Part shown: piece after piece, positions 1 through 64,000 of the stretch
Position numbering within the stretch: the first letter of the stretch is position 1
Layout of the letters: each line of letters starts with the position of its first letter
Source of the DNA: Paramesorhizobium salinisoli
GTDB taxonomy: Bacteria; Pseudomonadota; Alphaproteobacteria; Rhizobiales; Rhizobiaceae
Direction of reading: 5' to 3'
Assembly (NCBI RefSeq): GCF_003335045.1
Contig: NZ_QOZG01000011.1
Location: 1-64,000 of the forward strand
Length of the DNA stretch: 64,000 nucleotides
Notes under the pieces: model-generated
Told to the model about the DNA's origin: nothing
What the model saw: the letters and a program-made list of their open reading frames with translations, nothing else
The model's database searches: none
Program-made: the position numbers and the translations under genes

Positions 1-207
1 ATCGGCCTGGTCGAAAACGGTGATGCGCAGCCTGTCGCCGGCATCGAGCATATAGGGCCGGTTGAGCGCCGCATGGAAGGCGGCAGGCGCAGGGTGATAG
101 CTGGAGCATCCGCTGGTGGCAAGAAGCGCCGCGCCGAGAGCAGTCAGGATTATGCGCCCGGAAAATCGCCGAGAAATGTGCTCAGAAACTCGCCCAGAAA
201 CTCGCAT
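1..207 (-). CDS. Polysaccharide export lipoprotein (Wza/OtnA-like), N-terminal part only
   Basis: The gene starts at the ATG complementary to 205-207 and runs off the left edge, leaving 69 codons. After a basic N-terminus comes a hydrophobic stretch (IILTALGAALLATSGC) ending in a lipobox-like TSGC, so the product is probably an outer-membrane lipoprotein. It is followed by YMLDAGDRLRITVFDQAD, which matches the start of the polysaccharide biosynthesis/export domain (Poly_export), normally Y-x-L-x-P/A-G-D-x-L-x-I-x-V. Such proteins form the outer-membrane export channel for exopolysaccharide. It is divergent from the Wzz/GumC-like gene at 590, the usual partner. The -3 residue of the lipobox is Thr rather than Leu, so the lipidation site is slightly uncertain. 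Confidence 0.75.
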   Translation of the reverse strand, partial: MRVSGRVSEHISRRFSGRIILTALGAALLATSGCSSYHPAPAAFHAALNRPYMLDAGDRLRITVFDQAD

Positions 208-318
208 TGTCTGCACCGCTTGAAACCTCTGTCGCTGCGCCCGGCGTTCTTACATCACATAAAACATGATGGTCACCGTCCGACGCGCTTCCCAGCATCC
301 GTTATCGAATGATTAGGG

Positions 319-445
319 TTAATGGGGGGTAAAGATATGTCCTGAAAGGTTTAGTTTTTTGAAAAGCAAGCAGTGCGCGCGGAGCCATTAACCTGCCGCT
401 AATCTCTAATAACAATTGCCTAACAGCAGTTTAACCCGATGGTTA
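319..445. promoter_or_regulatory. Divergent exopolysaccharide promoter region with three CtrA-like half-matching sites
   Basis: The 382-base gap between the two divergent exopolysaccharide genes (208-589) is AT-richer than its surroundings and holds no convincing gene. It has three TTAA-N7-NNNA arrangements: TTAA at 319 with TAAA at 330, TTAA at 388 with CTAA at 399, and TTAA at 431 with GTTA at 442. The cell-cycle regulator CtrA binds TTAA-N7-TTAA in alphaproteobacteria. Each site misses the consensus in its second half, so control by CtrA is only a suggestion. Confidence 0.25.
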
Positions 446-589
446 CCATAAGCGTTTACCCTATGGGGACTACAGCCTCGGCCAAAAAGTCCGGATCGAT
501 TTTGGAAAGCACGATGCGTAGCTTTAAAGAGTTAGAGCGTCTTTTGCGCGGCCCATTGGACGCGCGGCACTCTGGTGTGGAGTAGGTTC

Positions 590-2791
590 ATGTCTGGCGC
601 AGGCTCCGTCGGGAACGATGTCGATATAGATTTGGGCGCTCTTTTCGCCAGCCTCCGGCGCAACGGATTGTTCATCCTGGGCGGCGCGGCGGTTCTTGCT
701 GCGCTTGCTCTCCTGTTCTGCCTGCTGGCGACGCCGGAATACCAGGCAGAAACCCGGATATTGATCGAAACCCGCGAATCCATCTTCACCCGGCCGAATG
801 GCGAGACGGCGGCCGATCGCCCGGTTATCGATCAGGAGGGGGTCAAGAGCCAGGTGGAAGTCCTGACATCCAGCGATCTGCTGAAGAAAGTCGGCGCCAG
901 GCTCAATCTCGCCGACACGGACGAATTCGGCAAACCATCGCTCCTGTCGCGCGGCCTGATTGCTCTCGGGTTGAAGAAGGATCCTTCACAGATTGCCGGC
1001 GACGAAAACATGCTGCGCGAGATGCGCAAGCACCTCCAGGTCTATAATGTTCCCGATTCCCGGGTGATCGTCGTGCAGTTTTCATCCGAGGATCCTTCCT
1101 TGGCGGCAAAGGCCTCCAACGCCATCGCCGACGAATACATCGCCCTCCAGCGCGCCGCCAAGCTGCAGTCGACCGACGATGCCACGGGCTGGCTCGAGCC
1201 GGAGATTGCCGATCTCAGCAAGCGCGTGAAAGATGCGGAGGCCAAGGTCGCCAATTACCGGGCCTCCTCCGATCTCCTGGTCGGCCAGAACGATTCGACC
1301 CTTGCCACCCAGCAACTGTCCGAAACCTCGTCGGAGCTTTCGCGCGTACGCGCCAACAGGGCTGCAAGCGAGGCGAAGGCGGCAAGCATCCGCAGGGCAC
1401 TCGAGACGGGCGCAGCGCTCGACACATTGCCCGATATCGTCTCGTCGGGGCTGATGCAGCGCCTGCGCGAGCGTCAGATCCAGCTCAATGCCCAAATCGC
1501 CGACCTTTCCACGTCGCTTCTGGATGGTCATCCGCGCATCAAGGCCTTGCGCTCGCAACTGGCCGATCTTGACCAGCAGATCCGTGGCGAAGGCCGCAAG
1601 ATCCTCGAAAGTCTCGAAAACGAGGCCTCCGTCGCCAGGATGCGCGAGACCGAGCTGACCCGCGAATTGAACGGTAAGAAAGCGCAGGCTGCACGCGCCG
1701 GCGATGAGGAGGTCGAACTGCGGGCGCTGGAACGCGAAGCCACGGCGCAGCGTGAATTGCTCCAGACCTATCTCACGCGTTATCGCGAAGCGGCATCGCG
1801 CACCGACCGCAACTATCTGCCGGTGGACGCCCGCGTGTTTTCACGCGCCGAAACACCGGCAGAGCCTTATTTCCCGAAGACCTGGCCGATCGTCAGCGCG
1901 ACATTTGTCGCCGGCCTGCTCCTGCTTTCGATCTTCGTGCTGCTGCGGGAGCTGTTCAGCGGCCGCGCCATGCGGCCGGTCGATAATGATCCGCAGGCGC
2001 CGGCAAACGAAATCCAGATGCCGGCGGGCAGGGAGGCTGCGTATGCCTCTTCCGCAGCCGCGCTAGCGGACGAAAAGGCAAGCCCGGTTGCGGAAAATCC
2101 GGCTCGTCCCGCTCCCTCGGCGGAGACGATCCAACAGATCTATGACAGCTACACCACCATCGGCGAGGATGTTCCGGAAAATCCGCACAGCGTTCACACC
2201 GTCGCCTCGCGCCTGATCGAACTTGGCGTATCGCGCGGCCTTGTCGTATCGCCTGAAGGCGACGACGGTTCAGCGGCATCGGTGCATCTGACCCGGGAAC
2301 TGGCCGACAGGAAGCTGCGCTCCATCCTGATCGACATGACCGGGACCGGCGCGATCAGCAGAGCGATGCTCGACGGCAAGACCGCCGCCGGCATCACCGA
2401 TCTTCTTGCCTCGGAAAAACAGTTTACGGAAGTCATCCACAGCGATCATTATTCGGATGCGCATGTCATGCCACTCGGCCTTGCCGATCCCGAACGCGCC
2501 ATGCGCGCCGTCGACAGGCTGCCGATCATACTCGATGCGCTGGAGGCCGCTTATGATATCGTCATCGTCGAATGTGGTCCCTCGACCGCAGACCATGTCA
2601 GGAGGCTGACCAGTTCCGCCACGCAGGTCATTTTGAGCGTGGTCGATCCCGACGACAATGCTGTGGCGCTTTCGGCTCTGGATCTGGATGAAAACGGATT
2701 TGAGGACGTTCTCATCCTCACCGACGCCGATACGATCTTGCCGACACCGCCATCCGGCGAAGGACATCCGGGTCCGCATGCTGCGCTATGA
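590..2791 (+). CDS. Wzz/GumC-type exopolysaccharide chain-length protein with degenerate tyrosine-kinase domain
   Basis: A 733-residue inner-membrane protein that should control exopolysaccharide polymerisation and transport together with the divergent export lipoprotein. The Wzz domain begins near residue 18. A first membrane segment lies at about 25-46 and a second at about 432-453, with a long periplasmic coiled-coil region between them (GNVR-type). A cytoplasmic domain from about 545 has the fold order of a bacterial tyrosine kinase (GLVVSPEGDDGSAASVHLTR, then SILIDMTGTG). Its Walker A region lacks the GK[S/T] lysine and its Walker A' lacks the expected aspartates, so it is probably catalytically dead. 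The start at 590 is preferred over a GTG at 575 because GGAG lies seven bases upstream of it. The stop overlaps the convergent next gene by six bases. Confidence 0.85.
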   Translation: MSGAGSVGNDVDIDLGALFASLRRNGLFILGGAAVLAALALLFCLLATPEYQAETRILIETRESIFTRPNGETAADRPVIDQEGVKSQVEVLTSSDLLKKVGARLNLADTDEFGKPSLLSRGLIALGLKKDPSQIAGDENMLREMRKHLQVYNVPDSRVIVVQFSSEDPSLAAKASNAIADEYIALQRAAKLQSTDDATGWLEPEIADLSKRVKDAEAKVANYRASSDLLVGQNDSTLATQQLSETSSELSRVRANRAASEAKAASIRRALETGAALDTLPDIVSSGLMQRLRERQIQLNAQIADLSTSLLDGHPRIKALRSQLADLDQQIRGEGRKILESLENEASVARMRETELTRELNGKKAQAARAGDEEVELRALEREATAQRELLQTYLTRYREAASRTDRNYLPVDARVFSRAETPAEPYFPKTWPIVSATFVAGLLLLSIFVLLRELFSGRAMRPVDNDPQAPANEIQMPAGREAAYASSAAALADEKASPVAENPARPAPSAETIQQIYDSYTTIGEDVPENPHSVHTVASRLIELGVSRGLVVSPEGDDGSAASVHLTRELADRKLRSILIDMTGTGAISRAMLDGKTAAGITDLLASEKQFTEVIHSDHYSDAHVMPLGLADPERAMRAVDRLPIILDALEAAYDIVIVECGPSTADHVRRLTSSATQVILSVVDPDDNAVALSALDLDENGFEDVLILTDADTILPTPPSGEGHPGPHAAL

Positions 2792-3925
2792 GTGCTGCGG
2801 GCCTCCGGCGCGCAGGCCGCGCAGTTTCTTGGCCACGGCCCAGATCCGGGCGTTCTTCTTGATCGCTGTCGCGACAGCGTTCCGCGCCCGAAATGCGACG
2901 GCGTAAGCGCGGCCCCTCAGCGTAAAACCGGTCATGCTGTCATAGAGCGGCTGTTCGATATCGCACCAGTCGCGCTTGTAGGGTTCGTCGCCGATGCCGA
3001 AACTGTATATGGCGACGCTTTCCCGGCACGCTTGCATGATGTCTTCGAAGAAGAGGAACTCGCCCGGGCTGGCCGAAACGAGATCGTCCTCAGCGATGCC
3101 GCCGAATTCTACCGTCAGATCGCCCATCCAGTAGGATTTTCCAATGATGGCGCGCGAGATGCCGGCCACTTCGAGCGCCTTTATCTGGAAACTGTCGGGT
3201 TTCTTGCCCGCCGCCTCCCCAAACAAGGAACGGAAAAATTCACGCACGCCCGCATCGGCAAACACGTCGGTGACGCCGGTTCGCGCGAAGCGCTCGGCCT
3301 TCACCGCGAAAAACCGGTCGAGCATTGCGATGGCCTCTGCTGAAGATGAAGCCGTGACGATCCGGTAACCGCCCGCCTCTTCGTAGCGGCGCGCATGCTG
3401 GCGATGCTTCTTGCGCTTGCGCTTGGCGTTGCTGCGGTCCAGAACGGCATCGAAGCCGCACGAAAGGGAGGCGGCAAGCACGGGATTTGGATTACCGGAT
3501 TTGCCGATATGCAGGAGGGGATTGCTCAACCCGTCGAGAACATCGACCTGCCTTGCCAGAAGCAGCGCATCGATATCCGGCCGTGCCTTGTGGATGGCGT
3601 GCGCCAGTTCCCGAATATCGCTCCGGCCGATCCTTCCGGCGTGATCACGGGCCAGGACGGGGAAATTGCAATTGGCATGGGTGCCGCCGGGAAACCGCGC
3701 CAGCCGGATCGAACCCGACTTCACCACCTCGAGCGGAAGCAGCAGCACCGGCGTTTCCCCGTTGAAAAGCGCCGCGACAAGGCAATCCGCATTGGCGTGG
3801 GCATGCCAGTTACGCACCCACGCGACCGATTGGGGGAGACCGGCGACAAGATGATCGGGCGCATCCAGCAGGGGGAGAGCCGTGCTCATGTCGCCGAGGA
3901 TACGAGGCGATAGGCTACCGGTCAT
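2786..3925 (-). CDS. CelD/BcsL-like GNAT acetyltransferase for exopolysaccharide
   Basis: A 379-residue protein of the BioF2-like/CelD acetyltransferase group, which is linked to cellulose and exopolysaccharide modification. The N-terminal half is divergent. The central and C-terminal part holds a basic segment (SNAKRKRKKHRQHARRYEE) and a GNAT-like half running to a typical CelD end with FGIGDEPYKRDWCD. That last motif, near residue 325, is characteristic of the family. The ATG at 3925 has GGAAGGG at good spacing; an in-frame TTG lies at 3940. It is convergent with the Wzz/GumC-like gene and the two stops overlap by six bases, supporting a role in the same polysaccharide locus. The substrate cannot be read from the sequence. 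Confidence 0.75.
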   Translation of the reverse strand: MTGSLSPRILGDMSTALPLLDAPDHLVAGLPQSVAWVRNWHAHANADCLVAALFNGETPVLLLPLEVVKSGSIRLARFPGGTHANCNFPVLARDHAGRIGRSDIRELAHAIHKARPDIDALLLARQVDVLDGLSNPLLHIGKSGNPNPVLAASLSCGFDAVLDRSNAKRKRKKHRQHARRYEEAGGYRIVTASSSAEAIAMLDRFFAVKAERFARTGVTDVFADAGVREFFRSLFGEAAGKKPDSFQIKALEVAGISRAIIGKSYWMGDLTVEFGGIAEDDLVSASPGEFLFFEDIMQACRESVAIYSFGIGDEPYKRDWCDIEQPLYDSMTGFTLRGRAYAVAFRARNAVATAIKKNARIWAVAKKLRGLRAGGPQHS

Positions 3926-3998
3926 TTCGCACCCTTCCAATTGTCCGCCGAACGCGATTCATAAAAGCAATTGGTGAAGGAATGATCGACGGTTTTGC

Positions 3999-4223
3999 TC
4001 AGCCGTTTTTCTCACGCGGCGGCTTTTCCATCCACCAGATGATCCACATCGCCGGGAGAATCCAGAGAATACCGGTAAACAGAAAATAGAGGAGATGCAC
4101 CCAGCCGCTCGATTGTCCGAGATGGGCGACCGCTATGATCGTGGCGAGCAGCGCATAGATCGTCACAAGCGCCACGAGCAAAAAGGTTCCGATCAGTTTT
4201 TTCAGCCTTACCGGCATCGGCAT
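3999..4223 (-). CDS. DUF2842 family small membrane protein
   Basis: A 74-residue protein with a short basic N-terminus (MPMPVRLKKLIG) and two hydrophobic segments at about 10-32 and 42-64. It ends in a charged tail (EKPPREKNG). The pattern, including WILPAMWIIWWM, matches the DUF2842 family, which is often found next to heme A synthase genes in Rhizobiales, as here. The function is unknown; the neighbourhood hints at cytochrome oxidase biogenesis. Confidence 0.7.
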   Translation of the reverse strand: MPMPVRLKKLIGTFLLVALVTIYALLATIIAVAHLGQSSGWVHLLYFLFTGILWILPAMWIIWWMEKPPREKNG

Positions 4224-4357
4224 CTCACTTTCATTTCGCGCTTTCCTAGCGTTTCATGGATGAAAGGAAAAGGGGGAAAGCGGACCAGCGGGAACGCGAC
4301 GGCGTGTCGCGTAGTGTCTTCTTGTAATGACGGCTGCGATGCGGCACCTATCCGCCC

Positions 4358-4413
4358 TTAGAGCATGGTCCTGAAAAGTTGTAGACTTTTCGGACAAGAT
4401 CATGTGGCTAAAA
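4358..4413 (+). repeat. Intergenic hairpin repeat, copy 1 (AGCATG...GATCATG family)
   Basis: This copy reads GAGCATGGTC, then a stem-loop CTGAAAAG-TTGTAGA-CTTTTCGG, then ACAAGATCATGTGG and an A-rich tail. Related copies lie at 27382-27443, 63237-63301 and 63296-63366, each directly upstream of a plus-strand gene. It resembles the dispersed palindromic elements widespread in Rhizobiales intergenic DNA. Confidence 0.75.
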
Positions 4414-4435
4414 AAGAATGCATGGAGTGATCGGC

Positions 4436-5506
4436 ATGACGGCAACGGCACTGGGCGGCAAACTTGTCTCGATGACGGGGCAGGAGACACGCAACCGGCG
4501 CGCGGTGCGCTATTGGCTCTATGCCGTGTTCCTCGTCCTCATCGCCATCGTCATGGTCGGCGGCGCGACGCGCATGACCGGCTCTGGCCTCTCCATCACC
4601 GAATGGAAGCCGATCCACGGCGTCATTCCTCCGCTGAACCATGCCGAATGGATCGAGGAATTCGAGAAATACAAGCAGATCCCGCAATATGAGCAGATCA
4701 ACAAGGGAATGAGCCTTGGCGAATTCAAGGGCATTTTCTGGTGGGAATGGGCGCATCGCTTCCTGGCGCGGGGCGTCGGGTTCCTCGTGGCCATCCCGCT
4801 CGCCTTCTTCTGGCTCACCGGACGGCTGGAACGCGGGCTGAAGCCGCGCCTCCTCGGCATATTGGCGCTTGGCGGCCTGCAAGGCGCAATCGGCTGGTGG
4901 ATGGTCGCTTCCGGCTTGAGCGAACGTGTCAGCGTCAGCCAGTACCGGCTGGCCACGCATCTGACGCTCGCCTGCGTCATCATAACCGCTGTGCTCTATG
5001 TGGCGCGCGGGCTGGCGACATATACCGCAAGGCCGGCCGAACGCGGCATCACGCGCTTTGCCGGATGGCTGGTGTTCGCCGTTCTGGTGCAGATCTATCT
5101 CGGCGGTCTGGTGGCAGGCCTCCACGCGGGCCTCACCTACAACACCTGGCCGCTGATGGACGGCGCCGTCATCCCGTCCGACCTGTTCATCCAGTCGCCC
5201 TGGTGGCGCAACCTCTTCGAGAACCCGAAGACAGTGCAGTTCGTGCACCGCATGTTTGCCTATACCATCCTGGTTCTGGCGGTGCTTCACGCCGTTCAGG
5301 CCTGGCGGGACGCCCCGGGTACCACCCATGCGCGCCGCGCGGTTTTGCTGGTGGGGCTGATCCTTGTGCAGGCGGCCATCGGCGTCGCCACGCTTCTGGC
5401 GAGCGTGCCGATCCACTGGGGCCTGACGCATCAGGCCTTCGCGCTGGTGGTCCTCGCCTTCGCCGTGGCGCATTGGCGCGCCTGCAAGGGCGCTTACGCG
5501 GGATAG
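4436..5506 (+). CDS. ctaA: Heme A synthase (COX15/CtaA)
   Basis: A 356-residue integral membrane enzyme that oxidises the C8 methyl group of heme O to give heme A for aa3-type cytochrome oxidase. About eight membrane segments are visible. Family signatures include [19 protein letters not shown] near the N-terminus and the conserved heme-ligand histidines in WEWAHR, LATHLT, QFVHRM and GLTHQA. The ATG at 4436 has GGAG eight bases upstream; the in-frame ATG at 4418 has no ribosome site and lies at the edge of the upstream hairpin repeat. It ends overlapping the convergent kinase-like gene by 13 bases. Length and motifs match type 2 alphaproteobacterial CtaA. Confidence 0.95.
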
Positions 5507-6327
5507 GCAGAAAGGCGCAGTTCTCTGAGTGCTGCGGCGATCTTCAACTCACGTGTCTCATCCCCATCATTGCCGTCTTCGCGGTGCCATGCGGCGGAAA
5601 GGCAGCCATAGGCGAAGGCATAGTCGAGGATGAACGCCGGATGCCGGTCGATGATGGGCGCGAAGTGCTCCGCCATGCTCCTGGCCCGCGCGAGATCAAG
5701 GCAGAGATCGTCCCGGTCGAGCGGATTGTAGAAGATATTGGCCACATCGAACGCCGCATCACCTACGAGACCGTGTGGATCGATCGCCAGCCAGCCGCGC
5801 GGGCTCTCGATGATGTTCTCGTGGTGGATGTCGCCATGCAGCGGGATCGGCGTGTGCGGTGTGGCGAGCAGTTGCTTGGCGAGTGACGTGGCTTCCGCAT
5901 AGAGCGGGCTTTCGCCGGCCACCGCGAACAGCCCGGAAAAATGCCTGTCCAACGGTTGTAAATCGGCAGGGATAGGCGAGGGGGCGGGCGTGTGCAATGC
6001 GGCAATCACCTGCCCGAAAATGTCGAGACATTCCGCGTCCTTGCCCTTGTCCAGATGCTTTTCAAGATGATGGCTGCCCGCATATTCGAGCAGCATCGCG
6101 GTGCCCTGAAGATCGTAGAGCCGAGCCGCGCCGTGGCCGTCCCGCCAGCGAAGATAATGCGCCCCGCGCATCTCCTCCATTCCGGCGGGCTTCAGCTTCT
6201 TGACGACCAGCGGCGTGCCCGGATGTTTCCCGCTCTCTACCTTCCAGACATGGCTCGAATGCGTGTCCGCCAACGGCTCGAACGAGCCGATATTCCATTC
6301 AGCGGGAAATACCGGCGTTGCGTCCAT
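5494..6327 (-). CDS. Aminoglycoside/hydroxyurea-phosphotransferase-like kinase
   Basis: A 277-residue protein of the APH(6)/hydroxyurea resistance kinase family (PF04655 type). HGDIHHENI is the Brenner-type catalytic loop, followed by [23 protein letters not shown], which carries the metal-binding aspartate. VVKKLKP supplies the ATP-binding lysine. Its true substrate may be a small sugar or aminoglycoside; chromosomal copies need not confer resistance. The start ATG at 6327 shares one base with the argC stop, so it is translationally coupled to argC; a TTG lies one codon upstream. Confidence 0.8.
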
Positions 6328-7262
6328 CAAGCCTTTCCGAGCATCAGGTTCATGTTCTGGACGGCGGCGCCCGAGGCGCCTTTGCCGAGATTGTCGAGCA
6401 GCGCGACAAGATTGACCTGTCCATCGCCTTCCGTGCCGAAGACATAGAGCTTCATGCGATCGCTGCCCGCCAGTTCTTCGGCATCGACGCGAGGAAGCTT
6501 GGCGCTCTCCGCCAGCGGCACCACCTCCACGATATCTTGGCCGGCATAATGTTCGGTCAGGACCGCATGCAGCTTTTCGAGCGACGCCGGGCCGTCGAGG
6601 CCGCCGAGGAACAGCGGCACCTGCACAATCATGCCCTGCGGGAAGCGGCCGACGCTGGGGCTGAAGATCGGGCGGCGGTCGAGCCGGCCGTGCATCTCCA
6701 GTTCCGCAACGTGCTTGTGGCGCAGCGGCAGGCCGTAGAGGAAATTGTTCGCCGCCAGATGATCCGCGTGGTTCTTGTCTTCCATCTGCGCAATCATCTG
6801 CTTGCCGCCGCCGGTATAGCCGGAGACGGCGTTGACGCTGACGGGATAGTCGGCGGGAAGCAGGCCCGCATCGCGCAACGGGCGGACGAGCGCGATGGCG
6901 CCCGTGGGATAACAGCCGGGATTGGAGACAAGGCGCGCTTCGGCGATCCGCCCGCGTTGTCCCTTGGCGAGTTCCGCAAAACCATAAGCCCAGTCCGGAT
7001 GGACGCGATGCGCCGTCGATGTATCGATGATGCGTGTCGCATTATGCCCTTCGAGCAGCGATACGGCTTCGCGCGAGGCATCGTCCGGCAGGCAGAGGAT
7101 GGCGATATCAGCGGCGCGCAAATAATCGGCGCGCATGTCCTTGTTGCGCCGCTCGGCCTCGGGGATCGACAGCACGTCGAGATCGTCGCGGGCCGCAAGC
7201 CGTGTCCTGATCTGCAGGCCCGTGGTGCCGTGTTCGCCATCAATGAAGATCTTCGGTTTCAT
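6327..7262 (-). CDS. argC: N-acetyl-gamma-glutamyl-phosphate reductase, short type
   Basis: The third enzyme of arginine biosynthesis: it reduces N-acetylglutamyl phosphate to the semialdehyde with NADPH. At 311 residues it is the short (type 2) ArgC. The nucleotide-binding start is [13 protein letters not shown], the catalytic cysteine lies in [13 protein letters not shown], and [11 protein letters not shown] is a typical downstream motif. It heads a minus-strand pair with the kinase-like gene. The agmatinase gene ends 89 bases upstream of its start on the same strand. Confidence 0.95.
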
Positions 7263-7351
7263 TGTCTTTTGCCTTTAGTCCATATTTTTCAAAATGATGC
7301 GGAAATGTTTGGATTCAGTTTCCCAAGCGCTTGAATCGATGCTCGAGGGCT

Positions 7352-8302
7352 TCATCGTCGCGCTTTTTTCTCCGCAAGCAGACCCAGATAGTACATGGCG
7401 ATCGTCGCCCCTGCGATTGCCGTTATATCGGCATGATCATAGGCGGGCGCAATCTCGACGACATCGGCGCCGACCACGTCAAGGTCGCCTAGCTGGCGCA
7501 GCACCGACAATATCTTGGCCGAGGAGGGCCCTCCGGCAACAGGCGTGCCCGTGCCCGGCGCATAGGCGGGGTCGAGGCAGTCGATGTCGAAGGTCAGATA
7601 GACCTTGCGTCCGGCGGTCCGCTGGCGAATCGCCTCGGCTATCGCAGCAGCCGACATGTCCTCGACCTCATGACCGTGGATAAGCTTGATGCCGCAATCC
7701 TCGGGCGCATGGGTACGGATGCCGATCTGGATCGAATGGGCGGGATCGATCACGCCGTCCCTCGCGGCGCGACCAACGAAAGAGCCGTGATCAATGCGCT
7801 TGCCATCGTCAAACCAGGTATCCTGATGCGCATCGAACTGCACCAGCGCCAGCGGCCCGTATTTGGCTGCATGCGCCCTGAGCAATGGCCAGGTGACGAA
7901 ATGATCGCCGCCGAGCGACAGCAGGAACGCATCCGATTTCAGGATCTTCGCCGCTTCCCGCTCGATCGTCGCGGGCGTCTTCTGGTGATTACCGTAATCG
8001 AGCAGGCAATCGCCATAATCGGTCACTGCCAGATCGGCGAAAAGATCGCGGCTGAAGGGATATTGCGGGTCATTATCGAAAATGGCGGACGCCCGCCGAA
8101 TCGCCTGCGGCCCGAACCGCGCGCCGGGCCGATTGGACACCGCCGCATCGAAGGGAATGCCCCACACGACCGCATCAGCGCCCGTCAGGTTCTTGGTATA
8201 GCGCCGCCGCATGAACGACAACGCCCCCGCATAGGTCGGGTCCGTTGCGGCGCCGGTAAGGCTGCGGGCGGTAAAGGCGTGATCGATGGATTTCGGCGGC
8301 AT
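7352..8302 (-). CDS. speB: Agmatinase (ureohydrolase family)
   Basis: A 316-residue ureohydrolase expected to hydrolyse agmatine to putrescine and urea using two manganese ions. The metal-binding motifs are all present: LGGDHF, QFDAHQDTW and FDIDCLDPAYAPGTGTP. The second usually reads DAHTD; here Gln replaces Thr, which is tolerated. It lies on the same strand as argC and upstream of it, placing polyamine and arginine metabolism together. Related guanidinobutyrase or other ureohydrolase activities cannot be excluded. Confidence 0.85.
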   Translation of the reverse strand: MPPKSIDHAFTARSLTGAATDPTYAGALSFMRRRYTKNLTGADAVVWGIPFDAAVSNRPGARFGPQAIRRASAIFDNDPQYPFSRDLFADLAVTDYGDCLLDYGNHQKTPATIEREAAKILKSDAFLLSLGGDHFVTWPLLRAHAAKYGPLALVQFDAHQDTWFDDGKRIDHGSFVGRAARDGVIDPAHSIQIGIRTHAPEDCGIKLIHGHEVEDMSAAAIAEAIRQRTAGRKVYLTFDIDCLDPAYAPGTGTPVAGGPSSAKILSVLRQLGDLDVVGADVVEIAPAYDHADITAIAGATIAMYYLGLLAEKKARR

Positions 8303-8406
8303 GGGAGTCTTCCTCGAGTCTTAAACGCTGGCAGGACAGAGGGGGGCGAATACCACAATGGTTTCATTCAAAAAGCTTTGGACTGCATACCGTATTCACA
8401 CGCAAC

Positions 8407-8434
8407 AAAAAAGCGGACCCGAAGGCCCGCTTTT
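8407..8434 (-). terminator. Rho-independent terminator of the rplM-rpsI operon
   Basis: Read on the minus strand there is a hairpin GCGGGCC-TTCG-GGTCCGC followed by TTTTTTG, 24 bases after the rpsI stop. The loop is the stable TTCG tetraloop. The plus-strand reading also ends in four T, so it may act weakly in both directions. Confidence 0.85.
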
Positions 8435-8457
8435 CCAACTCCGTTCTGAAACGCCGA

Positions 8458-8943
8458 TTAGCGCTTGGAGAACTGGAACGAACGACGGGCCTTCGCCTTG
8501 CCGTACTTCTTTCGCTCGACCACGCGGCTGTCGCGGGTCAGGAAGCCACCCTTCTTGAGAACCGCGCGCAAGGCGGGCTCGTAATAGGTCAGCGCCTTGG
8601 AGATGCCGTGACGCACTGCGCCGGCCTGGCCGGAGAGGCCGCCGCCTGCAACGGTGGCAATCACGTCATACTGACCTGCGCGATTGGCCGCGATGACCGG
8701 CTGCTGCAGGATCATCTGCAGCACCGGGCGTGCGAAATACGCGCCGAATTCCTTGTCGTTGACGATGATCTTGCCCGAGCCGGGCTTGATCCAGACGCGG
8801 GCGACCGCATCCTTGCGCTTGCCGGTCGCATAGGCGCGGCCATGGGCGTCGAGCTTCTGGACGTGAACCGGTGCGGCTGCTTCGGCCTTCGCAGTGCCTG
8901 CGACATTGCCGAGTTCTTCGAGCGAGTTGAGCTGCTCAGCCAT
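8458..8943 (-). CDS. rpsI: 30S ribosomal protein uS9
   Basis: A 161-residue ribosomal protein uS9. The alphaproteobacterial N-terminal extension is followed by the conserved core with [20 protein letters not shown], and the C-terminus has the family hallmark ending in Arg (RRSFQFSKR) that contacts P-site tRNA. It is directly downstream of rplM with a two-base gap, the usual rplM-rpsI operon, and is followed by a clear terminator. Confidence 0.97.
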
Positions 8944-8945
8944 GA

Positions 8946-9410
8946 TTATGCGATCCTTTTGTTCTTGCGGTTCAGCGAGCCGATATCGAGGACTTCAGGC
9001 TGCTGAGCTTCGTGCGGATGCTCGGCGCCGGCATAGACACGCAGGTTCTTCATCTGGCGGCGGCCGAGAGGTCCGCGCGGAATCATGCGCTCAATGGCCT
9101 TTTCGACGACGCGCTCCGGGAAACGGCCTTCGAGGATCTGGCGCGCAGTGCGCTCCTTGATGCCGCCGGGATAGCCGGTATGCCAGTAATAAACCTTGTC
9201 GGTGAACTTCTTGCCGGTCAGGGCGATCTTGCCTGCATTGATGATGATGACATTGTCGCCATCATCGACATGCGGGGTGAAGGTGACTTTATGCTTGCCG
9301 CGCAGGCGATTGGCGACGATCGAGGCGAGACGGCCGACGACGAGACCCTCGGCGTCGATCAGCACCCACTTCTTCACCACTTCTGCCGGCTTCTGGGAGA
9401 AGGTTGTCAT
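8946..9410 (-). CDS. rplM: 50S ribosomal protein uL13
   Basis: A 154-residue ribosomal protein uL13. Visible motifs are [29 protein letters not shown] and the C-terminal [16 protein letters not shown]. The start is the ATG at 9410, with AAGGA a few bases upstream; the frame stays open upstream to 9563 but that part has no family match and overlaps the promoter. It is the first gene of the rplM-rpsI operon. Confidence 0.97.
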
Positions 9411-9534
9411 GAATTTGATCCTTGAATATCCTTCACTGGGAAGGCATTTTTTGTTGCTTGCGTTGTTCCTCGGCCAAAGCCGTGGGGGAACAACAAAGGA
9501 TGCGCAAAGCCGAAACTTTCCGCATCCGTGCGGC

Positions 9535-9563
9535 CAGATACACGCATGTCGGCATTGCGTCAA
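9535..9563 (-). promoter_or_regulatory. Probable sigma-70 promoter of rplM-rpsI
   Basis: On the minus strand TTGACG (9558-9563) is separated by 17 bases from TATCTG (9535-9540). It lies 125 bases upstream of the rplM start, which fits a ribosomal protein leader. Confidence 0.6.
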
Positions 9564-9624
9564 GCGCTTATTTACAAGGGTGCGTGAAATAAATCAATGA
9601 AAACAATGTGTTGGAAATTTGGTA

Positions 9625-10110
9625 TTATAATACCGTATCGAATTGGCCCTTAATAGGTGGAATGGAGTAGGTGGCTGTCGCATGCGCCAGCAATTCACCG
9701 TCGGCAGAGCTGATCATCGATATCTCCACCACGGCCAGACGCTTGCCCAGTTTGAGGATGCGGCAGACGGCATCGATCCGGTCCGACGATGGCTTGCGCA
9801 GGAAATTGATGTTGAGGTTCGTCGTCACCGCCAATGCCACCGGTCCGATATGGGCGAGGATCGCCACATAGGCAGTGATATCGGCAAGGGCAAAGAGACT
9901 GGGTCCTGAAACCGTGCCGCCGGGACGCAAGTGCCGTTCATCCGCCTCAAGCCGCATCGATGCCATGCCTTCGCCGACCGCCAGAATCGAAAAGGTGGGA
10001 CGACCGGGCGGGCTTCCTGCATTGACCTGCGGAAACTCTCGTTCGATGAAGCGGTTCAACTCCTCGATGTCCATCACTGGTGCAAGTTTGCGAAGCGGCC
10101 TGTGATCCAT
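9625..10110 (-). CDS. PaaI-type hotdog thioesterase family protein
   Basis: A 161-residue protein with a single hotdog domain. LRPGGTVSGPSLFALADITAYVAI corresponds to the catalytic helix of PaaI/YbgC-like acyl-CoA thioesterases, followed by TTNLNINFLRKP. It probably hydrolyses a small or aromatic acyl-CoA. The start at 10110 has GGAGG just upstream; further in-frame upstream sequence has no family character. It is divergent from the CoA-binding protein at 10197, 86 bases away. Confidence 0.75.
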   Translation of the reverse strand: MDHRPLRKLAPVMDIEELNRFIEREFPQVNAGSPPGRPTFSILAVGEGMASMRLEADERHLRPGGTVSGPSLFALADITAYVAILAHIGPVALAVTTNLNINFLRKPSSDRIDAVCRILKLGKRLAVVEISMISSADGELLAHATATYSIPPIKGQFDTVL

Positions 10111-10196
10111 ATATCCTCCGGATATCCCTATCGTTGGCGTAATCATCGATAAACGCCAGCAAGAATGCCAGCAAGAGATGGAAGGCGCGTGAGAAA

Positions 10197-10616
10197 ATGA
10201 CTTACTCCGACGAATACATTCTCGATATCCTCCGCTCGGTGAAGACCATCGCGCTGGTCGGCGCATCGCCGAAGGAGATACGTCCGAGCTTTTCGGTCAT
10301 GGCTTTTCTCCTGGCGCGAGGCTACCGCGTCATCCCGGTCAATCCAGGACATGTGGGCAAGGAGATCCAGGGGCAGAAGACCTATGCCCGCCTTGCCGAT
10401 ATCGGGGAGGGGATCGACATGGTGGATGTCTTCCGCGCATCGGAGGCGCTGCCGGGGATTGTCGAGGAAATGCTGGCGCTCGAACCGCTGCCGAAAGTGC
10501 TGTGGACGCAGCTCGACGTTCGCGACGACAAAGCCGCGGCGCGTGCCGCCGAGGCGGGGATCAAGGTCGTGATGGACCGCTGCCCGGCGATCGAATATCC
10601 CAGGCTCATCAGCTGA
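10197..10616 (+). CDS. CoA-binding (YccU-like) Rossmann protein
   Basis: A 139-residue single-domain protein of the CoA_binding_2 family. The N-terminal Rossmann motif is IALVGASPKEIRPSFSVM, followed by GYRVIPVNPGH and, near the C-terminus, VVMDRCPAIEYPR, the family signature. It resembles the CoA-binding half of succinyl-CoA synthetase, but the physiological role is unknown. Confidence 0.8.
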   Translation: MTYSDEYILDILRSVKTIALVGASPKEIRPSFSVMAFLLARGYRVIPVNPGHVGKEIQGQKTYARLADIGEGIDMVDVFRASEALPGIVEEMLALEPLPKVLWTQLDVRDDKAAARAAEAGIKVVMDRCPAIEYPRLIS

Positions 10617-10751
10617 GGCGCTGGGATTCCTGCGGTTGCGGGGCCTGTATTTCTTCCTCCCTCACGTTTTCTGGAATGAATTGCTTTGATTTCGGAAAAG
10701 CGCTGGCCATAGTGTGCCGAAGAACAGGCAGAAGCCTATCAAGGAGGAACT

Positions 10752-12038
10752 ATGGTCAGACGCACCCCAGGAATCGAAACCCTTGCCGTTCACGCCGGAG
10801 CCAAGCCGGATCCGACGACCGGCGCGCGGGCCACGCCCATCTACCAGACCACATCCTTCGTCTTCGAGGATGCCGATCACGCGGCAGCGCTTTTCGGCCT
10901 GCAGGCCTTCGGCAATATCTATACCCGCATCACCAATCCGACGACTGCGGTGCTGGAGGAGCGAATCGCGGCGCTGGAAGGCGGCACTGCGGCGCTGGCG
11001 ACTGCTTCCGGCCATGCGGCCCAACTGCTGATCTTCCACACGCTGATGCAGCCGGGCGATAATTTCGTCGCGGCCAACAAACTTTACGGCGGCTCGATGA
11101 ACCAGTTCGGCCAGGCCTTCAAGTCGTTCGGCTGGCAGGTGCGTTGGGCCGATACCGACGACCCCGCGTCCTTCGAAGCCCAAATCGACGAGCGCACCCG
11201 GGCCATCTTCGTCGAAAGCATCGCCAATCCCGGCGGCATCGTCGTTGATATCGAGGCGCTGGCGGCTGTCGCGCGCAAGCATGGCCTGCCGCTTATCGTC
11301 GACAACACGCTGGCCTCTCCCTATCTCATCCGCCCCATTGAGCATGGCGCCGATATCGTCGTCCATTCGCTGACCAAGTTCATCGGCGGCCACGGTAATT
11401 CCATGGGCGGCATCATTGTCGATGGCGGCACGTTCGACTGGTCGAAATCGGGCAATTATCCGCTTCTCTCCGAGCCGCGCCCGGAATATGCGGGAATGGT
11501 GCTGCACCAGACCTTCGGCAATATAGCCTTCGCCATCGCCGCCCGCGTCCTCGGGCTGCGCGATCTCGGACCGGCGATTTCGCCATTCAACGCCTTCCAG
11601 CTTCTGACCGGCGTGGAGACACTGCCATTGCGCATGCAGCGCCATTGCGACAATGCGCTTGTCGTCGCAAGCTGGCTTGAGAAGCATGAAAAAATCGCCT
11701 GGGTCAGCTATTCCGGCCTGCCCACGGACAAATATCACGCGCTGCAGCAGAAATATTCGCCCAAGGGCGGCGGCGCGGTGCTGACCTTCGGCTTGAAGGG
11801 CGGCTATGACGCCGGCGTCAAGCTCGTCGGCAGCCTCGAACTTTTCTCGCACCTCGCCAATATCGGCGATACGCGCTCGCTCGTCATCCACCCTGCCTCG
11901 ACGACGCACCGCCAGCTCACCGACGAACAGAAGATCGCGGCGGGGGCGGGGCCCGATGTGGTCCGCCTTTCCATCGGCATCGAGGACGCCAACGATATCG
12001 TCGCCGATCTCGAACAGGCGCTGGCGAAGGTGGGCTGA
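10752..12038 (+). CDS. metY: O-acetylhomoserine sulfhydrylase (PLP-dependent)
   Basis: A 428-residue Cys/Met-metabolism PLP enzyme that forms homocysteine from O-acetylhomoserine and sulfide. The PLP lysine is in VHSLTKFIGGHG; GNIYTRITNPTTAVLEERIAALEGG is the usual N-terminal motif, and the end DVVRLSIGIEDANDIVADLEQAL is typical. The length fits O-acetylhomoserine aminocarboxypropyltransferases better than the ~400-residue MetZ. AAGGAGG precedes the start. No SAM-II riboswitch core could be matched in the 135 bases upstream. Confidence 0.85.
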   Translation: MVRRTPGIETLAVHAGAKPDPTTGARATPIYQTTSFVFEDADHAAALFGLQAFGNIYTRITNPTTAVLEERIAALEGGTAALATASGHAAQLLIFHTLMQPGDNFVAANKLYGGSMNQFGQAFKSFGWQVRWADTDDPASFEAQIDERTRAIFVESIANPGGIVVDIEALAAVARKHGLPLIVDNTLASPYLIRPIEHGADIVVHSLTKFIGGHGNSMGGIIVDGGTFDWSKSGNYPLLSEPRPEYAGMVLHQTFGNIAFAIAARVLGLRDLGPAISPFNAFQLLTGVETLPLRMQRHCDNALVVASWLEKHEKIAWVSYSGLPTDKYHALQQKYSPKGGGAVLTFGLKGGYDAGVKLVGSLELFSHLANIGDTRSLVIHPASTTHRQLTDEQKIAAGAGPDVVRLSIGIEDANDIVADLEQALAKVG

Positions 12039-12040
12039 AC

Positions 12041-12397
12041 GTGGCCGCACACCCGCTCTTTCTCCCGATCGATATGAACAACACAGGCGCGGCGGAGGAG
12101 GGTGCTCCTCCCGCCGACCGCGTTCTCTCCGGCAATCCGAAATTCCGCACATGGAACTTGGAGGAGGCCGAAGGCGGCCTCTATGCCGGCATATGGGAGG
12201 CGACGCCGGGCAAATGGCGCATCCAGTACGACGAATGGGAATTCTGCCACATCCTCTCGGGCGTCTCGATCATTACGGAGGAAGACGGCCCGGCGGTCAC
12301 GCTCCGCGCCGGCGACAGCTTCATCCTGCGCCCTGGCTTCAAGGGAACGTGGCAAGTTCTTGAAACGACTCGCAAGGAATATGTGATTCGGCTCTAA
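12041..12397 (+). CDS. Cupin-domain protein (DUF861/AraC-binding-like)
   Basis: A 118-residue cupin. PGKWRIQYDEWEFCHILSG is the first cupin motif (with Glu and His) and VTLRAGDSFILRPGFKGTW the second, matching Cupin_3 proteins. It starts with GTG two bases after the metY stop, indicating co-transcription; an ATG at 12074 is an alternative. The substrate is unknown; a link to sulfur metabolism is only positional. Confidence 0.7.
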   Translation: MAAHPLFLPIDMNNTGAAEEGAPPADRVLSGNPKFRTWNLEEAEGGLYAGIWEATPGKWRIQYDEWEFCHILSGVSIITEEDGPAVTLRAGDSFILRPGFKGTWQVLETTRKEYVIRL

Positions 12398-12576
12398 CGG
12401 GCCGTCCGGCGATGCGGTTGAACAACGTGCATAAGCCCATCGCGGACGTTGACGCCGGGAACCGGCAGCCACGCCATCGTGACGGAGAGGCGCCGCAACA
12501 GTCCGGGTAGCTTCGCCGCTCCGGGAGTTTCTGTCCGGCGCGCGCGCGCCGTGTTTCGCTAAGTGTTTTGAAAAAA

Positions 12577-12652
<76 letters not shown>

Positions 12653-12922
12653 GACTGCCCTGTAAGCAGCGTGTGTTCGCAGCGTTTAGGCAATTCGTGC
12701 GACAAGTGCAAGAGGCAAGTGCGGCAGGATGGCAAATCCGTTGAGGGAAATGGGGCGGCCTGCCCATTTTCGATTCGATACCTATGACCTTCATCGGCGC
12801 CGGGCGGAGAGATGGCGATACATCCCTTGAGCCGATTCATGCGTTCCACCCGGTCGCGCGAGTTGGGATGCCCATGTTTCCGGGCGTCCAAAACTTTCTT
12901 CAAAATTTCCGCATGAAGATCG

Positions 12923-12951
12923 TTGACAGGTGTCGGCGAACCCCTTAAACG
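12923..12951 (+). promoter_or_regulatory. Probable promoter of tRNA-Asp
   Basis: TTGACA at 12923-12928 is followed after 17 bases by TAAACG at 12946-12951, about 38 bases before the tRNA 5' end. The -35 is a perfect consensus. Confidence 0.6.
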
Positions 12952-12988
12952 ACCGCTCACGCCGGACGAAACGCCGGCCGGAAAATGC

Positions 12989-13065
12989 GCGGGTGTAGCT
13001 CAGTTGGTTAGAGTGCCGGCCTGTCACGCCGGAGGTCGCGGGTTCGAGCCCCGTCACTCGCGCCA
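12989..13065 (+). tRNA. tRNA-Asp (anticodon GTC)
   Basis: The cloverleaf has acceptor GCGGGTG/CACTCGC, the D-arm, anticodon stem CCGGC/GCCGG around CTGTCAC with GTC, T-arm GGGTTCGAGCCC, discriminator G and an encoded CCA. It is divergent from tRNA-Val. Confidence 0.97.
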
Positions 13066-13088
13066 CTTTTCATGCTTAGGAAAAGTGG
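13063..13088 (+). terminator. Hairpin at the 3' end of tRNA-Asp
   Basis: A perfect nine-base inverted repeat, CCACTTTTC (13063-13071) and GAAAAGTGG (13080-13088), encloses an eight-base loop and begins within the CCA end. No T-run follows, so it could be a processing or weak termination signal. Confidence 0.4.
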
Positions 13089-13612
13089 CGCTTCCCCTCT
13101 TCAAATCGCCTCCCTCTTTTGCTTCCGAGTTCTGATATCACACGGATGTGTCTCTATATGTGACGCATGGGTCCGGTGAGCATCACGAACATTTGAAACG
13201 TAAATTTACGTGCAGAAACATTTGTTCGGCTGTGGTCCTTCCGCCTCGGCGCAGGCATTCGTTTGACCCGGGCGCTTACATGTTCGAATTCCGGTGTTTT
13301 TATGAGCCGTGGGTGGTAGTGTTGCCGCATCCCTTATCCTATATGCACTCAGGGATGCGGGCGTGCAGGTGTCTCGGGCCGCATATCGTTAAGGATGGGG
13401 CAAAAAAGTCCACGGCTGATTGCCTGTCTATGGGCTTGCGCCATGGACGGCTCTGCGCTAACCCTCGCCGCAATCACGCTTAGTTTCGCACGGCATGCCT
13501 TTTGAAGCTGCTCGGGTGAGGGCCTGTACAGGTGCAATGTGTCGCATGTTCGTGGCCGGCAAAAGGCTTATGACAGGCGAAACAGCCTCGTTTCAAAAGG
13601 CGGAAAAGGATC
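13089..13612. other. Long non-coding stretch upstream of nuoA with a perfect palindrome
   Basis: About 520 bases carry no credible gene. The longest plus-strand frame (13148-13483) has no recognisable domain, and its composition looks random. The region holds a perfect 14-base palindrome ACGTAAATTTACGT (13198-13211), flanked by two copies of ACATTTG at 13189 and 13217. It must include the nuo promoter, but no strong -35/-10 pair could be picked with confidence. AAGGCGGAAAAGGA just before 13613 is the nuoA ribosome site. Confidence 0.4.
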
Positions 13613-13978
13613 ATGAACGAACTTTTGAGTTCCTACCTGCCCATCGTCATTTTCGTTGGCGTTGCGCTGGTGATCGGTCTGGCGCTGCTTGTCGCCCCCT
13701 TCCTTGTTGCCTACCGGCAGCCGGACCCTGAAAAATTGTCGGCCTATGAGTGCGGGTTCAACGCCTTCGACGACGCGCGCATGAAGTTCGATATCCGGTT
13801 TTATCTGGTGTCGATTCTCTTCATCATCTTTGATCTCGAAGTCGCTTTCCTGTTCCCCTGGGCCGTATCCTTCGGTTCCATAGGCTGGTTCGGTTTCTGG
13901 TCGATGATGGTGTTCCTTGCCGTGCTGACCATCGGCTTCGTCTATGAATGGAAAAAAGGAGCGCTGGAATGGGATTGA
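13613..13978 (+). CDS. nuoA: NADH-quinone oxidoreductase subunit A
   Basis: A 121-residue membrane subunit of complex I. Three membrane helices and the family signature [22 protein letters not shown] followed by [14 protein letters not shown] are present; the loop cysteine in YECG sits at the quinone-site region. It opens the 14-gene nuo operon and overlaps nuoB by ten bases. Confidence 0.97.
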
Positions 13979-14550
13979 CCGATAGCAGTGCCACGCTCGT
14001 CGCGCCGCGCCCCAAGGGAATCATCGATCCCAACACGGGCAAGCCGATCGGTTCGGACGATGCCTTCTTCGGCGAGTTGAACAATGAGTTGTCCGACAAG
14101 GGTTTTCTTGTCACCTCGTCGGACGCGCTGGTCACCTGGGCGCGTTCCGGTTCGCTGATGTGGATGACCTTCGGCCTCGCCTGCTGCGCGGTGGAGATGA
14201 TGCACATTTCCATGCCGCGCTACGATGCCGAGCGCTTCGGCATCGCGCCGCGCGCCTCGCCGCGCCAGTCCGACGTCATGATCGTCGCCGGCACGCTGAC
14301 CAACAAGATGGCGCCGGCGCTGCGCAAGGTCTATGACCAGATGCCCGAGCCGCGCTACGTCATCTCCATGGGTTCGTGCGCCAATGGCGGCGGCTATTAT
14401 CATTATTCCTATTCGGTGGTGCGCGGCTGCGACCGCGTCGTGCCGGTGGATATCTACGTGCCCGGTTGCCCGCCCACGGCGGAAGCGCTGCTTTACGGCA
14501 TTCTTCTCCTGCAGAAGAAGATCCGCCGTACCGGCACGATCGAGCGATAG
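13969..14550 (+). CDS. nuoB: NADH-quinone oxidoreductase subunit B
   Basis: A 193-residue subunit carrying iron-sulfur cluster N2, the last donor to quinone. The cluster ligands are in [19 protein letters not shown] and [11 protein letters not shown]. The start at 13969 lies inside the end of nuoA; an in-frame ATG at 13948 would give an atypical extension. The ten-base overlap implies coupled translation. Confidence 0.97.
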
Positions 14551-14560
14551 GAGAGGCTGC

Positions 14561-15169
14561 ATGAACGAGGAAGCCCTCGGCGATCTCAAGCTCTATCTGG
14601 AGGAGCGTCTCGGCAGCGGTATCGACGATATCGCGCTGAGCTTTGGTGAACTGGTGCTGACGGTGCCGGTCGACAAGCTGATCACCACTCTGACATTCCT
14701 GCGCGACGACGTTCAGTGCCAGTTCGTGGCGTTCATCGATATTTGCGGCGTCGATTATCCCTCGCGCGCCCGGCGGTTCGATGTCGTCTATCATCTCCTG
14801 TCGCCGCGCCAGAATTTGCGTGTCCGCATCAAGGTCGAGACCGACGAGGACACGCCTGTTCCTTCAGCGACATCGGTCTATCCGGGCGCTGACTGGTTTG
14901 AGCGCGAAGCCTACGACATGTACGGCATCCTGTTTTCCGGCCACCCCGATCTGCGCCGCATCCTCACGGATTACGGCTTCGAGGGGCATCCGCTGCGCAA
15001 GGACTTCCCGCTCACTGGCTTCGTGGAAGTGCGCTATGACGACGAGTTGAAGCGCGTCGTCTACCAACCGGTCGAACTGCGGCAGGAATTCCGCAACTTC
15101 GATTTTCTCTCTCCGTGGGAGGGAACGGATTACGTTCTGCCCGGCGATGAAAAAGCCAAGGCGAACTGA
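14561..15169 (+). CDS. nuoC: NADH-quinone oxidoreductase subunit C
   Basis: A 202-residue peripheral-arm subunit (30 kDa family). The signature [37 protein letters not shown] is split across the middle of the protein and intact. The ATG at 14561 is preceded by AGGAGAGG. It stands apart from nuoD, as in most alphaproteobacteria, and is not fused to it as in E. coli. Confidence 0.97.
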
Positions 15170-15180
15170 GGCGACAAAGA

Positions 15181-16371
15181 ATGGCTGAGACACAGGTCCG
15201 CAACTTCAACATCAATTTCGGCCCGCAGCATCCGGCCGCGCACGGCGTTCTGCGCCTGGTGCTGGAACTGGACGGCGAGGTGGTCGCGCGCGTCGATCCG
15301 CATATCGGCCTGCTGCATCGCGGCACCGAAAAGCTGATGGAGGCCAAGACCTACCTGCAGGCGGTGCCCTATCTCGACCGTCTCGATTACGTTGCGCCGA
15401 TGAACCAGGAACATGCCTATGCGATCGCTGTCGAGCGGTTGCTCGGCATTGAGGTGCCCAGGCGCGGCCAGGTGATCCGCGTTCTCTTCTCCGAGATCGG
15501 CCGCATTCTCAACCATCTTCTCAACGTCACTACGCAAGCCATGGACGTGGGCGCGCTTACCCCGCCGCTCTGGGGCTTCGAGGAGCGCGAGAAACTGATG
15601 GTCTTCTACGAGCGTGCCTCGGGTGCACGCATGCATGCGGCCTATTTCCGCCCGGGCGGCGTACATCAGGATATTCCGCAGAAGCTGGTCGAGGATATCG
15701 GCAAGTGGATTGATCCGTTCCTGAATACGTTGAAGGATCTTGACGACCTCATCACCCCCAACCGCATTTTCAAGCAGCGTAACGTCGATATCGGCGTGGT
15801 CACGCTGGAAGAGGCTTGGGCCTGGGGTTTCTCCGGCGTGATGGTTCGCGGTTCCGGCGCGGCATGGGATCTGCGCAAGTCGCAGCCCTATGAATGCTAC
15901 CCGGAAATGGAATTCGACATCCCCGTCGGCAAGAATGGCGATTGCTACGACCGCTATCTGATCCGCATGGAAGAGATGCGCCAGTCGGTTCGCATCATGC
16001 GCCAATGCGTCGATCTGCTTCTGGGCAAGGATTCGACCGGTCCGGTCGCCAATTCGGACCATAAGATCGTGCCGCCGAAGCGCGGCGAGATGAAACGTTC
16101 GATGGAAGCGCTCATCCAGCACTTCAAGCTCTATACCGAGGGCTACCGCGTGCCCGAAGGCGAGGTCTATGCATCCGTCGAGGCGCCGAAAGGCGAATTC
16201 GGCGTCTATCTCGTCTCCGACGGCACCAACAAGCCCTATCGCTGCAAGTTCCGCGCGCCGGGCTTTGCTCATCTCCAGGCCATGGATTTCATGTGCCGTG
16301 GCCATATGCTTGCCGACGTATCCGCAATCCTCGGCTCGCTCGATATCGTGTTTGGTGAGGTTGATCGCTGA
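15181..16371 (+). CDS. nuoD: NADH-quinone oxidoreductase subunit D
   Basis: A 396-residue 49 kDa-type subunit that forms the quinone-binding pocket with NuoB. Conserved motifs are [35 protein letters not shown] and the C-terminal [10 protein letters not shown]. The stop TGA shares a base with the nuoE ATG, so the two are coupled. Confidence 0.97.
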
Positions 16372-17591
16372 TGTCCGTTCGCCGTCTCGCAGATGATTCC
16401 GTTCAGCCGCTTGCCTTCTCGTTCAATCGCGCAAACAGCGTGTGGGCCGAGCAGGTCATCAGGAAATATCCGGAAGGACGTCAGCAATCGGCTGTCATTC
16501 CGCTCCTGATGCGTGCGCAGGAGCAGGAAGGCTGGGTCACCCGCGCAGCCATCGAGTATGTTGCGCAGATGCTCGACATGCCGCTGATCCGCGTTCTGGA
16601 GGTTGCGACCTTCTATACGCAGTTCCAGTTGAAGCCGGTCGGCACCCGCGCCCATATCCAGCTCTGCGGCACGACGCCCTGCATGCTGCGCGGCGCGGAA
16701 GAGCTGAAGAAGGTCTGTCAGCACAAGATCAATCATGAGCCGTTCGAGACCAACGCGGACGGAACGCTGTCGTGGGAAGAGGTCGAGTGCCTTGGCGCCT
16801 GCGTCAACGCTCCCATGGTCATGATTTTCAAGGATACCTATGAGGATCTGACGCCTGAGCGTCTTGAGGAGATTATCGATGCCTTCGAGGCGGGCAGGGG
16901 CGACGAAGTGAAGCCCGGTCCGCAGATCGATCGCGTCTTCTCGGCGCCGGCCGGCGGCCTGACGTCGCTGAACGACAATGTTGCAGTGAAGCCGAAGGCT
17001 GCAAAAAACGGTCAAAGGGTAGCGGCTGCCGACGCCGATCTGCCGCCGTCGGAGGCCGCAAGGCCCAAGACCCATTCCGCAGAGACCAGCGAAGCGATCA
17101 AGTCGCCATCGTCCGTCAAGGTGAGCAAGGCAGCCGAGGACAAGGCGTCCACGTCCCCCGCGCCAGGCTTTTCGCAGGATGACAAGTATCGTCCGGTGGG
17201 CGCTGTCGGCGCTGCCCAGGATGCATCCGACGCCGATCTGACGCCGTCACGGGGCAAAATGAGCAAGGCTGCCGGGAGCAGGACCTCTTCCGCGCCGGGT
17301 CGCTCGCTGGACGACAAGGACCGTCCAGTCGGCATAGAGAGGCCGGCTGAGGTTGACGATCTGAAGCTGATCTCAGGCGTCGGCCCCAAGATCGAGGGCA
17401 TCCTGCACGAGCTCGGCATCTACACCTACGCGCAGGTCGCCGCGTGGAAGAAGCCTGAGCGCGACTGGGTCGATGGCTATCTCAAGTTCAAGGGCCGGAT
17501 CGAGCGCGAGGACTGGGTGAAGCAGGCCAAGGCCTTGGCCAAGGGCGGCGTCGCCGAATATGTCAGGGTTTTCGGCAAGAAGCCGGTATAA
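16371..17591 (+). CDS. nuoE: NADH-quinone oxidoreductase subunit E with long linker and helix-hairpin-helix-like tail
   Basis: A 406-residue protein; the 24 kDa subunit core is only about 160-170 residues. The core holds the [2Fe-2S] ligands in CGTTPCML and [10 protein letters not shown] (thioredoxin-like fold). Residues about 180-325 are a low-complexity Ala/Ser/Lys/Asp linker with an internal duplication: DADLPPSEA...DDKYRPVGA near 220-277 and DADLTPSRG...DDKDRPVGI near 285-322. The C-terminal 75 residues ([20 protein letters not shown], then [18 protein letters not shown]) resemble the helix-hairpin-helix domain of COG3743 proteins. Such a tail occurs on some rhizobial NuoE proteins; its function is unknown. 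Confidence 0.92.
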
Positions 17592-17680
17592 GCATTTACA
17601 GCCAAGCGGTATCGCTTGCGATGGGAAACGATGCGGCGTTCGCAATGATGAAACGAATTGATCGGGACAATAGGTGAGAC

Positions 17681-18988
17681 ATGCTGGCTGATAAGGATCG
17701 CATCTTCACCAATATCTATGGCCAGCACGGCGAGTCGCTGAAAAGCGCGATGGCGCTCGGCCGGTGGGACAACACCCGTGGCCTGATCGACAAGGGCCGT
17801 GACTGGATCATCAATGAGATGAAGGCGTCGGGCCTGCGCGGACGCGGCGGCGCGGGCTTCCCGACCGGCCTGAAATGGTCCTTCATGCCGAAGGAAAGCG
17901 ACGGCCGCCCGCATTATCTCGTGGTCAATGCCGACGAATCCGAGCCCGGCACCTGCAAGGACCGTGACATCATGCGTCACGATCCGCACACGCTGCTCGA
18001 GGGCTGCGTCATCGCGGGCTGCGCCATGGGCGCGCATGTGACCTATATCTATATCCGCGGTGAATATATCCGCGAGCGCGAGGCGCTGCAGCGGGCGATC
18101 GACGACTGCTATGAAGCCCGCCTGCTGGGTAAGGACAACAAATGCGGCTGGGACATGGATATCTATCTCCACCATGGCGCCGGCGCTTATATCTGCGGCG
18201 AGGAGACCGCTCTTCTCGAAAGCCTTGAAGGCAAGAAGGGCCAACCCCGCCTCAAGCCGCCATTCCCGGCCAATGTCGGCCTTTATGGATGCCCGACGAC
18301 GGTCAACAACGTCGAATCCATCGCCGTCGCGCCGACCATCCTGCGCCGCGGTGCCGCATGGTTCTCGTCGCTCGGCCGGCCAAACAATGTCGGCACCAAG
18401 CTCTATATGATCTCCGGTCATGTGAACACGCCCTGCACGGTCGAGGAGGTGATGGGCATCACCTTCCGCGAACTGATCGAGCAGCATGCGGGCGGCATCC
18501 GTGGCGGCTGGGATAATCTCCTGGCGGTCATTCCCGGCGGCGCGTCCTGCCCGGTGGTGAAGGCCGAGGACATCATCGATTGCCCGATGGATTTCGACGG
18601 TCTGCGCGAGGTCAAATCCTCCTTCGGCACCGCCGCCGTCATCGTGATGGACAAATCCACCGATATCATCAAGGCGATCGCCCGCCTGTCGCAGTTCTTC
18701 AAGCATGAGAGCTGCGGCCAATGCACGCCCTGCCGCGAAGGCACCGGCTGGATGTGGCGGGTCATGGAGCGCATGGTCACCGGCAACGCGCAGCGCCGCG
18801 AGATCGACATGCTGCTCGACGTCACCAAGCAGGTGGAAGGCCACACGATCTGCGCGCTCGGCGATGCGGCTGCCTGGCCGATCCAGGGGCTCATCCGCAA
18901 TTTCCGTCCGGAAATCGAAAAGCGGATCGACGACTATAGCCGCAACGCCGTGAACAGCCGCAATATCGCGCTGGAAGCGGCGGAGTAG
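17681..18988 (+). CDS. nuoF: NADH-quinone oxidoreductase subunit F
   Basis: A 435-residue 51 kDa subunit, the NADH entry site with FMN and cluster N3. Visible are the FMN/NADH motif [31 protein letters not shown], and the cluster ligands [12 protein letters not shown] plus a distal Cys in [11 protein letters not shown]. The 89-base gap from nuoE includes the ribosome site. A micro-ORF begins seven bases after its stop. Confidence 0.97.
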
Positions 18989-18994
18989 GGGGCG

Positions 18995-19072
18995 ATGATG
19001 ATCATCAACGGCATCGCAGTTAGCGATCTCTTTCAAGCCTACGAGGCGGCGCGCCTCAATGGGGGCAAATGA
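18995..19072 (+). CDS. 25-residue micro-ORF between nuoF and nuoG
   Basis: An open frame of 25 codons begins [13 protein letters not shown], continues [12 protein letters not shown], and stops at 19070-19072. AGTAGGGGGCG directly precedes the double ATG, a strong ribosome site. Its stop overlaps the double ATG of nuoG (ATGATGG), the same coupling used between other nuo genes. No family is recognised. It could be a real small accessory peptide or a translational coupler for nuoG. Conservation of its amino acids in related genomes would decide. Confidence 0.5.
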
Positions 19073-21153
19073 TGGCAAAAATCAAGGTTGACGGCAGAGA
19101 GATCGAGGTTCCCGATCACTATACGCTGTTGCAGGCGGCCGAGGATGCGGGCGCGGAAGTGCCGCGCTTCTGCTTCCACGAGCGCCTTTCCATTGCCGGC
19201 AATTGCCGCATGTGTCTGGTCGAGGTGAAGGGCGGACCGCCGAAGCCGGCGGCCTCCTGCGCCATGGGCGTGCGCGACCTGCGCCCGGGTCCGAACGGCG
19301 AGACGCCGGAAATCTTCACCAACACGCCGATGGTCAAGAAGGCCCGCGAAGGCGTGATGGAGTTCCTGCTGATCAACCATCCGCTGGATTGCCCGATCTG
19401 CGATCAGGGCGGCGAATGCGATCTGCAGGATCAGGCCATGGCCTTCGGCGCTGAAAATTCGCGTTATCGCGAGAACAAGCGCGCCGTCGAGAACAAATAT
19501 ATCGGCCCGCTGGTCAAGACGATCATGACGCGCTGCATCCATTGCACGCGCTGCGTCCGCTTCACCACCGAGGTGGCGGGCATTTCCGAGCTCGGCCTCA
19601 TCGGCCGTGGCGAGGACGCCGAGATCACTACCTATCTCGAACGCGCCATGACCTCCGAACTCCAGGGCAACGTCATCGATCTGTGCCCGGTCGGCGCTTT
19701 GACTTCCAAGCCCTATGCCTTCCAGGCTCGCCCGTGGGAACTGTCGAAGACAGAATCCATCGATGTGATGGACGCGGTCGGCTCGGCCATCCGCGTCGAT
19801 ACGCGTGGCCGCGAGGTGATGCGCATCCTGCCCCGCGTCAACGAGGCGGTGAACGAGGAATGGATTTCCGACAAGACCCGCTTCATCTGGGACGGGCTGC
19901 GCACGCAACGCCTCGATCGCCCTTATGTCCGCCGCAACGGTCGGCTGCAGGCTGCAAGCTGGAACGAGGCATTCGCCGCGATCAGGCAGGCTGTTACCGC
20001 GACCTCGGGCGACAGGATCGGCGCAATCGCGGGCGATCTCGCCAGCGTTGAGGAGATGTATGCGCTCAAGGGCCTTCTCGCCTCGCTTGGCTCGAAGAAT
20101 ATCGACTGCCGTCAGGACGGGGTCGCGCTCGATCCCTCGCTTGGCCGCGCGTCCTATATTTTCAACCCGACCATCGAAGGCATTGAAGATGCCGATGCGC
20201 TGCTGATCATCGGCTCCAACCCGCGCTTCGAGGCATCGGTGCTCAATGCCCGCATCCGCAAGCGCCAGCGTCAGGGCCATTTCCCGATCGCTCTCATCGG
20301 CGAGGAAGCGGATCTGCGCTATGATTACGCCTATCTCGGTGCGGGCATGGACACGCTGCGCGACCTGACCGGCGGCAAGGGCGAGTTTTATTCTGTGCTG
20401 GAGAACGCCAAGCATCCGCTGATCCTGATCGGCCAGGGTGCATTGCAGGGCGAAGGCGGCAGGGATGCGCTGGTGCTGGCCGCGAAACTCGCATCGAAGG
20501 TCGGTGCTGCAAGCGCCGAGTGGAATGGCTTTGCCGTTCTCCACACGGCTGCCGCCCGCGTCGGCGGACTCGACATCGGCTTCATGCCCGGCTCGGAAGG
20601 CAAGATCGCGGCCGAAATGGTTGGTGGTCTTGACGTGCTGTTTCTGCTGGGCGCGGACGAGATCGACCTTTCGGCCAAGGGCGACACCTTTACGGTCTAT
20701 ATCGGCACCCATGGCGATGCCGGCGCTCATGCAGCCGACGTTATCCTGCCGGGCGCGGCCTATACGGAAAAGTCGGGCACGTTCGTCAATACCGAGGGCC
20801 GGGTGCAGATGACCAGCCGCGCCGGCTTCGCGCCGGGCGAGGCCAAGGAGGATTGGGCTATCCTGCGCGCGCTTTCCGACGTGCTGGGCCACAGGCTTCC
20901 GTTCGATTCGCTGGCCGCGCTGCGTGCATTGCTTTATGCAGAATATCCGCATCTCGCCGCAATCGACGCGATCGAGCGTGGCAACGCGGACGATATTGTC
21001 GCACTTGGGGCAAAAAGCGCCAATACTGGCAAGGGCGCATTTGCTTCCGTGATCAAAGACTTCTATCTGACAAACCCGATCGCGCGGGCATCGGCCGTCA
21101 TGGCCGAATGTTCCGCGCTGGCCCAGGGCAGCTTCAGGCAGGCGGCCGAGTAA
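19072..21153 (+). CDS. nuoG: NADH-quinone oxidoreductase subunit G
   Basis: A 693-residue 75 kDa subunit (694 if the first of two adjacent ATGs, at 19069, is used). It carries three or more iron-sulfur clusters: the N-terminal [2Fe-2S] domain with [19 protein letters not shown], the His-ligated cluster in [18 protein letters not shown], and [10 protein letters not shown] with a distal CPVGAL. A molybdopterin-oxidoreductase-like domain without a cofactor follows. The ATG at 19072 is the usual MAKIKVDG start. Confidence 0.96.
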
Positions 21154-21175
21154 GCAGGCAGGGAAAGAAACGAAA

Positions 21176-22219
21176 ATGGACGGTTTTTTCGCAACATACG
21201 TCTTGCCGGCGCTGATTATCGCGTTGAAGTCGGTCGTGCTGCTCGTCGTGCTGCTCGTCATCGTGGCCTATCTGCTCTATGCCGACCGCAAGGTCTGGGC
21301 GGCCGTGCAGTTGCGCCGCGGCCCGAATGTCGTCGGCCCCTGGGGCCTGCTCCAGTCTTTCGCCGATCTTTTGAAGTTCGTGGTCAAGGAGCCGATCATC
21401 CCGTCCGGCGCCAACAAGGCGGTTTTCCTGCTCGCGCCGCTCGTCTCCGCCGTTCTGGCGCTGGCGACATGGGCGGTAATCCCCGTCAATGCGGGTTGGG
21501 CCATCGCCAACATCAATGTCGGCATCCTCTATATCTTCGCCATCTCCTCGCTTGAGGTTTACGGCGTGATCATGGGCGGCTGGGCGTCGAACTCGAAATA
21601 TCCGTTCCTTGGTGCCCTGCGCTCAGCAGCGCAGATGGTTTCCTACGAGGTCTCCATCGGTTTCGTCATCGTCACCGTGCTGCTTTGCGTCGGTTCGCTC
21701 AATCTGACGGATATCGTGCTTTCGCAGAATACCGGCCTCGGCACGATGATGGGCCTGCCAAGCTCGTTCCTCGACTGGCATTGGCTCGGCCTCTTCCCGA
21801 TGTTCGTCATCTTCTTCATCTCTGCACTTGCGGAGACCAACCGCCCGCCCTTCGATCTGGTCGAGGCGGAATCGGAACTCGTCGCCGGTCACATGATCGA
21901 ATATTCCTCGACGCCGTTCCTGCTGTTCTTCCTCGGCGAATATGTCGCCATCACGCTGATGTGCGCGCTGACCACCATACTCTTCCTCGGTGGCTGGCTG
22001 CCGCCCGTCGATGTGTGGTTCCTCAACTGGGTGCCGGGCGTTATCTGGTTCGTGCTCAAGCTGTGCTTCTGCTTCTTCATGTTCGCCATGGTAAAGGCGT
22101 TCGTGCCGCGCTATCGCTATGACCAGCTGATGCGCCTGGGCTGGAAAGTGTTCCTGCCGATCTCGCTGTTCATGGTCGTCGCCACCGCGACGTTCCTGAA
22201 GATCACCGGTCTGGCTTAA
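21176..22219 (+). CDS. nuoH: NADH-quinone oxidoreductase subunit H
   Basis: A 347-residue membrane subunit joining the peripheral and membrane arms, with about eight helices. Signatures are [21 protein letters not shown] and [19 protein letters not shown], the latter at the quinone tunnel entrance. GGAAAGAAACGAAA precedes the start. Confidence 0.97.
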
Positions 22220-22230
22220 GGAGATTGAAT

Positions 22231-22722
22231 ATGGCTTCCCTTGCTCAAGCCGCCAAATCGCTCCTTCTGCAGGAGTTCGTCGGTGCATTCTTCCTTTCGA
22301 TGCGCCAGTTCTTCTCGCCGAAGGCGACATTGAATTATCCGTTCGAGAAGGGCCCGGTCAGCCCGCGCTTCCGGGGCGAGCACGCGCTGCGCCGCTATCC
22401 CAACGGTGAAGAGCGCTGCATCGCCTGCAAGCTTTGCGAGGCGATCTGCCCGGCGCAGGCCATCACCATCGAGGCTGGCCCGCGCCGCAATGACGGCACC
22501 CGCCGCACGGTGCGCTATGACATCGACATGGTGAAGTGCATCTATTGCGGCTTCTGCCAGGAAGCCTGCCCGGTCGACGCCATCGTCGAGGGGCCGAATT
22601 TCGAATTCGCGACCGAAACGCGCGAGGAACTTTACTACGACAAGGACAAGCTTCTGGCTAACGGCGATCGCTGGGAGCGCGAGCTTGCGCGCAATATCGT
22701 CATGGATGCGCCGTACCGCTGA
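22231..22722 (+). CDS. nuoI: NADH-quinone oxidoreductase subunit I
   Basis: A 163-residue ferredoxin-like subunit with two [4Fe-4S] clusters (N6a, N6b), seen as [12 protein letters not shown] and [12 protein letters not shown]. The ATG at 22231 has AAGGAG seven bases upstream; an in-frame TTG at 22225 is less likely. It is followed by the largest gap in the operon. Confidence 0.97.
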
Positions 22723-22930
22723 GCGGAAAGGCGAATTCGGACAACCGTCACAAAGTCAGGTCATGTTGACCGAACCGAGCGACGATGAAATTCGAACGGA
22801 CGTCATGAACCGCCGGGCTTGAGAGCCAGGCGGGAATAGCGTTGGAAACAACATCCGCGCATGTAAAGCGCGGGTAAAGGAACAGGGCAGGGCGCAAGGC
22901 CTTGCTACGGAAGGAAATCGGGGAACCCCC
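22723..22930 (+). other. Hairpin-rich gap between nuoI and nuoJ
   Basis: This 208-base gap is the only long one inside an otherwise tight operon. It contains three inverted repeats: CCGCC...GGCGG around 22809-22833, CCGCGC...GCGCGG around 22855-22873, and the perfect GCAAGGCCTTGC at 22894-22905. A 19-codon frame at 22763 has no support. It may be an internal promoter, a processing site or an attenuator between the peripheral-arm genes and the membrane-arm genes. Confidence 0.35.
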
Positions 22931-23551
22931 ATGCTGACAGGTCTAGCGGCGGCGTTTTTCTATCTATTCGCCTTTATCATGATTGCGAGCGCCTTCATGG
23001 TGATTGCGGCGCGCAATCCCGTGCATTCGGTGCTGTTCCTGATCCTTGCCTTCTTCAACGCCGCAGCTCTTTTCCTGCTGGCGGGCGCCGAGTTCCTGGC
23101 ATTCATCCTTCTCGTCGTCTATGTCGGCGCCGTGGCAGTGCTGTTCCTTTTTGTCGTCATGATGCTTGATGTCGATTTCGCAGAATTGAAGAGCGGCGCG
23201 TTGCAATATGCGCCGATCGGTGCGCTGGTCGGCCTTATCCTGGCGGCTGAGCTGGTTATCGTGCTCGGCGGATCGGTTTTTGCGCCGAAACTTGGGCAAA
23301 CGGGAACGCTGCCGATCCCAGATATGGCAACCCGCACCAACACAGCCGCACTCGGCGATATTCTCTATACGAACTATGCCTTCTTCTTCCAGATCGCCGG
23401 CCTGATCCTTCTGGTGGCGATGATCGGCGCGATCGTGCTGACGCTGCGCCACAAGGAAGGCGTCAAGCGCCAGTCGGTCCCGGCGCAGGTCGCGCGCACG
23501 CCGGCAACGGCGATCGAGATCAAGAAGGTCGAAACGGGCAAGGGTATCTGA
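22931..23551 (+). CDS. nuoJ: NADH-quinone oxidoreductase subunit J
   Basis: A 206-residue membrane subunit with five helices. The family core [20 protein letters not shown] and the third helix [19 protein letters not shown] (with the pi-bulge region) are intact. The C-terminus is charged and longer than the minimum. It begins the membrane-arm half of the operon. Confidence 0.96.
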
Positions 23552-23564
23552 CGGGAAACATATG

Positions 23565-23873
23565 ATGGAAATCGGTATCGCACACTATCTGACTGTTTCG
23601 GCCGTTCTGTTCACGCTCGGCGTCTTCGGCATCTTTTTGAACCGCAAGAACGTCATCGTCATCCTGATGTCCGTGGAACTGATCCTTCTCGCCGTGAACC
23701 TCAATTTCGTGGCCTTCTCGGCGGCGCTGGGCGATCTGGTCGGACAGGTCTTCGCGCTTTTCGTTCTCACCGTGGCAGCCGCCGAAGCCGCCATTGGTCT
23801 TGCAATTCTCGTTGTTTTCTTCCGCAACCGCGGCTCCATCGCGGTGGAAGACGTCAATGTCATGAAAGGTTGA
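23565..23873 (+). CDS. nuoK: NADH-quinone oxidoreductase subunit K
   Basis: A 102-residue subunit with three helices. The proton-channel glutamates lie in [15 protein letters not shown] (helix 2) and in [13 protein letters not shown] (helix 3). Two ATGs stand side by side (23562 and 23565); the second gives the usual MEIGIAHYL start and length. Confidence 0.96.
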
Positions 23874-23880
23874 CGGGCAA

Positions 23881-25872
23881 ATGCTCTATTACGCAATCGT
23901 CTTCCTTCCGCTCGCGGGCTTCCTGGCTGCCGGGCTCCTCGGCAAGCAGCTCGGCGTCAAGGCTTGCGAGTACATTACCTCTGGCTTCCTGGTGATCGCC
24001 GCTGCCCTTTCATGGGTTGCCTTTTTCCAGGTTGCGCTCGGCCATGGTGAAACGCTGCGCATCCCGGTGATGCACTGGGTAACGTCGGGTACGCTCTCCT
24101 TCGATTGGGCATTCCGGATCGATACGCTGACCGCCGTGATGCTGGTGGTGGTCAACACCGTCTCCGCGCTGGTCCATATCTATTCGATCGGCTACATGCA
24201 TCATGATCCGCATCGGCCGCGCTTCTTCGCCTATCTCTCGCTTTTCACCTTCGCGATGCTGATGCTGGTGACGTCGGACAATCTGGTGCAGATGTTCTTC
24301 GGCTGGGAAGGCGTCGGTCTGGCCTCCTATCTCCTGATCGGCTTCTGGTTCAAGAAGCCCTCGGCCAATGCCGCGTCGATGAAGGCTTTCATCGTGAACC
24401 GCGTCGGCGATTTCGGCTTCCTGCTCGGTATCTTCGGCGTGTTCGTGCTGTTCAACTCAGTCAGTTACGACACGATCTTCGCCGCCGCGGCCAATTATCT
24501 GCCTGCCGAAGGCAGCGCGGAAGCAGGGCAGGCGGTTCTCCATTTCCTCGGCTATTCGCTTGACCGCCAAGGCGCGATCACCGTCGTCTGCCTTCTCCTG
24601 TTCATGGGGGCGATGGGTAAGTCGGCGCAGTTCCTGCTGCACACCTGGCTTCCCGACGCGATGGAGGGCCCGACGCCTGTTTCCGCGCTCATCCATGCCG
24701 CCACGATGGTGACGGCGGGCGTGTTCATGGTCGCGCGCATGTCGCCGCTGTTCGAGCTGTCGCAAACGGCGCTGACATTTGTCACGATCATCGGCGCAAC
24801 GACCGCTTTCTTTGCGGCGACCGTCGGCCTCGTGCAGAACGACATCAAGCGCGTCATCGCCTATTCCACCTGCTCGCAGCTCGGCTACATGTTCGTGGCG
24901 CTCGGCGTCGGGGCTTACGGCGCGGGCGTCTTCCACCTATTCACCCACGCGTTCTTCAAGGCGCTTCTGTTCCTGGGAGCCGGCTCGGTCATCCATGCCG
25001 TCTCCGACGAGCAGGACATGCGCCGCATGGGCGGTCTGCGCAAGCTGATCCCCACCACCTACTGGATGATGATCATCGGCACGGTCGCGCTGACCGGTCT
25101 CGGCATTCCCGGCACGTCCATCGGCACGGCGGGCTTCTTTTCCAAGGATGCGATCATCGAATCCTCCTATGCCTCGCATGGCCCGGCAGCGGGATACGCC
25201 TTCGTCATGCTGACGGTCGCCGCGCTGTTCACCAGCTTCTATTCTTGGCGTCTGATTTTCATGACCTTCCACGGCAAGCCACGCGCCACCGCCGACGTCA
25301 TGCACCATGTGCATGAATCGCCGCCGGTCATGCTGGTGCCGCTGTTCGTCCTGGGCGCCGGCGCGCTGATCGCAGGCTTCCTCTTCCACGATTATTTCTT
25401 CGGCCATCACTATGTCGAATTCTGGAAGGGCGCGCTGTTTACAGGGCCGCATAACGAGATCCTGGAAGAATACCATCACGTGCCGTTCCTGGTAAAGATC
25501 GCGCCGTTCCTCGCCATGGCCGTCGGCTTCGTCATCGCCTGGATCTTCTATATCCGTTCGCCAGAAATGCCGAAGCAACTGGCGCGCCGCCATCCCGGCC
25601 TCTACCAGTTCCTGCTCAATAAATGGTATTTCGACGAGCTTTATAACTTCCTGTTTGTTCGACCCACCCTGGCGCTCGGCCGCATATTGTGGAAGGGCGG
25701 CGATGGCTGGCTGATTGACGGCTTTGGACCGGACGGGATTTCCGCCCGCGTGGTCGATGTCACCAATCGGGTCGTCAAGCTGCAGACCGGATACCTCTAT
25801 CATTACGCATTCGCGATGCTTATCGGCGTCGCCGCGCTCGTCACTTGGATGATGCTCGGGAGCTCTTTCTGA
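23881..25872 (+). CDS. nuoL: NADH-quinone oxidoreductase subunit L
   Basis: A 663-residue antiporter-like proton-pumping subunit. [21 protein letters not shown] carries the key Glu, followed by GDFGFLLG and the helix-7 lysine region [34 protein letters not shown]. The long C-terminal lateral helix and last membrane helix are present. The stop shares one base with the nuoM start. Confidence 0.97.
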
Positions 25873-27380
25873 TGACCGACTGGCCCATTCTCTCAACGGT
25901 CACGTTTCTGCCGCTCGTCGGCGCGTTCCTGATCCTGCTGATCAAGGACGACAGCGATGCCGCGCGCCGCAACATCCGCAATGTCGCGCTTCTGACCACC
26001 GTGTTCGTGTTCATCCTTTCGCTGCTCGTCTGGGCGGCCTTCGACGACAAGAATGCCGGCTTCCAGATGGTCGAGAAGCATGCCTGGCTTGGATCCGGCA
26101 TCTCCTACCATATGGGCGTCGACGGCATCTCCATGCTGTTCGTCGTGCTTTCCGCCTTCCTCATGCCGTTCTGTATTCTGGCAAGCTGGCAGTCGGTGAA
26201 TTTCCGCGTCAAGGAATACATGATCGCGTTCCTGATCCTGGAAACGCTGATCATCGGCGTGTTCTGCGCGCTCGATATCGTGCTCTTCTACGTGTTTTTC
26301 GAGGCGGGACTCATCCCGATGTTCATCATCATCGGCGTATGGGGCGGCAAGCGCCGCGTCTATGCGAGCTTCAAGTTCTTCCTCTATACGCTGCTCGGTT
26401 CGGTGCTGATGCTCATTGCCATCATGGCGATGTCCTGGCAGGCCGGAACGACCGATATCACGGAACTGCTGAAGTATAATTTCCCCGCGTCCATGCAGAC
26501 CTGGCTGTGGCTCGCCTTCTTCGCCTCCTTCGCGGTGAAGATGCCGATGTGGCCAGTCCACACATGGCTTCCCGACGCCCACGTCGAGGCGCCCACGGCA
26601 GGCTCGGTTATCCTGGCAGGCGTTCTCCTGAAGCTTGGCGGCTATGGCTTCCTGCGCTTCTCGCTGCCGATGTTTCCCTTGGCCTCCGCCGAACTGGCGC
26701 CGCTCGTCTTCGCGCTGTCGGCTGTCGCGATCATCTACACCTCGCTCGTGGCGCTGGTGCAGACGGATATCAAGAAGCTCATCGCCTATTCCTCCGTCGC
26801 CCATATGGGCTTTGTGACAATGGGCATCTTCGCCGCCAATGAGCAGGGCGTACAGGGCGCGATTTTCCAGATGCTGTCGCACGGCATCGTTTCGGGCGCT
26901 CTCTTCCTCTGCGTTGGGGTCATCTATGACCGCATGCACACGCGCGACATCGCTGCCTATGGCGGCCTTGTCAACAACATGCCGAAATACGCCGTCGCCT
27001 TCCTGATCTTCACGATGGCCAATGTCGGCCTGCCCGGCACATCCGGCTTCATCGGCGAGTTCCTGACGCTTTTCGGCGTGTTCCAGGTCAATAGCTGGGT
27101 GGCGTTCTTCGCGGCCACAGGCGTAATCCTGTCGGCGGCCTATGCGCTCTGGCTCTATCGCCGGGTCATCTTCGGTGCGCTCGACAAGGAAAGCCTGAAG
27201 GCGCTCCTGGATCTTTCCCCGCGCGAGAAGGTGATCCTTTACCCGCTCGTGGTGCTCACCATTTTCTTCGGCGTCTATCCGGCTCCGGTCTTCCACGTGA
27301 CCGCGGCTGCCGTGGGCGCGCTCGTCAATCAATACAACGCATCGCTGGCCGCAGCCGCCAGCCTTGCGCTGGCGCATTAA
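25872..27380 (+). CDS. nuoM: NADH-quinone oxidoreductase subunit M
   Basis: A 502-residue antiporter-like subunit with about 14 helices. Conserved are [56 protein letters not shown] and [11 protein letters not shown]. The ATG at 25872 overlaps the nuoL stop; a longer in-frame start at 25845 would lie wholly within nuoL. Confidence 0.97.
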
Positions 27381-27381
27381 A

Positions 27382-27443
27382 TCAAGTGCAAGATCCCGAA
27401 AAGTTACAGACTTTTTGGACAGGATCATGCGGTTAAAACAATA
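27382..27443 (+). repeat. Intergenic hairpin repeat, copy 2
   Basis: This copy lies between nuoM and nuoN. It reads AAGATC, then CCGAAAAG-TTACAGA-CTTTTTGG, then ACAGGATCATGCGG and TTAAAACA. Stem and flanks match copies 1, 3 and 4, and the sequence sits inside an operon, so the transcript carries the hairpin. Confidence 0.75.
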
Positions 27444-27456
27444 GAGGCGAAGGCCG

Positions 27457-28893
27457 ATGCAGACCGATCTGATTGCTCAACTGACGCTTATGGCTCCGGA
27501 GCTGTTCCTGGCCTTGGGAGCACTGGTGCTCCTGATGGTGGGCGTGTTCTCCGGCGAGCGGGCGAGCACGCTGGTGAATGGCCTGGCCGTCGCCGTGCTG
27601 ATCGGCGCGCTGGCGCTCGTGATCATCTTTCCTGCCAACGGCAAGGCATTTGGCGACGCGTTCATCAATGATGGTTTCGGGCGCTTCATGAAAGGGCTGA
27701 CGCTGATTGGCTCGATCGTCACGCTCGTGATGTCGGTCGGTTTTGCCAAGGCGGAGAAATTCGACCGGTTCGAATTTCCGGTGCTGATCCTGCTTGCCAC
27801 GCTTGGCATGCTGCTGATGGTCTCGGCCAACAACATGCTGACGCTCTATCTCGGCCTTGAGCTGCAGTCGCTCTCGCTCTACGTGTTGGCGGCGATCAAT
27901 CGCGATAATGTTCGCTCGACGGAAGCGGGCCTCAAATATTTCGTCCTGGGCGCGCTGTCGTCAGGCATGCTGCTCTACGGCATTTCGCTGATCTACGGCT
28001 ATACCGGTCATATCGGTTTCGAACAGATCGCTGCTTCGATTTCGGGCGGCGAGCGCCAGCTCGGCCTCGTCTTTGGCCTGGTCTTCCTGTTGGCCGGATT
28101 GGCTTTCAAGATTTCCGCCGTGCCCTTCCATATGTGGACGCCTGACGTTTATGAGGGCGCGCCGACGCCGGTGACGGCGTTCTTCGCCGCCGCGCCGAAA
28201 ATGGCGGCGATGGCGCTTCTCGTGCGTGTGGTGATCGGAGCGTTCGAGCCGGTGACCAAGGATTGGCAGCAGGTGGTCATCTTCATTTCGATCGCCTCCA
28301 TGCTGCTTGGCGCTTTCGCGGCCATCGGTCAGCGTAACATCAAGCGCCTGATGGCCTATTCCTCGATCAGCCATATGGGCTATGCGCTTGTCGGCCTCGC
28401 TGCCGGAACGGCGGCTGGCGTGCGTGGCGTCGCGATCTATATGCTCATCTATCTCGTGATGACGCTCGGAACCTTTGCCTTCATTCTCGCCATGCGCAGC
28501 AAGGATGGCAATGTCGAGCAGATCGACGATCTGGCGGGCCTGTCACAGACCAATCCGGTGATGGCGACGATCATGACCATCTTCCTGTTCTCGCTGGCCG
28601 GCATTCCGCCGCTCGCGGGCTTCTGGGCGAAATGGTATGTCTTCCTCGCCGCCGTCGAGGCCGGGCTTTATCCGCTCGCCGTTATCGGCATCGTCGCCTC
28701 CGTCGTCGGCGCGTTCTATTATCTTCGCCTGATCAAGCTGATGTGGTTCGACGAGCCGGCCGGCGGTTTCGTTCCGGTGGCGGGCGAATTGCGGCTGGTG
28801 CTCGGCGTTTCCGGCGCGTTCGTCCTGTTCTATGTTCTCATCGGCGGGCCGATCGGCGCGATTGCCGAGGCTGCGGCGAAATCGTTCTTCTGA
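27457..28893 (+). CDS. nuoN: NADH-quinone oxidoreductase subunit N
   Basis: A 478-residue antiporter-like subunit closing the nuo operon. It shows [23 protein letters not shown] (key Glu), [26 protein letters not shown] (key Lys and His) and [26 protein letters not shown] precedes the start. Confidence 0.97.
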
Positions 28894-28912
28894 TATGGCA
28901 GGTATCTGAGCC

Positions 28913-29713
28913 ATGGCGTTTTCGCTCTCTCCGCTGGCCGGCTTGAGCTCCTATCGCCTGGAAGCCTTCGATAGTGTCGGTTCCACCAATGCGGTCGCGC
29001 TAGAGCGCGCGCATGCAGGCGACCCGGGAAAACTCTGGGTCGTCTCGAAGCGCCAGGAAAGCGGCCGCGGGCGGCGGGGCCGCGCCTGGGCAACGCCTGC
29101 CGGCAATCTGGCCGCAACGCTGCTTCTCGTCGAATCCTACGAATTGAAGACGGCTGCAACGCTCGGCTTCGTGGCGGGGCTGTCGCTTGCCGACGCGCTC
29201 GACGCCGTTTTCGCGCAGACCCCCTCGCTTGGCTCTGCTCGGATCGGGCTCAAATGGCCGAACGATGTGCTGGTCGATGGCGCAAAGCTCTCCGGCATCC
29301 TGCTGGAATCGGCGCTTCTGCCTGATGGGCGTTTCGGCATTGCCATAGGCATCGGCGTGAACGTGGTTTCCCATCCGGAAGATCTGCCTTATCCGGCAAC
29401 GTCCTTGCAGGCGCTTGGCAGCGCTTGCGACGCCGAAACATTGTTTCTCGCCCTTTCCGACAGTTGGCGGGAAAACTGCGCCCTGTGGAATGAGGGCCGT
29501 GGGCTCGAGGCTATCCGCGCGCGATGGCTTGAGCGAGCAGCCGGACTGGGCGGCGAAGTAGCGGTGCGCATGGGAGGCCGCGTCATCAGCGGCATATTCG
29601 AGACCATTGATGAAGACTGCCAATTCGTCATCCGCGATGAGGATGGCGCGCGGGTCCGTATCACCGCCGGCGACGTGCATTTTGGCGCTGTGGCGTCCGC
29701 GAAGGCTGTATAA
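28913..29713 (+). CDS. birA: Biotin--[acetyl-CoA-carboxylase] ligase
   Basis: A 266-residue class I biotin protein ligase that makes biotinyl-AMP and attaches biotin to carboxylases. There is no N-terminal DNA-binding domain, so it is not a repressor. Motifs are GSTNAVALERA, SGRGRRGRAWATPAGNLAATLLL (ATP/biotin loop) and RIGLKWPNDVLVDGAKLSGILLE (catalytic Lys). It lies 19 bases after nuoN, an arrangement also seen in other Rhizobiales, and is probably co-transcribed with nuo. Confidence 0.93.
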   Translation: MAFSLSPLAGLSSYRLEAFDSVGSTNAVALERAHAGDPGKLWVVSKRQESGRGRRGRAWATPAGNLAATLLLVESYELKTAATLGFVAGLSLADALDAVFAQTPSLGSARIGLKWPNDVLVDGAKLSGILLESALLPDGRFGIAIGIGVNVVSHPEDLPYPATSLQALGSACDAETLFLALSDSWRENCALWNEGRGLEAIRARWLERAAGLGGEVAVRMGGRVISGIFETIDEDCQFVIRDEDGARVRITAGDVHFGAVASAKAV

Positions 29714-29794
29714 CCCGGGTCTATTGCCATTTCCGTGCAAAGAAAGGGTGGCGCGGCCCGCTAACCCGGTGATAAGCGTTTGAGCAACGGAGCA

Positions 29795-29974
29795 AGTCGA
29801 GAAAAAGCGGGAGCCGCTTTTTCTGGGAAAAGCAGAAAGTGCTTTTTTGTTGGGCTTGCGTAGAGATGAGTAGAAAGCAAGTCAGGCAAGGTGGAAGCCG
29901 GTTTTCCCCCCGGACTTGCATAGAGATGAACGGAGAGCAGATCAGGGAGAAAGCATAGGATTGCTTTTCCCGGG
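29795..29974 (+). repeat. Tandem 60-base hairpin-bearing repeats between birA and rnj
   Basis: CTTGCGTAGAGATGA at 29855, CTTGCATAGAGATGA at 29915 and TTTGCATATGA at 29975 recur at exactly 60-base spacing. In each period the following half can pair, for example GAAAGC...GCTTTTC near 29949-29968 and GGAAGCCGGTTTTCC near 29892-29906. The block fills most of the 350-base gap between birA and rnj. It is probably non-coding, although on the minus strand it leaves open frames with a visible peptide repeat. Confidence 0.6.
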
Positions 29975-30063
29975 TTTGCATATGACACGAGCTGGAGCGG
30001 TTCCGCGATGAAATCGGGGCTGCTCCGGAATGCAAACTTATGAACATATTGCGAGGAACCTGA

Positions 30064-31737
30064 ATGCCTCATTCCAAATCCGCGGAATTCGTCTTCCTGC
30101 CGCTTGGCGGCGTCGGCGAAATCGGCATGAATCTGGCGCTGTATGGCTACGGGCCGGCAGACAATCGCGAATGGATCGTGGTCGATATGGGCGTCAGCTT
30201 TGCCGGGCCGGAATTGCCGGGCGTCGATCTGGTCTTGCCCGACATCCGATTCCTGGAAGCCGAGCGCCGCAATCTCAAGGGCATCATCATCACCCATGCC
30301 CATGAAGACCATTATGGCGCGCTGCTTGATCTGTGGCCGCGCCTCAAGGTGCCGGTCTATGCATCGCCCTTCGCGGCCGGGCTTCTCGAGGCGAAGCGCC
30401 GGGGCGAGCATAACGCGCCGGAAATACCGGTTACGATCTATCGCGCCGGAGACACTTTCTCCGTAGGATCGTTTGAGATCGAGGCGATAGCGGTTACCCA
30501 TTCCATTCCGGAGCCCGTGTCTCTGGCGATCACCACGCCCCTCGGCACGGTGATCCACACCGGCGACTGGAAGAGCGATCCGGAGCCTTCGCTCGGGCCT
30601 CTGCTCGACGAGGACCGTTTTCGTGAACTGGGCGACAAGGGTGTTCTGGCGCTGATCTGCGATTCCACCAATGCCATGCGGGACGGGGATTCGCCTTCCG
30701 AGCGGCAGGTCGGCGAAAGCCTGCGCGAACTCATTGAGAATGCACGCGGCCGCGTCGCCATCACCACCTTTGCCTCCAATGTCGGGCGCATACGCTCCAT
30801 CTCCGAAGCCGCGCGTGACGCGGGCCGTCAGGTATTGGTCCTTGGCCGCTCGCTGAAACGCGCCATCGAGGTGGCGTCGGAACTCGGTTATATGGACGGG
30901 CTGCCGGAGTTCCTCACCGAGGAGGATTACGGCTTCATCCCGCGCGAGAATGTCGTGATCATCCTGACGGGGAGCCAGGGTGAATCCCGCGCGGCGCTGG
31001 CCAAGCTCGCCCGCGACGAGATGCGCAACGTGGCGCTCGCGCCGGGCGATACGGTGATCTATTCGTCCCGCACCATACCGGGCAATGAAAAGGCGATTAT
31101 CGAGACGCGGAATCTCCTGATCGAACAGGGCATCAAGATCATCACCGACAGCGACGCCCTGGTCCACGTCTCCGGCCATCCCCGTCGCAACGAACTGAAA
31201 CGCATGTATTCCTGGGTCAGGCCGCAAATACTCGTCCCCGTGCATGGCGAGGCGGCGCATCTGGTGGCGCAAGGGTCTCTCGGCGCGATGGCGGGTATCC
31301 CCGAAGTGGCGCAGGTGCGCAATGGCGACATGCTGCGCCTCGCGCCGGGATTGGCGGAAATTATCGACGAAGCGCCGTTTGGCCGTGTTTTCAAGGACGG
31401 CAAGCTCATCGGCGACGAAGAGGAAATGGGGATAGCCGACCGCCGTAAGCTTTCCTTTGTCGGCCATGTCGCCGTGTCGGTGCTAGTCGATGGCAGCTAC
31501 AATATCGTTGGCGATCCTGATCTGGTGCAGATCGGTCTGCCGGAAGCTGACGCAACCGGCGATCTGATGGAGGATATCCTGTTCGATGCTGCCGTGGCTG
31601 CGATCGAGAACATTCCGCGTGCCCGCCGCAGGGATCTGGAAGTCCTGCGCGAAGCGGTGCGCCGCGCCGTGCGTGCTGCCGCAAACGAGGCCTGGGGCAA
31701 GAAGCCCGTCGTCACGGTATTCCTGGCAAAGGTGTAG
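30064..31737 (+). CDS. rnj: Ribonuclease J
   Basis: A 557-residue metallo-beta-lactamase/beta-CASP ribonuclease acting as 5'-3' exonuclease and endonuclease on mRNA and rRNA precursors. The zinc site is THAHEDHYGAL, with TGDWKSDPEP for motif 4. The beta-CASP region has STNAMRDGDSPSE, TTFASNVGRIRS, ILTGSQGE and SGHPRRNELK. GCGAGGAACCTGA precedes the ATG. A long hairpin-repeat leader lies upstream. Confidence 0.95.
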   Translation: MPHSKSAEFVFLPLGGVGEIGMNLALYGYGPADNREWIVVDMGVSFAGPELPGVDLVLPDIRFLEAERRNLKGIIITHAHEDHYGALLDLWPRLKVPVYASPFAAGLLEAKRRGEHNAPEIPVTIYRAGDTFSVGSFEIEAIAVTHSIPEPVSLAITTPLGTVIHTGDWKSDPEPSLGPLLDEDRFRELGDKGVLALICDSTNAMRDGDSPSERQVGESLRELIENARGRVAITTFASNVGRIRSISEAARDAGRQVLVLGRSLKRAIEVASELGYMDGLPEFLTEEDYGFIPRENVVIILTGSQGESRAALAKLARDEMRNVALAPGDTVIYSSRTIPGNEKAIIETRNLLIEQGIKIITDSDALVHVSGHPRRNELKRMYSWVRPQILVPVHGEAAHLVAQGSLGAMAGIPEVAQVRNGDMLRLAPGLAEIIDEAPFGRVFKDGKLIGDEEEMGIADRRKLSFVGHVAVSVLVDGSYNIVGDPDLVQIGLPEADATGDLMEDILFDAAVAAIENIPRARRRDLEVLREAVRRAVRAAANEAWGKKPVVTVFLAKV

Positions 31738-31744
31738 AGAGACC

Positions 31745-32149
31745 ATGCTCGGCCGTCTCAATCATGTCGCGATCGCCGTGCCCGATCTGGCTGCGGCGGT
31801 GGCGCTCTACCGCACGACGCTCGGCGTGGAGCCGAGCGATCCGCAGGCGCTGCCCGAGCACGGCGTCACGGTTGCCTTCGTCGATGTCGGCAATACCAAG
31901 ATCGAGTTTCTTGAACCTTTGGGAGAGGACTCACCCATCTTGGGTTTTTTGGCTAACTATCCGGCTGGCGGCATGCACCATCTTTGCTATGAGGTGGAAG
32001 ACATCATCGCTGCGCGGGACCATTTGACAGAGCAGGGCGCCCGCATTCTGGGCGATGGCGAGCCGAAGATCGGTGCGCATGGAAAACCGGTGCTGTTCCT
32101 GCATCCCAAGGACTTCAACGGTACGCTCATTGAACTGGAACAGGTGTGA
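31745..32149 (+). CDS. mce: Methylmalonyl-CoA epimerase
   Basis: A 134-residue glyoxalase-fold protein that interconverts (R)- and (S)-methylmalonyl-CoA in propionate metabolism. The metal ligands are visible in LNHVAIAVPDL, GGMHHLCYEVEDI and GTLIELEQV. It starts eight bases after rnj and ends two bases before the DUF1467 start, so these are one operon. Confidence 0.92.
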   Translation: MLGRLNHVAIAVPDLAAAVALYRTTLGVEPSDPQALPEHGVTVAFVDVGNTKIEFLEPLGEDSPILGFLANYPAGGMHHLCYEVEDIIAARDHLTEQGARILGDGEPKIGAHGKPVLFLHPKDFNGTLIELEQV

Positions 32150-32151
32150 TC

Positions 32152-32421
32152 ATGGGTATTGGTTCGGCCTTGGCAATTTATTTCATTATCTGGTGGACGA
32201 TGCTTTTCGCGCTTCTGCCGGTTGGCGTGCGCACGCAGGCCGAGGAAAACGACATCACGCTCGGCACGACCGCAAGCGCGCCGGCTCGCCCGCGTATATG
32301 GCTGGCGTTCTTTCGCACCACCATCGTGGCAACGATCATTTTCGCGGCCTACTACTACATCACGCAAATCGTTGGCTTCGGCCTTGACGATATTCCGCAT
32401 TTCTTTCCCGACCTGAAGTAA
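32152..32421 (+). CDS. DUF1467 family membrane protein
   Basis: An 89-residue protein with two membrane segments at about 4-26 and 53-75, separated by a polar loop with GVRTQAEE. That motif and the placement between mce and proS are typical of the alphaproteobacterial DUF1467 family. The function is unknown. Confidence 0.85.
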   Translation: MGIGSALAIYFIIWWTMLFALLPVGVRTQAEENDITLGTTASAPARPRIWLAFFRTTIVATIIFAAYYYITQIVGFGLDDIPHFFPDLK

Positions 32422-32649
32422 AGAAACGCGCCATGCCGTCCGGCATCGTGTGGTGGAATGGCCCATCGCGTTGAAATGCTACGCGAATTGTCCAAAAATC
32501 CGCTCTTGGTTTAAAGACTTTGTCGCAGATTTTTCACTTGCGGCGCGGTTTGGTTCAAAACGCACCGTAAAATGCGAATTCGAAATGCTGTTGCTGCCGC
32601 AAGCTGCTCGCTTACGCCTGAACAAATCCCGATTAATGACTGATTTTGC
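32422..32649. other. Non-coding stretch downstream of the DUF1467 gene
   Basis: AT-richer sequence with no credible gene; an 86-codon plus-strand frame (32450-32710) has no recognisable features and crosses the terminator on the other strand. Together with the RNA candidate and the proS leader it forms a 615-base intergenic region. Confidence 0.4.
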
Positions 32650-32676
32650 AAAAAAAAAGCAAGGCTTGCGCCTTGC
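32650..32676 (-). terminator. Strong Rho-independent terminator on the minus strand
   Basis: Minus-strand hairpin GCAAGGC-GCAA-GCCTTGC (7-bp stem, GNRA-type loop) is followed by nine T. It does not serve any annotated gene. Confidence 0.8.
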
Positions 32677-32800
32677 AGTTGAATACGCGTCCGATCTCAT
32701 ATCCGTATAGTCGGCGGCTGCGGATTATCGCGCCGAGATCGCATCCTCCCAAGACTTTGACCGCGTAGGAAAGCAGTTTTATACCCGCTTTCTCTTTATG
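32650..32800 (-). ncRNA. Candidate minus-strand small RNA upstream of proS
   Basis: On the minus strand a promoter-like pair (GTGACA at 32830-32835, 16 bases, CTATTT at 32808-32813) would start an RNA of about 150 nt near 32800. It would contain three stem-loops: GAAAGC/GCTTTC (32769-32792); a longer one with CGATCTC/GAGATCG (32692-32698 with 32735-32741) plus an inner ATCCG/CGGAT; and a terminator. The stretch between the first two carries GGGAGGA. No protein gene on this strand lies upstream for over 7 kb that could use this terminator. The family is not recognised. Confidence 0.45.
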
Positions 32801-32931
32801 ATGAAAAAAATAGCGGAGTGCTCATGGAATGTCACGCAAATTCTTTCGAATTTTGACATTGTGATGAATCCGGTTGCACGACGTCTTGCCTGTCCCCAAG
32901 GGTTTGCCGGCTGACATTTGCAGAACCGGTT

Positions 32932-32977
32932 TTCTCACGGGTTTCCAACCGCATGAGAAGCCGCTAAGAAACCCGTG
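32932..32977 (+). promoter_or_regulatory. Alternative hairpins in the proS leader
   Basis: Two mutually exclusive structures can form upstream of proS. One pairs CACGGGTTTC (32936-32945) with GAAACCCGTG (32968-32977). The other pairs TTCTCA (32932-32937) with TGAGAA (32954-32959). This looks like a switch, but no terminator T-run follows and no known riboswitch is recognised. Confidence 0.35.
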
Positions 32978-33036
32978 GCTTTGCTCATGTTTTCGCCTGA
33001 TTCTGCAAGCACTCAGGTCTTTTCTTCGGTGGTCCC

Positions 33037-34365
33037 ATGCGTCTTTCGCGTTACTTCTTGCCTATCCTCAAGGAAAATCCCAAAGAGGCGGAGATCGTCT
33101 CGCACCGGCTTATGCTAAGGTCCGGTATGATCCGCCAGCAGACGGCCGGCATTTACTCATGGCTGCCGCTCGGCCTGAAGGTTCTCAACAAGGTCAACAC
33201 GATCATCCGGGAAGAGCAGAACCGGGCAGGCGGCATCGAATTGCTGATGCCGACGATCCAGCCCGCCGATCTCTGGCGCGAGAGCGGTCGTTACGATGAT
33301 TACGGCAAGGAAATGCTGCGCATCAAGGATCGCCAGGACCGCGACATGCTGTTCGGACCGACCAACGAGGAAATGATCACCGACATTTTCCGTTCCTACG
33401 TGCGTTCCTACAAGGATTTGCCGCTCAGCCTCTATCACATTCAGTGGAAGTTCCGCGACGAGGTTCGCCCGCGCTTCGGCGTCATGCGCTCGCGCGAGTT
33501 CCTGATGAAGGACGCCTATTCCTTCGACCTGGATTATGAGGGCGCGAAGGCTGCCTATAACCGGATGTTCGTCGCGTATCTGCGCACCTTCTCGCGTATC
33601 GGCCTGCAGGCGATCCCCATGCGCGCCGATACCGGCCCGATCGGCGGCGACCTCAGCCATGAGTTCATCATCCTGGCCGACACCGGCGAAAGCCAGGTGT
33701 TCTGCGACCGCGCCTATCTCGATCTGGCCGTTCCCGGCGCGGATACGGATTTCCGCAATGACGCGGAAATCTCCGGCGTTGTCGACCGTTGGACCAAGCC
33801 TTATGCGGCCACCGATGAAATGCACGACGAGGCCGCCTGGGACAAGATCGGCAAGGGCGACCGTCTTGCCGCCCGCGGTATAGAGGTTGGACACATCTTC
33901 CATTTCGGGACCAAATATTCAGAACCGATGGGCGCCAAGGTGACAGGCCCCGACGGCAAGGAACATCTGGTTTCCATGGGGTCCTACGGCATTGGCCCGT
34001 CACGTCTTGTCGCTGCGACCATCGAAGCTTCGCATGACGAGAACGGCATCATCTGGCCGAAGTCGATCGCGCCGTTCGATGCCGGTATCGTCAACATGAA
34101 GTCCGGCGATGCAGGCTGCGACAGCGTGTCGGAGAAGCTTTACGCGACGTTGACGAATGCCGGGCTCGACCCGCTTCTCGATGACACCGATGAGCGAGCT
34201 GGGTCGAAATTCGCGACGATGGACCTGATCGGCCTGCCGGTTCAAATCATCGTCGGACCGCGCGGGGTAGCGGCGGGCGAGGTCGAGATAAAGGACCGGG
34301 CGACGGGCACCCGCGAAACGCTTTCCATTGAGGCAGCCATCAACCGGCTGGTGGATCACACATGA
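33037..34365 (+). CDS. proS: Prolyl-tRNA synthetase, short alphaproteobacterial type
   Basis: A 442-residue class II synthetase lacking the large insertion (editing) domain of the E. coli enzyme, typical for alphaproteobacteria. Motif 2 is [26 protein letters not shown] and motif 3 is [16 protein letters not shown], followed by an anticodon-binding domain. The stop overlaps the permease start by four bases (ATGA). Confidence 0.96.
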
Positions 34366-35660
34366 GCAAGACGGCGGCTGTGGCCAATCAGGGCGGACGG
34401 GAGGGCTCCAAGCCCTTCTGCGCCTTGGAGCGGATGATCGCGTGGCGATACCTGCGCGCACGCCGCCGTGAAGCCTTTATTTCCGTCATCGCCGGCTTCT
34501 CCTTCACCGGCATCATGCTCGGCGTCGCAACGCTGATCATCGTCATGGCGGTGATGAACGGTTTCCGCACGGAATTGCTCACCCGCATCCTCGGCATCAA
34601 CGGCCATCTTATCATGCAGCCAATGGATCGGCCGTTCGACGATTATGCCGATCTCATCAAGCGCATTGATGCCATCCCGGGCGTTTCCTTCGCCATTCCG
34701 CTTGTCCAGGGGCAGGCGCTGGTCCAGGGCAATATCGGTGCCGGAAGCGGCGCTGCGGTACGTGGCCTGCGTGGCGAGGATATCGCCAAGCTGAAGCTTG
34801 TCTCCGACAATGTGAAGCAGGGCACGTTCGCCGGCTTTGACGATAGCGGCGGTGTCGCCATCGGCACCCGCATGGCGGAAGCGCTCGGTGTTTCCATCGG
34901 TGACAGCGTGACCGTCATATCGCCGGAGGGAGACGTAACGCCCTTCGGCGTCAATCCCCGGGTCAAATCCTATAAAGTCGTGGCGATCTTCGAAATAGGC
35001 ATGTCGGAATATGATGCCACGATCGTTCTCATGCCGCTCTCGCAGGCGCAGCTCTTCTTCAATCAGGAGGGTAAGGTGCAGATGATCGAGGTTTTTGCCG
35101 ATAATCCCGATAATGTCGATGCGCTGCGCAAGCCGATCGAAGACGTTGCCGGTCGTCAGCTTCTGCTGACCGATTGGCGCCAGCAGAACAAGACCTTCTT
35201 CTCCGCTCTCGAGGTGGAGCGCAACGTGATGTTCATGATCCTGACGCTGATCGTGCTGGTTGCCGCCCTCAACATCATTTCCGGCTTGATCATGCTGGTC
35301 AAGGATAAGGGCAGGGACATCGCCATCTTGCGCACCATGGGCGCGACACGCAACGCCATCCTGCGCATCTTCCTGATGACAGGCGCCGCGATCGGCACTG
35401 CCGGGACGTTGGCAGGTGTCGTCCTCGGGGTCGTGGTGTGCCTCAATGTCGAGCGCATTCGTGAGTTCTTTTCCTGGCTTTCGGGCACCACGCTTTTCAA
35501 TCCGGAACTCTATTTCCTGAGCCAATTGCCGGCCCAGATGAATCCGGGCGAGACGATCTCGGTCATCGTGATGGCGCTGGCGCTGTCCTTCCTTGCGACG
35601 CTCTTTCCGGCATGGCGGGCGGCCCGGCTCGATCCGGTCGAAGCCCTGAGGTATGAATGA
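34362..35660 (+). CDS. lolC: Lipoprotein-releasing ABC transporter permease (LolC/E)
   Basis: A 432-residue inner-membrane permease with one N-terminal membrane helix (about 42-64), a large periplasmic domain and three C-terminal helices (about 285-405). [24 protein letters not shown] and the C-terminal [18 protein letters not shown] are family signatures. With LolD it extracts lipoproteins from the inner membrane toward LolA. A single permease probably works as a homodimer, as in LolF-type systems. It is coupled to proS and lolD by overlapping codons. Confidence 0.9.
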
Positions 35661-36355
35661 TGGCAAAGAAGCCGGCGCTTGATCCCATTTTGAAACTGAC
35701 CAATGTCGGTCGCGCCTATCACGAAGCCGGACGCGCGCTGGTGATCCTGAAGGACGCCGATTTTTCCCTCGGGCGAGGCGAGATGGTCGCGCTCGTGGCG
35801 CCGTCAGGCGCCGGCAAGTCGACGCTCCTGCACACCGCAGGACTGCTGGAGCGTCCTGACAGCGGCGATGTCCTTCTCGACGGCCGCGACTGCAGCGCGC
35901 TTTCCGACGACGAGCGCACCGCCATCCGCCGCAACGATGTCGGCTTCGTCTATCAATTCCACCACCTTCTTCCGGAATTCACAGCACTCGAGAATGTGAT
36001 GATCCCCCAGATGCTGCGCGGGCTCACATCGGCCGCTGCTGCCGAGCGGGCGCAGCAACTTCTCGACTACATGAAGGTCGGCCCCCGCGCCACGCACCGC
36101 CCGTCGGAACTTTCCGGCGGCGAGCAGCAGCGCGTCGCGATCGCTCGCGCCGTCGCCAACGCGCCCCTGGTGCTCCTCGCGGATGAGCCGACCGGCAATC
36201 TCGATCCGCAGACGGCCTCCTACGTATTTGAGGCGCTGGAAGCGCTGGTGCGCCAGTCAGGCCTCTCCGCGCTGATCGCCACCCACAACCACGACCTGGC
36301 CGCCCGCATGGACCGCCGCGTGACATTGAAGGACGGCAAGGTAGTGGACGTCTGA
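35657..36355 (+). CDS. lolD: Lipoprotein-releasing ABC transporter ATPase
   Basis: A 232-residue ATPase partner of the adjacent permease. Walker A is [12 protein letters not shown], the signature is [14 protein letters not shown], Walker B is [13 protein letters not shown], and the H-loop is ATHNHDLA. Two ATGs at 35657 and 35660 overlap the permease stop. It is the last gene of the proS-lolC-lolD unit. Confidence 0.95.
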
Positions 36356-36426
36356 GCTGTCGGTTTGCTTGTCGATCCCGAGGCGGGGATTCGGAACGGC
36401 AAACCGGCGAAACGGCGCAAAATTTT

Positions 36427-36596
36427 CTACCATCCGATCCCGCGATAAAGCTCTGCGCAGTCTGGGTTGAGGCTCTCGATGAGGTCTATTTTCCACTGCC
36501 GGTTCCAGCGCTTCAATGTCCGCTGCGCCTGATGGCGTCGCGAATGTCGTCATGCTCGTACCAAACGAGCCGGGCGCAGCCATATTGCAGCAGCAT
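36427..36596 (-). pseudogene. GIY-YIG endonuclease remnant, 5'-truncated and frameshifted
   Basis: Read on the minus strand, codons from 36596 give MLLQYGCARLVWYEHDDIRD, then AIRR; after a one-base shift near 36522 the frame continues with TLKRWNRQWKIDLIESLNPD and ends CAELYRGIGW-stop at 36427. This is the C-terminal half of the single-domain GIY-YIG nucleases common in Rhizobiales, where AIxREKxxKxWxR is expected; one base of the Glu codon has been lost. The N-terminal half with the GIY and YIG motifs is missing. A palindrome stands directly upstream. Confidence 0.8.
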
Positions 36597-36607
36597 AAAA
36601 ACCCGTC

Positions 36608-36630
36608 ATCATCGGACTTGATCCGATGAT
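36608..36630. repeat. Palindrome next to the GIY-YIG remnant
   Basis: Perfect nine-base stem ATCATCGGA (36608-36616) and TCCGATGAT (36622-36630) around CTTGA. It resembles the GTCATCxTCGG...CCGAxGATCCA palindrome that is frequent in alphaproteobacterial genomes near GIY-YIG genes (recalled, not searched). Confidence 0.6.
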
Positions 36631-36728
36631 CCATTCCGGAACGTCAAACCAACCACAATCGTCCCGATCCCCATTAACCCTCTGCAAACCATAAGCAAAA
36701 AACAACGGGGAAAACTTGGTTGACATTA

Positions 36729-36743
36729 GAACAAAAATGGAAC
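36729..36743 (+). promoter_or_regulatory. LexA (SOS) box upstream of a membrane micropeptide gene
   Basis: GAAC-AAAAATG-GAAC is an exact match to the alphaproteobacterial LexA site GAAC-N7-GAAC. It lies three bases downstream of a perfect TTGACA (36720-36725), that is, within the promoter spacer, 38 bases before the micropeptide start. A clear -10 could not be assigned. Confidence 0.75.
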
Positions 36744-36781
36744 AAAAACTAAACATATGAGAACAAAGAGGAGTTTTTGTC

Positions 36782-36868
36782 ATGACCGATCTTGTCCACG
36801 ATGTCTTGTCCTTCGTTTCCGTCAGCCTGTTCATCGCGACCTTCGCCATCTGGGTGAGCGCGATCTGA
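36782..36868 (+). CDS. SOS-controlled 28-residue single-pass membrane peptide (SidA-like candidate)
   Basis: A 28-codon gene starts MTDLVHDVLSFVSVSLFIA and ends TFAIWVSAI-stop. AGAGGAG lies ten bases before the ATG. Residues about 8-27 form one uninterrupted hydrophobic helix behind a short acidic N-terminus. The promoter contains a LexA box and the next gene downstream is dnaE. Caulobacter SidA, an inner-membrane peptide of 29 residues made under SOS control that blocks division through FtsW/FtsN, has the same size, topology and regulation. Sequence homology cannot be judged from here, so the function is inferred. Confidence 0.65.
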   Translation: MTDLVHDVLSFVSVSLFIATFAIWVSAI

Positions 36869-36999
36869 GGCTTTCCGGCCGGCAGACCTGTTGACCGCCG
36901 ACAATCACACGCGGCTTTGTCTGGACATGCCGCGCACGATCCCTAAGACTGACGCGAAGGCGGCCGAGAGTCGCCTGTGCGCAAGTCAGGGAATGAAAA

Positions 37000-39900
37000 G
37001 TGGCGGACGGTACACAAGCGAGCAGGGGTGATCTGAAGACGGCATCGGCAAAAGCCGATCCGCGTTTCATCCATCTCAGGGTCCATTCCGCCTATTCCCT
37101 GCTGGAAGGCGCGTTGCAGATCGGCAAGATCATCGGCCATGCGGTCGGCGACAATGCGCCGGCCATCGCGATCACCGACACCAACAATCTGTTCGGGGCG
37201 CTGGAATTCGCCCAGAAGGCGGTCAAGGACGGCGTACAGCCGATCGTCGGCTGCCAGCTCGATTTAAGCTTCGGCGATAGTGGCGATGACAGCCGCAGCG
37301 CCAGCAGGCGCGATGCGCTGGGCCTTGCGCCCATTGTACTGATCGCCGCTACCGAGGAAGGCTATACCAATCTGGTGCGGCTGGTGAGCCGTGCCTATCT
37401 CGAAACGCCGGCAGGCGATCCCGTGCATATCGATGCCGGCTGGCTCGACGGACATTCGGAAGGCATCATCGCTCTGACCGGCGGCGCGCTCGGGCCTATT
37501 GGCCGGGCACTTGCCGCCGAGCGGCCGGATCGTGCGCAGCAGCGCCTCCAGCATCTCCAGTTCCTGTTTGGCGACCGTCTCTATGTCGAATTGCAGCGCC
37601 CCGCCGGCTATGACCGCCTGATCGAGGCGCGCATGATCGAACTCGCTTATGCGAGGGCGCTACCGCTGGTTGCGACCAACGAGGCCTTCTTCCTCAAAAG
37701 CGCCGATTACGAGGCCCATGACGCGCTGCTCGCCATCGCCGACGGACAATTGCTTTCCTCCGACGAGCGCCGCCGCCTGACGCCGGACCATTATCTGAAG
37801 AGCCAGGCCGAGATGGCGGCGCTCTTCGCCGATCTGCCAGAGGCGCTGGAGAATACGGTCGAAATCGCGCGGCGTTGTTGCTGGTATCCGGAAACCCGCA
37901 AGCCCATCCTGCCGCGCTTTACCGGCGATGCGGGAAACCCGGAGGCTGCGCTGCAGGCTGAAGCCGACGAACTGGCGCGGCAGGCGCGCGAGGGGCTCGA
38001 CCAGCGTATCGCGACGCTCGGCATGGCGGACGGGTATACGCGCGAGCAATATATCGAGCGCCTGGAATACGAGATATCGATCATCCAGCGGATGGGGTTT
38101 CCCGGCTACTTCCTGATCGTTTCCGACTTCATCAAATGGGCGAAGGCACAGGGCATTCCCGTGGGGCCGGGCCGCGGCTCGGGCGCGGGCTCGCTTGTGG
38201 CCTACGCGCTCACCATCACAGACGTAGACCCCTTGCGTTTTTCGCTGCTGTTCGAGCGCTTCCTCAATCCTGACCGCGTATCGATGCCCGATTTCGACAT
38301 CGATTTCTGCCAGGACCGGCGCGACGAGGTCATCCGCTATGTCCAGGCTAAGTACGGCCGTGACCAAGTGGCGCAAATCATTACCTTCGGTACGCTCCAG
38401 GCGCGCGCCGTGCTGCGCGACGTCGGCCGTGTGCTCGAAATGCCCTATGGTCAGGTGGACCGGCTCTGCAAGCTCGTGCCGCAGAACCCGGCCAATCCGG
38501 TCACGCTGGGACAGGCGATCGAGAGCGAGCCGAAGATTGCCGAGGAGCGCGAGAAGGAACCCGTCGTGGGCCGCCTCCTCGATATCGGGCTGAAGCTCGA
38601 AGGTCTCTACCGTCATGCCTCGACCCACGCAGCGGGTATCGTCATCGGCGACCGGCCTTTGTCGGAACTGGTGCCGATGTACCGCGATCCGCGTTCGGAC
38701 ATGCCGGTCACCCAGTACAACATGAAATGGGTGGAGCAGGCGGGGCTGGTCAAGTTCGACTTTCTCGGCTTGAAGACACTGACCGTATTGCAGACGGCGG
38801 TGAAGCTTGTCGCCCGCAAGAACATCGCGATCGATCTCTCCAACCTGCCGCTTGATGATGAGCCCACCTACGAAATGCTGTCGCGCGGCGAGACGGTCGG
38901 CGTGTTCCAGGTGGAAAGTTCCGGCATGCGCAAGGCGCTGATCGGCATGAAGCCGGACTGTATCGAGGATGTCATCGCGCTGGTGGCGCTCTATCGCCCG
39001 GGGCCGATGGAGAACATTCCGATCTATAATGCGCGCAAGCATGGCGAGGAGGAAATCGCCTCGATCCATCCCAAGATCGATTATCTGGTGAAGGAGACGC
39101 AGGGCGTCATCGTCTATCAGGAACAGGTGATGCAGATCGCGCAGGAGCTTTCCGGCTACTCGCTCGGCGAAGCAGATCTGTTGCGCCGCGCCATGGGCAA
39201 GAAGATTCGCGAGGAGATGGACAAGCAGCGTCTCCGCTTCGTCGATGGCGCCATCGAGCGCGGCGTCGGCAAGGCGCAGGCGAATACCATCTTCGACCTG
39301 CTGGCAAAATTCGCCGATTACGGCTTCAACAAGTCGCACGCCGCTGCCTACGCGATTGTGTCCTACCAGACTGCCTATCTCAAGGCGCATCATCCCGTCG
39401 AATTTCTCGCCGCGTCTATGACCTACGACATGTCCAACACGGACAAGCTCAACGACTTCCGTCGTGAAGCGAACCGGCTGGGCATCGAGGTCGTGCAGCC
39501 CTCGGTCATGACCTCGTTCCGTGCGTTCGAAGTGGGTGAGAACCGGATTTTCTATTCGCTTGCCGCGATCAAGGGCGTGGGCGAGGCCGCCGTCGACCAT
39601 ATCGTCGCGAAACGGCAGGAAAAGCCATATGAGAGTCTTGAGGATTTCTGCGAGCGCATCGACCCGCGCATCGTCAACCGCCGCGTTTTCGAAAGCCTGA
39701 TCAATGCCGGCGCGCTCGATTGCTTCAAGCGCGACAGGGCGTCGATGATCGCCGGCCTCGACCGGATCATGGGCCACGCACAGCGCACGCAGGAAGACGC
39801 CGTCAGCGGCCAGGCGGATATTTTCGGCCTGGGTGGCGGACCAAAGGAAAAGCTTCAGCTTCCCGCCGCACCGCCCTGGCTCCCCTCCGAAAAACTGCAT

Positions 39901-40503
39901 CGCGAATTCCAGGCGGTCGGCTTCTATCTCTCGGCCCATCCGCTGGATGAATATCGCTCGGTCCTGCAGAAGATGCGCGTGCAGAGCTGGGCGGATTTCT
40001 CCATCGCCGTGAAGCGCGGCGCAAGCGCCGGGCGACTCGCCGGCACGGTGACGAGCCGCCAGGAGCGCAAGACGCGCACCGGCAACAAGATGGGCATCGT
40101 CCAGCTTTCGGATGCGACAGGACAATTCGAAGCCATTCTGTTTTCCGAAGGGCTCGCGCAATATCGCGACCTGCTCGAATCGGGCAGATCGGTGGTGATC
40201 ACGGTTGCGGCGGAAGACCGGCCCGAGGGCATCAGCCTGCGTATCCAGACGGTCCAGTCGTTGGAGGACGAGGCAAGTCGCATCCAGAAGGCGCTGCGGC
40301 TATATCTGCGCTCGAGCGAGGCCTTGAAGCAGATCGTGCCGCATCTGGCGACGCGCGGAGATGGCCAGGTGAGCCTCATCGTCATCAAGGAGAACGGCCT
40401 TCGCGAGGTGGAGATCGAACTTCCCGACCGCTACCGCGTCAGCCCCCAGATCGCCAGCGCCATGAAGGCGATCAAGGGCGTTGTGGATGTCGAGTTGCTT
40501 TAG
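37000..40503 (+). CDS. dnaE: DNA polymerase III alpha subunit
   Basis: The 1167-residue replicative polymerase. The N-terminal PHP domain starts [19 protein letters not shown]. The polymerase core has [25 protein letters not shown] and [19 protein letters not shown] with the catalytic aspartates. [18 protein letters not shown] and [20 protein letters not shown] are typical finger-domain motifs. Helix-hairpin-helix and OB-fold regions follow ([20 protein letters not shown]). It starts with GTG, with AGGGAA upstream. It is the DnaE1 type; the mutagenic DnaE2 is not in this window. Confidence 0.97.
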   Translation: [1167 protein letters not shown]

Positions 40504-40608
40504 GGAAGGTTGAAATCGTTCCGTCCCTGGAATCCGCATCCGTTACTTGACATGCAAACAACGGGTCACCGTCCGGAATTCCAGAACAGCAAACCTGGAG
40601 CCCTGGTC

Positions 40609-41922
40609 TCAACCCTTCCCCTCGCTCGGCGGTCGCTCAGTCCGCGCCTTGCCGAAAGTGTAGCCGGTTTCGACGGCCTTGTTGCCGAATTTAGTTCGAA
40701 GCTTGTCGATCGCGCCTTCCGCAACTGCGCGCTTCGTTGCCTGATTGTCGACCAGATCCGGCGGGTCTGCCTTGCCCGCATCCTCCAGATCGCTGACGCC
40801 GATGCCGATGAGGCGGAACTTTGTTCCATCAAGCTCCTTTTCCAGGAGCTGCAACCCTGTGCGGAATATGCGGTCGGCGAGTTGCGTCGGATCGGAAAGC
40901 TGCCTGTTGCGGGTCCGGCTCTTAAAATCCTGGGTCTTGAGCTTCAGGACAACGGTGCGCCCGGCAATGCCGCCGGCCTTCAGTCGCCGCGATACTTTTT
41001 CTGAAAGGCTGCGCAGGATTGGCACGAGATCGCCGGCCGAGGAGAGATCCGTGTTGAACGTGGTCTCGGACGATACGCTTTTCATCTCGCCCTCAGGTTC
41101 GACCCGCCGCACATCCATACCCCGCGAAAGCCTATAGAGCCTCTGGCCCATCGTTCCATAGGCCCTCATCAGCGCCGTTTCCTCCATTTCCTGCAACTGG
41201 CCGATGGTGCTGATGCCATCGGCTTGCAGCGTCGCCGCGAAGGCCTTGCCGACACCCCAGATCAGCGTCACCGATTTTTCCCTCAGGAACGACAACGCCT
41301 CCTTCTCGCCGATGATGGAGAAGCCGCGCGGCTTTTCGAAATCGGAGGCGACCTTTGCCAGGAACTTGCAATAGGAGAGGCCGACGGAGATGGTAATGCC
41401 GACTTCGTCCTCGATGCGCTTGGCGAAGCGGGCCAGCACACGGGCAGGGGGATCGCGGTGCAGCCGCTCCGTGCCTTTCAGGTCGAGAAAAGCCTCGTCA
41501 ATCGAAATCGGCTCGACCAGCGGCGTCAGTTCCAGCATCAATTGCCGGATTTCACGGCCGACCCGGACATATTTCTCCATGTCAGGCTTGACGACCACCG
41601 CCTGCGGACAGGCCTCCAGCGCCTTGAACATCGGCATGGCCGAGCGCACGCCGTGGATGCGCGCGATATAGCATGCCGTCGAGACCACGCCGCGCTTGCC
41701 GCCGCCGATGATCAGCGGCTTGTCGCGAAGATCGGGATTGTCGCGCTTCTCCACCGCCGCATAGAAGGCGTCGCAGTCGATATGCGCCAGCGACAGGCTG
41801 TAGAGCTCGTCATGACGCATGAGCCGTGGGCTGCCGCAGGCATGGCAACGCCGCGCCGCGGAACGTTGCAGCGTCAGGCAGTCGCGGCAGAAACCGCTAA
41901 GCGGATCATTGACAGAGCCCAT
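40609..41922 (-). CDS. dinB: DNA polymerase IV (Y-family) with N-terminal CxxC-CxxC module
   Basis: A 437-residue translesion polymerase. Catalytic motifs are [18 protein letters not shown] and [33 protein letters not shown] and the helix-hairpin-helix region follow, with a little-finger domain at the C-terminus. Residues 12-29 form CRDC-N10-CHAC, a putative zinc ribbon not present in E. coli DinB. The ATG at 41922 is chosen because the LexA box at 41932-41946 lies just upstream; an upstream ATG at 41937 overlaps the box. It is convergent with dnaE. Confidence 0.93.
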
Positions 41923-41931
41923 ACACACGGC

Positions 41932-41946
41932 GAACATAAGAGGAAC
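41932..41946 (-). promoter_or_regulatory. LexA (SOS) box of dinB
   Basis: GAAC-ATAAGAG-GAAC on the plus strand (GTTC-N7-GTTC for the gene) matches the alphaproteobacterial LexA operator exactly, ten bases before the proposed start. The mRNA leader must therefore be very short. Confidence 0.75.
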
Positions 41947-42090
41947 ATTTTGAATGATAGGCGACTGATGCCGTCGCGGCAAGAACAGATGCGCGATCAT
42001 ACACCGTTAGAAGCGACCGCAGCACCGCTGGATATGCAACGCTAGCGATCAAATTCCGCGATTTGCCGACAGGTCCCTGTCTGGTGAAAA

Positions 42091-42387
42091 TCAGACCTGC
42101 CGGTCCCATGCCTCGTCGCCACCCGGCAACGCATGAAGGGCGCGTTGTATATCCATGGGGTTGCTGCCGGTTGCCTCGCAGAAGCGCATGAGCGTCGGCT
42201 CGTGCGCAAGATAGAATTGCAGCACGCCGGCAAGGAATCCCGGTTCGCGGGCCGCGGTTCTGATATCGTTGGCCTGAATGCCGGTAAGCGAAAGGAACCG
42301 AGGCAAGAGCTCATCATCCTGTGCCAGGAAAGCCAGGGCCTTCACCGCCATCGTCTGGGCCTGATCGGTCGTCATATTGGTCAACAT
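42091..42387 (-). CDS. DUF3572 family protein
   Basis: A 98-residue soluble helical protein with the family pattern AVKALAFLAQDDELLPRFLSLTGI and EPGFLAGVLQFYLAHEPTLMRFC, ending in PGGDEAWDRQV. The start at 42387 is preferred over 42375; the open frame upstream of it has no family match. DUF3572 genes often lie near divK in Rhizobiales, as here. The function is unknown. Confidence 0.8.
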   Translation of the reverse strand: MLTNMTTDQAQTMAVKALAFLAQDDELLPRFLSLTGIQANDIRTAAREPGFLAGVLQFYLAHEPTLMRFCEATGSNPMDIQRALHALPGGDEAWDRQV

Positions 42388-42629
42388 GAAGGGTTCCGGA
42401 GGTGGCACTGGCAAAATATGGCGTTGATGGGTCGGTTTTTTAGGGCTAGGCAATCTAATCTGCAACTTTATAGTAGGCATGGGAACATAGGCCGGTTCAT
42501 TTGCCTTTCGTCAATCTTATCGACATAGGATGCCAATAATCGGTTGAGCGGCATGAACGGAATTATTGCTGCGCGCATGATGAACGGCAAGCGCTGCCAT
42601 ATGCGAGAAGATTCGCGGGAAAGTTTTCA

Positions 42630-43001
42630 ATGACAAAAAAAGTGATGATCGTTGAAGACAACGAGCTGAACATGAAGCTTTTCCGGGATCTGATTGAGGC
42701 GAGTGGTTATGAGACGATCCGCACGCGCAATGGGCTGGAGGCGCTGGATCTTGCGCGGCTTCACAAGCCGGATCTGATCCTCATGGATATTCAGTTGCCC
42801 GAGGTTTCCGGCCTCGAGGTCACGAAATGGCTGAAGGAGGATGATGAACTGCATAGCATTCCGGTCATCGCGGTGACGGCGTTTGCGATGAAAGGCGACG
42901 AGGAACGGATTCGTCAGGGTGGATGCGAGGCCTATATATCGAAACCCATCTCGGTTCCGCGGTTCATCGAAACCATTAAATCTTATCTTGGCGATGCCTG
43001 A
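42630..43001 (+). CDS. divK: Single-domain response regulator DivK
   Basis: A 123-residue stand-alone receiver domain. The acidic pair is E9/D10 (MIVEDNELN), the phosphoacceptor is D53 in LILMDIQLP, and the conserved Lys is in YISKPIS. DivK is phosphorylated and dephosphorylated by polar kinases (PleC, DivJ, PdhS) and feeds into CtrA control of the cell cycle. It lies 18 bases upstream of pleD, the classical divK-pleD operon. Confidence 0.95.
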
Positions 43002-43019
43002 GAGGCTGGGGGCCATTCT

Positions 43020-44393
43020 GTGACTGCTCGCATTCTTGTCGTCGATGATCTTCCTGCCAACGTGAAGCTTCTCGAATCGAGGCTTCTTGCGGAATATTAT
43101 GACGTGGTTTCCGCGCTGAGCGGCCGGGAAGCGCTCGAGATCTGCCAGAGCAGCAATGTCGATATCGTGCTTCTCGATGTCATGATGCCTGGCATGGATG
43201 GGTTCGAGGTCTGCCGTCGCTTGAAAGCTGATCCGAAGACGACCAACATCCCAGTTGTGATGGTAACGGCGCTCGACCGACCGGAAGATCGCGTTCGCGG
43301 GCTGGAAGCCGGCGCCGATGATTTCCTCACCAAGCCGGTCAACGACCTGCAACTAATATCGCGGGTTAAGAGCCTGGCCCGGCTGAAAAACCTTTCCGAC
43401 GAGCTTTTCCTTCGCGCGGCCACGGCACGCGAGGCGGATATCGAAGCGCTGCTGATGAGCCGCACGGAAGATGTCAAGGTTCGGGCAAAACTCCTCATCG
43501 TCGATGAGAATCCCGAAACCGGGACGCGGTTGCAGGGCCTGCTGTCCCAGGACAACCAGGTCGATATTGTCACGGATCCGTCGGCCGCGCTGATCGGTGT
43601 GGTGGAAGGCGACTATGATTGCGTGATCGTCGCCACCGGCTTTGCCAATTACGATCCGCTACGCCTGTGCTCGCAGATGCGGGCTATCGAGCGCACGCGC
43701 CTGCTGCCGATCATCCTCATCGCCGAACATGGCGAGACCAGCCTCGTCGCCCGCGGACTGGATCTGGGCGTCAACGATTATCTGATGCGTCCGCTGGATC
43801 GCAACGAACTGCTCGCCCGCGTGCGCACCCAGGTCAAGCGCAAACGCTACAACGACCTCCTGAGGAAGAGCCTCAGCCAGACCATCGAAATGGCAGTGAC
43901 GGACAGCCTGACCGGGCTGCACAACCGCCGCTATCTCGACAGTCACATGTCGATGCTGTTCACGCGCTCGATATCGCGCGAGCGGCCTTTGTCGGTACTG
44001 ATGACCGACATGGATCATTTCAAGCTGATCAATGACACCTATGGCCATGATGCAGGCGACGATGTCCTGCGTGATTTCGCCGGGCGTCTGCATCGCAATA
44101 TCCGGGGCATCGATCTTGCCTGCCGCTATGGCGGCGAGGAATTCGTCGTCGTGCTACCGGATACCGACGCACATATGGCGGCGGTCGTCGCCGAACGCAT
44201 CCGCGGAACGGTAGCCTCGACGCCGTTTCTCATTCGCAACGGCGCCGCAAGCGTCAACGTCACCATCAGCGTTGGACTGGCATGCCTTCAACCCCGCAAC
44301 GACAGCGTTGAAAAGCTTTTCAAGCGCGCCGACGTGGCGCTTTACGAAGCCAAGAAAAACGGTCGTAACCAGGTGGTCGCGGCGGTCGCATAG
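43020..44393 (+). CDS. pleD: Diguanylate cyclase response regulator PleD
   Basis: A 457-residue REC-REC-GGDEF protein making c-di-GMP. REC1 has D53 in IVLLDVMMPG. REC2 (about 155-275) has lost the phosphoacceptor (DCVIVATGF), as expected for an adaptor domain used in dimerisation. The cyclase domain has DMDHFKLINDTYGHDAGDDVL and the active site CRYGGEEFVVVLPDTD. RGID five residues before GGEEF is the RxxD product-inhibition site. The start is GTG. It controls polar development together with DivK. Confidence 0.95.
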   Translation: MTARILVVDDLPANVKLLESRLLAEYYDVVSALSGREALEICQSSNVDIVLLDVMMPGMDGFEVCRRLKADPKTTNIPVVMVTALDRPEDRVRGLEAGADDFLTKPVNDLQLISRVKSLARLKNLSDELFLRAATAREADIEALLMSRTEDVKVRAKLLIVDENPETGTRLQGLLSQDNQVDIVTDPSAALIGVVEGDYDCVIVATGFANYDPLRLCSQMRAIERTRLLPIILIAEHGETSLVARGLDLGVNDYLMRPLDRNELLARVRTQVKRKRYNDLLRKSLSQTIEMAVTDSLTGLHNRRYLDSHMSMLFTRSISRERPLSVLMTDMDHFKLINDTYGHDAGDDVLRDFAGRLHRNIRGIDLACRYGGEEFVVVLPDTDAHMAAVVAERIRGTVASTPFLIRNGAASVNVTISVGLACLQPRNDSVEKLFKRADVALYEAKKNGRNQVVAAVA

Positions 44394-44411
44394 CCGCCTG
44401 AGAGACCATTT

Positions 44412-44437
44412 GAATGCGTACATGCGTATGTACGCAT
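44412..44437. repeat. Inverted repeat downstream of pleD
   Basis: AATGCGTACAT (44412-44422) and ATGTACGCATT (44427-44437) form a perfect 11-base inverted repeat around four bases. It may terminate pleD transcription without a T-run or serve as an operator. Confidence 0.5.
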
Positions 44438-44594
44438 TTACCAAATAATACGATGTTTTCAGGCATAGTTAAGATTCAGTTGCTTTTCTCTTTTATTTGC
44501 GCAAATTTCTTGGGAGCAACAAGCGTTGGTTGAGGAGCGACCCACGCAAAAAATACCCCATGATGCTCAGGTCCGCCGCATCTCCTGGGTCCGT

Positions 44595-44668
44595 GGGGTC
44601 GGTCGGTCGGCGTTTGGCACAAAGTGGAATCCTCGTACCGCTGCCTCTTCGCCGGCCGACCCCCTTTT
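44595..44668 (+). terminator. Long-loop hairpin in the pleD-rpmG gap; possible RNA 3' end
   Basis: GGGGTCGGTCGG (44595-44606) pairs with CCGGCCGACCCC (44652-44663) with one G-U wobble, followed by CTTTTCC. The 370-base gap from pleD to the next gene has no protein gene in this direction. It could be the end of a small RNA or of the pleD message. Confidence 0.3.
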
Positions 44669-44710
44669 CCTTCCGAAGCTTGCTCTTGATCATTCGCATG
44701 CCCAATGCAC

Positions 44711-44736
44711 AAAACGCCGCCCGGTAGGGACGGCGT
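44711..44736 (-). terminator. Terminator of the small secreted protein gene
   Basis: Minus-strand hairpin with outer stem ACGCCG/CGGCGT and inner CCC/GGG (one bulged base), followed by TTTTG, 30 bases after the stop at 44766. Confidence 0.7.
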
Positions 44737-44765
44737 CTTGAAATATCAGGGCTGCCGAAAGCGGC

Positions 44766-44927
44766 CTATTCGGTCTTTGTCTTTTCTTTCTGGGTGGACT
44801 GCGCGTCTGTCGAAATGCTTGCTGTAGTCGTCTGCTTGTCGACGGATGCCGAATGCCCGACACAATCCGCGGCGGCGGCTGATACCGAGAGGCCAAAAGC
44901 GGCGGCAAGTACGAGAAATGCTTTCAT
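44766..44927 (-). CDS. Small secreted protein of 53 residues
   Basis: The frame starts MKAFLVLAAAFGLSVSAAAA and continues DCVGHSASVDKQ, then a Thr/Ser/Lys-rich tail (TTTASISTDAQ, STQKEKTKTE). The first 20 residues form a signal peptide with probable cleavage after AAA. The mature part has one cysteine and no domain. GGAGA lies seven bases before the ATG, and a good terminator follows. Similar short exported proteins near rpmG are found in Rhizobiales (recalled). The function is unknown. Confidence 0.7.
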   Translation of the reverse strand: MKAFLVLAAAFGLSVSAAAADCVGHSASVDKQTTTASISTDAQSTQKEKTKTE

Positions 44928-45027
44928 CGTCTGTCTCCATGCTTTGTTGGTGCCCGGTCAGGCTAACCGCAAATTCCAGATCCGCCAAATCAACTTTTTT
45001 GTTCGCGCGTCGCTGAGCGCCCGAAAC

Positions 45028-45054
45028 AAAAACGCCGCCCCAGGAGGCGGCGTT
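45028..45054 (-). terminator. Rho-independent terminator of rpmG
   Basis: Minus-strand hairpin AACGCCGCC/GGCGGCGTT (nine pairs) followed by TTTTTG, 23 bases past the rpmG stop. Confidence 0.85.
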
Positions 45055-45076
45055 CGAAAATTCGTTGAAACCAGGA

Positions 45077-45244
45077 TTACTTGATCTTGGTTTCCTTGAA
45101 CTCGACGTGCTTTTTTGCAACCGGGTCGTACTTACGCTTCGTCATCTTGTCCGTCATCGTGCGGCTGTTCTTCGACGTGACGTAGAAGAAACCGGTGTCT
45201 GCGGTCGACAAAAGCTTGATCTTGATGGTCGTAGCCTTAGCCAT
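45077..45244 (-). CDS. rpmG: 50S ribosomal protein bL33
   Basis: A 55-residue protein, [20 protein letters not shown] followed by [20 protein letters not shown] and [15 protein letters not shown]. It is the cysteine-free form of bL33, so it does not bind zinc. It is a single gene with its own terminator. Confidence 0.97.
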
Positions 45245-45345
45245 TTTAAAGTACCTGCTCTTTTCTGATTGAAACCGCCAGCGATTCCGGCGATTTCATC
45301 CGGCAGCGGAAATTCGGCGCGACACTACGGATTGAGGCCAAAAAG

Positions 45346-46539
45346 TCAAGCCCGCTTCTGGGGTGTCAGGAGTCGGAATGCTGCGATAAGCATGTAAAGG
45401 GCGAAAAATACCCCGAGAACGACAGCAAAGCCTTTGGGTCCCATGGCATCCATGCCAATGCCGACGGTCTGCGGCCCAGCCAGCATCCCCAAAGCGTAGC
45501 AGAAGACGAAGGCGGCATTGGCCGAGGCGAGCTCTCGCCCTGTAAGTTGGGATCCGAGATGCGCGAGACCAACCGTGTAAAGCCCCGCCACTACGCCGCC
45601 CCAGACGAAGAGAAGCCCCGCCACCAGATACCAGTTGCCGATAATGAAAGGCAGGACAGCCATGCCCATGAGGCCGATGAAGGCGCAGACCAGCAGGAGG
45701 TTGCGCCGATCGCGAACCTTGTCGCTGATGATCCCGAGCGGGATCTGCAAGAGAACATTGCCAAGGCCGATCATCGTGAGGAGCAGGGCGGCCTCGCTTT
45801 CGCTATAGCCGATGCGGGTTCCGAAGACGGGAAAGAGCGCGAAGCCGCCAGTTTCAACCGCGCCGAACACAAAGACGGCGGCGGTCGCCGTGGGGACGGC
45901 GAAGATATAGGGGATGAACGGCACATGCTCGCCTTCATCGAAATCCGGGCTGTCCTTCCAGGCCAGAAGCACGGGGATGGTCGCGAGCATGATGATGGTG
46001 AAGCCGACTCCGAACGGCAGCATCCCGGTGCTGCCTATCTGCGCGAAGAGCCAGGGACCGACGGCGAACCCCAGCGACAGCGTGGTGGCATAGATGCCGA
46101 GGACGAGCCCACGCTTTTCCGGCGGCGCGGAGGCATTGATCCAGTATTCCGACAGGACGAACAGCACGGTGAGCGCAAAATGCAGCGCGATGCGCAGCGC
46201 GAACCACGCCCACAAGGCTTGAAAGAAATGAAACCCGAGAAAGGCGAAGCCGCCAAGGAGCAGCATGGCGAGTATTGTCCGCACCACGCCGAAACGCGCC
46301 GCGATCGGCGCTGCCAGAGGAGCAGCGGCGATCGAGGCAAGCCCGGCGACAGCCGTATTGGCGCCGATGAGGCTCGCGGAATAGCCGCGGCTTTCCAGAA
46401 GCACGCTCAGAAGGGGAATGCCGAGACCGATTGCCATGCCAACGGCGCTGATCGTGGCGATGGCCGCGGCAAGCGAGCGCCAGCGTGCCCCAGGCTGATT
46501 TTGGTCCGATTGGGGACCCGAGCCTGAGGAGAGGGACAT
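45346..46539 (-). CDS. MFS transporter (YcaD/YfkF-like drug or sugar efflux type)
   Basis: A 397-residue transporter with about 12 membrane segments. GLVLGIYATTLSLGFAVGPWLF and IPLGIISDKVRDRRNLLL, the latter a motif A-like loop in the second half, mark the major facilitator fold. The substrate is unknown. The ATG at 46539 follows the NUDIX stop by seven bases; an in-frame ATG at 46566 would overlap the NUDIX gene. Both probably form one operon. Confidence 0.85.
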   Translation of the reverse strand: MSLSSGSGPQSDQNQPGARWRSLAAAIATISAVGMAIGLGIPLLSVLLESRGYSASLIGANTAVAGLASIAAAPLAAPIAARFGVVRTILAMLLLGGFAFLGFHFFQALWAWFALRIALHFALTVLFVLSEYWINASAPPEKRGLVLGIYATTLSLGFAVGPWLFAQIGSTGMLPFGVGFTIIMLATIPVLLAWKDSPDFDEGEHVPFIPYIFAVPTATAAVFVFGAVETGGFALFPVFGTRIGYSESEAALLLTMIGLGNVLLQIPLGIISDKVRDRRNLLLVCAFIGLMGMAVLPFIIGNWYLVAGLLFVWGGVVAGLYTVGLAHLGSQLTGRELASANAAFVFCYALGMLAGPQTVGIGMDAMGPKGFAVVLGVFFALYMLIAAFRLLTPQKRA

Positions 46540-46546
46540 CACGTCT

Positions 46547-47317
46547 TCAGATGATCTCACGGACATAGCGGCCATACCGCATTGTATATTGAACGACTGG
46601 ACGGCCCGGAAAGCCAGCGGAGGGCAGGGCAGGACTCTCCCGCAATTGCGCTCCGATTTCCTTGAGAATCGCAAGCGTAATCGAGGGTACGTCGAGAGAA
46701 CAGGCATCGGCGAATGAAAGCCAGCACAATTCCTCCAGCTCGCCCGAGGGTCCGGTACCCTCCGCCAATTGATCGGCGATGGCGTCGCGGAATGCGATGA
46801 AGAAGCGGGTGTCGAAACGCCTGACATTTCCCGGCGGGGTGATGGCACGCGCGACATAGCGCAGAACCGACAGATCAGGTTGAAGGTTGCGTTCCGCGAA
46901 AGCCTGCCAGTCCGGATGCAGGGAGATAGGCTTGGCTCCACCTGCTGTCCGTCTGCCGAGGAAAAGCCCCGCCTCCTCATAGGTCTCGCGGATCGCGCAA
47001 AGCGCCAGCGCCCTCGCACGTCTCCGCGTGCCCCGGGAGCCCATGCCGGCGAGGAGTTTTTGCTCGTCTTCAGGCAAAAGCTCGGCGGCGGCGGAAATGC
47101 TGCCATCGTCCGGATCGGCTCGTCCGCCCGGAAAAACGAACTTTCCCGGCATGAAGACGTGACGCGCATGCCTGCGTCCCATCAGGACGCGAAATTCCGC
47201 CCCTTCGCGATCGATCAGGATCAGCGATGCGGCAGCGCGTGGGCGTAGGGGAAGCGGACCGGAGCCCGACTTCACCTGCATGTCCTGCATCTGCTGCGGA
47301 GGGCTCTCGGGTTGCAT
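46547..47317 (-). CDS. NUDIX hydrolase
   Basis: A 256-residue hydrolase. The Nudix box is spread by an insertion: FPGGRADPDDGS precedes and ALCAIRETYEEAGLFLG follows, giving the REx2EExG metal site. The N-terminal MGRRHARHVFMPGKFVFPGG is typical of the longer CoA-pyrophosphatase-like or ADP-ribose-type NUDIX proteins. It lies 12 bases after the DUF983 gene. The exact substrate is unclear. Confidence 0.85.
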   Translation of the reverse strand: MQPESPPQQMQDMQVKSGSGPLPLRPRAAASLILIDREGAEFRVLMGRRHARHVFMPGKFVFPGGRADPDDGSISAAAELLPEDEQKLLAGMGSRGTRRRARALALCAIRETYEEAGLFLGRRTAGGAKPISLHPDWQAFAERNLQPDLSVLRYVARAITPPGNVRRFDTRFFIAFRDAIADQLAEGTGPSGELEELCWLSFADACSLDVPSITLAILKEIGAQLRESPALPSAGFPGRPVVQYTMRYGRYVREII

Positions 47318-47329
47318 TTCTGGATGCTG

Positions 47330-47761
47330 CTAGAAATGGTCTTCTTCGCCGCCGAACCCGTGCATGTAATAGGCCCATTGCAGCCCGATGGCGGCGCCCT
47401 TGAGCGGCTGCAGGAGCAAAAGCGACATGATGATCGTAAGTGGGCCCCATATCGCCATATGCGCCCAGAGCGGTAAATCGACTGCGGTTTCGACACCCAT
47501 GAACGCGCCGACGACGATATGGCCGACGACGAAAATCGTCAGATAGGCCGGCAGGTCGTCGGCTCTCTGGTGATGGAATTCCTCGCCGCATACCGCGCAG
47601 GCGTCGACGGGCTTGACGAAAGCGCGAAACAGCTTGCCTTCGCCGCAATGCGGGCAACGTCCGCAAAAGCCGCGCCACATGGCCTGCAGAAGCGGCCGGA
47701 CCGGGCGCGCATTGGCCGCGGCGCCGCCGAATATCTGCCGATTTTCGATGGACTGGTTCAT
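47330..47761 (-). CDS. DUF983 family membrane protein
   Basis: A 143-residue protein with an N-terminal zinc-ribbon-like pair, CGRCPHCGEGKLF and CAVCGEEF, followed by two or more membrane helices (about 72-93 and 100-118). This fits DUF983. Its start overlaps the rnr stop by four bases, so it is translated with rnr. The function is unknown. Confidence 0.85.
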   Translation of the reverse strand: MNQSIENRQIFGGAAANARPVRPLLQAMWRGFCGRCPHCGEGKLFRAFVKPVDACAVCGEEFHHQRADDLPAYLTIFVVGHIVVGAFMGVETAVDLPLWAHMAIWGPLTIIMSLLLLQPLKGAAIGLQWAYYMHGFGGEEDHF

Positions 47762-50064
47762 GAACGTCCTTTCCGCTTGCCTCGGGGGATGCCTGACGGC
47801 CTCCCTCTTTGGCCACGCATCGCGCGGCTCGATTTATGGTGCGAACGCATCGATGCCGGCATGGGACGTGGTTCGGAAACCATTTCGAAGCGAAGCGCGC
47901 CCGCTATGGGAAGCGCTTCAATCAATTTGACGTCGACGATATCGCCAAGGCGATAGCCTTTTCCGCTGCGTTCACCGGTAAGCGCATGGTTCGCTTCGTC
48001 ATATAGGTAGTATTCGTTCCCCAGTGTGGAAATGGGAATAAAGCCGTCTGCGCCATATGTCGCAAGCGCAACGAAAAGGCCGGATTTGATGACGCCGGAA
48101 ATCCTTCCCTGGAATTCGGAGTCGATCTGTGTCGCCAGATGGTGGGCGATCAGCCGGTCGACTGTTTCGCGTTCCGCCGCCATCGCGCGGCGTTCTGTAG
48201 CGGAGATGAGCGCGGCGATTTCTTCGAGCCGCGCTTCCTCATCAGGCGTAATTCCGCCCGGCCCAAGACCGAGGCTGCCGATCAGCGCACGATGCACGAT
48301 CAGATCGGCATAACGCCGGATCGGCGAGGTGAAATGCGCATAGCGGCTGAGGTTCAGGCCGAAATGGCCGATATTGTCGGGGCTGTATTCGGCCTGGCTC
48401 TGCGAGCGCAACACCACCTGGTTGACGAGTTCCTCATGGTCGCTGCCCTGAACGCGCTTCAGGATCTGGTTGAATTGGCCGGGCCGGAGCTGGGCTCCTT
48501 TGGCGAGGCTGATGTCCAGCGTGCGCAGGAATTCGCGCAACGATTCCTGCTTGGCCATCGAGGGTGCGTCATGGGTACGGAAAATCAGCGCCTGCCGCTT
48601 GCGCTCCAACGTTTCCGCCGCCGCGACATTCGCCTGGATCATGAACTCCTCGATGAGCTTGTGCGCATCGAGGCGAGGCGGAATGACGACCTTGTCCACT
48701 TTGCCCTCAGGCGTGAGCAGGATCTTCTTTTCCGGCAGGTCGAGTTCCAGCGGTTCGCGCTGGTCGCGCCCACGCTTCAGCGCCGCATAAGCGTCCCACA
48801 GCGGCTTCAGGATGCTATCGAGGATAGGACCGGTCTTGTCATCTGGCGCGCCGTCTATGGCTGTCTGGGCCTGGCTGTAGGCAAGCCGCGCGGCGGAGCG
48901 CATCATCACGCGGTGGAAGCTGTGCGAGCGCTTGCGTCCTTCAGCGGTGAAGATCATGCGGACGGCGAGGGCAGGGCGGTCGACAAGCTCCTTCAGCGAA
49001 CACAGATCGTTGGAAATCCGCTCGGGAAGCATCGGCACGACGCGGTCGGGGAAATAGACCGAATTGCCCCGCTTCAGGGCTTCGCGGTCAAGGGCCGAGC
49101 CGGGCAGCACATAGGCCGCGACATCGGCAATCGCCACCGTGACGATATGGCCGCCGGGATTGGAGGGATCGCTGTCCGGCTCGGCGAAGACCGCATCGTC
49201 ATGGTCCTTGGCATCGGCCGGATCGATGGTGACCAGCGGCAGGCTGCGCCAGTCCTCGCGATGGGTCATGCTGGCAGGCTTTGCCTCCTCGGCCTCCCGG
49301 AGCACTGCTTCCGGAAACACATGCGGGATTTCATGGGCATGAATGGCGATCATCGACAGCGCCTTCTCGCTATCGATCGAGCCCACGATCTGCCGCACGC
49401 TGGCATGGGCAAGGCCGTAGCGCCCGGCGCGGGTGATCTCTACCTCCACCAGGTCGCCGGCTTTCGCCTCGTTCAACTGGCCGCTATCGACCACCAGCTC
49501 CGCCTGGCGGCGTTCCACGGGCTCAATGCGCCATTCGCCATCACTGGTTCGGCGCAGCACGCCGAGCACCGCATCCGGCCGGTGCTCCAGGCGCTTCATG
49601 ACACGTGCCGTATAGGCTGGTCCGGTCTTCTCGGGCGACGGGAATATCTTGGCGAGGACCCGGTCCCCTACACCCGCCGCGGCGCCTTTGTCGCGCGAGG
49701 GGCGAATGAGAATCTGGGGCGCTTTCTCTCCGGTCACGTCCCATTCAGCAGGTTTGGCGATCAGGCCGCCATCTGCCTCGCGGCCCGTAATGTCGAGGAC
49801 CGCGACATGCGGCAGCGCACCCTTCGTGGTCAGCCGCTTGGCACGCTTTTCGATCAGCCCTTCGTCGGCCAGATCGCGCAGCATGTCCTTCAGGAAAATC
49901 CTGCTATCACCCTTCAGGTTGAAAGCTTTTGCTATGTCGCGCTTGCCGGCGCGATCCGGATTTTCGTTGATGAAGTTCAGGATATCGTCACGCGTCGGCA
50001 GATGCGTCTGGCGATCTTGGCTTGTCCGGCCAGGCTTGGGTGGTTTCGAAATCTGGCGCGCCAA
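47758..50064 (-). CDS. rnr: Ribonuclease R
   Basis: A 768-residue 3'-5' exoribonuclease of the RNB family. An N-terminal winged-helix region is followed by cold-shock domains, the catalytic RNB domain (TIDPADAKDHDDAV with the metal-binding aspartates, and YFPDRVVPMLPERISNDLCSL), an S1 domain (GRISGVIKSGLFVAL) and a basic tail. It degrades structured RNA and has its own helicase activity. The gene follows topA by 12 bases on the same strand. Confidence 0.96.
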   Translation of the reverse strand: MARQISKPPKPGRTSQDRQTHLPTRDDILNFINENPDRAGKRDIAKAFNLKGDSRIFLKDMLRDLADEGLIEKRAKRLTTKGALPHVAVLDITGREADGGLIAKPAEWDVTGEKAPQILIRPSRDKGAAAGVGDRVLAKIFPSPEKTGPAYTARVMKRLEHRPDAVLGVLRRTSDGEWRIEPVERRQAELVVDSGQLNEAKAGDLVEVEITRAGRYGLAHASVRQIVGSIDSEKALSMIAIHAHEIPHVFPEAVLREAEEAKPASMTHREDWRSLPLVTIDPADAKDHDDAVFAEPDSDPSNPGGHIVTVAIADVAAYVLPGSALDREALKRGNSVYFPDRVVPMLPERISNDLCSLKELVDRPALAVRMIFTAEGRKRSHSFHRVMMRSAARLAYSQAQTAIDGAPDDKTGPILDSILKPLWDAYAALKRGRDQREPLELDLPEKKILLTPEGKVDKVVIPPRLDAHKLIEEFMIQANVAAAETLERKRQALIFRTHDAPSMAKQESLREFLRTLDISLAKGAQLRPGQFNQILKRVQGSDHEELVNQVVLRSQSQAEYSPDNIGHFGLNLSRYAHFTSPIRRYADLIVHRALIGSLGLGPGGITPDEEARLEEIAALISATERRAMAAERETVDRLIAHHLATQIDSEFQGRISGVIKSGLFVALATYGADGFIPISTLGNEYYLYDEANHALTGERSGKGYRLGDIVDVKLIEALPIAGALRFEMVSEPRPMPASMRSHHKSSRAMRGQRGRPSGIPRGKRKGRS

Positions 50065-50076
50065 TCCTTTAATTCC

Positions 50077-52698
50077 TCATTCGGTTTTTGCCGTGGCCTT
50101 CTTCGCCGTCTTGGCAGGGGCTTTCTTTTTTGCCGGTGCCTTGGTCGTCTTGGCGGCCTTGGCCCGGGCTGGCTTCTTGGCCGAGGCGCCGCCTTTTTCC
50201 GCTATGAGCGCCAGCGCTTCCTCAAGCGTCACACTGGCCGGTTCCTTGCCCTTCGGCAATGTGGCGTTGACCTTGCCCCAATTGACATAGGGACCATAGC
50301 GGCCGTCGCGTACCGTAATTGGCCCACCATCGGGGTGGTCGCCCAATGTCGCCAGCGCCGCGGGCGTGGAGCGCGTGCGACCGCCCTTCGCCTGCTTGTC
50401 CGCAAGGACGGTCACGGCGCGGTTGATGCCGATCGAGAACACCTCCTCGGCATTCTCGACATTGGCGAACGTGCCGTCATGCGTCACATAGGGACCATAG
50501 CGCCCAATGCCGGCGGAAATCATCTTTCCCGTTTCCGGATGCTTTCCGATATCGCGTGGCAGGGATAGCAGCGCCAGCGCCTTTTCATGGTCTATCGTCT
50601 CGATCGACCATCCCTTGGGCAGGCTCGCGCGCTTCGCCTCCTTGCCTTCGCCCCGTTGTATATAGGGGCCAAAGCGGCCGTTTCGAGCGGTGATGTCCTC
50701 GTCTGTGTAGGGATCCTTGCCCAGCACTTTCGGCTCGTCGCCCGTGGCAGACCCATTGGTGCCGTCGCCATTGGCATCGCCGCCGAGCTGGCGGGTGAAT
50801 TTGCACTCCGGATAGTTCGAGCAGCCGACGAAGGCTCCGAATTTACCAAGCTTCAGCGACAGCGTGCCGGTGCCGCAATTGGGGCAACTGCGCGGATTGC
50901 TGCCATCCGCGCGCGGCGGGAAGGCGAGCGGGCTCAATTCCTCGTTCAGCGCGTCGAGCACGTTGGTGACGCGCAATTCCTTGATATTGCCGACTGCCCC
51001 GGAGAAATCGTTCCAGAAATCGCGCAGCACGTCTTTCCACAGCAGCTTGCCATCCGAGATCAGGTCGAGCTTTTCCTCGAGATCCGCCGTGAAGTCATAT
51101 TCCACGTAACGGTTGAAGAAGCTTTCCAGGAATGCGGTGACCAGACGTCCCTTCGCTTCCGGAATGAGCTTGCGCTTGTCGACCGTTACATATTCGCGGT
51201 CGCGCAATGTGCCGAGCGTCGCGGTGTAGGTGGAAGGCCGGCCAATCCCGAGTTCTTCCATCTTCTTGATGAGTGTCGCTTCGGAATAACGCGGCGGCGG
51301 CTCCGTGGAATGCTGGGTGGCGTTGATTTTGTCGCGTGCCAGCATCTCGCCTGCGCGGATTTCGGGGAGGCGCGCGCTTTCCTCGTCGTCCTCGTCATCT
51401 TCCCGATGTTCGGTATAGGCGGCGATGAAGCCGTCGAAGCGCAGGACGGATCCCGTGGCCCGCAACTGCGCCGTCTGTGTCCCGTTCACCGCTTCGATCT
51501 CAACGGTCGTGCGCTCGATATCGGCGGACTGCATCTGGCTGGCGATGGCGCGTTTCCAGATCAGATCGTAGAGTTTTGCCTGGTCTTCGTCGAGATAGCG
51601 GCGCATTTCCTTGGGGTGGCGATCGAAATCCGTCGGGCGGATCGCTTCGTGCGCTTCCTGGGCGTTCTTCGCCTTCGACGCGTAGAAGCGTGGCTTCTCC
51701 GGCACGTAGCTATCGCCGAAACCGGTGCCGATGGCGCGCCGCGCCGCCTGGATGGCATCGGGATCCATCTGGACGCCGTCGGTTCGCATATAGGTGATGA
51801 GACCGGCCGTCTCGCCGCCGATATCGATGCCTTCGTAGAGGCGCTGGGCAATCTGCATGGTGCGCGTTGCGGAAAAACCGAGCTTGGCGGACGCGGCCTG
51901 CTGCAGGGTCGATGTCGTGAAGGGAGGGCCGGGATTGCGCTTGGTCGGCTTGGCCTCCACCGATGCCGCCTTGAAGCTCGCCCCCTCAAGCATGCTGCGA
52001 ATGGTGCCGGCCTGTTCGGCATTCTTGATATCGAGCTTGCTGAGCTTTTTGCCGTCGAATGCGGTCAGCCGCGCCTCGAAGCCGTCCTCGCGCGGCGTCT
52101 TCAAAAGCGCTGCGATGTTCCAGTATTCCTCGCGGACGAAGCGCTCGATCTCCGACTCACGGTCGCAGATGAGGCGGAGCGCGACCGATTGAACCCGCCC
52201 GGCAGAGCGCGCGCCGGGCAGCTTGCGCCAGAGCACCGGGGAAAGCGTGAAGCCGACGAGATAGTCCAGCGCACGGCGCGCCAGATACGCATCGACGAGG
52301 GGTACATCGATTTCGCGCGGGCTCGCCATGGCGTCCAGCACGGCCTTTTTCGTGATGGCGTTGAACGTGACGCGCTGGACGGATTTCGAACCTATCACCT
52401 TCTTCTGGCGCAGCACTTCGAGTACGTGCCATGAAATCGCCTCGCCTTCGCGATCAGGATCGGTTGCGAGAATAAGACCGTCGCTCTCCTTCACCGCCTT
52501 GGCGATATCGCTGAGACGCTTGGCGGAAGGCGTGTCGACTTCCCATGACATGGCGAAATCTTCATCCGGGCGTACGGACCCGTCCTTGGCCGGGAGATCG
52601 CGGACATGGCCAAACGAGGCCAGGACCTGATAGCCCGGACCTAGATATTTAACGATTGTTTTTGCCTTGGCAGGCGATTCGACAACGACGAGTTTCAT
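50077..52698 (-). CDS. topA: DNA topoisomerase I
   Basis: An 873-residue type IA topoisomerase that relaxes negative supercoils. The Toprim start is MKLVVVESPAKAKTIVKYLG, with ATDPDREGEAISWH and the catalytic tyrosine region GLITYMRTDGVQ. A C-terminal zinc finger is seen (SCPNCGTGTLSLKLGKFGAF, then CSNYPECKF), followed by two repeat domains of the FGPYIQRGEG / YGPYVTHDG / YGPYVNWGK type and a Lys/Ala-rich tail. It lies downstream of dprA on the same strand, with a small plus-strand gene between them. Confidence 0.97.
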   Translation of the reverse strand: MKLVVVESPAKAKTIVKYLGPGYQVLASFGHVRDLPAKDGSVRPDEDFAMSWEVDTPSAKRLSDIAKAVKESDGLILATDPDREGEAISWHVLEVLRQKKVIGSKSVQRVTFNAITKKAVLDAMASPREIDVPLVDAYLARRALDYLVGFTLSPVLWRKLPGARSAGRVQSVALRLICDRESEIERFVREEYWNIAALLKTPREDGFEARLTAFDGKKLSKLDIKNAEQAGTIRSMLEGASFKAASVEAKPTKRNPGPPFTTSTLQQAASAKLGFSATRTMQIAQRLYEGIDIGGETAGLITYMRTDGVQMDPDAIQAARRAIGTGFGDSYVPEKPRFYASKAKNAQEAHEAIRPTDFDRHPKEMRRYLDEDQAKLYDLIWKRAIASQMQSADIERTTVEIEAVNGTQTAQLRATGSVLRFDGFIAAYTEHREDDEDDEESARLPEIRAGEMLARDKINATQHSTEPPPRYSEATLIKKMEELGIGRPSTYTATLGTLRDREYVTVDKRKLIPEAKGRLVTAFLESFFNRYVEYDFTADLEEKLDLISDGKLLWKDVLRDFWNDFSGAVGNIKELRVTNVLDALNEELSPLAFPPRADGSNPRSCPNCGTGTLSLKLGKFGAFVGCSNYPECKFTRQLGGDANGDGTNGSATGDEPKVLGKDPYTDEDITARNGRFGPYIQRGEGKEAKRASLPKGWSIETIDHEKALALLSLPRDIGKHPETGKMISAGIGRYGPYVTHDGTFANVENAEEVFSIGINRAVTVLADKQAKGGRTRSTPAALATLGDHPDGGPITVRDGRYGPYVNWGKVNATLPKGKEPASVTLEEALALIAEKGGASAKKPARAKAAKTTKAPAKKKAPAKTAKKATAKTE

Positions 52699-52965
52699 AC
52701 TTCGACCCTGGTTTCCGGGCCCCTGTCGCTACACAAAAGCACATTCGATGGGGTAAATTTGTCCCCCCAAATGAACAGCCCTTTCCGTTTGGTCAAGGGC
52801 AACACGATATTTTTCGCGAAATACAACCTTTGGTTGCTTTATATCTAATTAAAACTTCAAGTAGTATTAGTGCTACGTGATCGGCCGATGAATAGCCGGA
52901 ACTTTAATAACCATCGCCATGTTGAAATTCATCATTTTGCGATTACAAATTTTCAAAGGTTTGCA

Positions 52966-53166
52966 ATGAACGATATGGATGTAAGCCGCATTGAAGTCCT
53001 TTCATATCTCCAGCAAATGCTTGGTGAGATGCATTGGATGGCCCATTCTGCCAATTACCCGATGCTCGCCTATTTTATCAAAATGGCTCACATTGAAAGC
53101 GAAGACACGATCAGGGCCGAACGCGAAGCCATGTCAGGCCTGCAGGAGCGAGACGGCACCGCCTGA
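52966..53166 (+). CDS. Small conserved-looking protein, function unknown
   Basis: A 66-residue soluble protein: MNDMDVSRIEVLSYLQQMLG, EMHWMAHSANYPMLAYFIKM, then [20 protein letters not shown]. Similar small proteins with an RIEVLSYL...MLAYxIxMAxxE pattern exist in Rhizobiales (recalled). The ATG at 52966 has AAAGG upstream; the in-frame ATGs at 52870 and 52888 are less likely. It lies alone between topA and dprA and its last 33 bases overlap the convergent dprA gene. Confidence 0.65.
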   Translation: MNDMDVSRIEVLSYLQQMLGEMHWMAHSANYPMLAYFIKMAHIESEDTIRAEREAMSGLQERDGTA

Positions 53167-54327
53167 ATGACGCGCGATGCGACCGGCAAGATCGAGTTCG
53201 AGCAGAACCAGGAATACCTGCGATGGGTGCAGGCCCGTATGGCGGATGAGCGCATCCGGATCGGTCGGGACGGGGCTCAACGCGTCGATGATGCTTTCCC
53301 GCTCGGGATCGTTGAGAAGCATCATGGGAGAAACCGCCGCCTCATCGAGCGTGCTGTCCTGCGTCGGGGCATTGAACGGTAACTCGCCGGTAGCACCCCC
53401 CATGGGGCCGGTCTTCTGGCCGTTCAGGGGGCCGATCAAAGGCGTGAGCGCTTCGATGATGTCGCTGGCCTCGGTGACGAGTATCGCGCCGTTCTTCAAC
53501 AGCTTGTTTGTTCCGAATGAACGGGGATCGAGCGGCGAACCCGGGACCGCGAACAGAAGCCGCCCCATTTCGCCGGCAAGCCTGGCGCTGATCAGCGAGC
53601 CGGATCTGTTGGCCGCTTCGATGACGACAAGCCCGAGCGAGATGCCGGCGATGATGCGGTTGCGGCGAGGGAAGTCCCGGGCGCGGGGCTCCCAGCCCAT
53701 GGGCATTTCGCTGACCAGAACGCCGTTCTTTTCGGGAATGGCATTGTAGAGATGCATGTTCTCGGGCGGATAGGGTTTGTCCAGCCCGCCGGCAAGAACG
53801 GCGATTGTCCCGGTTTCGAGGCTTGCTTCATGGGCGGCGGCATCGATCCCGCGCGCCAGCCCTGATACGATGGCATATCCCGCATCGCCAAGCTCCTTCA
53901 CCAGTCGATGCGTGAAGCGGTTGCCGGCGATCGAGGAATTACGCGCGCCGACGATGGCGACCGGCGGGGCCTCGAAAAGACTGGCATCGCCCTTGATCGC
54001 GAGGAGCGGCGGAGAGGCTTCGTAGTGGCGCAGATAGGGCGGATAATCGGGTTCGCCCATTCCAACGAAGCGCGCGCCGATCTTATCGATCAATTCCATC
54101 TCGCGCTCGGCGTCCTCGACGGTTGCTACGCGGATCGGGCGGTTTCCGCCGCCACGGCGCATCAGTTCCGGCAGCATCTGCAGCGCATCGCCCGCAGAGC
54201 CGAAATGCGAAATGAGATCGCGAAAAGTGACGGGGCCGACATTCTCGCTGCGTATCAGGCGCAGCCAGTTCAGCCTCTGGCGGTCGGACAGGCGAATTCC
54301 CTTCTGTGAATTCGCCGGACGGGTCAT
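53134..54327 (-). CDS. dprA: DNA-processing protein DprA
   Basis: A 397-residue protein that loads RecA onto incoming single-stranded DNA. The N-terminal SAM-like region precedes the Rossmann core with [36 protein letters not shown] and [20 protein letters not shown] winged-helix domain closes the protein ([31 protein letters not shown]). The start overlaps the plsY stop by four bases. Confidence 0.95.
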
Positions 54328-54938
54328 CCTTTGGCCCCGATCTTTCCTTCGGTCCCGTTCATGAGACGGGAAATATTGGCCTGGTGCTTGATGAAGACGA
54401 TGAGGCTCATGATGGCGAAAAGGAGCGCTACATCCCGCAAGCCAAGAAGAAAAAGCGCAATCGGCACGGCTACCGCCGCGACGAGCGCCGAGAGCGAGGA
54501 ATATCGCGTTGCGAACGCCACGATGAGCCAGACGAGCACGAAAACCAGCGCACCCTGCCAGGCGAGGCCGAGGAGGACGCCGAGATAGGTGGCGACGCCC
54601 TTGCCGCCCTTGAAGCCGATCCAGATCGGATAGAGATGGCCGATGAATGCGCCGAAGCCGGCGGCAAGCGCCAGTTCCGGACCCCAGCGTCCGGCAATGA
54701 GAACCGCGGCGGCGCCTTTCAGTGCGTCGAGAAGCAGCGTCGCTGCAGCAAGCTTCTTGTTGCCCGTACGCAGCACATTGGTCGCGCCGATATTGCCTGA
54801 GCCGATGGCGCGCACGTCACCAAGGCCGGCAAGCCGGGTGAGGATCAGGCCGAAAGGTATCGATCCCAGGAGATAGCCGAAGACAAGCGCGGCCAGCAGC
54901 GAAGGCAAGCCCGCCTGCAGGATGGTCGGATCGATCAT
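54324..54938 (-). CDS. plsY: Acyl-phosphate:glycerol-3-phosphate acyltransferase
   Basis: A 204-residue membrane acyltransferase starting phospholipid synthesis from acyl phosphate. The three conserved motifs are visible: [26 protein letters not shown] and the C-terminal [20 protein letters not shown]. The ATG at 54938 has GGGAGG upstream; the frame remains open upstream without family character. Confidence 0.95.
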
Positions 54939-54967
54939 TATGCCTCCCCCTCGGCTTGCGATTCGGC

Positions 54968-56254
54968 TCAGATGTTGAACACGATTTTTCCGGCCACCAT
55001 AGTCTGCGTTACGCGGCCTTGGAAGCGTGCTCCCTCGAAACAGCTGTTCTTGGAGCGCGAATGCAGATCCTGTTCCCGCACGATCCACGGTTCGCCGAGA
55101 TCGACGATGGCGAGATCGGCGGGCGCGCCCGGCTTCAGCGTTCCCGCATCGAGGCTGAAAATCCTCGCCGGCGCGGTCGACAGCACCTCGATGATGCGGA
55201 TCAGCGGCAGGCTTTCATTGTGGTATAAGCGGAGCGCCGCCGCCAGTAAGGTCTCGAGGCCGATGGCGCCTGCCTCGGCGTCAGCGAAGGGCAGCCGCTT
55301 GGTGTCGACATCCTGCGGATCGTGCGCGGACGCGACGAGATCGATCACGCCTGAGCGTACCGCCTCGACCATCGCCAGCCGGTCCTCCTCCGTCCGCAAG
55401 GGCGGCGACAGCCGGAAGAAGGTGCGGAACTCGCCGATGTCGTTTTCATTGAGCGAAAGATGGTTGATCGAAATCCCCGCCGTGACAGCCAGGCCCTGAT
55501 CCTTGGCGCGCAGAATGGCATCCGCCGACATCGCCGTGGAGATCTGCGCGGCATGATATTTGCTGCGCGTCAGCGCCGCCAGCCGCAGGTCGCGTTCGAG
55601 CGGGATGACTTCCGCCTCGCGCGGAATGCCCGGCAGGCCCAGCCAGCTTGCGAAAAGCCCCTCGTTCATCACCCCGTTCGCAGCGAGATAGGGATCGTGG
55701 GTCTCATGGGCGACCACCACGCCGAAATCGCGCGCATAGGTCAGAGCCCGGCGCATCAGAAGCGTACTGGCGATGGTCTTGCGGCCTTCGGTGATGGCGA
55801 CAGCGCCGGCCTCGCGCAAAAGCCCGACCTCGGTCATCTCCTCGCCGCGCAAGCCCTTGGTGATCGCAGCCGCGGGATGGACATTGACGATCGCGGTATC
55901 ACGCGCGGCGCGCTTGACGAATTCGACCAGCGCCACATCGTCGATAACAGGATCGGTATCCGGCATCATGATGATCGACGTGACGCCGCCTGCCGCCGCC
56001 GCACGGCTGGCAGAGGCGATGGTTTCACGATGCTCGGCGCCGGGTTCGCCGATGAACACGCGGGAATCGACCAGCCCCGGAATGATCGTCTTGCCGCCAA
56101 GGTCGAACCGTTGCGCGCCCTCGGGCAGGCCCTGGTTACGCGCATCCGCGCCGGCGGCAACGATCTTCCCATCGCTGACGATGACGGTTCCGGTCTCGTC
56201 GAGGCCGCGCGAGGGATCGACAATGCGGGCATTTTCGAAAACGACAGCGCTCAT
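54968..56254 (-). CDS. pyrC: Dihydroorotase-like protein lacking catalytic histidines
   Basis: A 428-residue amidohydrolase-fold protein coupled to pyrB by a four-base overlap. In active dihydroorotases the first strand ends in D-x-H-x-H; here residues 63-67 read DSRVF, so both zinc histidines are gone (R65, F67). The later motif [10 protein letters not shown] also departs from the usual TDHAPH. It therefore looks like the inactive PyrC'/PyrX type that scaffolds aspartate carbamoyltransferase, as in Pseudomonas. An active PyrC should be encoded elsewhere. Confidence 0.85.
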
Positions 56255-57234
56255 GCCCGTCCTCCCGTCATGGAGCCGGAGGGCTCATCATTGCGGCGTG
56301 GATCGAGCAGTGCTTCCATCACGGCCATGCGAACGGCGACACCCATCTCGACCTGGTTCTGGATCGCGCTTTGCGGGCCATCGGCCACATCGGAGGCGAT
56401 CTCGACGCCGCGGTTCATGGGGCCTGGATGCATGACCAGCGCATCGGGCTTCGCGAATTTCAGCTTCTCGCGGTCGAGGCCGTAATAGCGGAAATATTCG
56501 CGCACCGAAGGCACGAAGGAGCCCGCCATGCGCTCGCGCTGCAGGCGCAGCATCATCACGATATCGGCGTCCTTCAGCCCTTCCTCCATGGAATTGAAAA
56601 CCTCGACGCTCATCTGCGCGATCCCGGAGGGGAGGAGGGTCGAGGGTGCGACGACCCTGACGCGGGCGCCGAGCGCGTTGAGAAGCAGGATGTTGGAGCG
56701 CGCCACGCGCGAGTGGAGTACATCGCCGCAGATCGCCACGATCAGCCCTTCTATCCTGCCCTTGGCGCGGCGGATCGTCAGCGCATCGAGAAGCGCCTGG
56801 GTCGGATGCTCATGCGCACCATCCCCCGCATTGACCACCGAGCAACCGACTTTCTGCGCTAGAAGCGCTGCAGCACCCGCCGAGGCGTGGCGGATGACCA
56901 GGATATCGGGGCGCATGGCGTTGAGCGTCATCGCCGTGTCGATGAGAGTCTCGCCCTTCTTCACCGAGGAATTGCCGACCGACATGTTCATCACATCCGC
57001 GCCAAGCCGCTTGCCGGCCAGCTCGAAGGAGGATTGCGTGCGCGTCGAGGATTCGAAGAAGAGATTGATCTGGGTGCGCCCGCGCAGCACCGCCTTTTTC
57101 TTCTCAGGCTGGCGAGAGATCGCCACTTCCTGGTCTGCCAGATCGAGAAGGCAGGTGATATCCTGGGGCGAAAGGCCCTTGATGCCAAGCAAGTGGCGAT
57201 GGGGAAAGATGAGGGAGGTGGGATTTGATGTCAT
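56251..57234 (-). CDS. pyrB: Aspartate carbamoyltransferase catalytic subunit
   Basis: A 327-residue enzyme making carbamoyl-aspartate in pyrimidine synthesis. Carbamoyl-phosphate site [37 protein letters not shown] and [18 protein letters not shown] are all intact. No pyrI lies nearby, which fits a PyrB/PyrC' dodecamer. It leads the pyrB-pyrC' pair; plsY starts only 30 bases after the pyrC' stop. Confidence 0.96.
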
Positions 57235-57445
57235 ATCAAGAACTCCCTATAGGCCCGATGCGACAAGCCCGCAAGCGGCGCGTGCAGGCAGGATCCGGCT
57301 TTGGCAAAGAAATCGGTGGAGTTTGCAACCCCGCGCGTAATGAAGGCGACGCACCAAGGCGAAAAATTTAGCAAATCCGCATAGGACATCTTAGATTGGT
57401 TCAGAATCGCCTCTGCCAGGCAGGGGGCTGCAAGCAAAATGGGAA

Positions 57446-59080
57446 TTGTCGTTGAAAACGCATGAGGTCACCAATCAGACGCCGCCGATGACTGGTGCGA
57501 ACGCCTATCTGGGCGATCCGCTGCTGATGCAGATCGCCGCCCGGTTTCCGAAGGCGCTGCACAGCGATCTGGAGCAGGCGGGCCGCTTCGTCATGTCGGC
57601 GGAGGCGCAGGACCTGGCGCGTCTCGCCAATACGGAATTGCCCCGGCTGCGAACGCATGACCGGCAGGGCATGCGCCTCGATCAGGTGGACTACCATCCT
57701 GCCTATCACGCTTTGATGCGGCGTTCGATCGGCCAGGGGCTGCATTCCTCGATATGGGAGGACGGGCAGGGCGAAGCCAGTCGCCGCCACCAGATGCGCG
57801 CCGCGCGATTTTTCCTGACGGCGCAGCTCGAATGCGGCCATCTCTGCCCTGTTACCATGACCAATGCCTCGCTCGCGGTTCTCATGGCAAGCCCCAATCT
57901 CTACCGGGAATGGGCGCCGCTTATTCTCACGCGCAAATATGATCCGAGCCAGAAGCCACCCGCCAGAAAGGCAGGTCTGACGCTCGGTATGGGCATGACG
58001 GAGAAGCAGGGCGGCACGGATGTGCGCATCAACACCACGCGAGCCGAACGCGCCGGAAACGGCTTTTATCGCATCACCGGTCATAAATGGTTCCTGTCCG
58101 CGCCGATGTCGGATGCGTTCCTGGTGCTGGCGCAGGCGGCGGAGGGGCTTTCCTGCTTTCTTGTTCCGCGCATCCTGCCCGATGGCACCCCCAACGGGTT
58201 CCGGTTCCAACGCCTGAAGGACAAGCTTGGCAACCGCTCCAATGCATCTTCGGAAGTGGAGTTCGAGGACGCTCTCGGACAGATGGTCGGCCAGCCGGGC
58301 GAGGGCGTGAAGACGATCATCGACATGGTGACGCTGACCCGTCTCGATTGCGCGATCGCCTCGGCCGGACTTATGCGCGCAGGCCTGTCGGAAGCCGTGC
58401 ATCATGCGCGCCATCGCCAGGTGTTTGGCTCGGCCCTGTTCGACCAGCCGCTGATGCAGCGCGTCCTGGCCGACATGGCGCTCGACGTGGCCGGTGCGAC
58501 GGCGCTTACGCTGCGCCTGGCGCGAGCGTTCGACATGGCGGCAAGCGACCGTGGCGAGGCGGCCTTCGCCCGCGTCATGACGCCCGTCGTCAAATATTGG
58601 GTGGCAAAAATCGCGCCCTCGCTTCTCTACGAAGCGATGGAGTGCCTCGGCGGCAACGGCTATATCGAGGAAGGCAATCTCGCCCGCTATTACCGGGAAG
58701 CGCCGGTGAATGCCATTTGGGAAGGCTCCGGCAATGTCATGGCGCTCGATGTGCGGCGCGTGCTGGTGCGGGCGCCGAAGCTTTTCGACGAGGTGCTGGC
58801 CTGGATCGCCAAGCAATTGGGCCGGGGCGGGCAGGGGACGGTCGATGTCCTGCGCGCCGCGATGAATGTGGCCGAGTCTGACGAGGGTGCCGCCCGCATC
58901 CTGACGGAGCAGCTTGCGCTCGCCGCCGCCGGCGCCGAACTCCGCCAGCTCGGCGCGGACGATATTGCCGATGCCTTCGTCGAAACCCGTCTCGCTGGAC
59001 AGTGGCGCACCACCTACGGCATGATCGACGCCCGTCACAACGCGCAGACGATCCTCAATTCGCTCTATCCTGCATCGTAG
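57446..59080 (+). CDS. aidB: AidB-type acyl-CoA dehydrogenase homologue
   Basis: A 544-residue flavoprotein of the AidB branch of acyl-CoA dehydrogenases, linked to protection from DNA alkylation. EVTNQTPPMTGANAYLGDP is the usual AidB N-terminus, LGMGMTEKQGGTDVR the FAD-binding motif, and ECLGGNGYIEEG plus the long C-terminal domain follow. A TTG at 57446 is taken as start because the family-conserved VTNQ lies before the first in-frame ATG (57488). In Brucella AidB associates with the polar kinase PdhS (recalled). Confidence 0.9.
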   Translation: MSLKTHEVTNQTPPMTGANAYLGDPLLMQIAARFPKALHSDLEQAGRFVMSAEAQDLARLANTELPRLRTHDRQGMRLDQVDYHPAYHALMRRSIGQGLHSSIWEDGQGEASRRHQMRAARFFLTAQLECGHLCPVTMTNASLAVLMASPNLYREWAPLILTRKYDPSQKPPARKAGLTLGMGMTEKQGGTDVRINTTRAERAGNGFYRITGHKWFLSAPMSDAFLVLAQAAEGLSCFLVPRILPDGTPNGFRFQRLKDKLGNRSNASSEVEFEDALGQMVGQPGEGVKTIIDMVTLTRLDCAIASAGLMRAGLSEAVHHARHRQVFGSALFDQPLMQRVLADMALDVAGATALTLRLARAFDMAASDRGEAAFARVMTPVVKYWVAKIAPSLLYEAMECLGGNGYIEEGNLARYYREAPVNAIWEGSGNVMALDVRRVLVRAPKLFDEVLAWIAKQLGRGGQGTVDVLRAAMNVAESDEGAARILTEQLALAAAGAELRQLGADDIADAFVETRLAGQWRTTYGMIDARHNAQTILNSLYPAS

Positions 59081-59265
59081 TAGTTGGAGTTAGCAAAGGC
59101 CTGAATATCTGGCCGCTCCAATGGGGCCGCGTTTTCCACGCCCTTGTTAACCCTAACAAATAGTTTCGATTGCTGTCCCGGGGCCAACCAACCAAGGTGC
59201 CATGGAAAGGATCCCCGCCCCATGATTCCCGATCAAAACGCCCAGTCAGAGAGGGGACAAACGCC

Positions 59266-59553
59266 ATGCGCTATCTCCTGATCTTCTGGGCCGGCCCGCT
59301 CGCTCTCTTCTGGGGATGGTATTTCCTGTCGCTCAACGACATCAGTTTCGGCACGACTTTTTTCAGCCGCGAGATGAACGATCTGGTCTTTGAGGTCTAC
59401 GGCAATGTGCTGGGCATTGATCCCCAGGCGATCCCACCGCTGGCTGCGCGGGCATGTGTGATCGATTCGCTGATCCTGTTCGCCATCATCGCCTTTCGCC
59501 GCCGGCGCGATATTCTTGCCCGGTTTCAGGCGTGGCGTGAACGCTACTCCTGA
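59266..59553 (+). CDS. DUF6105-like small membrane protein
   Basis: A 95-residue protein with two membrane segments (about 3-21 and 64-81) and a basic C-terminus ([18 protein letters not shown]). It begins [20 protein letters not shown], and GAGAGGGG precedes the ATG. It resembles the Rhizobiales DUF6105 proteins. Its end overlaps the convergent ruvX by ten bases. The function is unknown. Confidence 0.65.
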
Positions 59554-60056
59554 TCTTCCTGTTGCCGAAGGCTGTTCAGCCTGTCGAGCGCGCCTTGCAG
59601 GATGAAGGCGGCTGCCGCGGAATCGATCCGTTCCGCCCGCTTTTGGCGCGAGACGTCCATGCCGATCAGCGCCCGCTCGGCAGCGACGGTGGAAAGGCGC
59701 TCATCCCAGTAGACGAAGGGCAGATCCGTGAGCTTTTCCATGTTGCGCACGAAAGCCCGTGTCGCCTGCACGCGCGGTCCCTCGCTGCCGTCCATGTTGA
59801 CCGGCAGGCCGATGACGACCGCGCCTGTGTTCTCCGCCTTCAGCGCCGCCAGAAGCACCTGCGCGTCGATGGTGAACTTGGCGCGCCTGATCACCGGGCG
59901 CGGATTGGCGAAGGAAAGGCCACGATCGGAAACGGCAAAGCCGATGGTTTTCGTACCGAGATCCAGCCCGGCAACGGTCTGGCCGGGCGCCAGCGCCTTC
60001 TCGACAGATTCGATAGCGAGAACGGTCAAATCCTGCCCTTTCCGTTGTGCAGTCAT
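59544..60056 (-). CDS. ruvX: Holliday junction resolvase-like / pre-16S rRNA nuclease YqgF
   Basis: A 170-residue RNase H-fold nuclease. Motifs are [46 protein letters not shown] and the final [18 protein letters not shown] with the catalytic Asp. YqgF proteins mature the 16S rRNA 5' end and resolve junction DNA. Confidence 0.93.
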
Positions 60057-60134
60057 TATATGCTCTTGAACTGAGCCTTTCCCGCGTCATAACTGTCCGC
60101 TGCTGATATGGCGATACCTCAAGGAGCGAATTTC

Positions 60135-60842
60135 ATGAAGATCACCTGGCTTGGCCATTCGGCCTTCCGTATCGATGTCCCCGATGCCGCGATCCTGATC
60201 GACCCCTTCCTGACCGGCAACCCCGGCGCAGCGGATATCGACTTGAAGACCGCCATCCAGGGCATAACCCACATCGCTCTGACCCATGGACATGGCGACC
60301 ATGTCGGCGATACCGTGAAAATCGCCAAGGAGACCGGCGCGACCGTCATCGCCAATGCCGATCTCGCCAGCTGGCTCGCTCATCAGGGCGTTGCGAAGGT
60401 CGACATGGGAAATACCGGCGGCACATTGTTCCACAACGCATTCACCGTCACCTTCGTCAACGCGCTGCACTCCTCGGCCACGTTGACGCAGGACGGCGTT
60501 TCGCATTCGCTCGGAAGCGCCAACGGGCTGGTCTTCCATTTCGAGGATGAACCGACCCTCTACCACATGGGCGATACGGATATCTTCTCGGACATGGCGC
60601 TGATCGACGAGCTGCACCGTCCGGAGATCGGCATCGTCCCCATCGGCGACCGCTTTACCATGGGCGGCGCCGTGGCGGCCCTGGCCTGCCAGCGTTATCT
60701 GAAATTCTCCACCGTCCTTCCCTGCCATTATGGTTCCTTCCCGATCATCGACCAGACCGCCGACAAGTTCGTCGTCGCTATGGAAGGCACGGGCAGCACC
60801 AAGCTCGAAGTGCCGAGGGCCGGAGAGACGGTTTCCCTCTGA
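60135..60842 (+). CDS. UPF0173 metal-dependent hydrolase
   Basis: A 235-residue metallo-beta-lactamase-fold protein. [13 protein letters not shown] is the family start, [13 protein letters not shown] the metal site, and [13 protein letters not shown] and [11 protein letters not shown] supply the further ligands. AAGGAG precedes the ATG at 60135. The substrate is unknown. Confidence 0.9.
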
Positions 60843-60856
60843 TTTCGCTTGAATAA

Positions 60857-60909
60857 GCCGGGCAGGATGAAAGGCGCAATGAATATTGCGCTTGAGACGC
60901 CTGCCCGGT
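60857..60909. repeat. Nested perfect inverted repeats upstream of gatC
   Basis: Outer arms CCGGGCAGG (60858-60866) and CCTGCCCGG (60900-60908) enclose inner arms GCGCAAT (60874-60880) and ATTGCGC (60885-60891) with a GAAT loop. Both stems are perfect, making a 51-base two-storey hairpin. It may be a terminator without a T-run, a gatC leader element or a mobile palindrome. Confidence 0.55.
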
Positions 60910-60969
60910 ATAGCCCCACAATCAGGTAATGTGGGTGCATTTGCACCGTCCGGATTTCGGAGAACCAAG

Positions 60970-61257
60970 ATGACTGTTGATCTTTCAACCGTGAAGCGTG
61001 TCGCGCATCTCGCCCGCATCGCCGTCACCGATGAGGATGCGGAGCGCATGACCGGCGAACTCAACGCGATCCTGGGCTTTGTCGAGCAGCTCGATGAGGT
61101 GGATGTAAGCGGCGTCGAGCCGATGACCTCCGTCACCCCGATCGCCATGCGCCTGCGCGAGGATCTGGTGTCGGATGGCAACAAGGCTGCGGACATCGTC
61201 GCCAATGCCCCGCTTACCGAAGAGAATTTCTTTGTGGTTCCAAAGGTCGTGGAGTAA
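60970..61257 (+). CDS. gatC: Asp/Glu-tRNA amidotransferase subunit C
   Basis: A 95-residue subunit that holds GatA and GatB together. [20 protein letters not shown] and [22 protein letters not shown] and the final [12 protein letters not shown] are the family pattern. It opens a gatC-acetyltransferase-gatA operon with gaps of six and twelve bases. Confidence 0.95.
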
Positions 61258-61263
61258 GCGGTC

Positions 61264-61743
61264 ATGGCTGTTGAAGTGTCTGTGGAAACACCGCTCCAGG
61301 ATGATGTGCGAGGGCTGGTCGAACAGCTCAACGCCCATCTTCTGCCACTATCTCCGATCGAGTTCCAGTTCAAGATGACCGTGGAGGAGATGGCCGGGCC
61401 TGAAACCACCGTGTTCATCGCGCGTGACGAAAGCGGACGGGCAGTCGGCTGCGGCGCTCTTAAGGTCCACTCGCCGGAGGTCGGCGAGGTCAAGCGCATG
61501 TATACGCTGCCGGAAGTCCGTGGCCTGCGGGTCGGATCGGCACTTCTCGAAGCCATTACACGGCTTGCGCAGGGCAAGGGCCTTTCACACCTGGTTCTCG
61601 AAACAGGTACCGGCCCTGGATTTGCCGCCGCCTGGCGTCTTTATGAGCGTGCCGGCTTCACCCGCTGCGGTGTGGTGCTGGACTACCCCGACTCCGAACA
61701 CAGTGCTTTTTTTGAAAAGCGCCTCTCTCCCTTGGCGCACTGA
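61264..61743 (+). CDS. GNAT family acetyltransferase between gatC and gatA
   Basis: A 159-residue N-acetyltransferase. VKRMYTLPEVRGLRVGSALLEAI holds the acetyl-CoA-binding loop (motif A), and LYERAGFTRCGVVLDYPDS the motif B region. The arrangement between gatC and gatA is also known from other Rhizobiales (recalled). The substrate is unknown. Confidence 0.85.
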   Translation: MAVEVSVETPLQDDVRGLVEQLNAHLLPLSPIEFQFKMTVEEMAGPETTVFIARDESGRAVGCGALKVHSPEVGEVKRMYTLPEVRGLRVGSALLEAITRLAQGKGLSHLVLETGTGPGFAAAWRLYERAGFTRCGVVLDYPDSEHSAFFEKRLSPLAH

Positions 61744-61755
61744 CAGGATTTGACG

Positions 61756-63237
61756 ATGACCGATCTGACCGCACTCACGATCTCCGAGGCGCGCGACCAG
61801 CTTAAACGCAAGGTCTTCACCGCCACGGAACTGACCGAGGCTTATATCGGGGCTATCGAGGCGGCCAATGAAACCCTCAACGCCTATGTCGCGGTAACGC
61901 CTGACAAGGCGCGGGAGATGGCCAAGGCCTCCGACGCGCGCCTGGCGAAGGGCGAGGCGGGCGCACTCGAGGGCATTCCGCTGGGCATCAAGGATCTCTT
62001 CGCCACCGAAGGCGTGCATACGCAGGCCTGCTCCCACATTCTGGATGGCTTCAAGCCCCGCTATGAATCGACGGTGACAGCCAATCTCTGGGCCGATGGC
62101 GCGGTGATGCTCGGCAAGCTCAACATGGATGAGTTCGCCATGGGATCGTCCAACGAGACGTCCTATTACGGCCCGGTGAAGAATCCGTGGCGCGCCAAGG
62201 GCTCGAACGCCGATCTGGTGCCCGGCGGCTCGTCGGGCGGATCGGCTGCAGCCGTCGCCGCAAGGCTTTGCGCCGGCGCGACGGCGACCGATACCGGCGG
62301 CTCCATCCGCCAGCCCGCTGCCTTCACCGGTACGGTCGGCATCAAGCCCACCTATGGCCGCGTCTCGCGCTGGGGCACCGTCGCCTTTGCCTCCTCGCTC
62401 GATCAGGCCGGCCCGATCGCCCGCGACGTGCGCGACAGCGCAATCCTGCTGAAGTCGATGGCCTCGGTCGATCTGAAGGACACCACTTGCGTCGATCTGC
62501 CTGTACCGGATTATGAAGCGGCCATCGGTAAATCGATCAGGGGTATGAAGATTGGTATCCCGAAGGAATACCGCGTCGATGGAATGCCGGAAGAGATCGA
62601 AAAGCTCTGGCAGCAGGGTATCGCCTGGCTGAAAGAGGCTGGCGCCGAGATCGTCGATATTTCGCTGCCGCACACCAAATACGCGCTGCCAGCCTATTAT
62701 ATTGTCGCCCCCGCCGAGGCATCGTCGAACCTCGCGCGTTATGACGGCGTGCGCTATGGCCTGCGCGTGCCGGGCAAGGACATTGCGGACATGTATGAGC
62801 AGACCCGCGCCGCCGGCTTCGGCCGCGAGGTCAAGCGCCGCATCATGATCGGCACCTATGTTCTCTCCGCCGGCTATTACGATGCCTATTATCTGAAGGC
62901 GCAGAAGGTCCGCACGCTTATCAAGAAGGATTTCGAGGATGTCTTCCATGCGGGCGTCGACGCAATCCTGACGCCGGCGACCCCTTCGGCTGCCTTCGGC
63001 GTCGCCGATGAAGACCTCGCCGCAGATCCGGTGAAGATGTATCTGAACGATATCTTCACGGTTACGGTCAACATGGCCGGCCTGCCCGGTATCGCTGTCC
63101 CCGCCGGCCTCAGCGGGCAGGGGCTGCCGCTCGGCCTGCAACTGATCGGCCGTCCTTTCGGTGAAGAGACGCTCTTCCAGACCGCCCATGTCATCGAAGA
63201 GGCCGCGGGCCGCTTTACGACGCCGAGCTGGTGGTAG
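61756..63237 (+). CDS. gatA: Asp/Glu-tRNA amidotransferase subunit A
   Basis: A 493-residue amidase subunit releasing ammonia from glutamine for Asn-tRNA/Gln-tRNA synthesis. The Ser-cisSer-Lys triad is in [10 protein letters not shown] (Lys), [17 protein letters not shown] (cis-Ser) and [16 protein letters not shown] (nucleophile). The ATG at 61756 is preferred over a TTG two codons upstream. Confidence 0.96.
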
Positions 63238-63301
63238 AGCATGATCGCGAAAAGTTGCAGACTTTTCGGGATAGATCATGCGGCTATAAAATGAGAGCAT
63301 G
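63237..63301 (+). repeat. Intergenic hairpin repeat, copy 3
   Basis: Starting at the last base of gatA: GAGCATGATCG, CGAAAAG-TTGCAGA-CTTTTCG, GGATAGATCATGCGG. It lies head-to-tail with copy 4. Confidence 0.75.
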
Positions 63302-63366
63302 ATTTGGAACCGAAGGTCGTCGGCGGCAACAAAGCTGCAGACTTTCGGATGAGATCATGCGGATGA
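63296..63366 (+). repeat. Intergenic hairpin repeat, copy 4 (expanded)
   Basis: GAGCATGATTTGGAACCGAA opens the copy, then an enlarged middle, then AGCTGCAGACTTTCGG and ATGAGATCATGCGG. The first stem arm is altered. Its last ATG is in frame with the acetyltransferase that follows. Confidence 0.6.
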
Positions 63367-63380
63367 AAGAAGATGCACAA

Positions 63381-63869
63381 ATGGAGATCCGGCGAGCCAA
63401 CGCTGCCGATAGCGCAGTGCTGGCCTCGGTCGGACACCGTGCCTGGGCTTCGGTGATCTTCGGCTTCGAACCGGAAGAGGCCGGAATACGCGAACGGGTG
63501 GAAAAGGCGTTCCGCGCTTTTACCGACGAATTCTACCCCCGCATCTTGCTTGCCCAATCCTCCGGCATAGTCCTGGGCTGGGCCGCCCGCGATACGGACG
63601 CCGATTACATCTCCGATCTCTGGATCGATCCCGCCTGGCAGCGTCACGGCATCGGCCTTGCCTTGATGGACGCGCTTCTGGCCGAGATCCTGCTTTCCGG
63701 TTATCCGAAGGCGCGCATCGATACCCACGCCCGCAATCTTCCCGCCATCCGCCTCTATCAGCGATGTGGCTTTCATGTCGTATGGCGGGGTCAGGAATGG
63801 TCCGACAGCCTTGGCCGCAATATAGAGAAAGTAAGGATGGAAGCGCTGTTGAGCGAAAGCTTCCGTTAG
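63381..63869 (+). CDS. GNAT family acetyltransferase
   Basis: A 162-residue N-acetyltransferase. It begins MEIRRANAADSAVLASVGHR; ISDLWIDPAWQRHGIGLALMDALL is the acetyl-CoA-binding motif and NLPAIRLYQRCGFHVVWRG the motif B region. The ATG at 63381 gives the usual family start; in-frame ATGs at 63357 and 63363 lie within or just after the hairpin repeat, so the repeat may supply an alternative start. Confidence 0.85.
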   Translation: MEIRRANAADSAVLASVGHRAWASVIFGFEPEEAGIRERVEKAFRAFTDEFYPRILLAQSSGIVLGWAARDTDADYISDLWIDPAWQRHGIGLALMDALLAEILLSGYPKARIDTHARNLPAIRLYQRCGFHVVWRGQEWSDSLGRNIEKVRMEALLSESFR

Positions 63870-63890
63870 TGCCATTTGCATCGGTGAGGA

Positions 63891-63918
63891 TTGTCTTACG
63901 CCGACTTTGATCTATCCT
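63891..63918 (+). promoter_or_regulatory. Possible promoter of the last gene
   Basis: TTGTCT (63891-63896), 16 bases, TATCCT (63913-63918), 35 bases before the GTG at 63953. Confidence 0.35.
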
Positions 63919-63952
63919 ATTCCGGATCAGGCAAGCAGAAAGGGAGAGGTAC

Positions 63953-64000
63953 GTGTGGATCGAACTGACTGACGTCAATGGCGAGCGCATCACGATCAAT
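63953..64000 (+). CDS. Start of an unidentified gene, cut by the window edge
   Basis: Sixteen codons, GTG start, reading MWIELTDVNGERITIN. GGGAGAGG lies just upstream, a strong ribosome site. Too little is present to assign a family; short regulatory proteins with a similar beginning exist but this is not evidence. Confidence 0.5.
   Translation, partial: MWIELTDVNGERITIN

What the first reader, a model, noticed from the sequence alone, without database searches (positions are those of the whole stretch)
36720..36868. LexA-box-controlled 28-residue membrane peptide upstream of dnaE: a candidate SOS division inhibitor
Seen: TTGACA, then GAAC-N7-GAAC (36729-36743), AGAGGAG, and a 28-codon frame at 36782 encoding one hydrophobic helix. 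Known: GAAC-N7-GAAC is the alphaproteobacterial LexA operator, and Caulobacter SidA is a 29-residue single-pass inner-membrane peptide, SOS-induced, that stops division via FtsW/FtsN. Inferred: this is a Hyphomicrobiales SOS checkpoint peptide. It is too short for most annotation pipelines.
Basis: partly seen in the sequence, partly recalled or inferred. Interest (0 to 1): 0.87.

Follow-up and report, generated by a model that had tools for sequence, protein, structure and literature searches.

The report
SOS-controlled SidA-type peptide before dnaE
A 28-residue membrane peptide under the DNA-damage repressor LexA, too short to match any protein-family library searched, is a conserved gene of Mesorhizobium, Brucella and their relatives and looks like their version of Caulobacter's SidA, which stops cell division while DNA is repaired.

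Summary
At 36720-36868 lie TTGACA, a LexA operator (GAAC-N7-GAAC), a Shine-Dalgarno site and a 28-codon frame under purifying selection (pN/pS 0.10). Of 70 homologues found by protein similarity alone (window included), 68 have an exact LexA box within 90 nt upstream; 8 extra copies, some phage-borne, have none. The gene lies between lolD and dnaE, and a like arrangement occurs in Caulobacterales: in all 25 Caulobacteraceae-like genomes sampled a similar peptide precedes dnaE, 21 with an exact box. Papers give dnaE as CC1926 and sidA as CCNA_02004. Profiles of the two groups align gap-free from residue 1 (probability 82%, 0 of 150 shuffles). Best reading: orthologue of SidA, a LexA-controlled inhibitor of the FtsW/FtsI/FtsN step. 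Induction, translation here and division arrest are inferred. In print, SOS control near this place was credited to dnaE, and a translated sORF before Sinorhizobium dnaE1 was read as a possible uORF.

The parts
36720..36725 (+). -35-like TTGACA of the peptide's presumed promoter
   Evidence: TTGAC kept in 6 of 6 relatives; no consensus -10 found
36729..36743 (+). LexA operator GAACAAAAATGGAAC (GAAC-N7-GAAC), just downstream of the -35-like element
   Evidence: half-sites 100% kept in 6 relatives; exact box upstream in 68 of 70 homologous loci; same motif near recA, ssb/uvrA, imuA-like, ChlI/ComM-like and dinB genes in this genome
36761..36764 (+). third GAAC, 21 bases after the second half-site (about two helix turns)
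   Evidence: kept in 6 of 6 relatives; role unknown
36767..36773 (+). Shine-Dalgarno AGAGGAG, 8 bases before the ATG
   Evidence: 90.5% kept over 36768-36774
36782..36868 (+). 28-codon gene of the SidA-type SOS membrane peptide (MTDLVHDVLSFVSVSLFIATFAIWVSAI)
   Evidence: window peptide: no Pfam (E<=1), NCBIfam (E<=10) or PHROGs (E<=1) match
35657..36355 (+). lolD-like ABC ATPase gene, the conserved upstream neighbour
   Evidence: best NCBIfam match LolD, 257 bits, under its curated cut-off of 308; the gene before it matches LolCE over the cut-off; used as query
37000..40503 (+). dnaE (DNA polymerase III alpha subunit), frequent downstream neighbour, 131 bases after the peptide's stop
   Evidence: no terminator-like site found between

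Best explanation
The 28-codon frame is the Hyphomicrobiales orthologue of Caulobacter sidA. In undamaged cells LexA bound to GAAC-N7-GAAC, just downstream of the -35-like element, blocks transcription (operator shown by sequence and conservation; binding inferred). DNA damage activates RecA, LexA cleaves itself, and a short leader with a strong Shine-Dalgarno site gives quick synthesis of the peptide (inferred). The peptide inserts as one helix into the inner membrane (predicted from hydrophobicity) and docks, perhaps by the face bearing D/E7, S/A10 and F17, on the septal synthase, most likely FtsW as SidA does, and holds FtsW/FtsI/FtsN inactive until LexA returns (inferred from SidA). It sits between lolD and dnaE by old inherited gene order. 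With no terminator-like site before dnaE, the damage-induced transcript may also carry dnaE, a possible second output.
For: Purifying selection: pN/pS 0.10. Fixed length: 38 of 40 weaker homologues read 28 aa from an ATG. LexA box in 68 of 70 loci found without using it. The motif in this genome: 46 sites against 21 for the reversed control; among 12 sites read, neighbours include RecA, SSB, UvrA, ChlI-type and HhH-GPD proteins by Pfam. Synteny: lolD upstream in 55 of 64 loci with enough sequence, dnaE downstream in 28 of 56 (loci found by a motif that includes the box and three peptide positions). Caulobacterales: exact box and short hydrophobic ORF before dnaE in 37 of 50 loci examined; all 25 f115 (Caulobacteraceae-like) genomes of the sample hold the peptide, 21 with an exact box, 4 without. 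Profile-profile: 24 rhizobial peptides not chosen by motif against 20 f115 peptides, probability 82%, 19 columns gap-free from Met1, 0 of 150 column shuffles as good. Papers, passages seen: sidA = CCNA_02004, dnaE = CC1926, SidA a 29-aa inner-membrane SOS inhibitor acting on FtsW, AlphaFold 3 places SidA on FtsW TM7, not with high confidence. No SulA in 21 genomes searched, E. coli control positive.
Against: No expression, localisation or phenotype data for this organism. The published SidA sequence was in no text I could read, so identity of the g508 peptide with SidA rests on size, LexA box, place before dnaE and recalled numbering (sidA as CC1927, next to CC1926). The genomes called Caulobacteraceae are unnamed; only their order is anchored, by a 100% match to Maricaulis alexandrii DnaE. 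Of the 120 genomes of that search I examined 51; family f197 was not examined and f226 in one genome only. The rhizobial profile alone did not reach the Caulobacterales peptides (class sample: 23 of 385 genomes at E<=0.1, own included, 16 of the 22 others in frames of 100 aa or more). 15 of the 40 weaker homologues lack W24. The helical face is only suggestive: 149 of 2000 shuffles reach the periodicity. Five of 20 f225 and 4 of 5 f224 loci gave no boxed peptide. All 8 second copies fetched lack a box within 200 nt. The promoter scan found no consensus promoter.
Confidence: 0.75

Rival explanations
1. A TisB/DinQ-type SOS membrane toxin that depolarises the inner membrane and slows growth, rather than a divisome inhibitor.
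For: Same size class and LexA control: DinQ is a 27-aa single-pass inner-membrane peptide under LexA that depolarises the membrane on overexpression (PMC3567139 passages).
Against: dinQ and tisB loci carry antisense RNAs and processed leaders. Here the leader is short with an open Shine-Dalgarno, and no inverted repeat or Rfam match was found around it. Homology and gene order link it to SidA-type peptides.
Confidence: 0.1
2. A translated upstream ORF (leader peptide) whose purpose is to regulate dnaE in cis.
For: dnaE follows closely with no terminator-like site. In S. meliloti sORF25 in the dnaE1 5'-UTR is translated and was named among sORFs that might be uORFs. [quoted passage not shown]
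Against: 28 of 56 loci with at least 1.5 kb downstream show no dnaE there, 18 of them with 4 kb or more, 20 of them Mesorhizobium. The amino-acid sequence is what is conserved. Phage-borne copies exist away from dnaE.
Confidence: 0.08
3. A SidA-family peptide by descent that in Hyphomicrobiales acts on another target, such as the elongation machinery or an envelope protein.
For: C-terminal parts differ: the alignment with the Caulobacteraceae-like set stops at residue 19 and W24 is variable. Recalled: many Hyphomicrobiales grow by polar elongation with a rearranged cell-wall machinery.
Against: The N-terminal half with D/E7, S/A10, F17 is shared; FtsW/FtsI/FtsN are expected in both groups (recalled, not searched).
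Confidence: 0.15
4. A chance ORF next to a real LexA box that serves dnaE alone.
For: ORFs of this length are common by chance (95 of 25 aa or more overlap these 8 kb).
Against: pN/pS 0.10 and 0 of 30 stops in frame; constant length.
Confidence: 0.01

Closest known systems
SidA of Caulobacter crescentus (CCNA_02004)
   Same: SOS-controlled, 29 against 28 residues, membrane peptide; Caulobacteraceae-like peptides found before dnaE share the place and a gap-free N-terminal profile match (D/E7, S/A10, F17)
   Different: C-terminal third diverged; the f115 peptides mostly have R6 before D/E7 and W19, not W24; FtsW action untested here
TisB and DinQ of Escherichia coli
   Same: SOS-induced inner-membrane peptides of 27 (DinQ) and 29 residues (TisB, recalled)
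   Different: type I toxin-antitoxin loci with antisense RNAs; no sequence comparison was made with them
YneA, SosA, ChiZ (Gram-positive damage-induced division inhibitors)
   Same: small membrane proteins that stop late division steps, predicted on FtsW TM7 (PMC13396833 passages)
   Different: larger (recalled); YneA and ChiZ carry LysM domains; SidA predicted on the opposite side of TM7
DidA of Caulobacter (71 aa)
   Same: damage-induced single-pass inhibitor of the same divisome step
   Different: SOS-independent, driven by DriD
sORF25 of Sinorhizobium meliloti (5'-UTR of dnaE1)
   Same: translated small ORF at what seems the same place
   Different: sequence and length not seen; named by its authors among possible uORFs

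Membership tests
SidA family | Expression under LexA (SOS) | tested here: met
   Exact operator upstream, kept in 68 of 70 homologous loci; by sequence only, induction not measured; 0 of 8 second copies have it
SidA family | About 29 residues with a single transmembrane helix | tested here: met
   28 aa, best 19-residue hydropathy 2.14; localisation not testable
SidA family | Sequence homology to the Caulobacter peptide | tested here: inconclusive
   Met against the peptides of unnamed Caulobacteraceae-like genomes (82% over 19 gap-free columns, 0 of 150 shuffles, best pair 10 of 28 identical); the published SidA letters were not available
SidA family | Location upstream of dnaE | tested here: met
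   Window; 25 of 25 f115 genomes. Not universal: 28 of 56 rhizobial-type loci show no dnaE downstream. sidA CCNA_02004 and dnaE CC1926 from papers, their adjacency recalled
SidA family | Blocks division through FtsW/FtsN | not testable with these tools
   needs genetics
TisB/DinQ type I toxins | cis-encoded antisense RNA and structured, processed leader | tested here: inconclusive
   no Rfam match and no inverted repeat; the promoter scan found nothing on either strand, but it also missed the peptide's own promoter
TisB/DinQ type I toxins | Membrane depolarisation | not testable with these tools
   needs assay
SulA | PF03846 domain | tested here: not met
   0 of 21 genomes including the own; E. 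coli control positive; peptide has no Pfam match
dnaE leader peptide (uORF) | Obligatory linkage to dnaE | tested here: not met
   no dnaE found in 28 of 56 loci with 1.5 kb or more downstream

The most novel reading that the evidence does not exclude
SidA is not a Caulobacter speciality but the old, class-wide SOS division checkpoint of Alphaproteobacteria, carried at the lolD-dnaE locus since early in the class. It is hidden because it is too short to annotate and because its LexA box was credited to dnaE. Phages of Brucella-like hosts have taken it up without the LexA box as their own host-division blocker.
Probability: 0.45. Interest if true: 0.82.

Novelty: new member of a known kind. Interest (0 to 1): 0.68.

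Why it matters
My searches of a CC-licensed library (listings) showed no SOS division inhibitor described for rhizobia, Agrobacterium, Brucella, Bartonella or Mesorhizobium. This gives a candidate for that whole family with coordinates and operator, offers a reason why dnaE looked SOS-regulated, and suggests an identity for a translated sORF of S. meliloti. The many natural variants of a 28-residue inhibitor of the septal synthase would also help to show which residues do the work.

Tried and rejected
Rejected: chance ORF; dnaE-only leader; SulA. The HMM of 30 rhizobial peptides over the order matched 58 of 297 genomes at E<=0.1 (12 of the family, own included; of the other 46 about half in frames of 100 aa or more) and over the class 23 of 385. 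Of 9 outside-family loci looked at, 5 (L068, L073, L076, L080, L085) have an exact box just upstream. Wider kinship was therefore sought through gene order. A first alignment had three loci in the wrong orientation, redone. In one search I cut L049 at the wrong place; one search has it right. That motif contains the LexA box, D/E7, F17 and W24, so those loci are not evidence for the box or these residues. Promoter and terminator scans, Rfam and repeats found nothing. Phage and plasmid record collections gave no match, nor did a second motif in viral contigs. The order search around G904 hit another, small order (40 genomes). Structure prediction was not used: the tool takes 30 residues or more and no complexes.

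Full report
What is there. The box alone is not significant in a 64 kb window (3 found, 1.32 expected) and the promoter scan found no consensus promoter, so the case rests on comparison.

It is a gene. A DNA search of 61 genomes found the island in 7, own included; in G021, another genus, the match runs from 36719 to the stop. All 61 gave some match at E<=10, many of them through a dispersed repeat in the first 50 bases of the query. In 6 relatives the ORF is 89% identical, half-sites and TTGAC 100%, the stretch before the promoter 76%, the sequence after the stop 45%. A protein search of 297 genomes of the family gave a match at the loose limit E<=10 in 224, in 89 of 109 genera. I checked the 30 best loci, window included, and 40 weaker ones (E 1.5e-4 to 0.036) picked from the list; the other matches were not checked. 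All 30 have an exact GAAC-N7-GAAC within 90 nt upstream, and 38 of 40; L410 and L433 do not. 38 of the 40 read 28 aa from an ATG; L409 reads 27 from the second codon and L433 34. pN/pS is 0.10 for the 10 closest and 0.30 for 29 distinct sequences, and only the true frame is stop-free in all 30. The window peptide matches no Pfam, NCBIfam or PHROGs family.

LexA in this genome. GAACA-N6-GAAC occurs 46 times against 21 for the reversed control, so many sites are chance. Of 12 sites read, neighbours include RecA, SSB, UvrA (start 244 nt from one site), a ChlI-type (ComM-like, recalled) protein, an HhH-GPD protein and a radical SAM protein by Pfam; an ImuA-like protein had no Pfam match but an IMS-family gene lies downstream of its site at C2:495129. 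The window's dinB (DNA polymerase IV) has a box at 41932-41946, inside the longest frame but before the part that aligns to the family.

Where it sits. The P. deserti contig has the same length as G003:C12, a genome of the window's genus, so the window is close to Paramesorhizobium. Leaving out one chance hit, lolD is upstream in 55 of 64 loci with at least 1.2 kb there and dnaE downstream in 28 of 56 with at least 1.5 kb. The other 28 (20 of them Mesorhizobium) show no dnaE, so the peptide is not a mere dnaE leader.

Link to SidA. I scanned the DNA before dnaE in other Alphaproteobacteria for an exact box followed by a short hydrophobic ORF: 13 of 30 loci, 4 of 20 and, in Caulobacterales, 37 of 50. 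From the box frequency in the window I expect a few hundredths per locus by chance. The order is anchored by a 100% match to Maricaulis alexandrii DnaE. By family: f115 20 of 24, f225 15 of 20, f224 1 of 5, f226 1 of 1; f197 was not examined. The 4 f115 loci without an exact box still hold the peptide, and G647 of the same family has box and peptide (L308): 25 of 25 genomes of f115 (Caulobacteraceae by size, G+C and order; inferred). Lengths are 29-32 from the start codons I chose, up to 40 from the first start in frame. In g508, which I take for Caulobacter, examples are MAKIARETLALASVVSFVWMMCSLAYVAA (L333) and MARIARETLALASVVGFVWMMCSVAYLAA (inside the frame of L344), both 29 residues. Papers, passages seen, give SidA as 29 aa, SOS-induced, acting on FtsW (PMC4211646), sidA as CCNA_02004 (PMC10769358 and PMC11034885) and dnaE as CC1926 (PMC1839093). 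That these two tags are neighbours I recall; the gene order found makes it likely. The rhizobial set (24 distinct, not chosen by motif) and the f115 set (20) align without gaps over residues 1-19: probability 82%, score 22.4 against a shuffle mean of 8.6 and maximum of 15.4 in 150. One search compared four groups in six pairs (probabilities 82-96%); four pairs were shuffled, 0 of 100 each as good. Some of these groups share the search motif.

Prior print. PMC3323433 (sections 7 and 8 read) says dnaE was reported as SOS-regulated in Caulobacter and came up in its alphaproteobacterial comparison; that the site meant is this one is my inference. PMC10117765 (section 24 read) reports sORF25, translated, in the S. 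meliloti dnaE1 5'-UTR. Searches for SidA homologues outside Caulobacter (listings, and passages of some papers) showed none described. The library holds only CC-licensed papers, and the founding 2011 SidA paper is not held.

Mechanism. Shown: operator sequence, promoter context, coding selection, hydrophobic helix, synteny, profile homology. Inferred: LexA binding, induction, membrane insertion, docking on FtsW/FtsI/FtsN, division arrest. Conserved positions 7, 10, 17 (and 13-14, 16, 20) suggest one helix face, but the periodicity is reached by 149 of 2000 shuffles.

Phage copies. Eight second copies in G021, G147, G216, G106, G004 and G001 have no LexA box within 200 nt. In G021 two neighbouring ORFs match PHROGs families, and its contig has the length of an IMG/VR entry that bears the same peptide. 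A DNA motif found 6 viral contigs; 4, that one included, hold a 32-aa MRDL..DIASFVAVSTFIATFAVWA..LAEKV frame without a box; L446 and L447 gave no ATG start. This suggests phage use of the same device, untested.

Noticed in passing
window 41932-41946: Exact LexA box (GAACATAAGAGGAAC) within the first codons of the longest minus-strand dinB frame (40609-42000) but before the part that aligns to DNA polymerase IV; dinB is probably SOS-controlled.
   Followed up: partly
window 14711-14725 (minus): Another exact GAAC-N7-GAAC; neighbour not examined, may be chance.
   Followed up: no
window 36600-36650: Dispersed short repeat with many hits in this and related genomes (query positions 1-50), REP-like, just upstream of the peptide's promoter.
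   Followed up: no
L434-L436, L440; L442-L445: SidA-like 29-33-residue peptides without LexA box, in IMG/VR contigs and beside PHROGs-type genes (L434); hosts look Brucella-like (inferred): candidate phage division inhibitors.
   Followed up: partly
L437-L439, L441: More diverged second copies (34-44 aa) in G004 and G001 without LexA box; nature unknown.
   Followed up: no
L298, L300, L305; L236-L239, L243-L246, L248, L252, L259, L261: LexA-boxed short hydrophobic ORFs before dnaE in other alphaproteobacterial families (for example MDWVKDAAGLAALVGLWGAFAAWAEIIGSVVGS in L300), perhaps far members of the family.
   Followed up: partly
L308, L337, L343, L347, L356, L357, L359, L360 (genus g290): Two LexA boxes 18 bases apart before the peptide in 8 of 12 loci of this Brevundimonas-like (inferred) genus.
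   Followed up: no
L395, L403, L405, L406, L409, L412, L417, L426: Three GAAC at 11-base steps (two overlapping LexA boxes) before the peptide in 8 of the 40 weaker loci; the window has its third GAAC at a 21-base step instead.
   Followed up: no
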